Source: Oscillospiraceae bacterium
Lineage (GTDB): Bacteria > Bacillota > Clostridia > Oscillospirales > Ruminococcaceae
Direction of reading: 5' to 3'
Length of the DNA: 64,000 nt
Assembly: GCA_016288755.1 (NCBI GenBank)
Contig: JAEELE010000097.1
Location: 1-64,000, forward strand
The notes under the pieces are model-generated. The model did not search any database. It was given only the letters and a program-made list of their open reading frames with translations, and was not told the origin of the DNA. Every line of letters begins with the position of its first letter. Positions within the stretch are counted from its first letter, which is position 1. Positions 1 to 64,000 of the stretch are shown here, in pieces. Position numbers and translations under genes: made by a program.

Positions 1-606
1 AATATCCACCGCCAGCCCGAGCTGATGCTCGCTCGTGCCCGGCTCCGCCACATAGTCCTTCGCCAGCGCCGTCGCCTTCTGCTCCGAATAGCCCTGCGAC
101 CGGTAGCTGCGGATGCGCGTCTCCATGATGTCGACCTGCTGCGCATAGGTGCGGTAGCCCTCACGCACAAACGGCTTCAAGCCCTGTGCGCGCATGTCGT
201 CAAACATCTTCTGCAGTGCCGGGTACATTCTCGAATCGACCTGCACACCGTTCTTCAGCGTCGTAAGCTCCGGCGGCGCGTATTCCCCGATCGGATGCGT
301 TCTGTTCGCCAGACGCAGCATCCAGTTCTCCGTCACGGTCACTGCCGCCGTCGGCTTGGTGGTGGATCCCATTGTCGGCTGCGTTGTCGGCTGCGTTGTC
401 GATTGCGTTGTCGATTCCGTTGTCGATTGTGTTGTCGATTGTGTTGTCGATTGTGTTGTCGATTGGATCGTCGGCTGCACGGTCGGCTGTGCGGTCTGTG
501 AAGCTGTCGGCTCCGTTGTCTGCTCTGCCGTCGCGGCGATCCTTCCGGAGCCGCAGCCGGCGAGCAGAAGCATCGCGGCAAGCGGCAGCAGTCTGCGCAA
601 ATGCAT
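1..606 (-). CDS. D-Ala-D-Ala carboxypeptidase (VanY/M15-like) lipoprotein, partial at window edge
   Basis: Minus-strand frame from ATG at 606 reads MHLRRLLPLAAMLLLAGCGSG (lipobox), a (STTQ)n linker, then GVQVDSRMYPALQKMFDDMRAQGLKPFVREGYRTYAQQ...EPGTSEHQLGLAVDI (VanY SxHQxGxAxDI motif). Absent from the ORF track because it is not closed in the window. Confidence 0.88.
   Translation of the reverse strand, partial: MHLRRLLPLAAMLLLAGCGSGRIAATAEQTTEPTASQTAQPTVQPTIQSTTQSTTQSTTQSTTESTTQSTTQPTTQPTMGSTTKPTAAVTVTENWMLRLANRTHPIGEYAPPELTTLKNGVQVDSRMYPALQKMFDDMRAQGLKPFVREGYRTYAQQVDIMETRIRSYRSQGYSEQKATALAKDYVAEPGTSEHQLGLAVDI
374..482 (-). repeat. 12-bp tandem repeat (GTTGTCGATTGT-like) encoding the TTQS linker
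   Basis: Direct reading: gttgtcgattgtgttgtcgattgt... about 8-9 degenerate 12-bp units in frame. Confidence 0.85.
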
Positions 607-776
607 GGTACGCATCTCCCTTCTGCTGTTATCATAGCACAGATTCGGCGCGGACGCAAGGGCATTTCGCATTATTTCAGCGAATCTTCAGCGATACTTC
701 ATATAATCGGATCAGCAGCGCATAAGCGATTACCCCTTCGCCTGTGCGCTGCTGACCCTTAATATAGAGGTTTGAA

Positions 777-1739
777 TTAAGCGTTCGGAACGTGCGCAAG
801 CACATAGTTGAGCAGGAGCTCGCCTGCATCCTTGTTCAGGTGGATGCCGTCCTGCTCGGCATAAGCCGGATCGAGCTTGCCGCTGCTGTTTTTCAGGGCG
901 GTGTTTGTGTCCACAAAATAGACATTCGCCTGATTGCACAGCTCCAGCAGATTGGAATTGTACAGGTCGATGTCAGAATTGAGCACCGCGCCCTTCTTGA
1001 GCTTTTCGGCGGCGGCGGTCACCGGCGGGATCGAGAGCACATAGACCTGTGCAGCCGGTGCGCCCGCCACCACGCTGTTGAGCATCTCGCTGAACTGCGC
1101 GGTCATCTGGTCGGGCTTTCTGCCGTTGACAAGGCTCTCGGTGCCGAACATCAGGTAGATCGGGCATTTTGCGCGCGCGACCGCACTGAGAATGCGGATC
1201 GTCGTGCCGTCCTGAAGCCGGATATACTCCGTGCGGTAGTTATCGAGCGTCAGCGTCTCGCTGGAATAGGAATTCTTCTTCTGCAGCAGCCCCGATTCGT
1301 AGAGGCGGTCGACCAGCATATCGCCGACGAACGCACACTTCTCCAGATAGGAGGCGGGCTGCGGCGTCTGACCGTCCGGTACGGGGTTGATTTTCGCCTC
1401 GATGACCGCCTGCGAGGATTCCTCCGCGCTGCTCTCATCGGAAGCGGTCGAATTCACGTTTTCCGCAAACGAGCTCTCCTCGGGTGCCGAGTCGACCGGC
1501 GCGACTGAATCGAGCGCGCTTGAGGTCTCGGCGACTGCTTTGGAAACGAACACATCCCGTTCGGGGTGGACGTTCCGGTGATACATATAAAGTCCGAAGC
1601 AAACGATCAGGCTTGCGAGCCAGATGAAGCACAGCATCCCGAACCGGAACCGGATCAGCGGACCGCGTCTGCGGCGCTTGCGGTGTCTGCGGGGATTCTG
1701 CTGCGATCTGCGGACTGTATTTTGCGTCCCGCTGGGCAT
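777..1739 (-). CDS. Membrane-anchored SGNH/GDSL-like hydrolase
   Basis: N-terminal TM; YLMFGTESLVNGR block; C-terminal ...DGIHLNKDAGELLLNYVL (DxxH-like). Confidence 0.7.
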   Translation of the reverse strand: MPSGTQNTVRRSQQNPRRHRKRRRRGPLIRFRFGMLCFIWLASLIVCFGLYMYHRNVHPERDVFVSKAVAETSSALDSVAPVDSAPEESSFAENVNSTASDESSAEESSQAVIEAKINPVPDGQTPQPASYLEKCAFVGDMLVDRLYESGLLQKKNSYSSETLTLDNYRTEYIRLQDGTTIRILSAVARAKCPIYLMFGTESLVNGRKPDQMTAQFSEMLNSVVAGAPAAQVYVLSIPPVTAAAEKLKKGAVLNSDIDLYNSNLLELCNQANVYFVDTNTALKNSSGKLDPAYAEQDGIHLNKDAGELLLNYVLAHVPNA

Positions 1740-1882
1740 GGGCGTCTCCCTCCGTTTTTATCTGCAATACATCTTTATTATAACGCATTTTTGCAGATTT
1801 TGCAAGCCCTTTTCGCGATTTTTTGCAGACGCGGACATTTTTCTGCATTTTCGACGGTTTGCGGCGCCGGAGCATCGGCGGG

Positions 1883-3217
1883 TTACAGCTTTCCGCCGAA
1901 GATTTCCTGCATCTGCGCCGTTTTGCCGCAGGAGAGCCGCCCCTCGGGGCATTTCCCGGTGACAAAGCAGCTCGGACCGAAGCGGTCGAAGACGCTGCCC
2001 TCTGCTAAGCGGAGCTGCCGCAGCAGGTCGACCGCGACGCCGCGGATCTCCCACTGTGCGCGGCTGCAGGTGCGCAGCTTCATGAAGTGGAGCAGCTCTC
2101 TTCCGTTCATCGCGCAGAGCACGTCGACCTGATTGCCCGCGAGCGCGAAATACTGCACGGCTGCCGCGGGGAGCCCCTCCGGGAGCATCCGGTTGAGCAC
2201 ATCTGCATTCCGCATGAAGGCAGCGGTATAGATTTCACGCGCATCTGCGTTATTTTCAATAGATTCGGGCAGCACATAATGCTGCGTCAGCACCGCCTGC
2301 GTCACCTGCGGCACGAGCACGGTCTGCATGCGGTGCCGCACCAGATGCGTGACCGCGGCGAGCGACAGATCACGCAGGGCAAACTGCGCCCAGATCATTT
2401 CGAGCTCGCGGGTGCGTTCCCCGTGCAGCACAGCGTCGGGGTCTGCGGGCTGACTGCCGCTCACGAAGTTGAAGGCGGCGCTCACAGTCAGCGCATCGGC
2501 GACCGGGCTGACATGCAGCAGCTCGGCGCGTCCCTGCGCGGCTTCCGGCTGCGGACATGCCGGAACGGCGGGCGGCGCATATCGGTCGCTCCCGGCGGGA
2601 AAGCGCTTCTCGAAGAGGTCGGGGAGCTTCGGGAAATAGGCGCGGATCTGCTCCTTGAGCGATTCACCGAGCGCCTTGAGCTCCGGGAAATAGGAGCCGC
2701 GCCCGACGCACATCACCGTGATCATGTAGAGCAGCTCGCGCGCGTTCATCGTGCAGTAGAAATTCGAGCGGAAGCAATAGGGCAGCAGATAACGCGCGTC
2801 CTCCTTCGGGATGCCGCACTCCAGCAGTGCCGCATAGTCGTCGAAGAGCGACTGCATGTGTGCTTTGTAGTCGGGCAGGAGCTGCTCCGGCAGCGGCGGG
2901 AGACAGAATCCGGCGTCCGTGAAATCGACGTATCTGCGGGATTTGACGGTATAGGAGCCGAGGCGGAACTCGATGACGAACTCCTCGGTGCAGACAGAGA
3001 CATTGTCGAAGGCGACGGTAAAGAACTGGTGCTCGAGGGTGGAGGTATGCCCGGAGGCAGCGACCTTTTCGATGAGACCGGCGTTATTTTCGCTTTCGCA
3101 GGAGCGGGCGAAGATTTCGAGTGCAGAGCCCTGCGTCGTAGAGATGCGGGCGGCGGAAGCGACGGCGGCGTCGCCGGCGGTAGAGGAGGCGATGATTTTC
3201 GCCTGAGCCTGATTCAT
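1883..3217 (-). CDS. thyX: FAD-dependent thymidylate synthase, tandem-domain form
   Basis: Start at MNQAQAKIIASS (SD upstream). Contains HTSTLEHQFFTVAF..., VIEFRLGSYTVKSRRYVDF and a second domain THLVRHRMQTVLVPQVTQ...ELLHFMKLRTCSRAQWEIR. Confidence 0.85.
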   Translation of the reverse strand: MNQAQAKIIASSTAGDAAVASAARISTTQGSALEIFARSCESENNAGLIEKVAASGHTSTLEHQFFTVAFDNVSVCTEEFVIEFRLGSYTVKSRRYVDFTDAGFCLPPLPEQLLPDYKAHMQSLFDDYAALLECGIPKEDARYLLPYCFRSNFYCTMNARELLYMITVMCVGRGSYFPELKALGESLKEQIRAYFPKLPDLFEKRFPAGSDRYAPPAVPACPQPEAAQGRAELLHVSPVADALTVSAAFNFVSGSQPADPDAVLHGERTRELEMIWAQFALRDLSLAAVTHLVRHRMQTVLVPQVTQAVLTQHYVLPESIENNADAREIYTAAFMRNADVLNRMLPEGLPAAAVQYFALAGNQVDVLCAMNGRELLHFMKLRTCSRAQWEIRGVAVDLLRQLRLAEGSVFDRFGPSCFVTGKCPEGRLSCGKTAQMQEIFGGKL

Positions 3218-3545
3218 AGGAGGAGCTCCTTTCTGTTCGGAAATCAGTTTTATTGTAGCATGATTCCATTTGAATGTCAAGCCCGGCGGGAGGAGAATGC
3301 AGAATGCGGAATGATTGCGGGGGCTTTTGTTCCCTGTTCTGAACCGTTGCTCCTGCTGTGTCTTTCGTTGGGCGCGGAGCCCCATGTTTGCAAGCAAACC
3401 GGGCGATTTGGCTCCGCGAGCCGTTTTGCATCCTCACCCAATTTGCGTGACTGCACGGCGCGAAAGCGCCTTCTGATACGTCATTACTCCCAAAAATCCT
3501 TTCAATCAGCAGATGAATTGACTCGGCGGAACCATCTCTCACTTC

Positions 3546-5780
3546 TCATTCTCCCGCGTCGTGGTGGTGCCCGCCGCAGCGGCAGTCGTCGTCGTCGTGG
3601 TGATGGTGTTCGTGGTCGTGATGATGATGCCCGCCGCAATGGCAGTCGTCGCCGTGTTCGTGGCCGTGGTCATGGTGATGCTCTGCCGCCGGAGCCGCTG
3701 CGGGCTGCATCGCCCTGAGTGCATTAAGCACCGCCAGAATCAGCACGCCGACATCCCCGAACATCGCCAGCCACAGGCTGATCTCTGTGAACGCCCCGAG
3801 CACCAGAATCAGCAGCTTCACCGCCAGCGCAAACACAATATTCTCCCGCACGATCCGCATCGTCTTGCGCGCCGTCGCGATCGCCGTTCCGAGCCTGAGC
3901 AGCGAATCGTCCATCAGCACGATATCCGCCGCCTCCATTGCCGCGTCACTGCCCATCGCACCCATCGCGACACCGACGTCGGCACGCATGAGCACCGGCG
4001 CGTCGTTGATGCCGTCGCCGACAAACGCGGCCTTTGCGCCCGACTGCATGATCTGCTCGACCTGCGCGACCTTGTCGGCGGGCAGCAGCTCTGCGTGCAG
4101 CTCGTCGATGCCGACCGCCTTGCCGACCGATTCCGCGACCGACTGCAGGTCGCCGGTGAGCATGACCGTCCTGCGGATGCCGAGCGTGCGGAGCTTATCG
4201 AGCGCTGCCTTCGCGCCGTGCTTGACGCGGTCGTTGATGACGATATGCCCGAGGTATTCGCCCTCGCGCGCAATATGAATGACCGTGCCGGAGAGGTGGC
4301 ACTCCCGGAAATCGGCGCCGGCCTCCTCCATCAGCTTGGCGCTGCCGATATCGTAGGCTCTGCCGTCGACGACCGCATGCAGCCCGCGCCCGGCGAGCTC
4401 GGTAACCTCGGTCAGCCGGTCAGGGTCCAGATGCCCGCTGTGTGCCCGGATGATCGACTCGCCGACCGGATGCGTCGAGCGCTGCTCTGCCGCCGCCGCG
4501 ATATCGAGCAGCTCGTCGGCGGTGCAGTCCTTCGGGTGGATCGCGTCAACGGCAAATTCGCCGTGCGTCAGCGTGCCGGTCTTGTCAAAGACGACCGTGT
4601 CGACCGCGCTGAGACGCTCCAGATCGTTCGCGCCCTTGATCAGCACGCCGTACCGCGATGCACCGCCGATTCCGCCGAAGAAGCTCAGCGGCACTGACAC
4701 GACCAGTGCGCACGGGCACGAGACCATCAGAAAGACACAGGCGCGGTGCAGCCAGCTCCCCCACGGCTGCGCAAAGCAGAGCGGCGGAATCAGCGCGAGC
4801 AGCACGGCGCAGAGCACGACCGCCGGGGTATACACCCGCGAGAAACGCGTGATGAAGCGCTCCGCCTTCGATTTTTTCTCCGCAGCCGATTCGACCAGCG
4901 TGAGAATCCGCGAGACCGTGCTCTCGGCATAGACGCTCTCAACCCGTACGGTGATCGCGCCGCTCTGGTTGACCGTGCCGCTGAGCACCTGATCGCCCTC
5001 GGATTTTGCGGAGGGCGCGCTTTCGCCGGTCAGCGCGGCGGTGTGAACGGTCGTTTTGCCGGAGACGATCACGCCGTCGAGCGGGATGCGCTCGCCCGGA
5101 CGGATGCGGATGCGCTCGCCGACCTGAACCTCCTCGGGCTTGACGGTGACCTCGTAGTCGCCGCGCACGACTGTCGCACGGTCCGGGCGGATATCCATGA
5201 GCCCCGCGATCGAGCGGCGGCTCCTGCCGACGGCGATATTCTCAAAGAGCTCGCCGACCTGAAAGAAGATCATGACAAAGGCGGCTTCGGGGTATTCCCC
5301 GATCGCGAATGCGCCGACCGTTGCGAGCGTCATGAGCAGGGCTTCGTCGAAGATCTGCCCGTGTGCGATATTGCGCACGGCATCGAGCAGGACCGGATAG
5401 CCCGCGACCAGATAGGGCACGGCGAAGGCGATCAGCTTGGCGATTCCGGTCAGCGGCAGCAGCCATGCGATCACCAGCAGCACCGACGCCGCGATAATGC
5501 GGATGAGGCTCTGCTTCTGCTCCGGTTCGAGCCCCTTTGCCGCCTCGGTCACGGCGGGCGCGTCCTCGAGAATCAGCATGTCGGGCTCCAATTCGGCTGC
5601 CTTTTTCTTTGCCGCCGCGAAGACCTCCGCAAAGCGGTCGTCGGCGGCTTCGAGCACGAGTGTTTTCTGCACGAACAGCAGCGAAACCGCATCGACGCCG
5701 TCGAGCTCCGCGATCGCGTGCTCGACCTTTGCGGCGCAGTTGGCGCAGTCGAGATTTTCGATGTGATAGCGCTTTTTCAT
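3546..5780 (-). CDS. Heavy-metal translocating P1B-type ATPase with N-terminal HMA and His-rich C-terminus
   Basis: LDCANCAAKVE HMA motif, SCPCALVVS, DKTGTLTHG, GDGINDAPVL; C-terminal HHHDHGHEHGDDCHCGGHHHHDHEHHHH. Confidence 0.95.
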   Translation of the reverse strand: MKKRYHIENLDCANCAAKVEHAIAELDGVDAVSLLFVQKTLVLEAADDRFAEVFAAAKKKAAELEPDMLILEDAPAVTEAAKGLEPEQKQSLIRIIAASVLLVIAWLLPLTGIAKLIAFAVPYLVAGYPVLLDAVRNIAHGQIFDEALLMTLATVGAFAIGEYPEAAFVMIFFQVGELFENIAVGRSRRSIAGLMDIRPDRATVVRGDYEVTVKPEEVQVGERIRIRPGERIPLDGVIVSGKTTVHTAALTGESAPSAKSEGDQVLSGTVNQSGAITVRVESVYAESTVSRILTLVESAAEKKSKAERFITRFSRVYTPAVVLCAVLLALIPPLCFAQPWGSWLHRACVFLMVSCPCALVVSVPLSFFGGIGGASRYGVLIKGANDLERLSAVDTVVFDKTGTLTHGEFAVDAIHPKDCTADELLDIAAAAEQRSTHPVGESIIRAHSGHLDPDRLTEVTELAGRGLHAVVDGRAYDIGSAKLMEEAGADFRECHLSGTVIHIAREGEYLGHIVINDRVKHGAKAALDKLRTLGIRRTVMLTGDLQSVAESVGKAVGIDELHAELLPADKVAQVEQIMQSGAKAAFVGDGINDAPVLMRADVGVAMGAMGSDAAMEAADIVLMDDSLLRLGTAIATARKTMRIVRENIVFALAVKLLILVLGAFTEISLWLAMFGDVGVLILAVLNALRAMQPAAAPAAEHHHDHGHEHGDDCHCGGHHHHDHEHHHHDDDDCRCGGHHHDAGE

Positions 5781-6199
5781 GTTGCATCCGGCTCCTTTCC
5801 GTCGTCAATGCGCTCGAGCAGATGCTCAAAGCCCTGCAGAATGATGCTGCGGACGTGGTCGTCCGCGAGGAAGTAATAGATCGTTTTGCCCTCGCGGCGG
5901 TTCGCGACCAGATTGGCGTCCTTGAGAATCTTGAGCTGATGCGAGATCGCGGACTGCGTCATGCCGAGCAGCTCTGCGATGGCGCAGACGCACATTTCCG
6001 ATTCAAACAGCGAAAAGAGGATCTTGACGCGCGTGGAATCGGCGAAAAGGCGGTAGAGGTCGGCGAGGTCGGAGAGGATCTCGTCGGTCGGGAGCTCCTG
6101 CCGCACGCGCCGGAGAATGGGGTCGTAGATGTCGTGCCGCATGCAGCCGCAGCCGGGCTCTCCTGCCTGTGCGGCGTATCTTTGCGAATGAGCGGTCAT
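5777..6199 (-). CDS. ArsR/SmtB-family metalloregulator
   Basis: ADSTRVKILFSLFESEMCVCAIAELLGMTQSAISHQLKILKDANLV; overlaps the ATPase start (ATGA); AGGAGG SD before ATG at 6199. Confidence 0.92.
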   Translation of the reverse strand: MTAHSQRYAAQAGEPGCGCMRHDIYDPILRRVRQELPTDEILSDLADLYRLFADSTRVKILFSLFESEMCVCAIAELLGMTQSAISHQLKILKDANLVANRREGKTIYYFLADDHVRSIILQGFEHLLERIDDGKEPDAT

Positions 6200-6217
6200 G
6201 CTGAACACCTCCTGAAA

Positions 6218-6281
6218 CATATGAGCGGACATTCATGTGAGCGTCCGTTCATATGATAACACATTCATATGATTTTGTCAA
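6218..6281 (-). promoter_or_regulatory. Sigma-A promoter with ArsR-type inverted-repeat operator
   Basis: Minus strand TTGACA (6281-6276) - 17 bp - TATCAT (6258-6253). Inverted repeat CATATGAGCGGAC (6218-6230) / GTCCGTTCATATG (6243-6255). Confidence 0.8.
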
Positions 6282-6313
6282 GCCCCTTTTGGAAAAAAGT
6301 CGGAGGGGAAAAT

Positions 6314-6355
6314 GAGAAGTGAGAAATGGCGAGTGAGGAGTGAGGAGTTGTTCCG
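6314..6355 (+). repeat. Heptamer array (GAGNAGT)5 + TGTTCCG
   Basis: GAGAAGT GAGAAAT GGCGAGT GAGGAGT GAGGAGT TGTTCCG, exact 7-bp phase. Confidence 0.9.
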
Positions 6356-6502
6356 GACAAAATGAGCAGGCAGGAGATGACGGAATTCCCCTCCGCCCCG
6401 CGCGCAGAAACGGCGCTCTTGCTTTTTCCGCATAATGTGGTATAATAAGCACAGAGCCCGGGCACCGTGTGCCGGAGGGCAATCGCAAAAAGTGAGGCGC
6501 TT

Positions 6503-7525
6503 ATGGAACAGGAAAATCAAATCAGCGGCACAGAACCGCTGGTCAGCGTCATTGTGCCGGTCTGCAATGTCGCCGCGTATCTGCGCGAGGGGCTCGACAG
6601 CCTGCTCGCCCAGACCTACCGGAATCTCGAGATCATTGCGGTCGACGACGGCTCGGACGACAGCTCACCTGCGATCTGCGCGGAATATGCCCGGCGGGAC
6701 GCTCGCGTGCGGCTCATCCGGCAGGAGAACGGCGGGCTCAGTGCCGCGCGGAACACCGGTCTGGACGCGATGCACGGCGCGTATACCGCATTTCTCGACC
6801 CCGACGACGCCTTTCGCCCCGACATGATCGAAGCGCTGCTGCACGCCTTGCGCAGCAGCGGGGCGCAGATCGCCTGCTGCGATTACGATATCTGCCGCAC
6901 CGAGGGTTCACTGCCCGCGGCGAAAAAGCACAAGCCGGTGCACTGGAAGCCGGGCGTCTTTTCGTCCGCAGAGGCATTGGTGCAGCTCTTCAGCGGCGGT
7001 ATGGGGTTTTCGGTGTGGAGCAAGCTCTTTGACAGCCGGCTCTTCGCGCAGTGCCGCTTTACAGTCGGCAGAAACTACGAGGACAGCCTGATCACGCCGA
7101 TGCTCTTTGAGCGCGCAGAGAGGATCGTCTCGGTCGGCAGATCGCTGGTGCTGCACCGCAAGCGCCCGCAGAGCATCACGACGACCGCCTCGGCAAAAAA
7201 CATGCTCGACTGGTTCTATGCCAGAGAACGGACGGAGGCATTTCTCGCTGAACGCATTCCGGCGGTTTTCCCGCAGGCGCTTCTGGACCGCTACACCGAG
7301 AACGGCTTTCGCGGCATTATGAAGCAGTGCATGCGTCTGCTCCCGGAGAGCACCCCGGAAAAACTGGCGGCACGCAGGCAGCTTGAGCAGGCGCTGAAGC
7401 TGCGCAGCCGTTCGCTCAAAGATTTTGCCTTTTTCACCAGAGCCGAATATACGCTCTACCGCATCAGCCCGCATTTGTGCCGGGCGGTCCGGAGGGTCGC
7501 CGCGCGGGGGCTGCATCAGATATAA
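6503..7525 (+). CDS. Family 2 glycosyltransferase
   Basis: PLVSVIVPVCNVAAYLREGLDSLLAQTYRNLEIIAVDDGSDD...NGGLSAARNTGLD. Confidence 0.92.
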   Translation: MEQENQISGTEPLVSVIVPVCNVAAYLREGLDSLLAQTYRNLEIIAVDDGSDDSSPAICAEYARRDARVRLIRQENGGLSAARNTGLDAMHGAYTAFLDPDDAFRPDMIEALLHALRSSGAQIACCDYDICRTEGSLPAAKKHKPVHWKPGVFSSAEALVQLFSGGMGFSVWSKLFDSRLFAQCRFTVGRNYEDSLITPMLFERAERIVSVGRSLVLHRKRPQSITTTASAKNMLDWFYARERTEAFLAERIPAVFPQALLDRYTENGFRGIMKQCMRLLPESTPEKLAARRQLEQALKLRSRSLKDFAFFTRAEYTLYRISPHLCRAVRRVAARGLHQI

Positions 7526-7647
7526 TGCTGTGACCGACCGTGCGAGTCGGGTGCAGACGATGACGGCTGCGGCATCTGCGGATTGCTGTGGCTTGATTGA
7601 TAACGTAAACGATGCGGGAACACATTGTGGAATCATCTGAATCAAAC

Positions 7648-7683
7648 AGAGCGAACCGGTTTACAGCAAAACCGGTTCGCTCT
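7648..7683. terminator. Strong 15-bp stem hairpin between convergent genes
   Basis: AGAGCGAACCGGTTT / AAACCGGTTCGCTCT, 6-nt loop, followed by a T-rich tail. Confidence 0.75.
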
Positions 7684-7794
7684 GATTCTTTGTATCAATA
7701 TGATGTGTTGTGAAAGTGCTGCTTTTGGGCGCGCAGATAATTACGCAAATGCGCCGTATTATGTCAGACAGCAATGCCTGCCCGGGCTCCGGGC

Positions 7795-9348
7795 TCACAC
7801 CCATTCCACGGTTCCCGGGGGCTTGGATGTGATATCATACACGACGCGGTTGACATGGGGGCACTCATTGCAGAGGCGGTTGGAGATGCGCGCGAGCACA
7901 TCGTAGGGGATGCGTGCCCAGTCGGCGGTCATGAAATCGTCGGTGGTCACCGCGCGGATCGCGATCAGATGCTCATAGGTGCGGTGGTCGCCCATGACGC
8001 CGACCGTGCGCACATCAGGCAGGACCGCGAAAAACTGACTCATCGTGCGCGCCAGCCCGCTCTTTGCGATCTCGTCGCGGAAAATGGCGTCTGCATCCTG
8101 CAAAATGCGCACCTTCTCCTCGGTGATCTCACCGATGATGCGCACGCCGAGCCCCGGTCCCGGGAAGGGCTGCCGCCACACAAGCTCCGCGGGAATCCCC
8201 AGCCGCTCGCCGACTGCCCGCACCTCGTCCTTGAAGAGGTCGCATAGCGGCTCGATCACGCCCTCAAACTGAATATCGTCGGGCATTTTCACCATGTTGT
8301 GATGGGTCTTGATGACCGCGGTGCTGCCCTGCCCGGAGGCATTGCCCCTGCCGCTCTCGATGCGGTCGGGATAGATCGTGCCCTGCGCAAAGAAGCCCTC
8401 GGCGCCCTGCTCGCGAATCTTATCCCAGAACACGCTGTAAAACTCGGTGCCGATGATTTTGCGCTTCTGCTCGGGATCGGTGACGCCCCGGAGCTTTTCG
8501 AGGAAATGCTGCTGCGCATTGACGCGCACAAAATTCATGTCAAACAGCTTCGTGAAGGTCTCCTCGACGAAATCGCCCTCGTCCTTGCGCATGAGACCCT
8601 GATCGACGAAAACGCAGGTGAGCTGTTTGCCGACGGCTCTGCTCAGCAAAGCTGCCGCTACGGACGAATCGACGCCGCCGGAGAGCCCGAGCACGACCTT
8701 TTTGTCGCCGATCTTTTCGCGGAGCGCCTGCACGGTCTGCTCGATGAAGCCCTCCATTTTCCAGTCGCCGGCAAAGCCGCAGACCGAATAGAGGAAATTG
8801 CGCAGAATCTCGCGCCCGAACGCGGTATGCGTGACCTCGGGGTGAAACTGGACGGCATAGAGCTTTTTCGCCTCATTGGCGAAGGCTGCGGCGGGGCAGT
8901 CGGCGGAGGATGCATGCACGGTGAAGCCCTCGGGCACGCGGCTGACGTAGTCGGTGTGGCTCATCCAGACGGTGCTCTGCGCGGGGACGCCGGAGAAGAG
9001 CGGGCTTTTCATATCCTGCGTCATGTCGATCTTGCCGTATTCGGATTTTTCGCAGCTTTTCACCTCGCCGCCGAGGGTATACGCCATGAGCTGGCAGCCG
9101 TAGCAGATACCGAGGACGGGGATGCCGAGGGAGAAGATTTCGGGGGAGATATGGGGGGAGGCGGGGTCATAGACGCTGTTGGGACCGCCGGTGAAGATGA
9201 TTCCGCCGGGGCGGCGTGCGGCGATCTCTGCGATGGGGGTATCGAAGCGGAGGATCTCGCAGTAGACGCCGGACTCACGGACGCGGCGGGCGATGAGCTG
9301 GTTATACTGCCCGCCGAAATCGAGGACGATACAGAGCTGATTTGGCAT
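7795..9348 (-). CDS. guaA: GMP synthase (glutamine-hydrolysing)
   Basis: GATase class I ([12 protein letters not shown]) plus ATP-PPase ([13 protein letters not shown]); ends [18 protein letters not shown]. Confidence 0.98.
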
Positions 9349-9370
9349 AGTTGGACTCCTTTCGCGGTTG

Positions 9371-9448
9371 AAAAACGAAAGCCGCAGGAAGATGCGGCAC
9401 GTCCGGGGGGGATGGTAATATTATACAGCGTTTGGAGGAGAATGTCAA
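9371..9448 (-). promoter_or_regulatory. guaA promoter and terminator-like hairpin in a short leader
   Basis: Minus TTGACA (9448-9443) - 17 - TATAAT (9425-9420), then TGCCGCATCTTCCTGCGGCTTTCGTTTTT before guaA. Confidence 0.65.
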
Positions 9449-9489
9449 GGCTCCGGGGTAAGTGAGAAGGCGAAATCCGCAGAGAAAAA

Positions 9490-9557
9490 GAGGAGTGAGA
9501 AATGACCGGTGCGCCGAAGCGCACTTCTCACTCCTCACTTCTCACTTCTCACTTCTC
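9490..9557. repeat. Compact inverted heptamer element
   Basis: GAGGAGT GAGAAAT ... ACTTCTC ACTCCTC ACTTCTC ACTTCTC ACTTCTC. Confidence 0.9.
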
Positions 9558-10796
9558 CGCAGGCTTTCTCGCGTTCGCAAGCATCAGCTTCACACGGTTC
9601 TCCTGATTCACCCGCGTCGCGCCCGGATCATAGTCGATCGCCGTGATGTTCGCATTCGGATATGCATTCTTGATCACGCGCATCATGCCCTTCGCCACAA
9701 TGTGATTCGGCAGACACCCGAACGGCTGCGTGCAGATGATGTTCTCCGTGCCCGTCTCCGCCAGCGCCGCCATCTCCGCCGTGATCAGCCAGCCCTCGCC
9801 CATGCTCACGCCCTGACTGATATACTGGTCGGCACGCTTGCGCAGATGCTCGAAATCATGCGGCGGGTCGAATACCCCGTGCTTCTTCACCGCTCTAATC
9901 TGCTGCTTCTGCATCGCGTAGATCAGCTTGTAGCCGATGCCGTTGTATATCACGCTCTTGTCCAGATAGTGATAGAGCCTGCCGTCCACCGCCGTGCTGA
10001 CCGCGCAGTACATCACAAATTCCAGCAGCGACGGGATCACCGGCTCGCAGCCCTCGGAGAGCAGAAAATCCTCCAGATGGTTGTTTGCAAGCGGCGAATA
10101 TTTGACATAGATCTCGCCGACAATGCCCACGCGGACCTTGTTGCGCGCGGTGCGGGGAATTTTGTCGAAATCCTCGAGAATGCGGCGGTAATTCCGCGAT
10201 GTGTGCAGGAAGTCCCGCGAATCGAACGACTTTTCGAGCCGGCGCTGCCACTTCTGCAGGAGCTTGTCGGTCTCGCCCTTTTTCAGCTCGTAGGGGCGGC
10301 ACTGGTTCGAGACGCTCATCAGCAGATCGCCGTAAAGCACCGCGTAGAGGAATTTGAGGAAAATGGTCGGCGTCATCTGCCAGCCCGAGCGCGGGTCCTT
10401 TTCGAGCCCGGAGAAATTCAGCGAGATGACCGGCACCTGCGGGAACTGCTCCCGGATCGCCTTGCGCAGCAGGTGGATATAATTCGACGCTCTGCAGCCG
10501 CCGCCGGTCTGCGTGATGAGCAGCGCGGTTTTGTCAGGGTCATAGCGACCGGATTTCAGCGCCTCCATGAACTGCCCGATAACGAGCAGCGCCGGATAGC
10601 AGGTGTCGTTGTGGACATTTTTCAGCCCCTCGTCGACGACCGCCCGGCTTGCCGTGCGCAGCAGCTCGCAGTGATAGCCGTAGGGCTTCAGCACGCTGAT
10701 GAGCAGCTGAAAATGCACCGGCAGCATGTCCGGCACGAGGATCGTGTGGGTCTTTTTCATCTCCGGGGTAAATATCGCCTGTTTGGATGTTGCCAT
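9549..10796 (-). CDS. 2-hydroxyacyl-CoA dehydratase (HgdB)-like protein, C-terminal half of the activase-related family
   Basis: FTPEMKKTHTILVPDMLPVHFQLLISVLKPYGYHCELL...NDTCYPALLVIGQFMEAL...QTGGGCRASNY...ENIICTQPFGCLPNHIVAKG. Confidence 0.8.
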   Translation of the reverse strand: MATSKQAIFTPEMKKTHTILVPDMLPVHFQLLISVLKPYGYHCELLRTASRAVVDEGLKNVHNDTCYPALLVIGQFMEALKSGRYDPDKTALLITQTGGGCRASNYIHLLRKAIREQFPQVPVISLNFSGLEKDPRSGWQMTPTIFLKFLYAVLYGDLLMSVSNQCRPYELKKGETDKLLQKWQRRLEKSFDSRDFLHTSRNYRRILEDFDKIPRTARNKVRVGIVGEIYVKYSPLANNHLEDFLLSEGCEPVIPSLLEFVMYCAVSTAVDGRLYHYLDKSVIYNGIGYKLIYAMQKQQIRAVKKHGVFDPPHDFEHLRKRADQYISQGVSMGEGWLITAEMAALAETGTENIICTQPFGCLPNHIVAKGMMRVIKNAYPNANITAIDYDPGATRVNQENRVKLMLANARKPAEK

Positions 10797-10897
10797 GTTT
10801 TCCAACCTTTCGAGAAGAATTGCGGAATGCGGAATGAATCCGATGCGCGGATGATTCAGAAGGGGCATTGCAAACGATCATTCCCGATCAATCCGTA

Positions 10898-11320
10898 TTA
10901 TTTTTTGTACCGTTCAAGGTATGCTTCTGTTTCCTCGATCAATGCTTTCAGAGCAGTCCGTCTGCGTGCAAAATCGGATTCTGTCTGTTCAAAATCGTAC
11001 CACGTTACCCAGTCGTCAAAATACAGCCGGATGTCTTCCAGCAGCATTCTGGATAATTGAACGAAATCGACACCGTGAACGGTTGTGAGCGTGTATTCAC
11101 AATCGTGATTCCGGAAGATGATATGCGTATCATATCCGTATGAGGTCACGATGCAGGATTCTCCCTCCAGCTCCAGAAAAAACGAAGCGGGAATATTGTA
11201 TTTCAGTGCGTCTTTACAGGAGATCAGCCAGTCGAACGGAATATCGACCAGATAGCTGACCTTTGCCTGAAAATCGCCCAGCGAAAAAACGGTCCAGCCA
11301 ATATCCGGCTTTGACAGCAT
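10898..11320 (-). CDS. Hypothetical protein (140 aa)
   Basis: Intact ORF between co-oriented genes, lower GC than neighbours; no family recognised. Confidence 0.6.
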   Translation of the reverse strand: MLSKPDIGWTVFSLGDFQAKVSYLVDIPFDWLISCKDALKYNIPASFFLELEGESCIVTSYGYDTHIIFRNHDCEYTLTTVHGVDFVQLSRMLLEDIRLYFDDWVTWYDFEQTESDFARRRTALKALIEETEAYLERYKK

Positions 11321-11514
11321 TTTCCTTCACCTCTCTCAGCGGCCCGTCTGTTGCCGGACACACAATTCTGAAACGGGACTTGAAGCCCCAATATCGATCC
11401 GTCGCGCAAGACCGTCATTTCTCACGATACTGTGCCGCACCGGTGACAAGATGCCGCACCCGGCAGCCTGTCAGCATGCAGCCTTTCGCCTCTCGCCTGC
11501 CCGGTCTCCGGGCG

Positions 11515-12042
11515 CTAGAAGGTGATCTCATAGGGATAGCCGAGCGCCTCTGCATGCTCGGAGCCGTGGATCACGGCGGGCAGCTCGCGGTATTCCGCCG
11601 TGCCGTCCTTTTTGCGGACAAGCACCGACAGCCTGCCGATGCGGATGCCCTCCGCCTGACAGAATTCCGCAAAGCCCGTGCAGAACGCCGCAAACAGGTC
11701 GCTTTCGCGCACCGTCAGCACCGTATCGCGAAAATGCAGATCGGAAAGCTGTGCGGTCAGGATTCTGCTCACGCGGTGCTTCCGGTGCAGCAGCGGTTCC
11801 GTGCCGAAATGGGAATCCTCCGTGCGGCAAAATCCCGAGACGGTCATTTTGCCGCCCTCGCCGGGCTGATAGCACCCTGCACGCGCCGTCAGCCGGGCAT
11901 AGCTTTTCATCATATCGACATAGGCTCCGGCAATATCGCGCCCCTGCTGAAACAGCAGCGACTGCATGTCGATCTGTGCGGCGCCGTGCGACTGAGCCGC
12001 CTGCCGCAGGGATTCCGCAAAGCCCGTTGTCTGTGTATCCAT
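11515..12042 (-). CDS. Hypothetical protein, paralogue of the adjacent 12056-12535 gene
   Basis: C-terminal ALGYPYEITF versus KLGFPYQITF in its neighbour; similar layout. Confidence 0.7.
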   Translation of the reverse strand: MDTQTTGFAESLRQAAQSHGAAQIDMQSLLFQQGRDIAGAYVDMMKSYARLTARAGCYQPGEGGKMTVSGFCRTEDSHFGTEPLLHRKHRVSRILTAQLSDLHFRDTVLTVRESDLFAAFCTGFAEFCQAEGIRIGRLSVLVRKKDGTAEYRELPAVIHGSEHAEALGYPYEITF

Positions 12043-12055
12043 GCCGCACCGCCTT

Positions 12056-12535
12056 TCAGAATGTGATCTGATACGGAAACCCGAGCTTTTCGACCTTCTC
12101 CTTCTTCGGGTTTTTGACGGTCAGGGGGAGGACATGGGGGATGAGCCTGCCCTCCTTATCGGCGAGGAGCGCCTGCATGGGGGCGCAGCTGATATGCTCC
12201 TGCTCACAGAGCTGTGCCAGTGCGAGCAAAAACACCTCGAACAGCTCGTTATCGGGGTTCGGGGCGATCTCATAGCGCCGCGCCTTGATCTTCGTGGTGA
12301 CCGTGAGCGGCTGCTCGAAATCCTGCGGCGCGATGATGACGATTCCCCGGATGAGCGCATGCCCCTCCAGCCGTTCGTAATCGCCGCAGCGTGCCGAGAT
12401 GCGCGCCTGCTCCTCGATCTGGTCGACATATTTTGCGGCGAGATTTTTCGCCTGATGATACCGGCGGCTTTTGAAGTCCGTCTCCATATCGCCGTGCAGC
12501 TCGACCTCCGCACGGAGCTGGTCAATAAAACCCAT
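12056..12535 (-). CDS. Hypothetical protein, tandem paralogue of 11515-12042
   Basis: MGFIDQLRAEVELHGDMETDFKSRRYHQAKNLAAKYVDQIEEQARISARCGDYE...KLGFPYQITF. Confidence 0.7.
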   Translation of the reverse strand: MGFIDQLRAEVELHGDMETDFKSRRYHQAKNLAAKYVDQIEEQARISARCGDYERLEGHALIRGIVIIAPQDFEQPLTVTTKIKARRYEIAPNPDNELFEVFLLALAQLCEQEHISCAPMQALLADKEGRLIPHVLPLTVKNPKKEKVEKLGFPYQITF

Positions 12536-12551
12536 AATCGTACCTCTTAAT

Positions 12552-12593
12552 GAGAAGTGAGAAATGTGAAATGAGAAGTGAGGAGTTGTTCCG
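12552..12593 (+). repeat. Heptamer array (GAGNAGT)5 + TGTTCCG
   Basis: GAGAAGT GAGAAAT GTGAAAT GAGAAGT GAGGAGT TGTTCCG. Confidence 0.9.
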
Positions 12594-12726
12594 TCACTTT
12601 CATTCCGTTGAAACGCTGTGACAAATCCCCCCTTGAGGGGGCAAATCCGCGACGGGTTCAGATATGCCGAATTGGGGGGTGACCTCGCCCGCGGGGGCTG
12701 CCCCGCCGCCCGCCCGGGCTCCGGGC

Positions 12727-15654
12727 TTAGCCTTCCATTGCCGCTACGAGCGAGCGCAGGCGGATTTTCGCGGCGCCGAGGTTGTTGATCTCGTCGATCT
12801 TGAGCTGCGTATAGAGCTTACCGCTCTGCTCGAGGATCGTGCGCACCTCGTCGGTCGTCACCGCGTCGATGCCGCAGCCGAAGGACACCAGCTGCACCAG
12901 CTGCATATCGGGCTGCGTCGTGACATACTGCGCCGCACGGTAGAGCCGCGCGTGATAGGTCCACTGATTGAGAACTCCGAGCTTGCCCACATGCCCCAGC
13001 GCCGCGACTGCGTCCTCACTGACGACCGCCATGCCGAGGCTCGCGATCAGCTTGTGAATGCCGTGGTTGATCTCCTTGTCGATGTGGTAGGGTCTGCCCG
13101 CCAGCACGATGATCTTTCTGCCGGACGCGCGCGCCTCATTGATGATGCGCTGCGCCTCCTCCGCCATTTCTCTGCGGTAATCCGCCTGTGCCGCGTAAGC
13201 CGCCTCGATCGCCTCGCGCAGATCGCCCGTATAGCGGTATTCCTTCAGCGCCTCCTTCAGCGCGCGGTAAACACCCTTTTTGTGGTTCAGGTCCATATAG
13301 GGCGTGATGAAATTGCGCTTGGTGAGCCGCAGATTGTTGGCGCGCAGCAGCTCCGGATAATACGCGACGACCGGGCAGTTGAAGTGGTTGTCGTTCTCGC
13401 CCTCGTCGACGTTATAGCTCATGCACGGCCAGAAGATGAAGTCGACCCGCTGCTCCAGCAGATCCTCGATATGCCCGTGCGCCAGCTTTGCCGGATAACA
13501 GACCGTATCCGAGGGGATCGTGTGCTGCCCCTGATAGTAGACGTCGCGGTCGCTCTCGCGGGAGCGCTTCACCGCAAAGCCGAGCCTCGTGAAGAGCTCC
13601 GTCCAGAAGGGCATCTGCTCATAGTAGGCGAGTGCGAGCGGCAGACCGACTGTCGCGCAGGGGACGCCTGCGGGCTTTTTGTCGGTGCAGCGCAGGATGC
13701 GCTCGTATTTCCACTCGTAGATCGAGGGCGCAGATGCCGCCTTCGATTTGCCCGCGCCGCGCTCGCAGCGGTTGCCGGAGATGAACCTGCCGCCGCCGGG
13801 GAACGTGACGATATTCAGCGCGCAGTGTGCGGTACAGCCGCCGCACTTGGCACTGCGGGTCGTATAGGTAAAGGCTTCGATCTGCTCCTTCGTGATCGTC
13901 GTCGACTGCGCGGGGGCGTGCTCCTTTGCGTAGAGCGCCGCGCCGAACGCGCCCATCAGCCCCGAGATCGCCGGGCGGATCACGTCGCGCCCGAGTTCCA
14001 TTTCAAAGGAGCGCAGCACGGCGTCATTGAGGAAGGTGCCGCCCTGCACGACGATATTTTTGCCAAGCTCCTCGACCGACTTGGCGCGGATGACCTTGTA
14101 GACCGCGTTCTTGATGATCGAGCCTGAGAGCCCCGCCGAGATATCCTCGACCGATGCGCCGTCCTTCTGCGCCTGCTTGACCGAACTGTTCATGAACACC
14201 GTGCAGCGGGAGCCGAGGTCGACCGGGTGCTCCGCGAAGAGCCCGAGCTGCGAGAATTCCGCGATCTCATAGCCCATTGCCTGCGCAAAGCTCTGGATGA
14301 ACGACCCGCAGCCCGAGGAGCACGCCTCGTTCAGCATGATGCTGTCGATCGAGTGATTGCGGATCTTGAAGCACTTGATATCCTGCCCGCCGATATCCAT
14401 GATGAAATCGACGTCGGGGCAGAAATAGGACGCCGCCTTGAAATGCGCGACCGTCTCGACAATGCCGTAATCAATGCCCAGACCGGCGCGGATGAAGTCC
14501 TCGCCGTAGCCGGTGACCGCCGAGCCGCGGATGTGCAGATCGGGGTTCATCTCCGCGAATATTTTTTTCAGCTGCTCGACGATGCGGTCAAGCGGCTGCC
14601 CGCGGTTTGCGGCGTAATACTGATAGAGCAGCTCGCCGCGGTCGGTGATGAGCACCAGCTTGGTCGTGGTCGAGCCCGCGTCGATGCCGAGCCAGCAGCC
14701 GCCCGTTTCGGTGCGCAGATCGGCGAAGGGCAGGTCGTGCGCCTTGTGCCGCTCGATGAACTGCTCATATTCGGCGCGCGAGGCAAAGAGCGGCTTGCCT
14801 GTGACCGTGTTGCCGCCCGTTTTCGCGTGCTCCAGCTTGTCCATCGCCTCCGCGAGGGTCGACACCTCGACCGACTGCTCCGCGAACATCGCGCAGCCGT
14901 AGGCGACAAAGACCGGGGCATTCTCCGGGAAGACCGCGTGGTCGCTGTCGAGCTTCAGCGTGCGGACAAACGCCTGCCGCAGCCCCTTGAGGAAGGAGAG
15001 CGGACCGCCGAGAAAGAGCACCGTGCCCTCGATCGTGCGCCCCTGTGCCAGCCCCGAGACGGTCTGGTCGACGACTGCCTGAAAGATGCTCGCCGCGACG
15101 TCCTCGCGCTTGGCGCCCTGATTGAGCAGCGGCTGGATATCGGATTTTGCAAAGACGCCGCAGCGCGACGCGATCGGATAGCGCTTTTCGGCTTTGAGCG
15201 AGAGCCGGTCGAGCTCGTCCGCGGTGATGCCGAGCAGCGTTGCCATCTGGTCGATGAAGGCGCCCGTGCCGCCGGCGCAGGAGCCGTTCATGCGCTGCTC
15301 GACGCCGCCGGTCAGGAAGATCATTTTCGCGTCCTCGCCGCCGAGCTCGATCACGACGTCGGCTTTGGGGTAATCCGCCTTGACCGCGAGAAATGCCGCG
15401 TGCACCTCCTGCACAAAGGCGATGCCGGCGCTCTGGGCAAGCCCGAGCCCTGCCGAGCCGGTGATGCAGATGCGGAAGCGCGCATCGGGGAACTGCTTTT
15501 GCAGCGCGGCGATCTGCTCCGTGACGGTCTCTCTCACGCGGGAGAAGTGGCGCTGATAGCACTGCGAGAGAATATTATGCTCTGTGTCGATCACAACGGT
15601 TTTGACGGTCGTTGACCCGACGTCAATGCCGAGAGAATATACGGGTTGGCTCAT
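12727..15654 (-). CDS. Acyl-CoA dehydratase activase (tandem BadF/BadG ATPase domains plus DUF2229-like)
   Basis: SLGIDVGSTTVKTVV and WLGIDAGSTTTKLVLI; ELGGEDAKMIFL; GGCTAHCALNI Cys motif; CYPAKLAHGHIEDLL. Confidence 0.9.
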   Translation of the reverse strand: MSQPVYSLGIDVGSTTVKTVVIDTEHNILSQCYQRHFSRVRETVTEQIAALQKQFPDARFRICITGSAGLGLAQSAGIAFVQEVHAAFLAVKADYPKADVVIELGGEDAKMIFLTGGVEQRMNGSCAGGTGAFIDQMATLLGITADELDRLSLKAEKRYPIASRCGVFAKSDIQPLLNQGAKREDVAASIFQAVVDQTVSGLAQGRTIEGTVLFLGGPLSFLKGLRQAFVRTLKLDSDHAVFPENAPVFVAYGCAMFAEQSVEVSTLAEAMDKLEHAKTGGNTVTGKPLFASRAEYEQFIERHKAHDLPFADLRTETGGCWLGIDAGSTTTKLVLITDRGELLYQYYAANRGQPLDRIVEQLKKIFAEMNPDLHIRGSAVTGYGEDFIRAGLGIDYGIVETVAHFKAASYFCPDVDFIMDIGGQDIKCFKIRNHSIDSIMLNEACSSGCGSFIQSFAQAMGYEIAEFSQLGLFAEHPVDLGSRCTVFMNSSVKQAQKDGASVEDISAGLSGSIIKNAVYKVIRAKSVEELGKNIVVQGGTFLNDAVLRSFEMELGRDVIRPAISGLMGAFGAALYAKEHAPAQSTTITKEQIEAFTYTTRSAKCGGCTAHCALNIVTFPGGGRFISGNRCERGAGKSKAASAPSIYEWKYERILRCTDKKPAGVPCATVGLPLALAYYEQMPFWTELFTRLGFAVKRSRESDRDVYYQGQHTIPSDTVCYPAKLAHGHIEDLLEQRVDFIFWPCMSYNVDEGENDNHFNCPVVAYYPELLRANNLRLTKRNFITPYMDLNHKKGVYRALKEALKEYRYTGDLREAIEAAYAAQADYRREMAEEAQRIINEARASGRKIIVLAGRPYHIDKEINHGIHKLIASLGMAVVSEDAVAALGHVGKLGVLNQWTYHARLYRAAQYVTTQPDMQLVQLVSFGCGIDAVTTDEVRTILEQSGKLYTQLKIDEINNLGAAKIRLRSLVAAMEG

Positions 15655-15740
15655 GCCAAGGTCTCCTTTCAAAGGGGGAAATGGGTTTATCCTACTATTA
15701 TAGCACACTTCACTGCAAATTGCAAGAAATGAGGAGCGCA

Positions 15741-15777
15741 GGGAGGAGGGAGGAGGTAGGAGGGAGGAGTTGTTCCG
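15741..15777 (+). repeat. Heptamer array variant (GGGAGGA)n + TGTTCCG
   Basis: GGGAGGA GGGAGGA GGTAGGA GGGAGGA GT TGTTCCG. Confidence 0.85.
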
Positions 15778-15954
15778 GCACTTTCGTTCTAAATAGCAAA
15801 TGCTTTTTTATGGAAGCAAAAAAAGCTGATACAGATACAAAAACAAAAACAGAGACAGATACAGAGAAAGCGCTCATTCGCGCACGCGCGCGCACGCGGG
15901 AGAATCAGCCCGCGCTTCCGGACGGAATTGTAAATTTTTTGTGAACTTTTCCGG

Positions 15955-15983
15955 AAAGTTGTACGTTTGCGTACAACTTTTTT
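15955..15983 (+). terminator. Perfect hairpin with T-tract upstream of the DUF6291-like gene (attenuator candidate)
   Basis: AAAGTTGTACG-TTTG-CGTACAACTTT-TTT; 11-bp perfect stem, 4-nt loop. Confidence 0.75.
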
Positions 15984-16045
15984 CGGTTTCCGCGCCTTTT
16001 ATGAAAGGGTGATCCCGCCCGCGAAACCGGAAAGGATGTGTTCAC

Positions 16046-16708
16046 ATGGCACAGGTCGATCACAAAACCGACAGCAAGGCATTCATCGTATACAAGGACT
16101 GGGAGGGTTTGTTCGCACTGCTCAGCGACCGCATGGCAGGCGTGGTAATCAAGGCGCTCTTTGCCTATGCCTGCACCGGCGAAATGCCAAAGCTATCCGG
16201 CGCTGCACAGATGGCATTCCTCGTGATGACAAAGCAGCTTGCCCGCGACGGCGAAAAATGGGAGCAGATCTGCGCACACCGTTCGGAAGCAGGCAAAAAG
16301 GGCGGTCGCCCGCGAAAGCCGTCCGCCGCCGAAGAGATCCCCGCCGAAGCGCCGGTGCCCGCGCCCGCCGAACACATCTGCGCGGACGAATGCGGGGAAG
16401 CACTGCCGGGTTCTGAATCTGTGCCGGAGGAAAGCCCCGCACCGACCGACAGCAAGACCTTTTCGCCGCCGACGGTGCAGCAGGTCGCAGAATATTGCAG
16501 CGAGCGCGGGAACCGCATTGACGCGCAGGCGTTCACGGATTATTACACCGCAAACGGCTGGACGGTCGGACGCAGCCCGATGCGCGACTGGCGTGCCGCC
16601 GTGCGCCGCTGGGAGCAGAACGGCATCGAGCCGCAGAGGTCATCCGGCAGCGCGCCCACTTCCATTGACATGAATGAGGTCGCGGCGCTTGTCAACAACT
16701 GGTATTGA
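16046..16708 (+). CDS. DUF6291-like (phage/plasmid replication-associated) protein
   Basis: SKAFIVYKDWEGLFALLSDRMAGVVIKALFAYACTGEMPKLSGAAQMAFLVMTKQLARDGEKWEQICAHRSEAGKKGGRPRK. Confidence 0.7.
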   Translation: MAQVDHKTDSKAFIVYKDWEGLFALLSDRMAGVVIKALFAYACTGEMPKLSGAAQMAFLVMTKQLARDGEKWEQICAHRSEAGKKGGRPRKPSAAEEIPAEAPVPAPAEHICADECGEALPGSESVPEESPAPTDSKTFSPPTVQQVAEYCSERGNRIDAQAFTDYYTANGWTVGRSPMRDWRAAVRRWEQNGIEPQRSSGSAPTSIDMNEVAALVNNWY

Positions 16709-16711
16709 AGT

Positions 16712-16788
16712 GAGGAGTGAGGAGTGAGAAATGAGAAGTGAGAAATGACGAGTTAGGAGTGAGCAGTTAGGAGTGAGGAGTTGTTCCG
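16712..16788 (+). repeat. Heptamer array (10 consecutive units) + TGTTCCG
   Basis: GAGGAGT GAGGAGT GAGAAAT GAGAAGT GAGAAAT GACGAGT TAGGAGT GAGCAGT TAGGAGT GAGGAGT TGTTCCG. Confidence 0.92.
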
Positions 16789-16866
16789 TTATCCATGCTT
16801 CAGCGGCTAAAATGAAAGTGCCGGAACCATTTCTCATTCCGCATTCACATCCTCCCTCCGCATTTC

Positions 16867-18294
16867 CTACTCGATCGACTCTACCTTCAGCAGATTGGTC
16901 GTGCCGGAGATGCCGAGCGGGACGCCCGCCGTGATGACAACGGTATCGCCGGGCTCTGTGTAGCCTGCCGCGCACGATGCCTCGACCGCATGCCGGAAGA
17001 GCGCGTCGGTGTTCGTCTCCTCGGCGATGACCAGCGGATGCACGCCCCACGAAAGATTCATCTGCCGCTGCACCATCGGGTCGGTCGTGCAGGAGATGAT
17101 CGGGAACATCGGGCGGTATTTCGAGATCAGCCGCGCCGTTTCGCCGCCCTTCGTCACGGTGATGATCGCGCTCGCGTCGAGGTCGTGGGCGGTCGTCACG
17201 GTCGCGTGTGCGATCGCGTCGGCGATGGTCGCCTTTGCGCCGATGCGCGCCATGAATTCGCCCTTGTAGTCGATGCTCGATTCGGTCGTCAGGGCGATGC
17301 GCGCCATTGTCTGCACGGTCTCGACCGGGTGCTGCCCCGCGGCGGTCTCGCCCGAGGTCATGATCGCACTGGTGCCGTCGTAGATCGCATTGGCGACGTC
17401 GGTGATCTCCGCACGGGTCGGGCGCGGGTTCGTGATCATGGATTCGAGCATCTGCGTCGCGGTGATGACCTGCTTGCCCGCCTCATAGCCCTTGCGGATC
17501 AGTTCCTTCTGGATCGCGGGGATCTGCTCGAACGGAATCTCGACGCCCATGTCGCCGCGCGCGACCATGATGCCGTCGGCGGCTTCGAGGATCTCGTCGA
17601 TGTTGTTGACGCCCTCGCGGTTCTCGATCTTCGCGATGATGCGCACGCCGTACCAGCCGAGGCTCTGCGTGAATTTGCGCAGATAGCGGATATCCGCGCC
17701 GGTTCTGGTAAAGCTCGCCGCGATGAAGTCAAAGCCGAGCTTCGCGCCGAATTCGAGGTCCTCCATGTCCGCGTCGGAGAGATAGGGCATCGAGAGGTTG
17801 ACGTCCGGGAAGTTGCAGGATTTGTGGTCGGAGAGCGTGCCGCCGTGGATGACCCTGCACTCGATATCGGTCGCGGAGACATGCTCGATGCGCAGCTCGA
17901 CCAGACCGTCGTTGATCATGACGGTATCGCCGGGCTTGACGTCCTTGGCAAGGCGCGCATAGCTCACCGAGCCGATTTTGCTGTCGCAGGGCACATCGCG
18001 GACGGTGAGGGTGTAGGTGTCGCCGTCAAAAATCTCGACCGGACCCCCGGGGAAGGTGCGCAGGCGGACCTCCGGACCCTTGGTGTCGAGCATGGTCGCG
18101 ATCGGCAGCCCGAGCTCCTCGCGCAGCCGCACGACGGTCTCGAAGCGGACCCTGTCCTTTTCGTAGTTCGCGTGCGAGAAGTTGAAGCGCGCAACATTCA
18201 TGCCCGCCTGCATCATCTGGCGGAGCACCTCTTCTCTGTCCGTTGCCGGACCCACGGTGCACACGATCTTGGTCTTTCTTAAGGCTTGCTGCAT
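16867..18294 (-). CDS. pyk: Pyruvate kinase
   Basis: RKTKIVCTVGPATD; MVARGDMGVEIPFEQIP; TATQMLESMITNPRPTRAE; C-terminal PK domain. Confidence 0.97.
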   Translation of the reverse strand: MQQALRKTKIVCTVGPATDREEVLRQMMQAGMNVARFNFSHANYEKDRVRFETVVRLREELGLPIATMLDTKGPEVRLRTFPGGPVEIFDGDTYTLTVRDVPCDSKIGSVSYARLAKDVKPGDTVMINDGLVELRIEHVSATDIECRVIHGGTLSDHKSCNFPDVNLSMPYLSDADMEDLEFGAKLGFDFIAASFTRTGADIRYLRKFTQSLGWYGVRIIAKIENREGVNNIDEILEAADGIMVARGDMGVEIPFEQIPAIQKELIRKGYEAGKQVITATQMLESMITNPRPTRAEITDVANAIYDGTSAIMTSGETAAGQHPVETVQTMARIALTTESSIDYKGEFMARIGAKATIADAIAHATVTTAHDLDASAIITVTKGGETARLISKYRPMFPIISCTTDPMVQRQMNLSWGVHPLVIAEETNTDALFRHAVEASCAAGYTEPGDTVVITAGVPLGISGTTNLLKVESIE

Positions 18295-18402
18295 AGTTCA
18301 TCGACCTCCGAAAAATGATATTTCAAGTAAAGAATGCGGAATGAAAGGGAGGAGGTAGCAGGTAGGTGGTGAATGCGGAATGATTCCGATACCGTTACGC
18401 TT

Positions 18403-18705
18403 GCCGCTGAGGGGCGGGGGAGAGAAAAGAAGAAAGAATAATGGCGGTATCGCATGTTTGCGAGCAAACTGCGCAGTTTTGCACTGCAAAACGTGCGCTT
18501 CGCGATGGAACAGAATGGGGCATGGCGCCCCAAACCCCTTGTGTGTCCGTCGTTTCAGCGGATGATCTCACCAAATGCGGGGAGTATCGCGCCACAAGAA
18601 GGCGCTTCAGCGCCGTGTGTTGAACGGAACCGGGAGGCTCCGCGAAACGGTGCCCGGAGGGAAATGCCCCGTTTGCTTGCAAACATGGGGCTCCGCGCCT
18701 CAGCC
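18403..18705. repeat. Composite intergenic element: core 1 (about 18403-18535) plus core 2 (about 18580-18705)
   Basis: Core 1 shared with 49651-49790; core 2 shared with 38239-38352 and, inverted, with 3376-3495. Confidence 0.85.
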
Positions 18706-19401
18706 GAGCCTTGACAGCTGCACCTTACCGGTGCTTTTGTCGGCGATGAGGGCTGTGGAATGCGGGTGATTGGGATTCGTGCCCGCCTCACAGATGTACA
18801 CGGCGGCATCGGGGCAGTCTGCGAAGAATTCCCTGTCATACCAGACGGTATAGGCATCGCAGTCGCCGATCCGGCAGGAGCCGCCGCCGTCCAGCTCCGA
18901 GAGCAGACAGGTCTGCACGCTCTGCCCGCGGAATGCCTGCTCATACTGCTCCGCACAGTCCGCAGAGGTGACAAAGCGCACCGAAAAATGTCCCGTGCCC
19001 TGCATGATGCTCGGCAGATAGGAGAAGTGATAGTCCGAGATCACGTCGCCGGCGAAATCGGGGAAGAGCCCGGACGGCTGCACATTGTGATAGATGCCGA
19101 GCACCGCCCGGTGGATCGGGTATTTCCACAGCGCGCCCGATTCGACCGTCAGCGGCGGCATCAGCAGGCAGAAGCCCGTGACCAGCGCCGGAATCAGCGG
19201 GCGGACCGGAATCGGCGCAAGCAGCCCCCTGCCCTTCGCTGCCTGCTGCGCTTCGGCGGTCGGCAGTGTCAGCAGGCAGATCAGCGCCGCGATCGCCCCG
19301 CAGAGAAAGCACGGCAGATTGGTCACGGCAAAGGCGGCGGTCAGAAACAGCAGCATCCCGATGAACAGCCGCCGCGCAGGCGATCTGCGATCCGATTTCA
19401 T
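18700..19401 (-). CDS. Hypothetical membrane protein
   Basis: N-terminal hydrophobic segments; start overlaps the stop of the upstream Doc-like gene. Confidence 0.65.
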   Translation of the reverse strand: MKSDRRSPARRLFIGMLLFLTAAFAVTNLPCFLCGAIAALICLLTLPTAEAQQAAKGRGLLAPIPVRPLIPALVTGFCLLMPPLTVESGALWKYPIHRAVLGIYHNVQPSGLFPDFAGDVISDYHFSYLPSIMQGTGHFSVRFVTSADCAEQYEQAFRGQSVQTCLLSELDGGGSCRIGDCDAYTVWYDREFFADCPDAAVYICEAGTNPNHPHSTALIADKSTGKVQLSRLG

Positions 19402-19799
19402 AGGGCATCCGCTCCGTTCCCATGCCGCGGAAGCTGTCTGAGCCAGTGCAGGAGCGCCTCGGCATCCGCACTGCCGTCCGCGACCGAGAGGATCATCTCG
19501 GCGAGTGCCTGCTGCGAATAGTCGGGATCAATGCCGTTGAGCGCGAGCGTGACGAGCATCGCGTGCGCGCCGGTGCGCTTGTTGCCGTCGGCAAAGGGGT
19601 GGTTGCAGATGATGCCGTAGCCCAGATATGCCGCCTGCGCGACCGTGTCCGGGTGCAGCAGCACGCCGCCGAAGCTCTGATAGGGCGCCTGCACGGCGGA
19701 TTCGAGCAGCTCGGGGCGGACGACCGCCGGAGAGCCGCCGGTCTGTGCGATCAGCGTCTCATGCAGCATCAGAATTTGTTCTACAGTCAGTCGTTTCAT
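19398..19799 (-). CDS. Death-on-curing (Doc/Fic fold) family protein
   Basis: [24 protein letters not shown] = HPFxxGNKR Fic/Doc motif. Confidence 0.88.
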
Positions 19800-20932
19800 T
19801 GTGCGAGCACCTCATAGGCTTCGGCATTGCGCGCAAGCAGCCGCCCGGAAGCCGCACGGACCGTTTCGTCGCTGACCGTTTCGGGCAGCCCGCCGAGATC
19901 GGCGATCAGCATGGCGTCGCCGAAGGAGAAGAAGCGGTACTGCTCCTGCACGGCGACCTGATAGGCGTGCATCGTGTGCTCATAGCCCGCAAATGCCGAC
20001 ACGAGCATGATGAGCGTCGATTCGGGCAGGTGGAAATTCGTGATGAGCCCGTCGGCGACCTTGAAGTCGTAGGGCGGATAGATGAAGATGCCGGTGTCGC
20101 CCTCGCAGGCGCGCAGCGCCCCGAATTCGGCGAATGCGCCCTCCAGCGTGCGCATGGAGGTCGTGCCGACCGCGATGATGCGTCCGCCGTTTGCCTTGGT
20201 CTCGGCGATTTTTGCGGCGGTCTCCGCGGGGATCGTGTAATGCTCGACGTGCATGTGGTGGTCGCGGATATCCTCGGTCTTGACGGGGCGGAAGGTCCCG
20301 AGCCCGACATGGAGCGTCACGAAGCTGTGCGAAATACCCATATCGGAGAGGGTGCGGAGCAGCTCGGGCGTGAAGTGCAGACCGGCAGTCGGAGCGGCAG
20401 AGGAGCCGGGCTCGCGGGCATAGACGGTCTGATAGCGCTCCTTGCTGCGGAGCCTTTCGGTGATATAGGGCGGCAGGGGCATCTGTCCGATCTCGTCGAG
20501 CACGGGATAGAGGCTGCCCTCGCAGGCAAAGCGGACGATCCTGCCGCCGTCCTCGGCGTAATCGAGGACCTCTGCGGTGAGGCGGTCGCCGAAGCGGAAG
20601 ACGGTGCCGGGCTTGGCTTTTTTGCCGGGCTTGCAGATGATCTCCCAGACCTTTTCGGCGACGGGCTTGAGCAGCAGGAATTCGATGGGGCTGCCGGTGT
20701 CGGCGCGGACGCCGTAGAGGCGGGCGGGGAGCACGCGGGAATCGTTCATGACGAGGAGGTCGCCGGGGAGGAGGAGGTCGCCGAGCTCGAAGAAGCGGTG
20801 GTGGGAGAGGGCGCCGGTGCGGCGGTCCAGGCAGAGCAGGCGCGAGGCAGTGCGCGGCTCGACGGGTGTCTGCGCGATCCGCTCAGGCGGGAGCTCATAG
20901 AAGTAGGTACTTTTCTTGGTGAAGTCAGTCAT
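19796..20932 (-). CDS. queA: S-adenosylmethionine:tRNA ribosyltransferase-isomerase
   Basis: [26 protein letters not shown]...[14 protein letters not shown]...[10 protein letters not shown]. Confidence 0.96.
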
Positions 20933-21011
20933 AAAGATCACTCCGTTTTCTGCGGCATAGTATTCTAGTATATAGTATAGCACATTTTGCAGGAAAAAGC
21001 AAATCGGGAAA

Positions 21012-21240
21012 TGAGGAGGGGGGAGGGAGGAAGCAGGAGGGAGGAAGTAGGAGGGAGGAAGTAGGATGTGAATGCGGAATGATTGCGGGGGTTTTTCGTT
21101 CCGCATTCCGCATTTACCTCCTCCCTGCTCCCTTCTCGATCAGCAGCAGGAACAAAAAACGGAACAACTTCTCACTCCTCACTCCTCACTGCTAACTTGA
21201 CCTTCTCCCTACTCCCCTCCCCCTCCCCCGGAATGTCGGA
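21012..21240. repeat. Heptamer element with inverted ends and palindromic middle
   Basis: (GAGGAAG/TAGGAGG)n ... GCGGAATG...CATTCCGC ... CGGAACAACTTCTCACTCCTCACTCCTCAC ... Confidence 0.85.
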
Positions 21241-21396
21241 AACCGTCGGAATTACGCCCCTTTTCAGACACATTTTCCCCCGCGCTTGCAAAAACACTTG
21301 ACTTTTTTCCGCATTTGGCGTATACTAAATCTGTATGGGATAAAAACAACACTGCGCCGACACACCGTGTGCCGCGCAGGAAAGTGAGGTACAATA

Positions 21397-23328
21397 TTGA
21401 ACAGAAACCCCAAGCGAAACGGAAAAAACAGCGGCGCACCCTTCGCTCGCAGTGCCCGCCCCCAGAAGCGGACCCCGATCCCCGTCTCGGCGGTCGGGCG
21501 CAAGATCCTGCCCGCTGAGCTCGTCAGCGAAAAGCTCGAGCGCAAACAGCCCCAGCCCGCGCCCAAGTCCCAGAAGGAGCAGCCCGCTCCCGCACGGCGC
21601 CTCCCCGCGGAAACCCCGCCTGCCCTGCGGAGCCCCGCTCCCAAGCGCTCCGCAAAGCCCGCCCACGCCAAAACCCCCGTCCGCATTATCCCGCTCGGGG
21701 GGCTCGGCGAGATCGGCAAGAATATGACCGTCATCGAGTGCGCAAACGATATGTTCATCATCGACTGCGGGCTCGCCTTCCCGGACGCCGAAATGCCCGG
21801 CGTCGATCTGGTCATCCCCGATTTCACCTACGTCGAGAAGAACGCCGACCGCGTCCGCGGCATCGTGCTGACCCACGGGCATGAGGACCACATCGGCGGG
21901 CTTGCCTATCTGCTGAAAAAAATCAATATCCCCGTTTACGGCACCCGCCTGACGCTCGCGCTGGTCGAGGCAAAGCTCAAGGAACACCAGCTCGACGGCA
22001 AGGTGCAGCTCAATGTCGTCCAGCCGCGGAAAACCGTCCGCATGGGCTGCATGGCGGTCGAGCTCATCCACGTCAACCACTCCATCCCCGATGCGGTCGG
22101 TCTCGCGATCCATACCCCGGCAGGCGTGCTCGTTCACACCGGCGACTTCAAGGTCGACTACTCCCCGATCGACGGCGGCATCATCGACCTCGGACGCTTC
22201 AGCGAGCTTGGCTCCCGCGGCGTGCTCGCGCTGATGGCGGATTCCACCAATGCCGAGCGCCCGGGCTATACCCCCAGTGAGCGCAAGGTCGGCGAATCCT
22301 TCGACAAGCTCTTCGCCGAGGCGGAGGGCAAGCGCATCATCATCGCGACCTTCTCCTCGAATATCCACCGCGTGCAGCAGATCATCGACCACGCCGAGGC
22401 GAGCGGACGCAAGGTCGCCGTCTTCGGCAGAAGCATGGTCAATGTCATTGCAATCGCCAGAGAGCTCGGCTATCTCGAGGTCAGCGACGGCACGATCATC
22501 GATATCGACCTGATGAACCGCTACCGCGCCGACCAGATCGTGCTGATCACGACGGGCTCGCAGGGAGAGCCGATGTCGGCACTGACGCGCATGGCGATGG
22601 GCGATCACAAAAAGGTCAACATCACCCCGCAGGATTTCATCATCATCTCGGCAACACCGATCCCCGGCAACGAGAAATACGTCACCCGCGTGGTCAACGA
22701 GCTGATGAAGTCGGGCGCACATGTGGTCTACGAGCGCATGTACGAGGTGCATGTGTCGGGTCACGCATGTCAGGAGGAGTTAAAGCTCCTGCTGGCGCTG
22801 ACCAAGCCGCGCTTCTTTATCCCGGTGCACGGCGAATACAAGCATCTGAAAAAGCATGCGGCGCTCGCGCTGGAGACAGGGCTCCCGCGGGACAATATCA
22901 TCATCGGGCACATCGGCGCGGTCATCGAGACGAACGGCGAAACGATGGGCATTGTCGGTGAGGCGCCCTCGGGCAGAGTGCTGGTCGACGGGCTCGGTGT
23001 CGGCGATGTCGGCTCCGTGGTGCTGCGCGACCGCAAGCATCTGGCGCAGGACGGTCTGATCGTGGTGGTCATCGGCGTCGACCGCGCGGAGAACGCGGTG
23101 ATCTCGGGACCCGAGCTGATCTCGCGCGGCTTTGTCTATGTCCGCGAATCCGAGGAGCTGATGGAGGAGGCGCGCAAGCGTCTGGAGGACGCGCTTGACC
23201 GGTGCAGTGCATCCGATCTGCGCGACTGGAACGGGCTCAAGGGGCGTCTGCGCGACACGCTCTCGGATTATATCTTCGAGACGACCAAGCGCTCCCCGAT
23301 GATTCTCCCCATTATTCTTGAAATGTAA
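21397..23328 (+). CDS. Ribonuclease J with basic, Pro-rich N-terminal extension (TTG start)
   Basis: VRIIPLGGLGEIGKNMTVIE, LTHGHEDHIGGL, ends ...SPMILPIILEM; upstream TTGACT-17-TATACT. Confidence 0.93.
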   Translation: MNRNPKRNGKNSGAPFARSARPQKRTPIPVSAVGRKILPAELVSEKLERKQPQPAPKSQKEQPAPARRLPAETPPALRSPAPKRSAKPAHAKTPVRIIPLGGLGEIGKNMTVIECANDMFIIDCGLAFPDAEMPGVDLVIPDFTYVEKNADRVRGIVLTHGHEDHIGGLAYLLKKINIPVYGTRLTLALVEAKLKEHQLDGKVQLNVVQPRKTVRMGCMAVELIHVNHSIPDAVGLAIHTPAGVLVHTGDFKVDYSPIDGGIIDLGRFSELGSRGVLALMADSTNAERPGYTPSERKVGESFDKLFAEAEGKRIIIATFSSNIHRVQQIIDHAEASGRKVAVFGRSMVNVIAIARELGYLEVSDGTIIDIDLMNRYRADQIVLITTGSQGEPMSALTRMAMGDHKKVNITPQDFIIISATPIPGNEKYVTRVVNELMKSGAHVVYERMYEVHVSGHACQEELKLLLALTKPRFFIPVHGEYKHLKKHAALALETGLPRDNIIIGHIGAVIETNGETMGIVGEAPSGRVLVDGLGVGDVGSVVLRDRKHLAQDGLIVVVIGVDRAENAVISGPELISRGFVYVRESEELMEEARKRLEDALDRCSASDLRDWNGLKGRLRDTLSDYIFETTKRSPMILPIILEM

Positions 23329-23425
23329 GCCCTGCGCCCGCACTCTTTGCAGCACAAACGGGACGCACTTTGCGGAACAGCAACAGAACAACTTCTCATT
23401 ATCTCATTTTCCGGAGGTGAAACGG

Positions 23426-25450
23426 ATGCAGTTCAAAAAGCCGCGCAGGCTCGCTGCCGCTGCGGCAATCGTGATCGGTGCGGCAATCGCTGCCGTGCTG
23501 CTGCTGCTGCGCAGTGAACCGCCGCACAGGGCGGTCATCTGGCTGACGGCTGTGCTGTTCGCGCTCGGTCTGCTCTGGCTTGTCTGCGAGCTGCTGCTGC
23601 TGCGGAAAAACATGCTGCGCTATTTCTCCGGCATGAACCGCGCCCTCAAGGATACGCTCTATAATGCACCGGAGCACATGCCCGTGCCGGTCGCCATTCT
23701 CGACGAACAGCGCGAGATCATCTGGTATAACGAGAGCTTCTATTCCGAGGTCGCAAACGGCGACGAGCTCTACGGGCAGACGCTCGAGGACGTCATGCCG
23801 CTGAACCTCGACGAGATCGGCGAGGGCGGCGCGGGGCTCTTTGAGCACGACGGACGCACCTTCCGCGTCACGCGCACCCGCTATGAGCACAGCCGCAGCA
23901 CCGGCGAGCTGCTCTGCTTTCAGGATATCACGAAGTTTACCGCGCTCAAAAAGCGCTTTATGGATACGCGCCCGTGCGTCATGATGATCGTCGTGGACAA
24001 CTACGAGGACCTCTTCAACGGCACACGGCAGAGCGAGCGTGCCGCGGTGCTCGCCGCGCTCGAGAATCTCTTTGACCGCTTTCTGGAGGACACCGACTGC
24101 GTGTTCTGCCACCTCGACGAGGACCGCTTCCTTGTGCTGACCGTCGCAAAGCATGTGCTCGCGATGGAAAAGGCGCATTTCCCGCTGCTCGACGAGGCGC
24201 GCAAGATCGCTGTCAAGGGCTCCCCGCTCACGCTGTCGATCGGTGTCGGGCGCAGCGGCGAGAACCTCGCGGAGAATGAGCGCTATGCCCAGCAGTCGCT
24301 CGATATGGCACTGGGGCGCGGCGGCGATCAGGCTGCGATCAAGACCGACGAGGGCTATACCTTCTACGGCGGCGTCTCCAAGGGCATCGAGCACCGGAGC
24401 AAGGCGAAGAACCGCGCCATTGCAAAGGATCTGGTCAGCCTGATGAAGCGCTGCCAGCATGTGTTTATCATGGGGCACCGTGCCAGCGACCTCGACGCGG
24501 TCGGCGCGGCGGTCGGCGTCGCGTTCATCGCGGAGGAGACCGGCGTGCCCTATCATATCGTCATCCGGCAGGATACCTCGCTCGCGAAATTTCTGGTCGA
24601 CCGCATCGCGACGGAAATGCCCGGCGTGATGATCACCCCCGAAGAAGCCCGCGCGATGTTCACGCAGGAGGACCTTGTCGTGATCGTCGACACGTTCAGC
24701 AAGGATATCGTCGAGGATGTCGCGCTCTACAAAATGGCAAAGCATGTCGCGGTGATCGACCACCACCGGCAGATGGTCAACTATCTCGACAACACGACTT
24801 TAAAGCTCCACGACCCGCACGCCTCCTCGGCGGCGGAGCTGGTCGCTGGCATGATCCAGTATTACGACTGGCGCGATCAGATGCCGCAGTTCTGTGCGGA
24901 AGCGCTGCTCTCGGGCATCATGCTCGACACGAAGAATTTCGTGATGCAGACGGGCGTGCACACCTTTGAGGTCGCCGCCTATCTGCGCGAGCGCGGCGCC
25001 GACCCGACCGCGGTCAAGACGCTCTTTGCGGGCTCGATGGACGCCTACCGCCAGCGCTCGAAGCTGGTCGCGGCGGCAGAGCTCTATCAGCGCGTGGCGA
25101 TCACGGTCGAGGACGAGAATGTGCCGGATATCCAGATCATCGCCTCGCAGACCGCGGACGAGCTGCTCGGAATTGAAAATGTCGATGCGTCGTTTGTGAT
25201 CTTCCCGCGCGGCGAGCTGAGCTGCATTTCGGCGCGCTCGCTCGGTGCGATGAATGTGCAGGTCGTGATGGAGCGTCTCGGCGGCGGCGGGCATCAGACG
25301 ATGGCAGCGACCCAGCAGCGCGACTGCTCGGTCAACGAGCTGCGTGCCAAGCTGATCGCCGTGCTCGACGAGATCGCGCAGGAGCCCGCAGACACCGCAG
25401 CCGCAGATGACGCGGAACCCGCAGAAGCCGAAGAGGAGAAAGCGGAATAA
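23426..25450 (+). CDS. gdpP: Cyclic-di-AMP phosphodiesterase, GdpP-type (2 TM, PAS, degenerate GGDEF, DHH/DHHA1)
   Basis: VFIMGHRASDLDAVGAAVG; VAVIDHHRQMVNYL; GGGGHQTMAATQ. Confidence 0.92.
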   Translation: MQFKKPRRLAAAAAIVIGAAIAAVLLLLRSEPPHRAVIWLTAVLFALGLLWLVCELLLLRKNMLRYFSGMNRALKDTLYNAPEHMPVPVAILDEQREIIWYNESFYSEVANGDELYGQTLEDVMPLNLDEIGEGGAGLFEHDGRTFRVTRTRYEHSRSTGELLCFQDITKFTALKKRFMDTRPCVMMIVVDNYEDLFNGTRQSERAAVLAALENLFDRFLEDTDCVFCHLDEDRFLVLTVAKHVLAMEKAHFPLLDEARKIAVKGSPLTLSIGVGRSGENLAENERYAQQSLDMALGRGGDQAAIKTDEGYTFYGGVSKGIEHRSKAKNRAIAKDLVSLMKRCQHVFIMGHRASDLDAVGAAVGVAFIAEETGVPYHIVIRQDTSLAKFLVDRIATEMPGVMITPEEARAMFTQEDLVVIVDTFSKDIVEDVALYKMAKHVAVIDHHRQMVNYLDNTTLKLHDPHASSAAELVAGMIQYYDWRDQMPQFCAEALLSGIMLDTKNFVMQTGVHTFEVAAYLRERGADPTAVKTLFAGSMDAYRQRSKLVAAAELYQRVAITVEDENVPDIQIIASQTADELLGIENVDASFVIFPRGELSCISARSLGAMNVQVVMERLGGGGHQTMAATQQRDCSVNELRAKLIAVLDEIAQEPADTAAADDAEPAEAEEEKAE

Positions 25451-25639
25451 GAAGTGAGAAATGAGAAATGGTTCCGTTCACGTTCACTTCTGCCGCTGAA
25501 CGGAGACAGCAAAGCGGGGTCCGGGGCGAAGCCCCATGATCAATCATGCGCGAAGCGCATACCGCAACTCCTCACTCCTCACTTCTGACTGCTGACTTAT
25601 TTCTCACTTCTCATTTTTACACGAAAGGATTTTTCGATC

Positions 25640-26092
25640 ATGAAGGTTATTTTACTCGCAGATGTGAAGGGCACCGGCAAAAAGGGCGAGATCAAGAACG
25701 TCTCGGACGGCTATGCCCGCAACTTTTTGCTCGGCAAAGGGCTTGCCGTCGAGGCAACCCCGGAAAACCTGAACCGTCTCGCAGGACAGAAGGCATCCGA
25801 GCAGCATAAAATTGATGTTGCGACGCAGGAGGCAAAGGAGCAGGCTGCAAAGCTCTCGGGCAAGACCGTCACCGTGCGCGCAAAGGGCGGACAGGGCGGC
25901 AAGCTCTTCGGCTCCGTGACCGCCGGGACCGTCGCAGAGGCAGTCGCGGAACAGTTCGGCATCGCGGTCGACAAGCGCAAAATCGCAGTCAGCTCCGAGA
26001 TGAAGAATGTCGGCGAATACAGCGCTGAGGCGAAATTCTACGGCGGCGTGACTGCGAAATTCACCGTCTCCGTGGTGCTCGAAAATGGCTGA
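25640..26092 (+). CDS. rplI: 50S ribosomal protein L9
   Basis: [40 protein letters not shown]. Confidence 0.98.
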
Positions 26093-27461
26093 TGCTTCTG
26101 TTCTGACCGGAACGGAGAGCTTCGGCGAGCAGACGCTTCCGCACAGCATCGACGCGGAGCAGGCTGTGCTCGGGTCGGTTCTGGTCGACCCGGACACCGT
26201 CACCGTCGCGCTCACGATCATCAAGCCCGAGGCGTTCTATGTCGAGCAGCACCGCCAGCTCTTCACGCTGATGGCAGCACTCTTCGGCAGCGGGCAGGGC
26301 GCGAACATCGACCTGGTCGTCGTGCTGAATGAGGCGGTCAAGCAGGGCATCTTTGCGACGTCGGCGGAGGGCAAGCGCTATCTGACCGCGCTGATCCAGA
26401 ATGTCCCCTCTGCCGGAAACATCCGCAGCTACTGCGAGATCATGCAGGAGAAGCACACGGAGCGGCGCCTGGCAGAGGTCGCGCGCGATCTGCTCAGGCG
26501 CATCGCAGACGGCTCCGACAGCGCCGAAACGCTCCTCGATGCCGCCGAGCAGCGGCTCTTCGATATCCGCGGCGGACGCGATTCCAAGGGGCTGGTCGCC
26601 ATCCGGGAGGTCATGGTCGACACCTACAAGCACCTCGGCGATATCTCCGGTCCCGACCGCGACAAATATGTCGGCGCGAGGACCGGCTACCCGACGCTCG
26701 ACGCGATCACCGGCGGCATGAACAACTCCGACCTCGTCATTCTCGCGGCGCGCCCGGGCATGGGCAAGACCTCGTTCGCGCTCAATCTCGCGACCAATGT
26801 CGCAAAGAGCACGCAGAAGAACGTCGTGATCTATTCGCTCGAAATGGGCATGCAGCAGCTGGTCTCGCGCATGCTCTCGACCCATGCGCTCGTTGATTCC
26901 TACAAGCTGCGCACCGGTCGGCTCGCCCCCGATGAATGGGGGCGTCTTGCCGCCAGCGCCGATGTGCTCTCGGATATGACGATCTATCTCTCCGAGGGCT
27001 CGGGCATCACCGTGCAGCAGATGAAGGCACAGCTGAGGCATCTGAAAAATCTCGGCATGGTCGTCATCGACTATCTGCAGCTGATGGATGCCCCGCTCAA
27101 GACCGATAACCGCGTGCTCGTCATCTCCGATATCACGCGAAACCTAAAGCTCATGGCAAAGGAGCTCAATATCCCCGTGCTGCTGCTCTCGCAGCTCAAC
27201 CGCGGCGTCGAATCGCGCACCGACAAGCGCCCGATGATGTCCGATCTGCGTGAATCGGGCTCGATCGAGCAGGACGCCGATATCATCATGTTCCTCTATA
27301 ACGACAACTACTACAAGCGCGACAAGGCAGAGGGCGCGAACATCACCGAGTGCATCGTCGCGAAGAACCGCCACGGCGAGACCTCGAAGATTGACCTCGT
27401 GTGGGACCCGCAGTTCACGCGCTTCTCCACGCCCGAACACGACAACCCGCCGCCCGCATGA
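26085..27461 (+). CDS. dnaB: Replicative DNA helicase
   Basis: [43 protein letters not shown]. Confidence 0.98.
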
Positions 27462-28786
27462 TGACGCTGACCGAACACATCCTGCGCGGCGCCGGATGCC
27501 CCTCACCCGGGCAGTGCACGGTCGCACTCTCGGGCGGTGCCGACAGCACGGCACTGCTTCTCGCGCTCTGCCGGCTCCGGGAGCGGCTCTCCCTGACGCT
27601 CGCGGCAGTGCATGTGCACCACGGCATCCGCGGGGCTGAGGCAGACCGCGACGCTGCCTTCTGTGCGGAGCTCTGCGCGCGCTGCGGCATTCCGTTCACG
27701 CTCGTGCATGTCGATGCGCCGGGCTATGCGCGGGAGCAGCATCTCTCGCTCGAGACCGCGGCGCGTCAGCTGCGCTATGAGGCACTGATGCAGGCAGCTC
27801 AAACGGGCGAGATCGCGACCGCACACCACGCCGACGACAATGCCGAGACCGTGCTGTTCCATCTGCTGCGGGGCTCGGGGCTCCGCGGGCTGACCGGCAT
27901 CCCGGCACGCAGCGGCAGAATCATCCGCCCGCTGCTGACCGCGGCAAAAGCGGAAATTCTCGGTTTTTTGGAAGAAATCGGGCAAAGCTATGTGGAGGAC
28001 AGCACCAATTTCACCGGCGACAATACCCGCTCCCGGCTGCGGCAGACGCTGATGCCCGCGCTGACCGCGGAAAATCCCGCCGCCGTGCGCCATCTGGCAC
28101 AGACCGCCGCGGTGCTCTCGGAGGACGAGGCATTTCTGACGGAGACCGCAGACCGCGAATTTGCGGCGAGACAGACGGATTTCGGCGGACTCAGGGGGCT
28201 CTCAGAGCTCGCAAGACCCATCCGGATGCGCATGTATCTGCGGCGCCTGCGCATGCTCGAAGCCCGCACCGACCCCTCCCGCATGATCCTGGAGGGCATT
28301 GACGCGCTGGTGCAGCAGGGCGGCGGCAGATATATGCCGACCGGACGGATCGCGGCGCAGCTGCTGCGGGGCACGCTCTATCTCAATTCCGTGCGCCCGC
28401 CCATGCAGGGGGAATTTCCCCTGACAGATCACCCGCAGGAGGTCGTGCCCGGATGCACGGTGTCTGCCGAAGCGTGCGGGTTATCACGGAATATTCACAC
28501 AGCAAACACAAGGGTTACGCTGGATGCTGATAAAATAAAGGGTACACTGTATTTCCGGCAGTGGGCGCGTGACGACACGATCATGCTGCCGGGCAGAGAT
28601 TTTCACAGCCGTCTGCACACGCTGATCGGGGCGGAGATCCCCGCGGCGGAGCGCAGAAGGCTGCATGTGCTCTACGACGGGTGCGGCGCGGTATTCTGCG
28701 AGGGCATCGGCATAGCGGCGCGTGTCAGACCGGATGCAGACAGCTCAAGGCTCACGGTGATCCGCATCACCCGCCCGGAGGGCTGA
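27458..28786 (+). CDS. tilS: tRNA(Ile)-lysidine synthase
   Basis: VALSGGADSTALLLAL; VHHGIRGAEADRDAAF; start overlaps dnaB stop (ATGATG). Confidence 0.95.
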   Translation: MMTLTEHILRGAGCPSPGQCTVALSGGADSTALLLALCRLRERLSLTLAAVHVHHGIRGAEADRDAAFCAELCARCGIPFTLVHVDAPGYAREQHLSLETAARQLRYEALMQAAQTGEIATAHHADDNAETVLFHLLRGSGLRGLTGIPARSGRIIRPLLTAAKAEILGFLEEIGQSYVEDSTNFTGDNTRSRLRQTLMPALTAENPAAVRHLAQTAAVLSEDEAFLTETADREFAARQTDFGGLRGLSELARPIRMRMYLRRLRMLEARTDPSRMILEGIDALVQQGGGRYMPTGRIAAQLLRGTLYLNSVRPPMQGEFPLTDHPQEVVPGCTVSAEACGLSRNIHTANTRVTLDADKIKGTLYFRQWARDDTIMLPGRDFHSRLHTLIGAEIPAAERRRLHVLYDGCGAVFCEGIGIAARVRPDADSSRLTVIRITRPEG

Positions 28787-28815
28787 GCATATACATTCTG
28801 AAAAGGAGAGAACGT

Positions 28816-30939
28816 ATGGGAAAAAATCGTGGGATCATGACCTATATCATTGTCGCGCTGCTGTTCATTGTCGCGATCTGGGTGCTGCTGCCGTCACTTT
28901 CGAGCCGCCAGCACACCGTGAAGTATTCCGATATCATGGAGTATTTCGACAAGCAGCAGGTGACCGCATATACGCTTGATCTCGGAAGCGGAGAGCTGAA
29001 ATATCAGCTCGAGGGCGACACGAAGGTGCACACCTACGAGGTGCCGAATGTCTCGCTCTTCCTCAATGACGTCGAGGATTACCGCGCGCAGTACAATGAG
29101 GCGCACCCGGGCGAGCCGCTCGCGCAGGACTATTTCAAGGTCACGGACAACTCATGGCTGCTGACGGTCATCCCGACTGCGGTGCTGATGATCATGGCGA
29201 TCGTGCTCTTTGTCGTGATGTTCCGGCAGGCGAACGGCGGCGGCAAGATCAATTCCTTCGGCAAGGCAAACATCAAGGCGCTGACCGGCAGTGCGAAAAA
29301 GGCGACCTTCGCCGACGTCGCCGGTGCCGACGAGGAAAAAGCCGAAATGGCAGAGCTGGTCGACTTCCTCAAGAACCCGAAGAAGTTTGAGGATATCGGC
29401 GCGAGAATCCCGCGCGGCGTGCTGCTGCTGGGTCCTCCCGGCACCGGTAAGACGCTGCTGGCAAGAGCGGTCGCGGGCGAGGCAGGCGTGCCGTTCTTCG
29501 CGATCTCCGGCTCCGATTTCGTCGAGATGTTCGTCGGCGTCGGTGCATCGCGTGTGCGCGACCTCTTTGAGCAGGCGAAAAAGCACGCGCCCTCGATCGT
29601 ATTCATCGACGAGATCGACGCGGTCGGACGCCACAGAGGCTCGGGGTTAGGCGGCGGTCACGACGAGCGCGAGCAGACCCTGAACCAGCTCCTTGTCGAG
29701 ATGGACGGCTTTGAGGAGAACGAGAGCGTCATCGTCATTGCCGCGACGAACCGCCGCGACATTCTCGACCCGGCACTGCTGCGTCCGGGGCGCTTTGACC
29801 GTCAGATCACGGTCAACTACCCCGATGTCAAGGGCAGAGAGGAGATCCTCAAGGTGCACAAGGGCAAGAAGCCGATCGGTCCCGATGTCGATTTCCACGA
29901 GATCGCGAAGGATACGCAGGGCTTCACCGGCGCAGACCTTGAAAATCTGCTGAACGAGGCAGCGATCCTCGCCGCGCGCGACAACCGCAAGGCGATCATC
30001 AAGGCGGATATCGAGGAGGCGACGATGAAGGTGCTCGCGGGTCCGGAGAAGAAATCCCATATCCCGACCCCGACCGACAAGCGCATCACCGCCTATCACG
30101 AGGCAGGGCACGCGGTCGCGGCGCACCACCTCAAAACGCAGGACCGCATCCAGCAGGTCAGCGTCATTTCGCGCGGCATGGCTGCGGGCATGACATGGAC
30201 ACGCCCGGTCACCGAGGACAACCACATGACGCGCACCAAGCTGCTCGAAACGATCGTGATGATGCTGGGCGGCAGAGCGGGCGAGGCGGTCGCACTCGAC
30301 GATATCTGCACCGGTGCGTCGAATGATATCGAGCGCGCCACCAAGCTGGCGAAGAACATGGTCACGCGCTGGGGTCTCTCCGACGAGCTCGGACCGGTCA
30401 TGTACGGCTCCGAGAGCGACGAGGTCTTCATCGGGCGCGATTACGGGCATGTCCGCGATTACTCCGAGGAGGTCGCCGCACGCATCGACAAGGAGGTCCG
30501 CCGCATCATCGAGGAATCCTACGAGCGCGCCCTGACCATTCTGCAGGAGCACCGCGCCGAGCACGAGGCGCTGGCGCAGTTCCTGCTGGAGTATGAGAAG
30601 GTCAACGAGGAGGAGTTCCTCGCGATCATGAACGGCACACTGACGGTCGAGAGCCGCCGCGCCGAGGAAGCGCAGAAGAAGGCTGCCGCGGAGAAGGCTG
30701 CTGCCGAGAAGGAAGCCGCGGAAAAGGCTGCCGCGGAGAAGGCGGCTGCCGAAAAGGAAGCTGCCGAACAGGCGGAGAAGGCAAGGAAGGCGCTGAAGGA
30801 GACAAAGGCAATCTCCGGCGACGAGCTGCTCGATTTCGACCCGCTGGACGGCGCCGACGATTCCGATTCCTATACGGACGACAGCGCAGATGAGCAAAAG
30901 GGTCAGACCGCACAGAGCGGCGAGGACGACGACGAATAA
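28816..30939 (+). CDS. ftsH: ATP-dependent zinc metalloprotease FtsH with Ala/Glu/Lys repeat C-terminus
   Basis: [33 protein letters not shown]-terminal ([10 protein letters not shown])n. Confidence 0.97.
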
Positions 30940-30945
30940 CAGTAA

Positions 30946-30982
30946 AAGCCCCTTCCGGACATCATTCGGAAGGGACTTTTTT
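30946..30982 (+). terminator. Rho-independent terminator after ftsH
   Basis: AAGCCCCTTCCG ... CGGAAGGGACTTTTTT. Confidence 0.85.
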
Positions 30983-31102
30983 GCGGGCTGTCGCGCGAAG
31001 AAGCAGGGAGGAGGTAGCAGGGAGGAGGTAGGAGGTGAAAGCGGAGATGCGCAAGTTTTTCCTACGGCAAAACATGGGAATGCGGAATAATTACCGTCAC
31101 CT

Positions 31103-31315
31103 GCACTTCTGCTGCTGAGGGATAGTTCAGAGAGAGGGGCGTGGAAAAGAATAATGAGTCATGGCGGAATCGCATGTTTGCGGGCAAACGGCGATGGGTT
31201 TGAATGGGGAGCGGCTAAAGCACGGATCACGGACAACTCCTCACCCCTAACTCCTCACTCCTAACTTGACCTGCTCCCTCCTACCTCCTACCTGCTCCAT
31301 CCTCCCTGCTCACAC
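31103..31315. repeat. Core-1-like element with right heptamer end
   Basis: ACTTCTGCTGCTGAGGG...GTGGAAAAGAATAATG...GGCGGAATCGCATGTTTGCGGGCAAAC; right end ACTCCTC ACCCCTA ACTCCTC ACTCCTA. Confidence 0.75.
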
Positions 31316-31840
31316 CCCCTGACAGTTGCAGATCTGGCACCCGAGAAAGGTCTTGTAGATGCCGTGGCGATCACATTTCGGGAAGCCGGTCTGCACCGGG
31401 TCGTCCGGCTCCATGTCGTCGAGCCAGTCGTTCAGCGCATAGGGGTCGATATCGGTGATTTTCAGGCGCAGAAGCTGCTTGTGGAACCACCCGAGGATCG
31501 GTCGCAGCTGCGGCTCATTCGGCAGATAGGAGAGCTTGTCCCAGCCCGTCTGCATCGAGGCGGCGTCGACGGCGCGCACGAGAAAGCCGCGGTCCTCGGC
31601 GAAGCTGCACGCCTCCCACGGCATTTCGGCGATCGCAAACCCGATGAAGCCCGTCCCGAGTCTGCGGTCATGCTCTGCCAGCCAGACCGCCATGCGCTTC
31701 TGACTTTCCGTTTCGGCGAGTGCCGCGCAGGCGAGCGCCAGCACCGAGATCAGCACATCGGTGCCGCGGTCGGGGATGCTGATCTTCAGCTCCTCGGGGT
31801 CGCTGCGCCGCACACAGAATACATTTGCCAAGAAAAACAC
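31310..31840 (-). CDS. Hypothetical protein with C-terminal Cys cluster
   Basis: C-terminus KCDRHGIYKTFLGCQICNCQGV; intact ORF. Confidence 0.65.
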   Translation of the reverse strand: MFFLANVFCVRRSDPEELKISIPDRGTDVLISVLALACAALAETESQKRMAVWLAEHDRRLGTGFIGFAIAEMPWEACSFAEDRGFLVRAVDAASMQTGWDKLSYLPNEPQLRPILGWFHKQLLRLKITDIDPYALNDWLDDMEPDDPVQTGFPKCDRHGIYKTFLGCQICNCQGV

Positions 31841-32093
31841 CCCCTTTAGAAGTAGGAAATTAGAAATGAGAAGTGAGAAGTTGTTCCGTTACCCTTGTTT
31901 TAGCTGCTGAATGGACAGCGCACCGGAACCCCTCAATTCCTAACTCCGAACGGAACTAAATGTTCAGACCGGAAAATATTTCCTTCCAGTCGTCCGCGAC
32001 GGAGATCGCGCCGTTTTTGCGGCAGAGGATCCATGCGTCAGATTCGCTCCGCAGGAAAAAGCCGCCGCCGGACTTCCCCCGGCAGATACCCGA

Positions 32094-33509
32094 TCAGTCC
32101 GGCAATTCATGCTCCTTGCGTTTGGCGTGTGTCTCAAGCACATGGAATGCCTCCCTGAGATTCGACACGCCCTCGAGCCGGATGTGGAACCGCCCGGTCT
32201 GGAGCGTGCGCAGGGTCTGCTTCGGGAGAATACAGAGCGTAAACCCGAGCCGCTCTGCCTCCGCGATGCGCTGTGCCGCATTCGAGACGCCGCGCAGCTC
32301 GCCGCCGAGCCCGATCTCCCCGAAGGCAAGCACGGTCTCGCCGATGGGCTTGTCCATCAGCGCGGAATAGAGCGCAAGGGCGGCTGCCAGATCGCCCGCG
32401 GGCTCATCGAGCCGGAACCCGCCGACAATATTGAGATAGACGTCGAGTGCGCCGAAAAAGAGCCCCATGCGCTTTTCGAGCACGGCGAGCAGAATATACA
32501 CGCGGTTATAATCAAAGCCGGTCGCGGTGCGGCGCGGCGACGAGAGCGTGCTCTTTGCACAGAGCGCCTGAATCTCCGCGAGGATCGGGCGGCTGCCCTC
32601 CATCATGCAGCAGACGCATGTGCCCGAGACCCCGACGGGGCGCCCCTCCAGCAGCATTGCCGAGGGATTTTCGACCTCCGAGAGCCCGTCCTCTGTCATC
32701 TCGAAGACGCCGATCTCATTGGTCGAGCCGAAGCGGTTTTTGACCGCGCGAAGAATGCGCACGCTCTGGTAGCGGTCGCCCTCGAAGATCAGCACGGTGT
32801 CGACGATATGCTCCATGACCTTCGGACCCGCGATCGCGCCCTCCTTGGTCACATGCCCGACCAGAAAGAACGGGATCTCCTTCGCCTTTGCGGTCTGCAT
32901 GAAGAGATTGGTGCACTCGCGCACCTGCGGCACCGACCCCGAGCCCGAGGTCAGCCCGTTGATGTGCATGGTCTGGATCGAGTCGATGATGACGACGTCG
33001 GGCTCTGTTTCCATGACCGTGTCGCAGACCGCCTCGGCGTCGCTGACGGTGAGGATGTAGAGGCTTTCGGTATCGACATGCAGGCGCTGTGCGCGGAGCT
33101 TGATCTGCCTTGCCGACTCCTCGCCCGAGACATAGAGCACGGAATGCGATTCGCCGAGAAACTGGCAGATTTGCAGCAGCAACGTGCTTTTCCCGATTCC
33201 GGGCTCGCCGCCGAGCAGCACGGCCGAGCCCTTGACGAGCCCGCCGCCGAGCACGCGGTTCAGCTCGGGGATGCCGGTGTCATAGCGGATATCGTCGTTG
33301 GTGCCGATCTGGGAGAGCTCTTTGATCTGCGCGGAGAGGTCTGCCGCGGGACGGCGCGCGTTGCCGAGCCCGCCGGTGACGGGGGTGCGCACCTCGGGCA
33401 GTGATTCCTCGACGGTATTCCAAGCGCCGCAGCTTGTGCAGCGGCCCATCCACTTCGGGTATTCCGCCCCACACGCGGTGCATTCAAATTTAGTCCGTTG
33501 CTTTGCCAT
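32094..33509 (-). CDS. radA: DNA repair protein RadA
   Basis: MAKQRTKFECTACGAEYPKWMGRCTSCGAW zinc finger; GGEPGIGKSTLLLQ; C-terminal Lon-like domain. Confidence 0.97.
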   Translation of the reverse strand: MAKQRTKFECTACGAEYPKWMGRCTSCGAWNTVEESLPEVRTPVTGGLGNARRPAADLSAQIKELSQIGTNDDIRYDTGIPELNRVLGGGLVKGSAVLLGGEPGIGKSTLLLQICQFLGESHSVLYVSGEESARQIKLRAQRLHVDTESLYILTVSDAEAVCDTVMETEPDVVIIDSIQTMHINGLTSGSGSVPQVRECTNLFMQTAKAKEIPFFLVGHVTKEGAIAGPKVMEHIVDTVLIFEGDRYQSVRILRAVKNRFGSTNEIGVFEMTEDGLSEVENPSAMLLEGRPVGVSGTCVCCMMEGSRPILAEIQALCAKSTLSSPRRTATGFDYNRVYILLAVLEKRMGLFFGALDVYLNIVGGFRLDEPAGDLAAALALYSALMDKPIGETVLAFGEIGLGGELRGVSNAAQRIAEAERLGFTLCILPKQTLRTLQTGRFHIRLEGVSNLREAFHVLETHAKRKEHELPD

Positions 33510-33595
33510 CACTCATTCCCCCATTCATTTGAATCGGAGGCGGGCACTGCCCGTCCACACGCGGTGCATTCAAATTTTGTCCGCTGCTTTGCCAT
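33509..33595 (-). CDS. 28-aa leader ORF duplicating the RadA N-terminus (MAKQRTKFECTACGRAVPASDSNEWGNE)
   Basis: ATG at 33595, TGA overlapping the radA ATG (TGATG); GAGGA SD upstream; 41-bp near-identical duplication. Confidence 0.65.
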   Translation of the reverse strand: MAKQRTKFECTACGRAVPASDSNEWGNE

Positions 33596-33719
33596 GCTGA
33601 TTTCCTCGCTTTCACGCTGTATTTCTATCTATTATACAGCGACAGATGTTCAGAATCTTCACTTCTATAGAGAAGCGCACCGGAACCGCATGGGAGGCGG
33701 GACCGGTGCAGCGACAGAA

Positions 33720-33893
33720 TCAATGCAGCAGGGGGAGAATAAAGAAGCCGAGAATCATGATCGCAAGGACAGCGATGATCAGCACACGCAGCCAGGTGGG
33801 TTTTTCGGATTTCCGGGGATAGGGGTTACGCTCCTGCGCACGTCTCTGCTGACGGTTTGAGCCGGGATTCGGCTTTTTGGGTTTCGGGCTCAT
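33720..33893 (-). CDS. Small basic single-pass membrane protein (57 aa)
   Basis: MSPKPKKPNPGSNRQQRRAQERNPYPRKSEKPTWLRVLIIAVLAIMILGFFILPLLH. Confidence 0.7.
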   Translation of the reverse strand: MSPKPKKPNPGSNRQQRRAQERNPYPRKSEKPTWLRVLIIAVLAIMILGFFILPLLH

Positions 33894-34017
33894 GATGATT
33901 GCTCCTTTCGCTCGGGATACTGGAGATATTATAGCACATTGCGGCAAAAAAAGCAAGCCCGGCGGGCGGGGGAATGCGAAATGCGCAATGATTGCGCGGA
34001 GAGAGCAGTTCAAGGAC

Positions 34018-34046
34018 TTGACAGAACGAAAAAAACCTAGTATAAT
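34018..34046 (+). promoter_or_regulatory. Consensus sigma-A promoter for the TM2 gene
   Basis: TTGACA-17-TATAAT. Confidence 0.85.
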
Positions 34047-34122
34047 ACAATTAGAGCAGTGTGCGTTCTTCTGTATACGCTCATGAGAAATAATATGCAA
34101 GGAATCATAAGGAGGCACCTAT

Positions 34123-34830
34123 ATGTTTTGCAGGAATTGTGCTGAGCTGCTTGCAGATACCGATATCACCTGCCCCAGATGCGGCTTCGCAGTCGGCAGC
34201 GGTATCAAATACTGCGGCACCTGCGGCTCCATCGTCGAGCCCGGTGCAGTCGTCTGTGAGCTCTGCGGCAATCCTCTGAATATCGCTTTCAACGGACAGC
34301 AGGCGCAGGCACAGTACGGTCAGCAATATGCCCAGCAGGCTCCCTATGCCCGCCAGCAGGCGCCCTATGCGCAGCAGCAGGCACCCTATGCCCAGCAGCA
34401 GGCACCCTATGCGCAGCAGCAGGCACCCTATGCCCAGCAGCAGGCACCCTATGCCCAGCAGCAGACAGCCTATCCCCAGCAGACACCCTATCCGCAGCAG
34501 CAGGGGCAGTCCTTCGCACAGCAGAATCCCTACGCCCAGCCCTACGGACAGACGCGCTCCATGCCCGACTACACCCAGCAGCAATCCTATACAGGCGCCG
34601 TGCAGAAGTCCAAGGCGGTCGCGGGCGTGCTCGACATTCTCTTCGGCGCGCTCGGTGTCCACAATTTCTACCTCGGCTACAACTCCAAGGCGCTCGTGCA
34701 GCTTCTGATGACGCTCTTCTCCTGCGGCGCGCTCGCCTTCGTCTCCGCGATCTGGGGTCTCGTCGAGGGCATCATGATCCTGACCGGCTCGATCAATACC
34801 GACGGCAAGGGCATACCGCTCAAGGATTGA
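34123..34830 (+). CDS. Zinc-ribbon / Gln-rich repeat / TM2 domain protein
   Basis: MFCRNCAELLADTDITCPRCGF..YCGTCG..CELCG; (PYAQQQA)n; GVLDILFGALGVHNFYLGYNSKALVQLL (TM2). Confidence 0.88.
   Translation: MFCRNCAELLADTDITCPRCGFAVGSGIKYCGTCGSIVEPGAVVCELCGNPLNIAFNGQQAQAQYGQQYAQQAPYARQQAPYAQQQAPYAQQQAPYAQQQAPYAQQQAPYAQQQTAYPQQTPYPQQQGQSFAQQNPYAQPYGQTRSMPDYTQQQSYTGAVQKSKAVAGVLDILFGALGVHNFYLGYNSKALVQLLMTLFSCGALAFVSAIWGLVEGIMILTGSINTDGKGIPLKD
34333..34503 (+). repeat. 21-bp in-frame tandem repeat encoding PYAQQQA
   Basis: ccctatgcccagcagcaggca repeated about 6-7 times. Confidence 0.9.
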
Positions 34831-35004
34831 TCCGGTACTGTGCCGGGGTGACGATCGCACAGTGAATACACACAGACCAACACATACCTTTCACTTTCTT
34901 TGGGGAATATTTCAGGTTCGTTTAAGTTGTTCTCACTATAATAGACATATAAAATGAGAACAGCCCCGGGCGGCAAGCCCGATCGAAAAAAGGAGGGATT
35001 GGCA

Positions 35005-35778
35005 ATGGCGATCAGCACATTCCAGCGCCGTGAAGTCAAGTTCATGCTCACAAAAGAGCAGTTTGAAGGGCTGATGCCCATCGTGCACCAGCACATGAAC
35101 CCCGATGCCTACTGCGTCGGCGGCAAGGAATACGGCATCTACAACATCTACTACGACACCCCGGATGATTTCCTCATCCGCACCTCGCTCGCGAAGCCCT
35201 ATTACAAGGAGAAGCTCAGACTGCGCAGCTACTATTCGCCCGCAGCGCAGGACGCCTCCGTCTTCCTCGAGGTGAAAAAGAAGATCGGCGGCATCGTGAC
35301 CAAGCGCAGAGTCGCCATGACGCTTCAGGAGGCAGAAAGCTATATCCAGACCCGCGTGAAGCCCTACTACGAGCGCTTCATCGACCAGCAGGTCATCCGC
35401 GAGATGGATGTCTTCCTCAACTGCTATGATTCCGTCGCGCCGCGCCAGTATATCAGCTACCAGCGCGCAGCGTTCTTCGGCAAGGACGATCCCGATTTCC
35501 GCCTGACCTTCGACCGCGAGATCACCGCGAGACGGCATGATCTGACGCTCGCGAAGGGCAGCTACGGCTCGCAGCTCATCCTGCCCGATCAGCGCCTGAT
35601 GGAAATCAAGGTCCCCGGCGCATTTCCGCTGTGGATGAGCAAGGCACTCTCCGAGCTGGAGATCCGCCGCATCAGCTTCTCCAAATACGGGACTGCATAC
35701 AAAAACTATGCGCGCGAGACGGCTGCGGCAGAACGGCAGGGCGCGCAGAAGCAGGAAAGGACGGCAGCTTATGCTTAA
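35005..35778 (+). CDS. VTC-domain protein (polyphosphate polymerase-like)
   Basis: RREVKFMLTKEQFEGLMPIV...YNIYYDTPDDFLIR...KEKLRLRSYY...VFLEVKKKIGGIVTKRR. Confidence 0.9.
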   Translation: MAISTFQRREVKFMLTKEQFEGLMPIVHQHMNPDAYCVGGKEYGIYNIYYDTPDDFLIRTSLAKPYYKEKLRLRSYYSPAAQDASVFLEVKKKIGGIVTKRRVAMTLQEAESYIQTRVKPYYERFIDQQVIREMDVFLNCYDSVAPRQYISYQRAAFFGKDDPDFRLTFDREITARRHDLTLAKGSYGSQLILPDQRLMEIKVPGAFPLWMSKALSELEIRRISFSKYGTAYKNYARETAAAERQGAQKQERTAAYA

Positions 35779-36538
35779 TGTGACCGCTGCGGCGTTTGCC
35801 GCGACCGACTTCTTCACCCGGCTGTTCAACGATCAGTCGGAATACAACCTTGATTTCCCGGGCGTCGGGAAGGTGCTCGCCTGTGTCGGCTGTGCACTGG
35901 TGCTCGGGCTGCTGATCGCGTTCGTCTACATGTTCACGCACCGCAAGACCGGCTATGCACAGAGCTATGTGCTCGCAATGCCGATGCTCTCGGGGCTTGT
36001 GTCGACGATCATCGTGATGATGTGCCTGCTCGCGAACAGCACGACCGGCGTGACCGCGGCGATCTCGCTGACCGGTGCCTTCTCGCTCGTGCGGTTCCGC
36101 TCAGCGCCCGGCGACCCGAAGGATATCTCCTATGTCCTCTTCGCAATGGTCATGGGCACGGTCTGCGGCATCGGCTTCATCGGCTATGCGTTCGTGATCT
36201 TCGCGATTCTTGCGGCACTGCTGATCATCTTCAATCTGATCAACTTCGCAGCGCCGAAAACACAGGACATGACCCTCAAGGTCACGATCCCGGAGAATCT
36301 CAACTACAACGGTCTGTTCGATCAGGTGCTTGACAAATATGCGACCAGATGGCTGCTCCGCCGCGTCAAGACGACCGAATACGGCACACTGTTTGAGCTG
36401 ATCTATTCCGTCTGCATGAAGACAGACGCCGACCAGAAGAAGTTCATCGACGAGATCCGCACGCTGAACGGCAACCTCAATGTCACGCTCGTGCTCTATC
36501 GCTACGATGACCAGATCTACAACACAAAAGAAAAGTGA
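35771..36538 (+). CDS. DUF4956 membrane protein
   Basis: MLSGLVSTIIVMMCLLANSTTGVTAAISLTGAFSLVRFRSAPGDPKDISYVLFAMVMGTVCGIGF; overlaps VTC stop. Confidence 0.88.
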   Translation: MLNVTAAAFAATDFFTRLFNDQSEYNLDFPGVGKVLACVGCALVLGLLIAFVYMFTHRKTGYAQSYVLAMPMLSGLVSTIIVMMCLLANSTTGVTAAISLTGAFSLVRFRSAPGDPKDISYVLFAMVMGTVCGIGFIGYAFVIFAILAALLIIFNLINFAAPKTQDMTLKVTIPENLNYNGLFDQVLDKYATRWLLRRVKTTEYGTLFELIYSVCMKTDADQKKFIDEIRTLNGNLNVTLVLYRYDDQIYNTKEK

Positions 36539-36620
36539 TCATTCATTCCGAAACGGGGGAAGCAGACCGGGGAACGCACTCCGGTCTGTTTCCCGATTCT
36601 GAAAAAAGGGAGATTAGTAT

Positions 36621-38066
36621 ATGAAACAGCACAGAAAGCGTCTGATCGCCGTTCTGACCGCGATGCTTCTCGCGGGCGCACTCGCAGGCTGCGGGCAGGA
36701 GAGCTCGACAGGTAACGTCAATGCAAACAGCTCCGCGGACTCCGCAGTACAGGAGAGCCGGTCGGATGAGGAGAGCGCCGCGGAGGATTCTGAAGCGGAA
36801 AGCAGCAACAATCAAACCGAGAGCAAAGCCGAAAACAGTGACAGCAAGGCTTCCGGCGGCACAGAGAGCAAGGCGTCAGAAGAGAGCAAAGCCGGAAAGG
36901 ACGAATCCTCGAAGGCGTCCGACGAATCCTCGAAGAACGACAATCAGGGCGGGAACGGCGGCAATACGCAGAGCAGCTCGAAGGCAGACAGCAGCTCCAA
37001 GGCGGACGCCTCCTCCTCGAAGGCTGAGAGCAGCACGCCCTCGGGCGGCGGCTCGGAGAGCAGCGAGGAGAGCTCCGAGATCAAGCCGACCTATCACATC
37101 GTGCTGAACGGCTCCTCCGCGAAGTATTCGGGCGAGGGCATTTCGATCAGCGGCAGCAAGATCACAATTACCAAGGGCGGCAATTTTGAGATCACCGGCA
37201 CGCTCGACAACGGTCAGATCTACATCGAGACCGACAAGAAGAAGGTCAAGCTGATCCTCAACAACGCCAATATCACGAACAAGGCGGGGTCTGCGATCTG
37301 GTGTCAGGCGGCGAAGAAGGTCACAATCGAGACGCTCGCCGGCACGACCAACTCGATCACTGACGGCGGCACGCATGACGAAGACAAGGGCGCGATCTTC
37401 TCCGAGGACACGGTCGTGCTCGCGGGCGAGGGCGTGCTCAATATCAACGGCGTCTACGCACACGGCGTGCAGAGCGATGACGACATCATCGTCAACAGCG
37501 GCACGGTCAACATCAAGTCGACGAAGAGCTGCCTGCACTCGAACGACGGCATCGAGATCAACGGCGGCAACCTCTTCTGCGACGGCGGCACGAACGGCAT
37601 CAAGACCGACGGCTATGTGACGATCACGGGCGGCTCGTCGGTATTCCTCGGCGGTGTCCGTGAGGAGAAGGGCGCAATGTACTGTGACGGACCGCTCACG
37701 GTCACGGGCGGCAATTTCTGGGCGATCGGCAACACCTGCACGATGCCGGATGCTTCGGTCACGACGGCGAACGTGCTCGCGCTGACCTTTGCGACTGCGC
37801 AGAGCCCGGAGTCGATCGTCAATGTGATGCGCGGCAGCGCGACGGTCTTCACGATGACCTCGCCGCGCGGGTATAAGTATGTGCTGTATTCGGGTCCGGG
37901 GCTGCTTTCGGGCGCGGAATACAAGGTCAGCTACGGCGGCACGGTTTCGGGCGGCACGGAGACGAACTATGTGTGGAGCGGCGGCACCTATTCGGGCGGC
38001 AGCGACGGCGGCACGATCTCCGCGGACGAGACCAAGGAGAAGGTCACGGTCTACGCGGTGAAATAA
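36621..38066 (+). CDS. Cthe_2159/DUF4353-like carbohydrate-binding lipoprotein with Ser-rich linker
   Basis: Lipobox LAGC; Ser/Lys linker; parallel-beta repeats NNANITNKAGSAIWCQAAKKVTIETLAGTTNSITDGG. Confidence 0.85.
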   Translation: MKQHRKRLIAVLTAMLLAGALAGCGQESSTGNVNANSSADSAVQESRSDEESAAEDSEAESSNNQTESKAENSDSKASGGTESKASEESKAGKDESSKASDESSKNDNQGGNGGNTQSSSKADSSSKADASSSKAESSTPSGGGSESSEESSEIKPTYHIVLNGSSAKYSGEGISISGSKITITKGGNFEITGTLDNGQIYIETDKKKVKLILNNANITNKAGSAIWCQAAKKVTIETLAGTTNSITDGGTHDEDKGAIFSEDTVVLAGEGVLNINGVYAHGVQSDDDIIVNSGTVNIKSTKSCLHSNDGIEINGGNLFCDGGTNGIKTDGYVTITGGSSVFLGGVREEKGAMYCDGPLTVTGGNFWAIGNTCTMPDASVTTANVLALTFATAQSPESIVNVMRGSATVFTMTSPRGYKYVLYSGPGLLSGAEYKVSYGGTVSGGTETNYVWSGGTYSGGSDGGTISADETKEKVTVYAVK

Positions 38067-38114
38067 GCAGGGCGGGGTGTTCCCGCAGGCAAAATCAATT
38101 TGTAACCACAAAAA

Positions 38115-38151
38115 TCCCTCGCGGTGTTGGTGCCGCGAGGGAGCTTTTTTT
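38115..38151 (+). terminator. Rho-independent terminator
   Basis: TCCCTCGCGG ... CCGCGAGGGA gc TTTTTTT. Confidence 0.9.
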
Positions 38152-38238
38152 GGGGGGTAGATAGGTTGGAGGGAGGAAGTCAGTGAGCAGTTCGGAGTGA
38201 GGAGTTGTTCCGTTGCTTCTGCTGATTGAAAGAAATAT

Positions 38239-38352
38239 TGGGAGTATCGCGTCTCAAGAAGGCGCGTCAGCGCCGTGTGTTGCGCAAAATTGGGAGACTC
38301 CGCGAAACCTTGCCCGGAGGAAATCGCCCGCGGGGGCTCCCCGCGCCCAGCC
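38239..38352 (+). repeat. Core 2 element copy
   Basis: GGGAGTATCGCGTCTCAAGAAGGCGCGTCAGCGCCGTGTGTTG... matches 18580-18622. Confidence 0.85.
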
Positions 38353-38444
38353 AATTTCACAGCAGGAGCAACGGTTAAGAACAGAGAACGAAAATCCCCC
38401 GCAATTATCCCGAATTCCGCATTCACCTCCTACCTCGCCATTTC

Positions 38445-39359
38445 TCATTCCGGCGTTTCCGTCACCGCTGCATTGCTGATCGGAAATGTCCGGTATTGCC
38501 CGCCCGTCATCGCATTCTGATACACCGCAAAAAGCTGCGCCGTGCAGCTGCCCGGCGCGGTGTCGGTCAGCATCAGCCGGATCGGCTCAGAATCGCCGGT
38601 GAATTCCTTCTCCGCGACGGTCTCGCCGCCCTTTGTGAGTCGCAGCAGCATCCGCGGAAAGGGACGCTCCAGCGTTTCGCAGGTCACATAGGCAAAATCG
38701 GGAATGCCCTCGATCCAGCCGTCAGAAACCTGATCGGACAGATGATGCCAGACAAGCGTATTCTCGCCGCAGTCCGGGTCATAGGGCACGATCGAGACCG
38801 GCAGACCGGTCACCAGCGAATATGTGACCGTGTAGATGCCCGTCCGCATCGACGGGCTGAGAATTTCAGTGCCGTTCTCAGCGCGGAGCGCAAAGTGCCG
38901 GTAGGTCATGCTGTGCCGGCGGTCGTACCGAACCTGATAGACCTTCTCGGCGAAGAGCCCGGTATGGGTCAACGGCTGGGATTCGTCGTGCAGAACCGCA
39001 AAGGCGAGCTGCACATCGCGCACCGGCGTACAGTATTCCCCGCGCCGCCACGTAAGCTGCGGCACCGGTGAGACATAGCTCAGCACCAGCAGCCCCTCTG
39101 CGATCAGCAGCGTGAAGCCCGCCCGGAGCGCCCGACGTCCGCGGCTGCTGTGCTCCCGCAGATAAAACCACCCGGACAGTGCCGCGAATATCCCGCCCAT
39201 CACGGTCAGAGCGGCACTTGCAAGGAGCGCCGCGGCGATCGAATTCCGGTTGAACAGATCGATCCGCGAATACCGGAGCACCAGCATGCCGGTCATGCAG
39301 AGCGCCATAAGTGTAAGGCAGGTGCCTGTCGGCAGATTCATCGTTATTTTGCGTGCCAT
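38445..39359 (-). CDS. Hypothetical membrane protein
   Basis: Three N-terminal hydrophobic segments then extracytoplasmic domain; start MARKITMNLPTG. Confidence 0.65.
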   Translation of the reverse strand: MARKITMNLPTGTCLTLMALCMTGMLVLRYSRIDLFNRNSIAAALLASAALTVMGGIFAALSGWFYLREHSSRGRRALRAGFTLLIAEGLLVLSYVSPVPQLTWRRGEYCTPVRDVQLAFAVLHDESQPLTHTGLFAEKVYQVRYDRRHSMTYRHFALRAENGTEILSPSMRTGIYTVTYSLVTGLPVSIVPYDPDCGENTLVWHHLSDQVSDGWIEGIPDFAYVTCETLERPFPRMLLRLTKGGETVAEKEFTGDSEPIRLMLTDTAPGSCTAQLFAVYQNAMTGGQYRTFPISNAAVTETPE

Positions 39360-39632
39360 GCGATCACCCTCCGTCGGTATTATAGCACAGATGCGCAGAT
39401 TGTGCAAGACACGGTCTGCGCAGCTTGTCGATAATGTGACGTGTTGCGGTACAGTTTGCGGGAGCGCTGCCCGCACAAAAAGCAGCCCCCGATCCGCTTC
39501 GGGAGCCGCTTTTTATATGTCCCTTTTCGGAATTGTGTTTCTGCGGTAAATCATTATCTAACCCCTCAGTCTGCTTCCCTTTCAGGAGAGCCTGACACGG
39601 GATTTCGCAATAATCATATGGATTCCGCACAA

Positions 39633-39678
39633 GCCTCCCCTGCAAGGGGAGGGGGACCGCGAAGCGGTGGAGGAGTTG
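39633..39678. repeat. REP-like palindromic element
   Basis: GCCTCCCCTGCAAGGGGAGGGGGACCGCGAAGCGGTGGAGGAGTTG, two adjacent hairpins. Confidence 0.7.
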
Positions 39679-39733
39679 TAAATTATGATTTATCTTAACA
39701 ACACTTTTCTTGAATGGGAGTTTTATATTGGCT

Positions 39734-41191
39734 TTATTTCCGCACGATCCTGCGGATGATGAGCACGATGAGCGCGAGCAGCACCAGCGCGCCGCCGCTG
39801 AGCACTGCGGGAATCCATGCTGTCCCGGTCGGACCGGTGAAGCCCTGCGGCTCGCTCTCGGTCGTCGTGATCTCTGCGAGCGGCTCGGTGTTTTCCTCCT
39901 CGGGGAGCGGTTCGAGCTGCAAGCCGTTTGCCTTCGCGTAAGCGGCGGCAGCTTCGGTGTTGGAATACAGCGTCGGTGCGTCCGTCTGTTTTTCGTACTG
40001 ATTGCGCTCCGGGCTGTAGAAATAGCCGATCGCCATGGTGCCGATCTGTTCGGTCGTGTCGGGCAGGCTGACCGTTCTGAGCGCGGTCCCTGCGAGCGCG
40101 CAGTCGCCGAGCGATTCGAGGCTGTTCCCGAGGCGCAGGTCGCGGAGCGCCTGACAGCCGTAGAATGCCGATTCGCCGATGTGCTTCACATTCCCGAGCG
40201 CCGCTGCCTGCAGCCCCTCACAGCGCCAGAAGGCGGCACGCCCGATCTCCTCGACCGAATCCGGCAGCGTCAGCGAGGCGACATCCGTATTCCATTCAAA
40301 TGCCGAGGTGTTGATGATGCGCACGCCGTCGGGCACGGTGACGGTGCTGTCCTTGCCGCGGTAGGCATAGAGCATGTCGCCGATCATCAGAAAATCCGAG
40401 GCGGGCTCCGTGTACCACTTCGTGTCGGCAAAGGCGTCCGCGGCGATCTCGTCGGGCTGCCCTTCAAATGTGACCTGACTGAGCGCCGGACAGTTCCCGA
40501 AGGCGCAGTCCTGCACGCGGGTGACGCTGTCGGACACCGTGACGGACGTGAGCGCGGGGTGATTTGAGCAGGCAAAGGGCGCGACCGTTTTGACCGTGTC
40601 GGGAATCTCCAGTGTGCTGCCGTCGCCGCGCCACGCATAGAGCACACCGTCGCCGAAGATCGCCAGATCGCCGGTCAGATTTCGGTAAAACGGCGTGCCG
40701 TCGAATGCCATGCAGCCGATATCGGTGACCGTCTGCGGAATCACGACCTCCTCGAGCGCCGAGCAGTCCTGAAACGCCTTTTCGCCGATATAGCGGCAGC
40801 CCGTCGGGACCGTGAGCTTTTTCACATAGGCGCACTGTGCAAAGGCGCTGTCGGCGATATAGAGCAGCGAGCCTGGCAGAATGATCTCGTCGGCAAAGCA
40901 GTATTCCATCGCATACTGCCCGATCTCCGTGACCGTTTTGCCGCCGATCACGGCAGGCAGCTCGACTCGCCGCTCATCCGTCCACGCGAAGCCCGTGATG
41001 CGGAGCGAGCCGGTCGGCGTCTCCTCATAGGTCAGCTTGGAGCGCACGTCGGCGGTCGTGGCGGTTGTCGTCGTCTCCTCGGTGGTCTGCGTTTCGGCGG
41101 CGGTCGTCTCGTCGGGCTCTGCGCAGACGGTCATGCCGGGAATGCACAGCAGCGCCAGCAGAGACACCAGCCTGGAGCGAATTTGCTTCAT
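39734..41191 (-). CDS. BspA-type leucine-rich repeat (LRR_5) surface protein with C-terminal TM
   Basis: Repeats ...IGEKAFQDCSALEEVVIPQTVTDIG..., C-terminal hydrophobic anchor then RRIVRK. Confidence 0.9.
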   Translation of the reverse strand: MKQIRSRLVSLLALLCIPGMTVCAEPDETTAAETQTTEETTTTATTADVRSKLTYEETPTGSLRITGFAWTDERRVELPAVIGGKTVTEIGQYAMEYCFADEIILPGSLLYIADSAFAQCAYVKKLTVPTGCRYIGEKAFQDCSALEEVVIPQTVTDIGCMAFDGTPFYRNLTGDLAIFGDGVLYAWRGDGSTLEIPDTVKTVAPFACSNHPALTSVTVSDSVTRVQDCAFGNCPALSQVTFEGQPDEIAADAFADTKWYTEPASDFLMIGDMLYAYRGKDSTVTVPDGVRIINTSAFEWNTDVASLTLPDSVEEIGRAAFWRCEGLQAAALGNVKHIGESAFYGCQALRDLRLGNSLESLGDCALAGTALRTVSLPDTTEQIGTMAIGYFYSPERNQYEKQTDAPTLYSNTEAAAAYAKANGLQLEPLPEEENTEPLAEITTTESEPQGFTGPTGTAWIPAVLSGGALVLLALIVLIIRRIVRK

Positions 41192-41298
41192 GTGGTGGTT
41201 GCTCCTTCTCTGTTTAATTGGGACTTGAGATACACCCCTTTGAAATGTCCGGAGAGATTGATCTCAGCAGCACAATCCCGAAAAGCGCGTATCATAAA

Positions 41299-41326
41299 GA
41301 GGGGACTCCGCTGACGGAATCCCCTC
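41299..41326 (-). terminator. Terminator after rpoC
   Basis: GAGGGGATTCCG ... CGGAGTCCCCTC TTT on minus strand. Confidence 0.75.
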
Positions 41327-41333
41327 CTGTCGG

Positions 41334-45146
<3,813 letters not shown>

Positions 45147-45231
45147 AGTGTTCCCTCCTGTATTTCATTATGAAGGAATCACGGCGCGGTGCACCCAGAC
45201 CGGCACACCGCAGCCGGTTCATCATGGCAGA

Positions 45232-48200
45232 TTACTCGTCAAAGCCGTCCTCGGCGTCATCCTCCGAATAGCCGCCCTCTGCGGGCTCCGTGTCAAAGCC
45301 GCCTTCAAAATCGTCGTCGTCGTCCTTGCGGCGTGCCGGCGTGTCGGAGCTGTCATCCATCAGCTCGGTGTCCTTGCCGTAGTCCGCGGTGCCGTAGCCG
45401 GCGCTGCCCATATCCTCCGCCTCATAGTGGGTCGGGTCTGCGGTGTTCTCGTCCGCAAATTCGGTCGGACCCTGCGGCTGGACATCGTCGTCGAAGGTCA
45501 TCTTGAGGTCGATCTCCTGCCCCTCCTCGTCGAGGACGCGGACATCGAGACCGAGCGACTGCATTTCCTTGATCAGCACCTTGAAGGACTCCGGAATGCC
45601 CGGACGCGGGACGTTCTCGCCCTTGACGATCGCCTCGTAGGTGCTGACACGTCCGGTCGTGTCGTCCGACTTGACCGTCAGAATCTCCTGCAGCGTGTAG
45701 GCGGCGCCGTAAGCCTCGAGCGCCCAGACCTCCATCTCGCCGAAGCGCTGACCGCCGAACTGCGCCTTGCCGCCGAGCGGCTGCTGGGTGACCAGCGAAT
45801 ACGGACCGACGGAGCGCGCGTGGATCTTGTCGTCAACGAGGTGATGGAGCTTGAGATAGTACATATAGCCGACGGTGACGCGGTTGTCGAATTTCTCGCC
45901 GGTTCTGCCGTCGTAGACCGTGAATTTGCCGTCCTCCGAGAGCGGGATCGACGTGGTGTCGATGACCTTATCCATCGGGGCGAGGCGGAAGGTCTGCTCG
46001 GTCTTTGCGGCGTTGATCTCGTCATTGCGCTCCTGCGCCAGACGGAAGCACTTGCGGATATCGTCCTCGTGCGCACCGTCGAAGACCGGCGTCATGATGT
46101 GCCAGCCAAGAGCCTTTGCTGCCATGCCCAGATGCACCTCGAGCACCTGTCCGATGTTCATACGGGACGGGACGCCCAGCGGGTTCAGGCAGATATCGAG
46201 CGGGGTGCCGTCCTCGAGGAAGGGCATATCCGCCTCGGGCAGAATGCGGGAGACGACGCCCTTGTTGCCGTGGCGGCCAGCCATCTTGTCGCCGACCGAG
46301 ATCTTGCGCTTCTGTGCGATATAGCAGCGGACGATCTGGTTGACGCCCGGTCCGAGCTCGTCGCAGTTGTCGCGGTCGAAGATCTTGACATCGACCACGA
46401 TACCGGATTCGCCGTGCGGCACCTTGAGGGAATTGTCGCGCACCTCGCGCGCCTTCTCGCCGAAGATCGCGCGGAGCAGGCGCTCCTCGGCGGTCAGCTC
46501 GGTCTCGCCCTTCGGGGTGACCTTGCCGACGAGAATATCGCCGGCGTGCACCTCTGCGCCGATGCGGATGATGCCGCGCTCGTCGAGATCCTTCAGTGCA
46601 TCCTCACCGACATTCGGGATATCGCGGGTGATCTCCTCGGGTCCGAGCTTGGTGTCACGGCACTCGAGCTCGTACTCCTCGATGTGGACGGAGGTGAACA
46701 CATCCTCGCGGACGAGCCGCTCATTGAGCAGGACAGCATCCTCGTAGTTGTAGCCCTCCCAAGTCATGAAGCCGATCAGCGCGTTCTTGCCGAGCGAAAT
46801 CTCGCCGTCGCAGGTGGCAGGACCGTCTGCGATGACCTGACCCGCCTCGACCTGCTCACCGACGGAAACGATTGGCTTCTGGTTGACGCAGGTGCCCTGA
46901 TTCGAGCGCTGGAACTTGATCAGCTGATAGCGGCGGAGGTCCTCCTCGCCGGGACCGATCCGGACGACGATCTCATCCGCGGTGACGGAGACGACCGTGC
47001 CGGCTTCCTTCGCGAGCACGCAGACGCCGGAATCGACGGCTGCCTTGTACTCCATGCCGGTGCCGACGAACGGACGCTCAGTGCGGAGCAGCGGCACTGC
47101 CTGACGCTGCATGTTCGAGCCCATGAGGGCGCGGTTCGCGTCGTCGTTTTCAAGGAAGGGAATCATTGCGGTTGCAACGGAGACGACCATCTTCGGGGAA
47201 ACATCCATGTAGTCGATCAGCGCGGGATCGCACTCCAGAATCTGGTCGCGGTGACGTGCGGTGACACGTCTGCGTGCGAATCTGCCGTCCTCGGTGAGCG
47301 GCTCGTTCGCCTGTGCGACATGGAAGGTGTCCTCCACGTCAGCGGTCATATAGACGACCTCGTCGGTGACCCTGCCGGTCTCCTTGTCGACCTTGCGGTA
47401 GGGCGCCTCGATGAAGCCGTAGACATTGATGCGCGCGAACGATGCGAGATAGGAGATCAGACCGATGTTCGGACCTTCCGGCGTCTCGATCGGGCACATT
47501 CTGCCGTAATGCGAATAGTGGACGTCGCGCACCTCGAAGCCTGCGCGGTCTCTGGTCAGACCGCCCGGACCCAGTGCGGAGAGACGGCGCTTGTGCGTCA
47601 GCTCGGCGAGCGGGTTGTTCTGATCCATGAACTGGCTGAGCGGAGACGACCCGAAGAATTCCTTGATCGCCGCGGTGATCGGGCGGATGTTGACAAGGGA
47701 CTGCGGGGTGAGCGTCTCGGCGTCAGAGGACTGGAGGCTCATGCGCTCGCGGATCACGCGCTCCATGCGCGCAAAGCCGATGCGGAACTGATTCTGCAGC
47801 AGCTCGCCGACCGAACGGATGCGGCGGTTGCCCAGATGGTCGATGTCATCGGTGGTGCCGATGCCGTCGCAGAGATTGCAGAAATAGTTGATCGTCGCGA
47901 AGATATCGTCGCGGACGATGTGCTTGGGCACAAGCTCGTCTGCATGGACCTTGATCAGCGTGAGGAGCTTGTCCGCATCGCCGTCGGCTTCCTCGAGCAG
48001 GGTCTTGAGCACTCTGGCGGAGACCTTCTCGTGAATGCCGCATGCGGGACCGTCGAAATCGGGGATGACCGCCTCAGCATAGGGCTTGAGATCGACCATG
48101 CCGCTGCCGAGAATCTTGACCTCGCGCTCGACGAATTCCGCGATCAGCTCGTGCTTCTTCTCGTCGACATGTGTCTCGCGGACCTCCGCCTTGACGTATG

Positions 48201-49233
48201 CCTCATAGACGCCCGCCTGCTCGATCTGCTGTGCGAGCTGCGGGGTGATCTTCGTGCCGGCAGCCGCGATCAGCTCGCCGGTCATGAAGTCGGCGACCGG
48301 TCTGGAGAGCGTCTGCCCGACCAGACGGGATGCGATGCCGAGCTTCTTGTTGTACTTATAGCGCCCGAAGCGGCAGAGATCGTAGCGCTTGGGGTCAAAG
48401 AACAGGTTGTTGAGCAGCGTCTGGGCAGCCTCGACGGTCGCCGGGTCGCCCGGGCGGAGCTTCTTGTAGACCTCGAGCAGCGCGTCGTTGATGTTGCGCT
48501 CTGCGTCGTCGGTCAGGCCCTCCTCCTTCTGGACGATCGTCGCCTCCAGACGGGGGTCCTCGCCGAAGATCTCGCGAATCTCCGCGTTCGTGCCGACGCC
48601 GAGTGCGCGGATGAACTTCGTAATCGGGATCTTGCGGTTCTTGTCGATCTTGACCGAGACGACGTCGTTGGAATCCATTTCGTATTCCAGCCATGCGCCG
48701 CGGTTCGGGATGACCGTGGTCGTATACAGATTCTTGCCGGACTTGTCGCGGGTAAAGCCGTAGTAGACACCGGGCGAACGGACGAGCTGCGAGACAATGA
48801 CGCGCTCTGCGCCGTTGATGACAAAGGTTCCCGATTCGGTCATCAGGGGCATATCGCCCATATAGATCTCACTCGTGGTGACCTCGTCCGTCTCCTGATT
48901 CCACAGTCTCGCCTTCACGCGCAGCGGAGCGGCATAGGTGGCATCGCGTTCCTTGCATTCTGCGATGGTGTACTTCGGCGTTTCGTCGATATGGTAGTCG
49001 ATGAAGCTGAGCTGGAGATTGCCGTTGAAATCGGAGATCGCGGCAACATCCTGAAACACCTCGCGCAGACCCTCGGTCAGAAACCAGTTGTATGAGTTCT
49101 TCTGCACCTCAATGAGGTTCGGCATAGGAAGGACCTCATTGATCTTGCCGAAGCTCAGACGTGTGTTCTTTCCGACCTGCTTCGGTGTGACCTGTACCTC
49201 GGTTTTCACAGCCGAACTGGTTTTAGGGCTCAT
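45232..49233 (-). CDS. rpoB: DNA-directed RNA polymerase subunit beta with about 90-aa acidic C-terminal tail
   Basis: [44 protein letters not shown]; start [14 protein letters not shown]. Confidence 0.99.
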
Positions 49234-49343
49234 GGGCAAAAACCTCCTGACTTTTGTTGTGCCGGCATATGGACGGGAAGCACAGCGCAGCTTTTTTTGA
49301 AAAAGGGCTTGACAAGCGGCGCAATATGTGCTATACTTTAACT

Positions 49344-49470
49344 GAGGATGGGGCTGTATCGCCATAATCGGGCATTTTACTATTATACTATTCTAACGCT
49401 GCCCTGTCAACAGTTTCCGATAAACTTTGTAGGATGATCCGGTGCTTCGGTGTGTGAGCACCGGATTTTT
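49344..49470 (+). ncRNA. Candidate ~125-nt small RNA (promoter + terminator, no ORF) divergent from rpoB
   Basis: TTGACA (49309-49314) - 17 - TATACT (49332-49337); terminator ATCCGGTGCT...AGCACCGGATTTTT (49437-49470). Confidence 0.45.
49382..49410 (-). promoter_or_regulatory. Perfect consensus sigma-A promoter for rpoBC
   Basis: Minus strand TTGACA (49410-49405) - 17 - TATAAT (49387-49382). Confidence 0.9.
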
Positions 49471-49606
49471 ATTGACATTTAACAGTGAACAGATGTTTTG
49501 CGGCGCGGCGACAGAAACATAAAACCGCAGGTTCCGCGGCAACATTTTTCCGCCCCCTGCAACGAACGCGCGGTTTTTTTCGTCATAAAGAGTGAGGGGG
49601 GCGAGT

Positions 49607-49837
49607 TAGAAGTGAGAAGTGAGGAGTGAGGAGTTGTTCCGGCTCTTTCACTTCTGCCGATGAGGGAGGGGCGGGGAAAAGAATAAAGAAGAAATGCGGT
49701 ATCGCATGTTTGCGAGCAAACTGCGCAGTTTTGCACTGCAAAACTGCGCTTCGCGATGATTCAGAATGGGGCATGGCGCCCCAAGCCCTGCCCGCGTCAG
49801 AAACTCCTCATTCCTCACTTCTCACTTCTCACTTCTC
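49607..49837. repeat. Full-length composite element: left heptamers, core 1, right heptamers
   Basis: TAGAAGT GAGAAGT GAGGAGT GAGGAGT TGTTCCG ... core 1 ... ACTCCTC ATTCCTC ACTTCTC ACTTCTC ACTTCTC. Confidence 0.92.
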
Positions 49838-49863
49838 ATTCCGCCGAACAGGGGGTGATCGCA

Positions 49864-50421
49864 ATGGACGACCGGGCGCTGCTCGACCGGTATTTTGCGC
49901 GGGATGAATCCGCGCTGAAAGAAACTGCCGAAAAATACGGCACGCTTTGCCGCAGTCTTGCGCAGCGCCTGCTCGGCGACCCGCAGGATGCGGAGGAGAC
50001 CTTCAACGACGCACTGCTACGCGCATGGCAGCACATCCCGCCGGATCGCCCTGCCAGCCTCCCCGCCTACCTCTGCGCACTCACACGCCGCATCGCGACC
50101 GACCGCCTGCGCAGCGCCGGTGCCCGCAAGCGCGGCGGCAGTGCCCTGCGCCTCAATCTGGAGGAGCTCGCGGAGTGTATTCCCGCGCCCGAAAGCGTCG
50201 AGCAGGAAGCCGACCGCCGTGCCCTCGCCGATGCGATCAGCGCATTTCTCGCCCAGCAGTCAAAGGAATCGCGCGTGTTCTTCATGCAGCGCTACTGGGC
50301 GATGCACTCCGTCGCGGAGATCGCCCGGCAATACGGAATCAGCGAAAATACGGTCAAAAGCATATTGAAGCGCACCCGTGACAGGCTGCGCAGCTATCTG
50401 GAACAGGAGGGATTGCTGTGA
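49864..50421 (+). CDS. ECF-type sigma-70 factor
   Basis: Region 2 (GDPQDAEETFNDALLRAW) and region 4 (MHSVAEIARQYGISENTVKSILKRTRDRLRSYL). Confidence 0.92.
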   Translation: MDDRALLDRYFARDESALKETAEKYGTLCRSLAQRLLGDPQDAEETFNDALLRAWQHIPPDRPASLPAYLCALTRRIATDRLRSAGARKRGGSALRLNLEELAECIPAPESVEQEADRRALADAISAFLAQQSKESRVFFMQRYWAMHSVAEIARQYGISENTVKSILKRTRDRLRSYLEQEGLL

Positions 50422-51701
50422 ACGGAGGAATCACCGGGCAGACCGCACAGGGGATGCTCGCACTCATGGATCTGATGCCCGCGCGCTTTGCAGACGAGCT
50501 CTTTGACGGAGAGGGGCTTGATCTTGCCGCTGCGGACGACCTGCCCGGCGCTGGTGCGGCTTCGTCCGCAGCGGAGGAGCGCAGCACCCGGACGGTCTGG
50601 CTGCCGGGCGTGATGGCGGTCTGCGGCTCAGCGGCATGTGTCGCCGTGCTGGTCGGCGTGATGCTCGCACTGCACAATGCGGCGCCCGGGCCGCTCCAAA
50701 GCGCAGCCGAGACTGCAGCGCAGACAACCCAGAGCACCGCAGATACCATCGAAAATACCGCCGCTGAGACTACGGCGGACACCGCGACCGGCACTGCCGA
50801 GCCGCCGCAGACCGCCGATTCCGCGCGCGTGACCGGCACGGTCATCCCGGAGACCGGCAGAACCGAGCCCAGCGCGACCGCATCGGAGACGACCGCACAG
50901 ACCGCATCGGCAGCGGAGACCACAGCCACGGATATCCCTGACAGCCGCGGCGCCGACCCCGAAGCCGTGATTGAGGAGCTGAAAGCCGGTCGGCAGTCCG
51001 TGTTCCGGTACAGCGAGGCGGTCGGGGGATATATCGAAAGCTGGCAGACCTACGGCGTCGCCTTCCTCTGCGGCGACCCCGAATCACTGCGGACAAAGCA
51101 GATCGGCGGGCATCCGGTCACGCTGGCCGCGGGCACATGCACACCGTCAGACGATGCGAATGCCTGCACGGTGCAGCGCGTGTCGGATTTCCTGCGTGTT
51201 TACGGCGATTCCGGCATGCACCCGCGATCTCCGGTGACGGACCCGGCCGCAGAGCTGCAGCGGCTGAAGGCGGAATCCGAGAGGGACGGGCAGACGCTCT
51301 GCATGGCGTCGGTCGGCGGCACAGACCTGAAATTCACGCAGGCAAGCGGCGGCACCGCATACGATGCGTCGGAGATCATCCGGGCGATCGCGGCGGACAG
51401 CGCGCTGACGCTGGTCGGGCTGGTCTGGTGTGAGGAGGACGCCGTCGGCGAGCTGCCGTTTGGCGAAATTCGCATTCTGGTGCAATTTGAAGCAAATTGT
51501 ACGCCCGACCCCGCCGACTACGCGGAATACGGCGAACTGGAATATTTTGTCGGGCACTGGGAGATCGTGACGGCGCTGGAAAATCCGCCCGCCGACGGTG
51601 ACCGCACGAAGATCTGGCAGGCACTCGCGAACATGTGCGCGAAGCTCGAGGCGCGCCCGGAGATCCGCTCCGCACTGCCCGAGCTCAATTATTCGATGTG
51701 A
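50418..51701 (+). CDS. Putative anti-sigma membrane protein with Thr/Ala-rich linker and extracytoplasmic domain
   Basis: GTG start overlapping the sigma stop; single TM (VWLPGVMAVCGSAACVAVLVGVMLAL). Confidence 0.75.
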   Translation: MNGGITGQTAQGMLALMDLMPARFADELFDGEGLDLAAADDLPGAGAASSAAEERSTRTVWLPGVMAVCGSAACVAVLVGVMLALHNAAPGPLQSAAETAAQTTQSTADTIENTAAETTADTATGTAEPPQTADSARVTGTVIPETGRTEPSATASETTAQTASAAETTATDIPDSRGADPEAVIEELKAGRQSVFRYSEAVGGYIESWQTYGVAFLCGDPESLRTKQIGGHPVTLAAGTCTPSDDANACTVQRVSDFLRVYGDSGMHPRSPVTDPAAELQRLKAESERDGQTLCMASVGGTDLKFTQASGGTAYDASEIIRAIAADSALTLVGLVWCEEDAVGELPFGEIRILVQFEANCTPDPADYAEYGELEYFVGHWEIVTALENPPADGDRTKIWQALANMCAKLEARPEIRSALPELNYSM

Positions 51702-51772
51702 GACAGAGGGATGATATTGGGGGCGCCGCCCTTTTGGAATCTCGTTTCAGATATGTGAACGGAGGGATTTTT

Positions 51773-52804
51773 ATGAAGATGAAGCGTTTTCTTTTGGCAT
51801 GTGTCGGCGCGGCGCTGGCGTTCACGATGCCCGGAACGACCGCGCAGGCGACCGATATGGAAAGCGTTCTGCGGCGCACCAGCCCTTGGGCGGTGCATGA
51901 GGAGCGCGACCCGGAAAAGGGCTGGCGCTGCTTTGAGCAAAGCGTCTATTTCTTCGGATTTCTGGTGCGGCTGCCGGAGGAGGAGCCCGAGACCGTGGCG
52001 GGGCTGCCGGTGACGCATCCGGGCATCGAGTGGGATGAATCGGCGCCTGCGCGTGCGGTGCTGCGTTCGGCGGCGGAATTCTGCGAATATGTGCAGTGCT
52101 GGGACAACGGCATTCTCGGGTCGGTCGGCGATCTCCTTTCCGGCTGGCAGCCGCAGTATCAGACGACCGAATTTGCCGTGATGACGGTGCCTGCGCCGTT
52201 CTGGAGCGGGTGGAGTTCAGAAACCGCGCAGAAGGTGCTGGATGAGCTTGAATCGCCCGAAAGCGCATTTGAGCTGATCGGTGCGGTGTATGTGACCGCC
52301 CGCAGCTACGGGTACTGCATGGGAATTGACGTCGTCATGGAGACGGACGACCCGGACGCATGGGAAGCCGTGCAGGCGGAATACGGTCTGACCCCGCCGC
52401 CGGAGGATGTCGGGTCTATGCGCAGAGAGCATTACTACTGCAACATGGATCAGCCCAACGATGCGGCGGCGCACATTGTCTACCTTGACAATCTGTATGA
52501 CCTGCGCGACCGTCTGCGCGCCGACCCGCGCGTCAGCAGCGCAGAGATCGCGTGGGAGATCATGACATCCGGCGCCGATGACGGCATGATCTCCGTGCTG
52601 CCGGTCTACGATTTTGGCACGGGCGATATCGACGAAAACGGCACAGCGAACATCGGCGACGCGGTGCTGCTTGCAAGATATCTCGCCGAGGACAATGCGA
52701 TCACGCAGCCGACGCAGAACGGCAAAAATCTCGCGGACATGGACGGCGACGGCACACTCGACAGCGCCGACCTTGCTGCGCTGCTCGAGCTGCTTGCGAA
52801 CTGA
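51773..52804 (+). CDS. Secreted dockerin-I protein, N-terminal domain unknown
   Basis: Signal peptide MKMKRFLLACVGAALAFTMPGTTAQA; dockerin GDIDENGTANIGDAVLLARYLAED...ADMDGDGTLDSADLAALLELL. Confidence 0.9.
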   Translation: MKMKRFLLACVGAALAFTMPGTTAQATDMESVLRRTSPWAVHEERDPEKGWRCFEQSVYFFGFLVRLPEEEPETVAGLPVTHPGIEWDESAPARAVLRSAAEFCEYVQCWDNGILGSVGDLLSGWQPQYQTTEFAVMTVPAPFWSGWSSETAQKVLDELESPESAFELIGAVYVTARSYGYCMGIDVVMETDDPDAWEAVQAEYGLTPPPEDVGSMRREHYYCNMDQPNDAAAHIVYLDNLYDLRDRLRADPRVSSAEIAWEIMTSGADDGMISVLPVYDFGTGDIDENGTANIGDAVLLARYLAEDNAITQPTQNGKNLADMDGDGTLDSADLAALLELLAN

Positions 52805-52819
52805 GCGGGAGGGATTTTT

Positions 52820-53797
52820 ATGAAGATGAAGCGTTTTCTTTCGGCATGTGTCGGCGCGGCGCTGGCGCTCGGAATGCTTGCAACGACCGCGCAGGCGACT
52901 GACATGAAAAGCGTTCTGCGGCGGATCAGATGGGAAAGCATGGTCGAGGTGCACGACAGCGAGCGGGGCTGGATGTGCTATAACAAATGGATGTACTTCT
53001 TCGGCTTTGTTGTCAGGCTCCCGGCGGAAATGCCCGGGACGCTTGCAGGGCTGCCGGTGAGTTATCCGGGCGGCGCGGACATTTTTGAGAGCGATGCGCC
53101 GCTGTGCGTCACCGTTCGCTCGTCCGAGGATATCTGCGAATACGTCACGCGCTATGACGGCGGCATTCTCGGCTCGCTCGCCGACAAATTTCTCTCGAGC
53201 TGGGCGCCGGACCTCCGGACGCCGGAATATGCGGTCGTGCAGGTCTGCGGCGGCTGGCAGGCAATGCGGGAGAAAACCGGCTGTGAGGAGCAGGCACTGC
53301 TCGATCTGTTAGAATCGCCCGAAAGCCCGATGGAACTGATCGGCGCGCTCTATGTGACCGCGTATCAGTACGGCGAGCCCGGCGGCTTGGATTTCTCCCT
53401 GTACGACGAATCGCCGGAAAGCCGTGCGGCGATCATCGCAGAATACGGCGTGCGGGATGATCTCCCGTTGGATGAGCAGTATGCGCTTGCGGAACGGCTG
53501 CGCACCGACCCGCGCATCGAAAACGCCTGTGTCTGCTGGATATTCTGGGAATCGGCTGCTGCAGAGGACGGCGCACTCGCGATTCTCCCGGTCTTCGATT
53601 TCGGCACCGGCGATCTGGACGAAAACGGCACGGCAAATATCGGCGATGCGGTGCTGCTTGCGCGGTATCTCGCCGAGGACAGTGCAATCACGCAGCCGAC
53701 CCCCAACGGCAAAAATCTCGCCGATATGGACGGCGACGGCACACTCGACAGCAGCGACCTTGCCGCGCTGCTCGAAATGCTCGCAAATCCTTCATAG
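52820..53797 (+). CDS. Secreted dockerin-I protein, tandem paralogue of the previous
   Basis: Near-identical signal peptide and dockerin; divergent middle domain. Confidence 0.9.
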   Translation: MKMKRFLSACVGAALALGMLATTAQATDMKSVLRRIRWESMVEVHDSERGWMCYNKWMYFFGFVVRLPAEMPGTLAGLPVSYPGGADIFESDAPLCVTVRSSEDICEYVTRYDGGILGSLADKFLSSWAPDLRTPEYAVVQVCGGWQAMREKTGCEEQALLDLLESPESPMELIGALYVTAYQYGEPGGLDFSLYDESPESRAAIIAEYGVRDDLPLDEQYALAERLRTDPRIENACVCWIFWESAAAEDGALAILPVFDFGTGDLDENGTANIGDAVLLARYLAEDSAITQPTPNGKNLADMDGDGTLDSSDLAALLEMLANPS

Positions 53798-53803
53798 CAG
53801 TTA

Positions 53804-53832
53804 CAGAAAGTCCCCGAAAAGGGGACTTTCTG
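53804..53832 (+). terminator. Hairpin after the sigma/dockerin operon
   Basis: CAGAAAGTCCCC gaaaa GGGGACTTTCTG. Confidence 0.75.
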
Positions 53833-53935
53833 CATGTGAAAATTGACAAATCCGTAAAAATCGCTTGCTTTTTCGGCGGAAATATATTATAATAGGGACA
53901 AAGAGAAAAAACGCCGTCCAAGTGTGGGGGAAGAT

Positions 53936-56146
53936 ATGAAGCAACGGAAAATATACGGTGTGATTGCGGCAGAAGCCAGCAGTATTGAGCAGCGCCAGAT
54001 CCTCAACGGCATCATCGCGACAGCGCAGGCGCACAACATTGATATTGCTGTAATCACGAATATCTACAATCCCTATGACGAAAATGACCGTGACTACAAG
54101 GAGTTCTTCACCGAAAACCGCATCTACGAGCTGATCCTCTCGCCCGAGCTCGACGGTCTGATTCTGATTGCCGAGTCCTTCACCAACAAGCATCTGCAGG
54201 GGGTCATGTTCAGCACGCTGAAAAAGCGGCTCGATCTGCCGCTGATCGTCATTTCGATGTATACTCCCGAGCTCGATCTGCCGAACGCGACCTTCATCAA
54301 CACCAGCGACTTCAACGACATGTTTGAGATCACCTCGCACATGATCGAGAAGCACGGCTGCACGAACATCGACATTCTCACAGGCTTTTCCGGAAACCCT
54401 GCCGCAGAGGACCGCGTGCAGGGCTATCGGCGTGCTCTGGAGCAGCACGGGCTGACCTTCGAGCCCGAGCGCGTGCACTGGGGCGACTTCTGGACGACCT
54501 CCGGCGACCAGCTCGCCAAGGACTATATCAGCGGCAAATACCCGCTGCCGCAGGCGCTGGTCTGCGCCAACGACTATATGGCATTCGGTCTGCTCGATGC
54601 GCTCGCGGTCAGCCCGATCCGCGTGCCCGAGGACCTCGCCGTCACCGGCTATGAAAACGTCAACGAGCGCATCTATCACACGCCGCTGCTCTCGACCTAT
54701 CAGCGCAACCGCTCCGAGCTCGGCATTCAGGCGGTCCTGCGGCTCGAGGACCCGACGCATCCCTTTGAGAGCCCGCAGGGCACATGGGTCGCCGGCGCGA
54801 GCTGCGGCTGCTCTGCCGACCCGGAGGTCATCAACAGCGAGCTCAACTGGATCCGCACGCGCATCAACCACGAATACTGGACCTCCTACAGCAATATGGA
54901 GATGCGGCTCACGCTCTGCGAATCGCTCGAGGAATTCATCGCGGAGATGACCAGGCACCTCTTCCTCGTGCGCTATGCCTCTGATATTCAGCTCTGCCTT
55001 TTTGAGAAATGGCACACCGACGAGAACTGCAGCATGGAAAACGACCGGCTCTCCTTCCGCAGCATCGCGGGCTGGCGGCAGGAGGAGCCGATGAAGACCT
55101 GCACGCCGATGCAGCTCTCCGAGATGATGTACGGACCGCCGTGTGCGTATTACTTCACGCCGCTCTTTTTCCGCAAGCGGCTGATGGGGCTCAATGTGCT
55201 GCGCTATGACCACCCCGACTGCTTTGACCCGATCTACCGCGACTGGCTCAAGGGCGTCTCAAACGGGCTGGAATTCCTGCGCATGAAGAACGATATCCAG
55301 TATCTCATCCGGCGGCGCAACGGCTCCGGCTCCTACGACAGCGTGACCGGTCTGCTCCGACCGACGGCATTTCTGCGGGAGCTCTCCGCGGCGATCTCCC
55401 ATGCGGCACCCGAGGAGCAGATGCTGCTGCTCACGCTCCGGTCGTCCTACACGCAGACGGAGCTCCATCTGCAGACCGAATCCGAGCGGATCGCCGCTGC
55501 GAAGGCGGTCGCCGACGCGATGCAGAGTGCGGTCCGCGGCATCGGGCAGATGTTCTGCGGGCTGCCCGCGCAGGGCTGCTATGTCATTGCGGGCATCGGA
55601 AAATATACGGACAAGGCGGTCAGCGAGCTGAGTGAGCTGCTGCATGTCTATCTGCTCTATTCCGACGAGGCGTTCATCACGACGGTCCCCGATTCCTTCT
55701 GCATCACCGCGCAGCAGTATGCGCTGGAGGGCATCAAGCCCGAGGCGATTCTCGCGGCGGTCACCGACGAAATGAAGCAGGTGCGTCCGCCCGCCTACAC
55801 CTCCGACGATCTGCAGCTGCTGCGGCTGCGCATCCGGCTCTATCACGACTTCGAGGAGCAGCCCTCTGCGGAGGATTGCTGCCGCATTCTCTGCTTCAGC
55901 GAGGGCTATTTCCGCACGCGCTACAAGACCCTCTTCGGCGTGAGCTATCATCAGGACTGCATCCACGCGCGCATCAGCTATGCGAAATATCTGCTGCTGA
56001 CCACGCAGCTCTCGGTCTCGGCGATCGCCGCGCAGTGCGGCTACCGCGAGGACAACTATTTCCTGCGGCAGTTCCGACGCGAGACCGGTCTGACGCCGAA
56101 TCAGTTCCGCAAGGTCCTCCCTGCGAATGTTCACGGTGAGGCATAA
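53936..56146 (+). CDS. Hybrid regulator: LacI/PBP1-like sensor + degenerate GGDEF-like + AraC HTH
   Basis: IYGVIAAEASSIEQRQILNGIIATAQAHNIDIAVIT (PBP1); YDSVTGLLRPTAFLREL (GGDEF start); C-terminal LSVSAIAAQCGYREDNYFLRQFRRETGLTPNQFR (AraC). Confidence 0.9.
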   Translation: MKQRKIYGVIAAEASSIEQRQILNGIIATAQAHNIDIAVITNIYNPYDENDRDYKEFFTENRIYELILSPELDGLILIAESFTNKHLQGVMFSTLKKRLDLPLIVISMYTPELDLPNATFINTSDFNDMFEITSHMIEKHGCTNIDILTGFSGNPAAEDRVQGYRRALEQHGLTFEPERVHWGDFWTTSGDQLAKDYISGKYPLPQALVCANDYMAFGLLDALAVSPIRVPEDLAVTGYENVNERIYHTPLLSTYQRNRSELGIQAVLRLEDPTHPFESPQGTWVAGASCGCSADPEVINSELNWIRTRINHEYWTSYSNMEMRLTLCESLEEFIAEMTRHLFLVRYASDIQLCLFEKWHTDENCSMENDRLSFRSIAGWRQEEPMKTCTPMQLSEMMYGPPCAYYFTPLFFRKRLMGLNVLRYDHPDCFDPIYRDWLKGVSNGLEFLRMKNDIQYLIRRRNGSGSYDSVTGLLRPTAFLRELSAAISHAAPEEQMLLLTLRSSYTQTELHLQTESERIAAAKAVADAMQSAVRGIGQMFCGLPAQGCYVIAGIGKYTDKAVSELSELLHVYLLYSDEAFITTVPDSFCITAQQYALEGIKPEAILAAVTDEMKQVRPPAYTSDDLQLLRLRIRLYHDFEEQPSAEDCCRILCFSEGYFRTRYKTLFGVSYHQDCIHARISYAKYLLLTTQLSVSAIAAQCGYREDNYFLRQFRRETGLTPNQFRKVLPANVHGEA

Positions 56147-56188
56147 CAGCATACCCCCGGCAGACGGTTGATCTGCCGGGGGTGTTTG

Positions 56189-56560
56189 TTACAGTGTGCT
56201 GCGAATCTCCTCGAGCAGCTTCTGGACCGCTCCGCCGGATGCAGTCGTGTTGTTGTTTTTGTGCTTCACTGCATTCTGCACAAGTTTGTCACTGCTCTGC
56301 AAAAGGAAATCCGTCAGATCGCGCCGGAAGTCCGCAATCGACCTGTAGCCCATCCCGCGCGTGACATTTGCGCTGACCGTTGACCGATTCACATGGCGCG
56401 CGGCGGCAACTCCATTGACGCAGTCGTCGATAAAGCATTTAACTGCCTGTTCCGGCGTCTGACCCTCCTTCTGCTGCACTGCTCCGCTTTTGAATCCGTC
56501 CACGAGCATCTGCAGCAGAGCGGTCACATCCTGCACTGCCTGACTCATCTGTTTTCCCAT
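56189..56560 (-). CDS. Hypothetical protein, possible HTH
   Basis: AAARHVNRSTVSANVTRGMGYRSIADFRRDL; intact ORF with start codon. Confidence 0.6.
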   Translation of the reverse strand: MGKQMSQAVQDVTALLQMLVDGFKSGAVQQKEGQTPEQAVKCFIDDCVNGVAAARHVNRSTVSANVTRGMGYRSIADFRRDLTDFLLQSSDKLVQNAVKHKNNNTTASGGAVQKLLEEIRSTL

Positions 56561-56806
56561 GATTGTCGTCCTCCTGCGTATTGATTTGCCGAATGCGGTC
56601 CTGGGTGCCGTTCGGTCTGATATGATTATACCATTTTGCTGCTGCGCTTGTCAATTCGCAGAACAAACGAACTTTCGCATCAGATAGCATTGCAAAAAAC
56701 GGGCGATTTTTACGGAACGTCTCTGCATTTTTTTCGATACGGGGGGTACTTCCTATTCATACGAGTCTGAAATTGGCCGGTCTTGTGCAAATTGCGAAAA
56801 AAAAGC

Positions 56807-56828
56807 GCCGCAGTCCAAGGACTGCGGC
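56807..56828 (-). terminator. Terminator of the GH10/GH43 gene
   Basis: GCCGCAGTCC-tt-GGACTGCGGC followed on minus strand by GCTTTTTTTT. Confidence 0.9.
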
Positions 56829-56917
56829 TTCAATATTGGGGGGAAGAAATTATATTGAACCGGGGAACCCGTTTCAACCTATTTCATGGTGTGTATCCCC
56901 TTGATACACTGTGCGGC

Positions 56918-59900
56918 TCAGCTCAGCTTCCAGCTGTCGAAATCGAAGCTGCCCTTGAAGACAAAGCTGACATCCTTCACGCCGCTGACATTCAGCGTCG
57001 GCACTGTGATCTCTCCGTTCGTGCCTGCCGGAATCTCAACATACGCGAATGCATCGCCGCTCGGACCGCCGGTCGTGACCTTGATCGCCGCTGCCTCAGA
57101 GGACTTGACCTTCACAGTCAGGCTCTTGCAGCCGGTGCCGAAGTCGACGCCCTTGAGCTTGATCCAGTCGCCGGTCTGAATGTTCGTCACGACGGTGTTG
57201 CTCAGACCGCTGATCTCGATGCCCGCCTGCTGTGCCATCGTCTCTGCCTGCACAGTCTCAAACGGATTGAGGTATTCGAGCTGATCGACGCCTGCCATCG
57301 AGCCCTTGCAGGTGATCTGACCGGTGGATGCGTTGTAGTCTGCCTTGTTGATCTGCGTGGAGCGGTAGTTGAAGCCGGAGCCTCCGTTGACGCCCATGCG
57401 CATCTCCTGCTTGCGGCAGTGATACAGCACATAATACTGATCCTTGAACATGATGATGGAGTGGTGGTTGTTGCCGCCGTTGTCAAGGCCCTGCGAGCCG
57501 GTGTTCTTGAACACATTGCCCTTGAGCTGGCTGGAGCCCCAGTCACCGAGCGGATTGGTGTTGCACATATAGAGAATGTCCGCGTTGCCGAAGGAGACGC
57601 CGTTGATGTTGGTGCCGCCCGGAACATTCCAGTTTGCGCAGTAGGAGTAATACCAGGTGTTGCCGATCTTGATCAGCGAGGAATCCTCGAACAGATACGG
57701 GTTCTCGGTGACCTTGACCGTTGTGGTGTCGACAGAGATCAGATCCTTGCCGAGCTTCATCATTCTGCCGGTCTTCGGGTTTGCCTTGTCTCTGCCGTCG
57801 ACGCCGCCGCCCATGCAGAGGTAAGCCTCATCGGTTGCCTCGTCATAGTAGACGCCCGGATCGAACATCCAGACAACGTCGTTCATGTTCGGGGTGTTGG
57901 ACTTGGAAACGAGCTCATGACCCAGCGGATCAATGAACGGACCGGTCGGGCTGTCAGACGTCAGCACGCCGACGCCGGAGCCGTTGTTTGCGAAGTAGAG
58001 GAAGAACTTCGGCTTGCCGTCGATCATCTTCCAGCAGGCATCCGGTGCCCATGCGTTGCTTGCCCACTTGGCAACACCGTTGGTGGTTCTGCCGTTTCTG
58101 GCTGCGACCGGGATCGCGCCGTGGTCGGTCCAGTTGACGAGGTCAGCGGAGGAGACGCAGTTGATGGTGCCGGAATTGTAGGAGTTTTCCTTCATGGAGT
58201 TGCCGTTGTACTCAAATGCGTCATTGGTGGTGTAGACATAGAGTCTGCCGTCGTAGACGAGCCAGCCCGGGTCTGCGCCGAAGCGCTGGGTGGTCAGCGG
58301 GTTGTTCTCGTTGTCCATCTTCCAGCTCTTTGCGAGGCTGACGCCCTGGAACATCTGCTCCATCTGGCTGAAGTCGACCTTGCGCTCTGCGACCGGGAAC
58401 TTCTTGATCTTGGTGATCAGGAAATCGCGGAGGAGCTGTGCGTCGGTTGCATCGATCTCGCCGCTCTGGTCAACGTCTGCTGCGAGCTCTTCGATTCTGC
58501 CTGCCCACTTGCCGGTCTTGATGCCGCGCTTGAGCAGGGTGAGGTCTGCTGCGTTGATGGTGCCGTTGCAGTCCACGTCGCCGATGAGCAGAGACTTGCC
58601 CTTGCCCGGACCTTCGATCTTCGTTCCTTCCGGAGCGATGATCACTTCGTCAACATAGAAGCTGGCGTCTTCGTCGTCGCACTCGAAGTAGATCTTGATG
58701 TCGGAAGCGCCGTTCGGGACCTTGAATGCCGTGTTGGAGAGCTGGACCCAGCTGTCGCTGGTCACAGTCTGCGTATCGATCTTTACGTACTGAGTCTCGC
58801 CGTCGTTGTACTGCATGGTGAAGTGCACGTCTGCGGAGCCGGAAGCGAGCTTCACAGCGCCGCTGAAGCTATATGCCTTGCCTGCCTCGAGCAGACCGTA
58901 GCTGATAGATGCCGCTGCGCCTTCATAGGCAGCCGATCTGTTGGTGACATACAGGGACTTGGAGCCTGCATAAGCCTGTGCAGAGGAGGACGAAACAGAC
59001 TCGCCGCTGATACGGGCGCCGAAGCCGTCGGTGCCGTTCTCGAAGGTTGCGTGCAGCCAGTAGCCGTCAGCATCCGGCTCGATCGGATCCGGCTCGACCG
59101 GGACAAAGTCATCGCTGAACTTCGTGCCGTCGCCCCACTGGGACTGCGGAACGAGCTGCGTCAGTGCAGTGTAGGGAGCCTTCGGCTGGTTGCTGCCGTC
59201 GTAGAGGGTCGGATAGGTGCCGCTGCCGAGCCAGGTGTTGTTGTCGTTCGGACCCCAGACCTGGAGCAGAGTGACTCTGCTGGTGTGGGAGGCATCAGAG
59301 TTCCAGTCCATTGCAGTCTTGTAGATGTTGACGAATCTCTTGGTCTGATCCGACTCGTTGTTGTGGTTCTTGCGGCTGATATCGAGCTCGGTGACCTGGA
59401 GCTCAAGACCTGCCTGCAGATACATCTTCATTGCGGTGAGGTAGTTGTTTTCGCCGTCCCAGCCGGCATTCGGGTCTGCGCCGATGTGGGACTGCATGCC
59501 GACGCCGTCGAGGTTGCCGGCTGCCTTGATGCGCTTCGCGGTCGTCAGGATCGCATCGCGCTTGAAGCCTGCAAACTCATTGTAGTCGTTGTAGAAGAGA
59601 TGGCAGCTCTTCGGTGCATACATTCTTGCATACTTGAACGCCGAATCAATAAAGTGATTGTCCTTGTAAATCTGAACCCACGGAGAAGCGCCGTTGCCGT
59701 AGCCGCCGTTGCGCGGACCGCCGTTGCTGTCGTTCATGCACTCATTGCAGACATCATAGGCGTAGAGGTTCAGCTTCGGATAAGTGCTGGCGAACATTGC
59801 AAACATGTTCTTGATGTAGCTCTCAAGGCGCTGCTCCATCACGGACTCGCTGACCCAGTTGCCGCCGTCCTGGAAGTTGTCCTTGAAGAACCACTGCGGA

Positions 59901-60739
59901 GTCTGGGAGTGCCAGACCAGCGTGTGGCCGCGGAATCCAAGGTTGTTATGAACGCAGAAGTCAGCGATCGCAGCAAAGCTGTTGGATCTGACCTTGATAT
60001 CCGAGTTGGTCGAGCCGTTCTGCACAAGCGTTGCATCCGGCTTCGTCTCGTTTTCGCATTCGATCGCGTTGCAGTCCTTCAGCAGAATGTCCTTGATCGT
60101 ATTGTTGTTCACGGTCGTGCCGTTGAGGATGTTGCCCGAACGGATGCCGAAGTTGACCAGCATATCCTTGAGGCCCTTGTCAGAGGCTGCTGCCTTGGCA
60201 GTTGTCGGACCGGTGATGACCACATCGTCAAACACGAAGTCAGCCGTGCTGTCGGTCGTAAGGAGAAGGCGGAACTGCCCGCTGTTCACAGGTGCGGCAT
60301 AGGATGCGCTCAGCGTGGTCCACTTGCCTGCCGCGACCTTCTTGGAGACGAGCTCGACCTCGGTTTTCTGCTCCGGATCGTCGATATCCTGCGTCATCAG
60401 GGAAAGGCGGAATGTTTCCGCAGACTCACTGAAGACCGAGACATTGTAGTTGAAGGTCTGCCCGCCGTAGAGGTAAAAGCCCTTTTCCGAAGCTGCGCCG
60501 TCAGTGATCGCAGTTCTTTCGGAAATCTTCATGCCGCGGGAACCGTTTGCGCCGATTCCCTCAATGGCTTCGATCTGTGCGGTGAACTCAGGCGAATCTG
60601 CATACCAGCCGTCGTAGTTCACCTCAAAATCGTTGTTGACGAACTCTGTTGCCTGCGCAAAGGACGAAGGCAAAGTGCTCATCGATGCTGCGAAGCAGCC
60701 GATCGCCGTCAAGGCTGCTGCCACCCGTTTAAATTTCAT
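56918..60739 (-). CDS. Cellulosomal bifunctional xylanase/arabinofuranosidase: CBM22-GH10-CBM22-like-dockerin-GH43-CBM6-like
   Basis: GH10 FRGHTLVWHSQTPQWFF and ELQVTELDIS; internal dockerin GDVDCNGTINAADLTLLKR...ADVDQSGEIDATDAQLLRDFL; GH43 RFGADPGWLVYDGRLYVYTTND; C-terminal CBM6 FETVQAETMAQQAGIE. Confidence 0.92.
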   Translation of the reverse strand: MKFKRVAAALTAIGCFAASMSTLPSSFAQATEFVNNDFEVNYDGWYADSPEFTAQIEAIEGIGANGSRGMKISERTAITDGAASEKGFYLYGGQTFNYNVSVFSESAETFRLSLMTQDIDDPEQKTEVELVSKKVAAGKWTTLSASYAAPVNSGQFRLLLTTDSTADFVFDDVVITGPTTAKAAASDKGLKDMLVNFGIRSGNILNGTTVNNNTIKDILLKDCNAIECENETKPDATLVQNGSTNSDIKVRSNSFAAIADFCVHNNLGFRGHTLVWHSQTPQWFFKDNFQDGGNWVSESVMEQRLESYIKNMFAMFASTYPKLNLYAYDVCNECMNDSNGGPRNGGYGNGASPWVQIYKDNHFIDSAFKYARMYAPKSCHLFYNDYNEFAGFKRDAILTTAKRIKAAGNLDGVGMQSHIGADPNAGWDGENNYLTAMKMYLQAGLELQVTELDISRKNHNNESDQTKRFVNIYKTAMDWNSDASHTSRVTLLQVWGPNDNNTWLGSGTYPTLYDGSNQPKAPYTALTQLVPQSQWGDGTKFSDDFVPVEPDPIEPDADGYWLHATFENGTDGFGARISGESVSSSSAQAYAGSKSLYVTNRSAAYEGAAASISYGLLEAGKAYSFSGAVKLASGSADVHFTMQYNDGETQYVKIDTQTVTSDSWVQLSNTAFKVPNGASDIKIYFECDDEDASFYVDEVIIAPEGTKIEGPGKGKSLLIGDVDCNGTINAADLTLLKRGIKTGKWAGRIEELAADVDQSGEIDATDAQLLRDFLITKIKKFPVAERKVDFSQMEQMFQGVSLAKSWKMDNENNPLTTQRFGADPGWLVYDGRLYVYTTNDAFEYNGNSMKENSYNSGTINCVSSADLVNWTDHGAIPVAARNGRTTNGVAKWASNAWAPDACWKMIDGKPKFFLYFANNGSGVGVLTSDSPTGPFIDPLGHELVSKSNTPNMNDVVWMFDPGVYYDEATDEAYLCMGGGVDGRDKANPKTGRMMKLGKDLISVDTTTVKVTENPYLFEDSSLIKIGNTWYYSYCANWNVPGGTNINGVSFGNADILYMCNTNPLGDWGSSQLKGNVFKNTGSQGLDNGGNNHHSIIMFKDQYYVLYHCRKQEMRMGVNGGSGFNYRSTQINKADYNASTGQITCKGSMAGVDQLEYLNPFETVQAETMAQQAGIEISGLSNTVVTNIQTGDWIKLKGVDFGTGCKSLTVKVKSSEAAAIKVTTGGPSGDAFAYVEIPAGTNGEITVPTLNVSGVKDVSFVFKGSFDFDSWKLS

Positions 60740-61076
60740 GTTTTTCCCCCGTTTCATTTTCTGCGTGGTGCATGTAGTTATATGTCCATCAGGCGATATT
60801 TTGTCTGCCGTGTCCGCATCCGGACCCTGTTGCTTTGCCGCGAAGGGGAGCAGCTCTGCGCCGGGGTTGTCTGCATTCACAGTGACAAAATCGCCGCCTG
60901 AATGAAGCCTTTGGGTTGTCAGTACATCCTGCCGAATCGGTCATCTGTCTAGTTTTATTATAGCGTACAGTCCTGTCTTGTTTCAATGCGAAAAGCGTAG
61001 ATAAAGTGGACGAAATACACGAAAAAATCACAGAACGGAAACATCTTGTCCACATCTTGTTCACGCTTTGCGGGCA

Positions 61077-61108
61077 AAAATGTCCGTACAGCTCCGCACG
61101 GACATTTT
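61077..61108 (-). terminator. Terminator of the GH30/CE1 gene
   Basis: AAAATGTCCGT...ACGGACATTTT. Confidence 0.75.
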
Positions 61109-61151
61109 CGGAATATGAGAGGATGCAGAGCGCACTGCGGGGCTGTCGGTG

Positions 61152-64000
61152 TTATGCCTTGAATGCAGCGCGCACGAAGTTGTAGAGATGGGCACGGATG
61201 CAGTTGTCGCCGTGGTAGCCGCCCTCGACATAGTGCCAGATGTGCGGGCAGTTCGCGGAGGTCGCGCTGTTGTGATAGCCCGAGGGCGTTGTGCCGACCG
61301 TCTGGTCATTGCTGCCGGCGGTCATGAGGATCAGGCGCGGTGCCGCTTCCTCATTTGCCCACTTGAAGACCGGGGATGCGCCCGGTGCTGCGCAGATCGA
61401 GCCGACATAGCCGAAGATATCCGCGTGCTTGGTGCCGATGTTCAGCGACTCTCTGCCGCCCATCGAGAAGCCGGTGATTGCGGTGTTCTCCTTGCCGGTC
61501 CTGACGCTGTACTTCGATTCGATCAGCGGCATCAGCTCGTCGATCAGCACCTTCTCGAAGTTGTCGTATGCCTGATTGTTCGCGTTGTCCATGCCCGAGA
61601 CATTGTCCTGCGTCTGGCTGGAGTAGATGTACGGGAAGACGAGGATCATTTCCTCTGCCTCGCCCGCCGCGATCGCGTTGCCGACGATCTCGACCGTGGT
61701 CATGCCGTTCTGCGTGTCGTTGCCGACTCTGCACATGCGGTCCTGGTTCTCGTAGTAGCCGTGCATGACATACATGACCGGATACTTCTTGGATTCGGTG
61801 TAGCCTGCGGGGAGCAGCACGACATAGGGCTTGTCGCGCTTGCAGAATTCGGAGTAATACTTGCCGTCGACCAGTGTGCCGTACTGTCTGCCGCCCTGCT
61901 TCTGGCGGTCTGAATTGCTCTCGGTCTGCTTGATCTGTGCCGCAACGACCGGCGTATACTCGGAGATCAGCCTGCCGCTGTTGTACTGCGGCTGATCGGG
62001 TTCATCCGGCTGCGTGACAACTGTATTAGTGCTGCTCTTCCCGAACTCCTTGATTTGTCCGGTCAGATACTTGACATACCAGACAGCATCCGCCGTTGTG
62101 ACCTGGCCGTCCTGCGTGACGTCCGCCGCCTTCTTCGCAGCCGCGTCATTCAGCTTGCCGATCAGGATGCGCTTGCAGAGCGTGAGGTCGGCGCCGTTGA
62201 TCCTGCCGTTGCCGTCGATGTCGCCGAGCAGGAAGCTGATCGCCTTCGGACCGTCGATCACGGTGCCCTCCGGTGCGGCGATAACCTCATCGACAAAGAA
62301 GTTCGCCGTCGTGCCGGTGTCGCCGTCCGTCTCGAAGTAGAACTGGACGTTGGTCGCACCCGCCGGGATCGTGTAGGCGGTGTTGGCGAGCTGTACCCAG
62401 TCGCCCTTCGTGACGACCTCGGTCGCGATCTTGTCATACTGTGTCTCGCCGCTCGCGTCCTTATACTCGACCGAGAAGTGCATCTTCTCGGAGGCGTTGG
62501 TATCCTGCATCACGACCGCGCTGAAGCTGTAGGTCTCGCCCGCCTTGAGCTTGCCGGGCATCGTGTGGGTCGCGCCGTGCCATGTGGAGCCGCGGTCGGT
62601 GACTGCGAGCGACTGGCTGCCGTCATACTTCTGTGCGCTTGTCGCCGCAACGGATGCGCCGCCGCGTCCGGAGAAGCCGTCCGTGCTGTTCTCGAAGGTG
62701 TAGTGGAAGAGATAGCCGTTCGGATCGGGCTCTGCCTCGCCGGTGCTGATCACGAAGGTCGTGACCGACTGTGCCGGGAGCTGCGCGGTGAAGCTGCTGT
62801 CGCTGTAGCTCGGGGCACTGCACGAGCGGAAGTTCTCGCTCGAGGTGGAGTGCCATGCGGAGATTTCGGAGATCTTCTCGCCGCTGGACAGCGTGAAGTT
62901 CTCGGTCGCCGTGCTGCCGCCCTTGTTGATCGCAACGACCTTGACATCGCCGTCGTCGTTCTTGTAGGCGGAGATGAGGACATTCGACTCAGGGCTTGCC
63001 GTTGCTGCGATGCGGTAATCGCCCGGGCGCACCCACTTGGAATACTGCGCCATGACCGCGCCGCGCTTGGAGACTCTGCCGTCATCCCAGAGGAAGCTGT
63101 ACTGGCGGCGGATGTACCACCAGACATATGCGCTCATGTTGCCGAGCACCATGCCGTTGTGGATGTTCTCTGCCGCCTGCAGCGCCTGATCCCATTTGTC
63201 CGCGGAGTTCGCGTCACTGTTCGGGACATAGACCTCGGTCATCCAGATCTCCTTGCCGGAATTGATGACGGGGTCGTAGTGCATCGCATTTGCCTGCGTG
63301 CCGTAGAAGTGCGTACCGAAGAGGTCGCAGTTCGCAAGTGCCTTGGAATTCTTGAGGACTGCATCGTAGTAATCCTTGCTGTAGGAGAAGGATTCTGCCG
63401 ACATCAGCTTGGTGTTCGTGCCGCCGACGGTCGCGTCCTTGTAGTTCGCGATGAAGTTTGCCGCGCGGTCCGGTGTCCAGTAGGTCCACTCGCCCGACCA
63501 GTCCGGCTCGTTCTGCACGGAGACGGAATTGAGGTGGACGTTCTGCCCCTCGCAGTACTTGATGAAGTCGTTGAGGTGCTTGGCGTACTGCCCCTCGGCG
63601 CCGTTATTGAGGACGTACTGACCGCCTCTCGGACCGCCGGAGCCGTTGGAGCGCATGCTGGCAGGCGGGTTCCACGGCGTCGCAAAGACCGTGGCGCCGA
63701 GTGCCTGTGCGCGCTGCGCGGTCGGAATGGCGTTTCTCCACGCGTTGGAGTCGTCGCTGATGAAGATGCGCAGGATGGTGAGACCGAGCTCATCGTCACC
63801 GTTGCCGAAGGCAGTCTGCACACATGCCGCGGACATGTCGCCGCTGGCGCCGTACTGCGTGTTGACGCTCTGCCATTCGGGGTGGTTCATGCCGCCGAAG
63901 CCGCGGATGATCTGGTACTGCGTGGAGGTGTCGATCGACACATTGCCTGCCGCACCGGCAGTCGGCACCGATGTGAACGGCACGGAGACGCAGAGCATGA
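61152..64000 (-). CDS. Cellulosomal GH30 glucuronoxylanase - CBM22-like - dockerin - CE1 feruloyl esterase, 5' end probably beyond window
   Basis: GH30 YQIIRGFGGMNHPEW, VQNEPDWSGEW, IWMTEVYV; dockerin GDIDGNGRINGADLTLCKR...ADVTQDGQVTTADAVWYVKYL; CE1 YPVMYVMHGY, TGFSMGGRESL. Confidence 0.92.
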   Translation of the reverse strand, partial: MLCVSVPFTSVPTAGAAGNVSIDTSTQYQIIRGFGGMNHPEWQSVNTQYGASGDMSAACVQTAFGNGDDELGLTILRIFISDDSNAWRNAIPTAQRAQALGATVFATPWNPPASMRSNGSGGPRGGQYVLNNGAEGQYAKHLNDFIKYCEGQNVHLNSVSVQNEPDWSGEWTYWTPDRAANFIANYKDATVGGTNTKLMSAESFSYSKDYYDAVLKNSKALANCDLFGTHFYGTQANAMHYDPVINSGKEIWMTEVYVPNSDANSADKWDQALQAAENIHNGMVLGNMSAYVWWYIRRQYSFLWDDGRVSKRGAVMAQYSKWVRPGDYRIAATASPESNVLISAYKNDDGDVKVVAINKGGSTATENFTLSSGEKISEISAWHSTSSENFRSCSAPSYSDSSFTAQLPAQSVTTFVISTGEAEPDPNGYLFHYTFENSTDGFSGRGGASVAATSAQKYDGSQSLAVTDRGSTWHGATHTMPGKLKAGETYSFSAVVMQDTNASEKMHFSVEYKDASGETQYDKIATEVVTKGDWVQLANTAYTIPAGATNVQFYFETDGDTGTTANFFVDEVIAAPEGTVIDGPKAISFLLGDIDGNGRINGADLTLCKRILIGKLNDAAAKKAADVTQDGQVTTADAVWYVKYLTGQIKEFGKSSTNTVVTQPDEPDQPQYNSGRLISEYTPVVAAQIKQTESNSDRQKQGGRQYGTLVDGKYYSEFCKRDKPYVVLLPAGYTESKKYPVMYVMHGYYENQDRMCRVGNDTQNGMTTVEIVGNAIAAGEAEEMILVFPYIYSSQTQDNVSGMDNANNQAYDNFEKVLIDELMPLIESKYSVRTGKENTAITGFSMGGRESLNIGTKHADIFGYVGSICAAPGASPVFKWANEEAAPRLILMTAGSNDQTVGTTPSGYHNSATSANCPHIWHYVEGGYHGDNCIRAHLYNFVRAAFKA

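Follow-up and report, generated by a model that had tools for sequence, protein, structure and literature searches.

Among the closest described counterparts of the system considered here are the SigI/RsgI biomass-sensing pairs of Clostridium (Acetivibrio) thermocellum and its relatives, in which the RsgI ectodomain can be of a module type that also occurs in cellulosomal proteins, such as CBM3 (PMC6056542, PMC11557425). RsgI sensors have been reported for Acetivibrio-type producers only (PMC11557425), and the regulation of ruminococcal cellulosomes is "yet to be understood" (PMC4081043). A model for direct sensing by an ectodomain is provided by RsiV/SigV, the lysozyme receptor of Bacillus subtilis, where binding of an extracellular partner to the anti-sigma ectodomain releases the ECF sigma factor (PMC5014341). 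Among secreted proteins, Ruminococcus flavefaciens FD-1 has 118 dockerin proteins of function not known, with 155 unknown domains (PMC2930009). Here, we describe an operon from a fibre-degrading gut bacterium (Oscillospiraceae), located in a 64,000-nucleotide stretch of contig JAEELE010000097.1 (the window), in which gene linkage and homology both connect a membrane sensor with particular cellulosomal proteins. All features given below lie on the forward strand.

The operon is real: the coordinates reproduce the four tightly packed genes (49864-53832) that the first-pass annotation had read from the letters, in the order sigma, anti-sigma-like, dockerin, dockerin, and the peptides quoted there read as given. 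The start of the anti-sigma gene overlaps the sigma gene by 4 bases and is translationally coupled to it, the gap from there to dockerin protein 1 is 71 bases, and the gap between the two dockerin genes is 15 bases. The terminator that had been placed behind the last gene is present as a 12-pair hairpin (53804..53832, −23 kcal/mol, z −6.6), and is a possible terminator without a U-tract, as there is no T run 3′ of the stem and the hairpin is absent from the terminator scan list.

The first gene (49864..50421) encodes an ECF sigma factor of 185 aa, comprising sigma-70 regions 2 and 4 only (Sigma70_r2, 1e-12; Sigma70_r4, 3e-10; TIGR02937, 5e-24, above cut-off), with 59% and 55% identity to the sigma factors of the orthologous operons in the sister genomes G310 and G320. 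As in SigI/RsgI (PMC6056542, PMC11557425), the pair is part of a paralogous sigma/anti-sigma family in a cellulosome producer, and the putative anti-sigma resembles RsgI in being a single-pass protein with a sensory ectodomain, encoded in the operon of its sigma factor. Membership of SigI/RsgI was nevertheless rejected, as RsgI_N (PF12791) matched in none of 30 genus genomes (the B. subtilis control does match), and the sigma factor has region 4 and not the SigI C-domain. The locus differs further in that its dockerin genes lie inside the sigma operon itself, and in that the ectodomain contains no recognised CBM or enzyme. In sigma type and 4-base overlap, the pair conforms to what is usual for clostridial ECF sigma factors whose transmembrane anti-sigma has no zinc-binding anti-sigma domain, and the order of a short N-terminal motif, transmembrane segment and linker is likewise that of typical clostridial ECF anti-sigmas, as in most paralogues here; what sets the window pair apart from these is its linkage to dockerin genes and the sharing of a domain with their products.

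The second gene (50418..51701) encodes a protein of 427 aa, whose earlier reading as a membrane anti-sigma-like protein is upheld by the overlap and by a single strong hydrophobic segment from residue 65. The layout is that of a transmembrane anti-sigma with a sigma-coupled gene: about 64 cytoplasmic residues, one transmembrane segment, a Thr/Ser/Ala-rich linker and an ectodomain (residues 174-427; 50937..51698). This layout is read from the translation, the hydropathy and the 4-base overlap, the last as in paralogous pairs, and the protein would bind the sigma factor. The protein has no Pfam or NCBIfam match, and a profile of paralogous anti-sigma N-termini matched the G310 orthologue (5e-6, two-sequence search) and not the window protein, the N-terminus of which aligns by eye to that orthologue. 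For the C-terminal subdomain of the ectodomain (51462..51698), AlphaFold predicts a beta-alpha-beta-beta-alpha-beta topology, with pLDDT about 80-89 across most of the subdomain and a poor model outside the last 75 residues. This subdomain is 46-49% identical to the whole G310 anti-sigma ectodomain and, because the ectodomains of the G310 and G320 operons consist of these C-terminal 75 residues only, the arrangement does not depend on the N-terminal half.

The remaining genes encode dockerin protein 1 (343 aa, 51773..52804) and dockerin protein 2 (325 aa, 52820..53797), which are 54% identical to each other. Both start with hydrophobic, signal-peptide-like N-termini and contain one Pfam type I dockerin each (PF00404 above cut-off; 52622..52783, E 5e-9, and 53609..53776, E 1e-9, each also found by the genome dockerin search, in the first protein at the same place), with the duplicated calcium loops DxDxNGxxNxxD and DxDGDGxxDxxD readable, such that both have the makeup of secreted cellulosomal dockerin proteins. 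Pfam recognises no domain other than dockerin in either protein, as anticipated when they were first described as tandem dockerin proteins without a recognised catalytic domain. Cohesin partners are available in the same genome, which is cellulosomal, with 134 dockerin matches and nine cohesin matches (at E <= 0.1, eight of them over or counted over the cut-off). Within the window pair, dN/dS is about 0.10 for the dockerins, which are alike, and about 0.51 for the N-domains, which are diverging, as if one cohesin socket were being fitted with different heads.

The N-domains (51851..52615 and 52898..53602; AlphaFold core pLDDT mostly 80-94 for the second) are where the membrane sensor and the secreted proteins meet. 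A similarity to the ectodomain had been suspected by eye. BLASTP finds no match between the ectodomain and the window dockerin proteins, but the similarity emerges from profiles when a dockerin-borne domain from the two sister genomes G318 and G313 is used as an intermediate family: the ectodomain profile matches this domain at E 2e-9 (hmmsearch) and 6e-8 (hhalign), and the same domain matches the window N-domains at E 3e-6 (hmmsearch) and 4e-6 (hhalign). Direct profile comparison of the ectodomain with the window N-domains gives E 0.0017, and the pooled comparison is collinear over 177 columns (E 3.8e-6, 14% identity); in none of these comparisons did any of 150 shuffles reach the real score. 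At the level of sequence profiles, this confirms a homologous domain common to the anti-sigma ectodomain and both dockerin proteins. Foldseek searches of the ectodomain and N-domain models against the PDB returned no match at E <= 0.001 for either and, since the ectodomain is poorly modelled beyond its last 75 residues, it is the sequence that argues for a common fold. A first scan of genome contigs with the ectodomain confirmed no relative. The domain is rare, with strong matches in only a handful of genomes, all of the genus, out of several hundred genomes searched. In G318, a trypsin-like protease gene adjoins a protein that carries it.

The arrangement is conserved. The G310 operon contains sigma, anti-sigma and two dockerin proteins, one of which has a single copy of the domain and the other two copies; G320 retains the sigma/anti-sigma/dockerin order, so that order and tight packing are common to three diverged species. 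The interpretation offered in the first-pass annotation is supported in part, namely for the homologous domain and for an order and packing kept in two sister genomes; neither of the outcomes that it had named as contrary to its idea, unrelated folds or dockerin genes transcribed apart from the sigma gene, has arisen. In a second type of operon, present on contig C32 of the source genome and in G308, an Ig-like domain occurs in both ectodomain and dockerin protein (E 3e-16), and a further anti-sigma of the source genome (C50) contains half a dockerin inside its ectodomain. In two other dockerin-linked operon types, profile comparison detects no common domain, and we therefore do not claim domain sharing as a rule. 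The two closest relatives of the window anti-sigma in its own genome lie on C125 (with its own sigma factor) and on C7 (cut by the contig end), neither with an adjoining dockerin gene in the readable sequence, which indicates that the ectodomain can exist without dockerin partners, as far as these contigs can be read. These relatives, the second operon type and the many paralogous sigma/anti-sigma pairs had gone unnoticed in the first-pass annotation.

Upstream of the operon lies a candidate ECF-type promoter, TGCAAC-N17-CGTC (49558..49584), the only match in the window (0.18 expected). The orthologous G310 and G320 operons have the identical 6+4 bases upstream, at equal spacing and with an A/T tract before CGTC, from which we infer promoter function. 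A search for target promoters of the sigma factor had also been suggested; the strict motif shows no genome-wide enrichment, and a wider regulon was not found with it. A loose AAC/CGT motif, considered as a promoter that all members of the sigma family might have in common, performed no better than shuffled sequence and was rejected.

Taken together, we tentatively favor, at a little short of an even chance, an ECF sigma/anti-sigma surface-sensing switch for a small set of cellulosome components, with a ligand common to the ectodomain and the dockerin proteins. The membrane anti-sigma would hold the sigma factor at rest; the ectodomain and its dockerin-borne copies would most likely recognise one extracellular ligand or two related ones, possibly a polymer of the plant cell wall or else a partner at the surface or in the cellulosome; and ligand binding by the ectodomain would free the sigma factor to transcribe its own operon, a positive, autoregulatory response. 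The dockerin proteins would then dock on scaffoldin cohesins and add copies of the binding domain to the cellulosome, such that sensing a ligand leads to more of the matching parts. This reading draws on the conserved operons, the profile homology, the second, Ig-like type, the C50 half dockerin, the promoter motif, the dockerin and cohesin complement, the absence of RsgI_N and the contrast in dN/dS. Counted against it are the C7 and C125 relatives, the short G310 and G320 ectodomains, the two operon types that share no domain, the failure of the strict motif to reveal a wider regulon, and the weak ectodomain model without a PDB match. RsiV/SigV is a precedent for such direct sensing, although its ectodomain is different, its ligand is known and it has no cellulosome link (PMC5014341).

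Homologous domains within one operon, with dockerin-borne copies outnumbering the sensor copy 2 to 1 in the window and 3 to 1 in G310, could also serve titration feedback, the competition proposed in the first-pass annotation, in which the secreted proteins are soluble decoys that compete with the ectodomain for ligand and lower the signal when they have become numerous enough. We regard this as unlikely: a decoy would work without a dockerin, whereas both proteins keep intact calcium-loop motifs under selection, and equal affinity is doubtful given the 14% identity between N-domains and ectodomain. Co-location could, alternatively, be a matter of history, if the anti-sigma gene recombined locally with a dockerin gene and so captured its ectodomain, or if anti-sigma and dockerin proteins each acquired the domain from a shared stock of secreted domains. 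Domain capture is clear in the C50 anti-sigma, and secreted proteins frequently contain Ig-like domains such as those of the second operon type; however, the first domain type is rare and yet present on both sides of the operon, and order and packing are retained across three diverged species, making the lack of any functional link quite unlikely. Homologous domains often self-associate, and sensor and dockerin partners are encoded together here, such that the ectodomain might instead bind the dockerin-borne copies and report their docking on the cell-surface cellulosome, as a status sensor; the high divergence and the C7 and C125 relatives without such neighbors as far as readable render this improbable. 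Finally, the subdomain topology, an LxxxPxVxxAxPxxxY ending that we take to resemble propeptide-like inhibitors, and the G318 protease neighbor could point to an inhibitor fold akin to subtilisin prodomains, with dockerin proteins shielding the cellulosome and the anti-sigma sensing proteolysis, but the fold class is very common and neither Pfam, a PDB sequence search with the subdomain profile nor Foldseek (for a prodomain) gave a match, making this very improbable.

The operon is a concrete and testable candidate for how ruminococci might adjust their cellulosomes, and may give a role to some dockerin proteins of function not known. Like those of FD-1 (PMC2930009), the window dockerin proteins are secreted with uncharacterised N-domains; what differs here is the connection of such a domain with a regulatory operon and with the sensor ectodomain encoded in it. 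A broader, doubtful extension is that, in a genus without RsgI_N, the expanded ECF pairs form a cellulosome sensing network, with ectodomains and dockerin proteins drawn from one module pool and sensors matched to parts. The window pair is one of many: the source genome has about 20 paralogues of the sigma factor, and genomes of the genus have up to 34 each. Sigma/anti-sigma/dockerin operons number 11 in the genus, at three places of the sigma tree, and in these data such dockerin-linked operons are seen in this genus only.

The first-pass annotation had placed a four-gene operon at 49864–53832, and all four genes were recovered where it put them, on the + strand: a sigma factor (49864–50421) that is, by its Pfam and NCBIfam matches, a clear ECF sigma; a putative membrane anti-sigma (50418–51701); and dockerin proteins 1 (51773–52804) and 2 (52820–53797). 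Sigma and anti-sigma coding regions share 4 bases, and the intergenic gaps that follow are 71 and then 15 bases. The terminator proposed in the same annotation stands only in part, with a strong hairpin at the operon end but no U-tract. The anti-sigma, for which Pfam returned no match, has a single hydrophobic segment from residue 65, then a linker rich in Thr, Ser and Ala, and an ectodomain of 254 residues. Both dockerin proteins have a secreted-protein-like start and, at the C-terminal end, a type I dockerin (Pfam). Upstream of the operon lies rpoB, in the opposite orientation, and downstream a regulator (53924–56146) in which a LacI-type sugar-binding domain is fused to an AraC-type DNA-binding domain.

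A likeness between the ectodomain and the dockerin proteins had been noticed by eye, and profile comparisons back it as homology at the sequence level. Pairwise BLAST of the window ectodomain against the dockerin proteins gave no match. We built a small ectodomain profile with two anti-sigma relatives from the same genome (contigs C7 and C125), and in two sister genomes, G318 and G313, this profile matches proteins bearing dockerins or dockerin-protein fragments; contig ends adjoin genes of interest on G318 contig C189 and on C7, and absent neighbours there carry no weight. Compared directly, the ectodomain profile and the G318/G313 domain give E-values of 2e-9 (hmmsearch) and 6e-8 (hhalign), and the latter domain and a profile of the non-dockerin N-domains of the dockerin proteins (window and sisters) 3e-6 and 4e-6. 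The ectodomain against the N-domain directly gives E 0.0017 and, when pooled with the G318/G313 intermediate, 3.8e-6 over 177 collinear columns; in each profile comparison (ectodomain, G318/G313 domain, N-domain, pooled), the real score was reached by none of 150 column-shuffled alignments. The ectodomain and the dockerin N-domain are thus almost certainly homologous. AlphaFold gave a good core for the N-domain and modelled the window ectodomain well over its last 75 residues only, and Foldseek searches of the PDB with both models found no relative for either. We note also a dockerin-bearing ORF in sister genome G109 (L268:6340–7212) with a piece of the shared domain (E 6e-6) and no sigma seen beside it, and, in G318 contig C151 (L057, 325–3857), a trypsin-like protease gene, itself with a dockerin-like stretch, immediately followed downstream by a secreted protein of several domains, among them an ectodomain-like module.

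Among the sigma loci examined, which were picked by similarity to the window sigma, a dockerin gene immediately follows the anti-sigma in 11 distinct operons of the genus, three of them in the window's own genome (contigs C123, C112 and C32). These 11 occupy three places in the sigma tree, two of these groupings being modestly supported; none was found in the loci from beyond the genus, most of which belong to organisms not known as cellulosome makers. In the type found on C32 and in sister genome G308, Ig-like domains are common to ectodomain and dockerin protein (hhalign 3e-16; BLASTP within operons, 3e-5 and 4e-8), and the two remaining types gave no convincing domain sharing (0.088 and 0.049). 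Furthermore, the ectodomain of a membrane anti-sigma beside an ECF sigma on own contig C50 (L122:988–2481, − strand) includes half a dockerin (Pfam 6e-6), with one intact calcium loop, and so shows that dockerin-protein material does become part of family anti-sigmas. A weaker trace resembling it occurs in G310 contig C13 (L135). A 68 aa sigma fragment with a short dockerin fragment directly after it (own contig C129:34947–35322) is an apparent remnant of a further sigma/dockerin operon, and an in-frame stop soon after the signal peptide of a sigma-operon dockerin gene in G308 contig C44 (L150, about 2760–3060) reflects either a broken gene or an assembly error.

The dockerins of the window twins are 92% identical (dN/dS about 0.10) and their N-domains 49% (dN/dS about 0.51); the twins therefore probably share one and the same cohesin and differ in N-domain role. 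The twins of sister genome G310 present a like contrast (dockerins 97%, N-domains 30%), and their dockerin DNA is so alike that gene conversion has probably taken place recently. The G310 operon comprises a sigma 59% identical to the window's, an anti-sigma, and two dockerin proteins, one with one domain copy and another with two, and that of sister genome G320 a sigma (55%), an anti-sigma and one dockerin protein; in both, the ectodomain consists of the C-terminal 75-residue part only. Upstream of all three operons stands a conserved promoter-like motif, TGCAAC-N17-CGTC, whose CGTC is directly preceded by an A or T tract; as the pattern has about 10 matches in the whole genome, a single upstream region of 300 bases would contain one by chance with a probability of roughly 4e-4. 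Between the candidate promoter and the window sigma gene lies a repeat element (49607–49845) with inverted ends GAAGTGAGAAGTGAGGA / TCCTCACTTCTCACTTC; ends like these recur at other places in the window (near 6332, 9527, 16769, 18444 and 25565) and on other contigs.

Taking as established the ECF sigma and, coupled to it, a membrane protein built like an anti-sigma, together with the conserved dockerin-gene linkage, the conserved promoter-like motif and a domain common to sensor and dockerin proteins, we propose a mechanism in which every function assigned to the operon is inferred. By analogy with the ECF and SigI/RsgI systems already described, the sigma would be kept inhibited by the membrane protein until an outside signal at the ectodomain frees it, and the freed sigma would transcribe its own operon; the homology suggests that ectodomain and dockerin heads may bind the same or related ligands. 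Such positive matching is our favoured reading, ahead of four others, at a little short of an even chance. Titration feedback comes next, at a low but appreciable probability, and the absence of any functional link is rather improbable; homotypic status sensing is unlikely, and a protease-related role very unlikely.

The proposed way of working resembles that of SigI/RsgI, the biomass-sensing sigma/anti-sigma pairs of Clostridium (Acetivibrio) thermocellum and relatives; however, the window pair is ruled out as a member by region 4 of its sigma and by the lack of RsgI_N, the RsgI anti-sigma domain, in all 30 genus genomes. Published work describes RsgI receptors as restricted to Acetivibrio-type producers (PMC11557425) and treats regulation in ruminococci as still awaiting an explanation (PMC4081043). 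Our literature search, which took in few subscription journals, found no report of a dockerin-linked ECF sigma in Ruminococcus.

With 134 dockerin and 9 cohesin matches in its genome, the window's organism very probably makes a cellulosome. The window sigma belongs to a large paralogous family: 20 matches fall below 1e-18 in its own genome, and others of the genus have as many as 34 (about 20–34 copies in the larger genomes), the genomes compared being mostly MAGs. A predicted anti-sigma directly follows nearly every family sigma, with a clear TM segment in 117 of 130 from the sampled loci, and the ectodomains differ widely from one another. PASTA domains occur in 4 of the 38 family anti-sigmas scanned.
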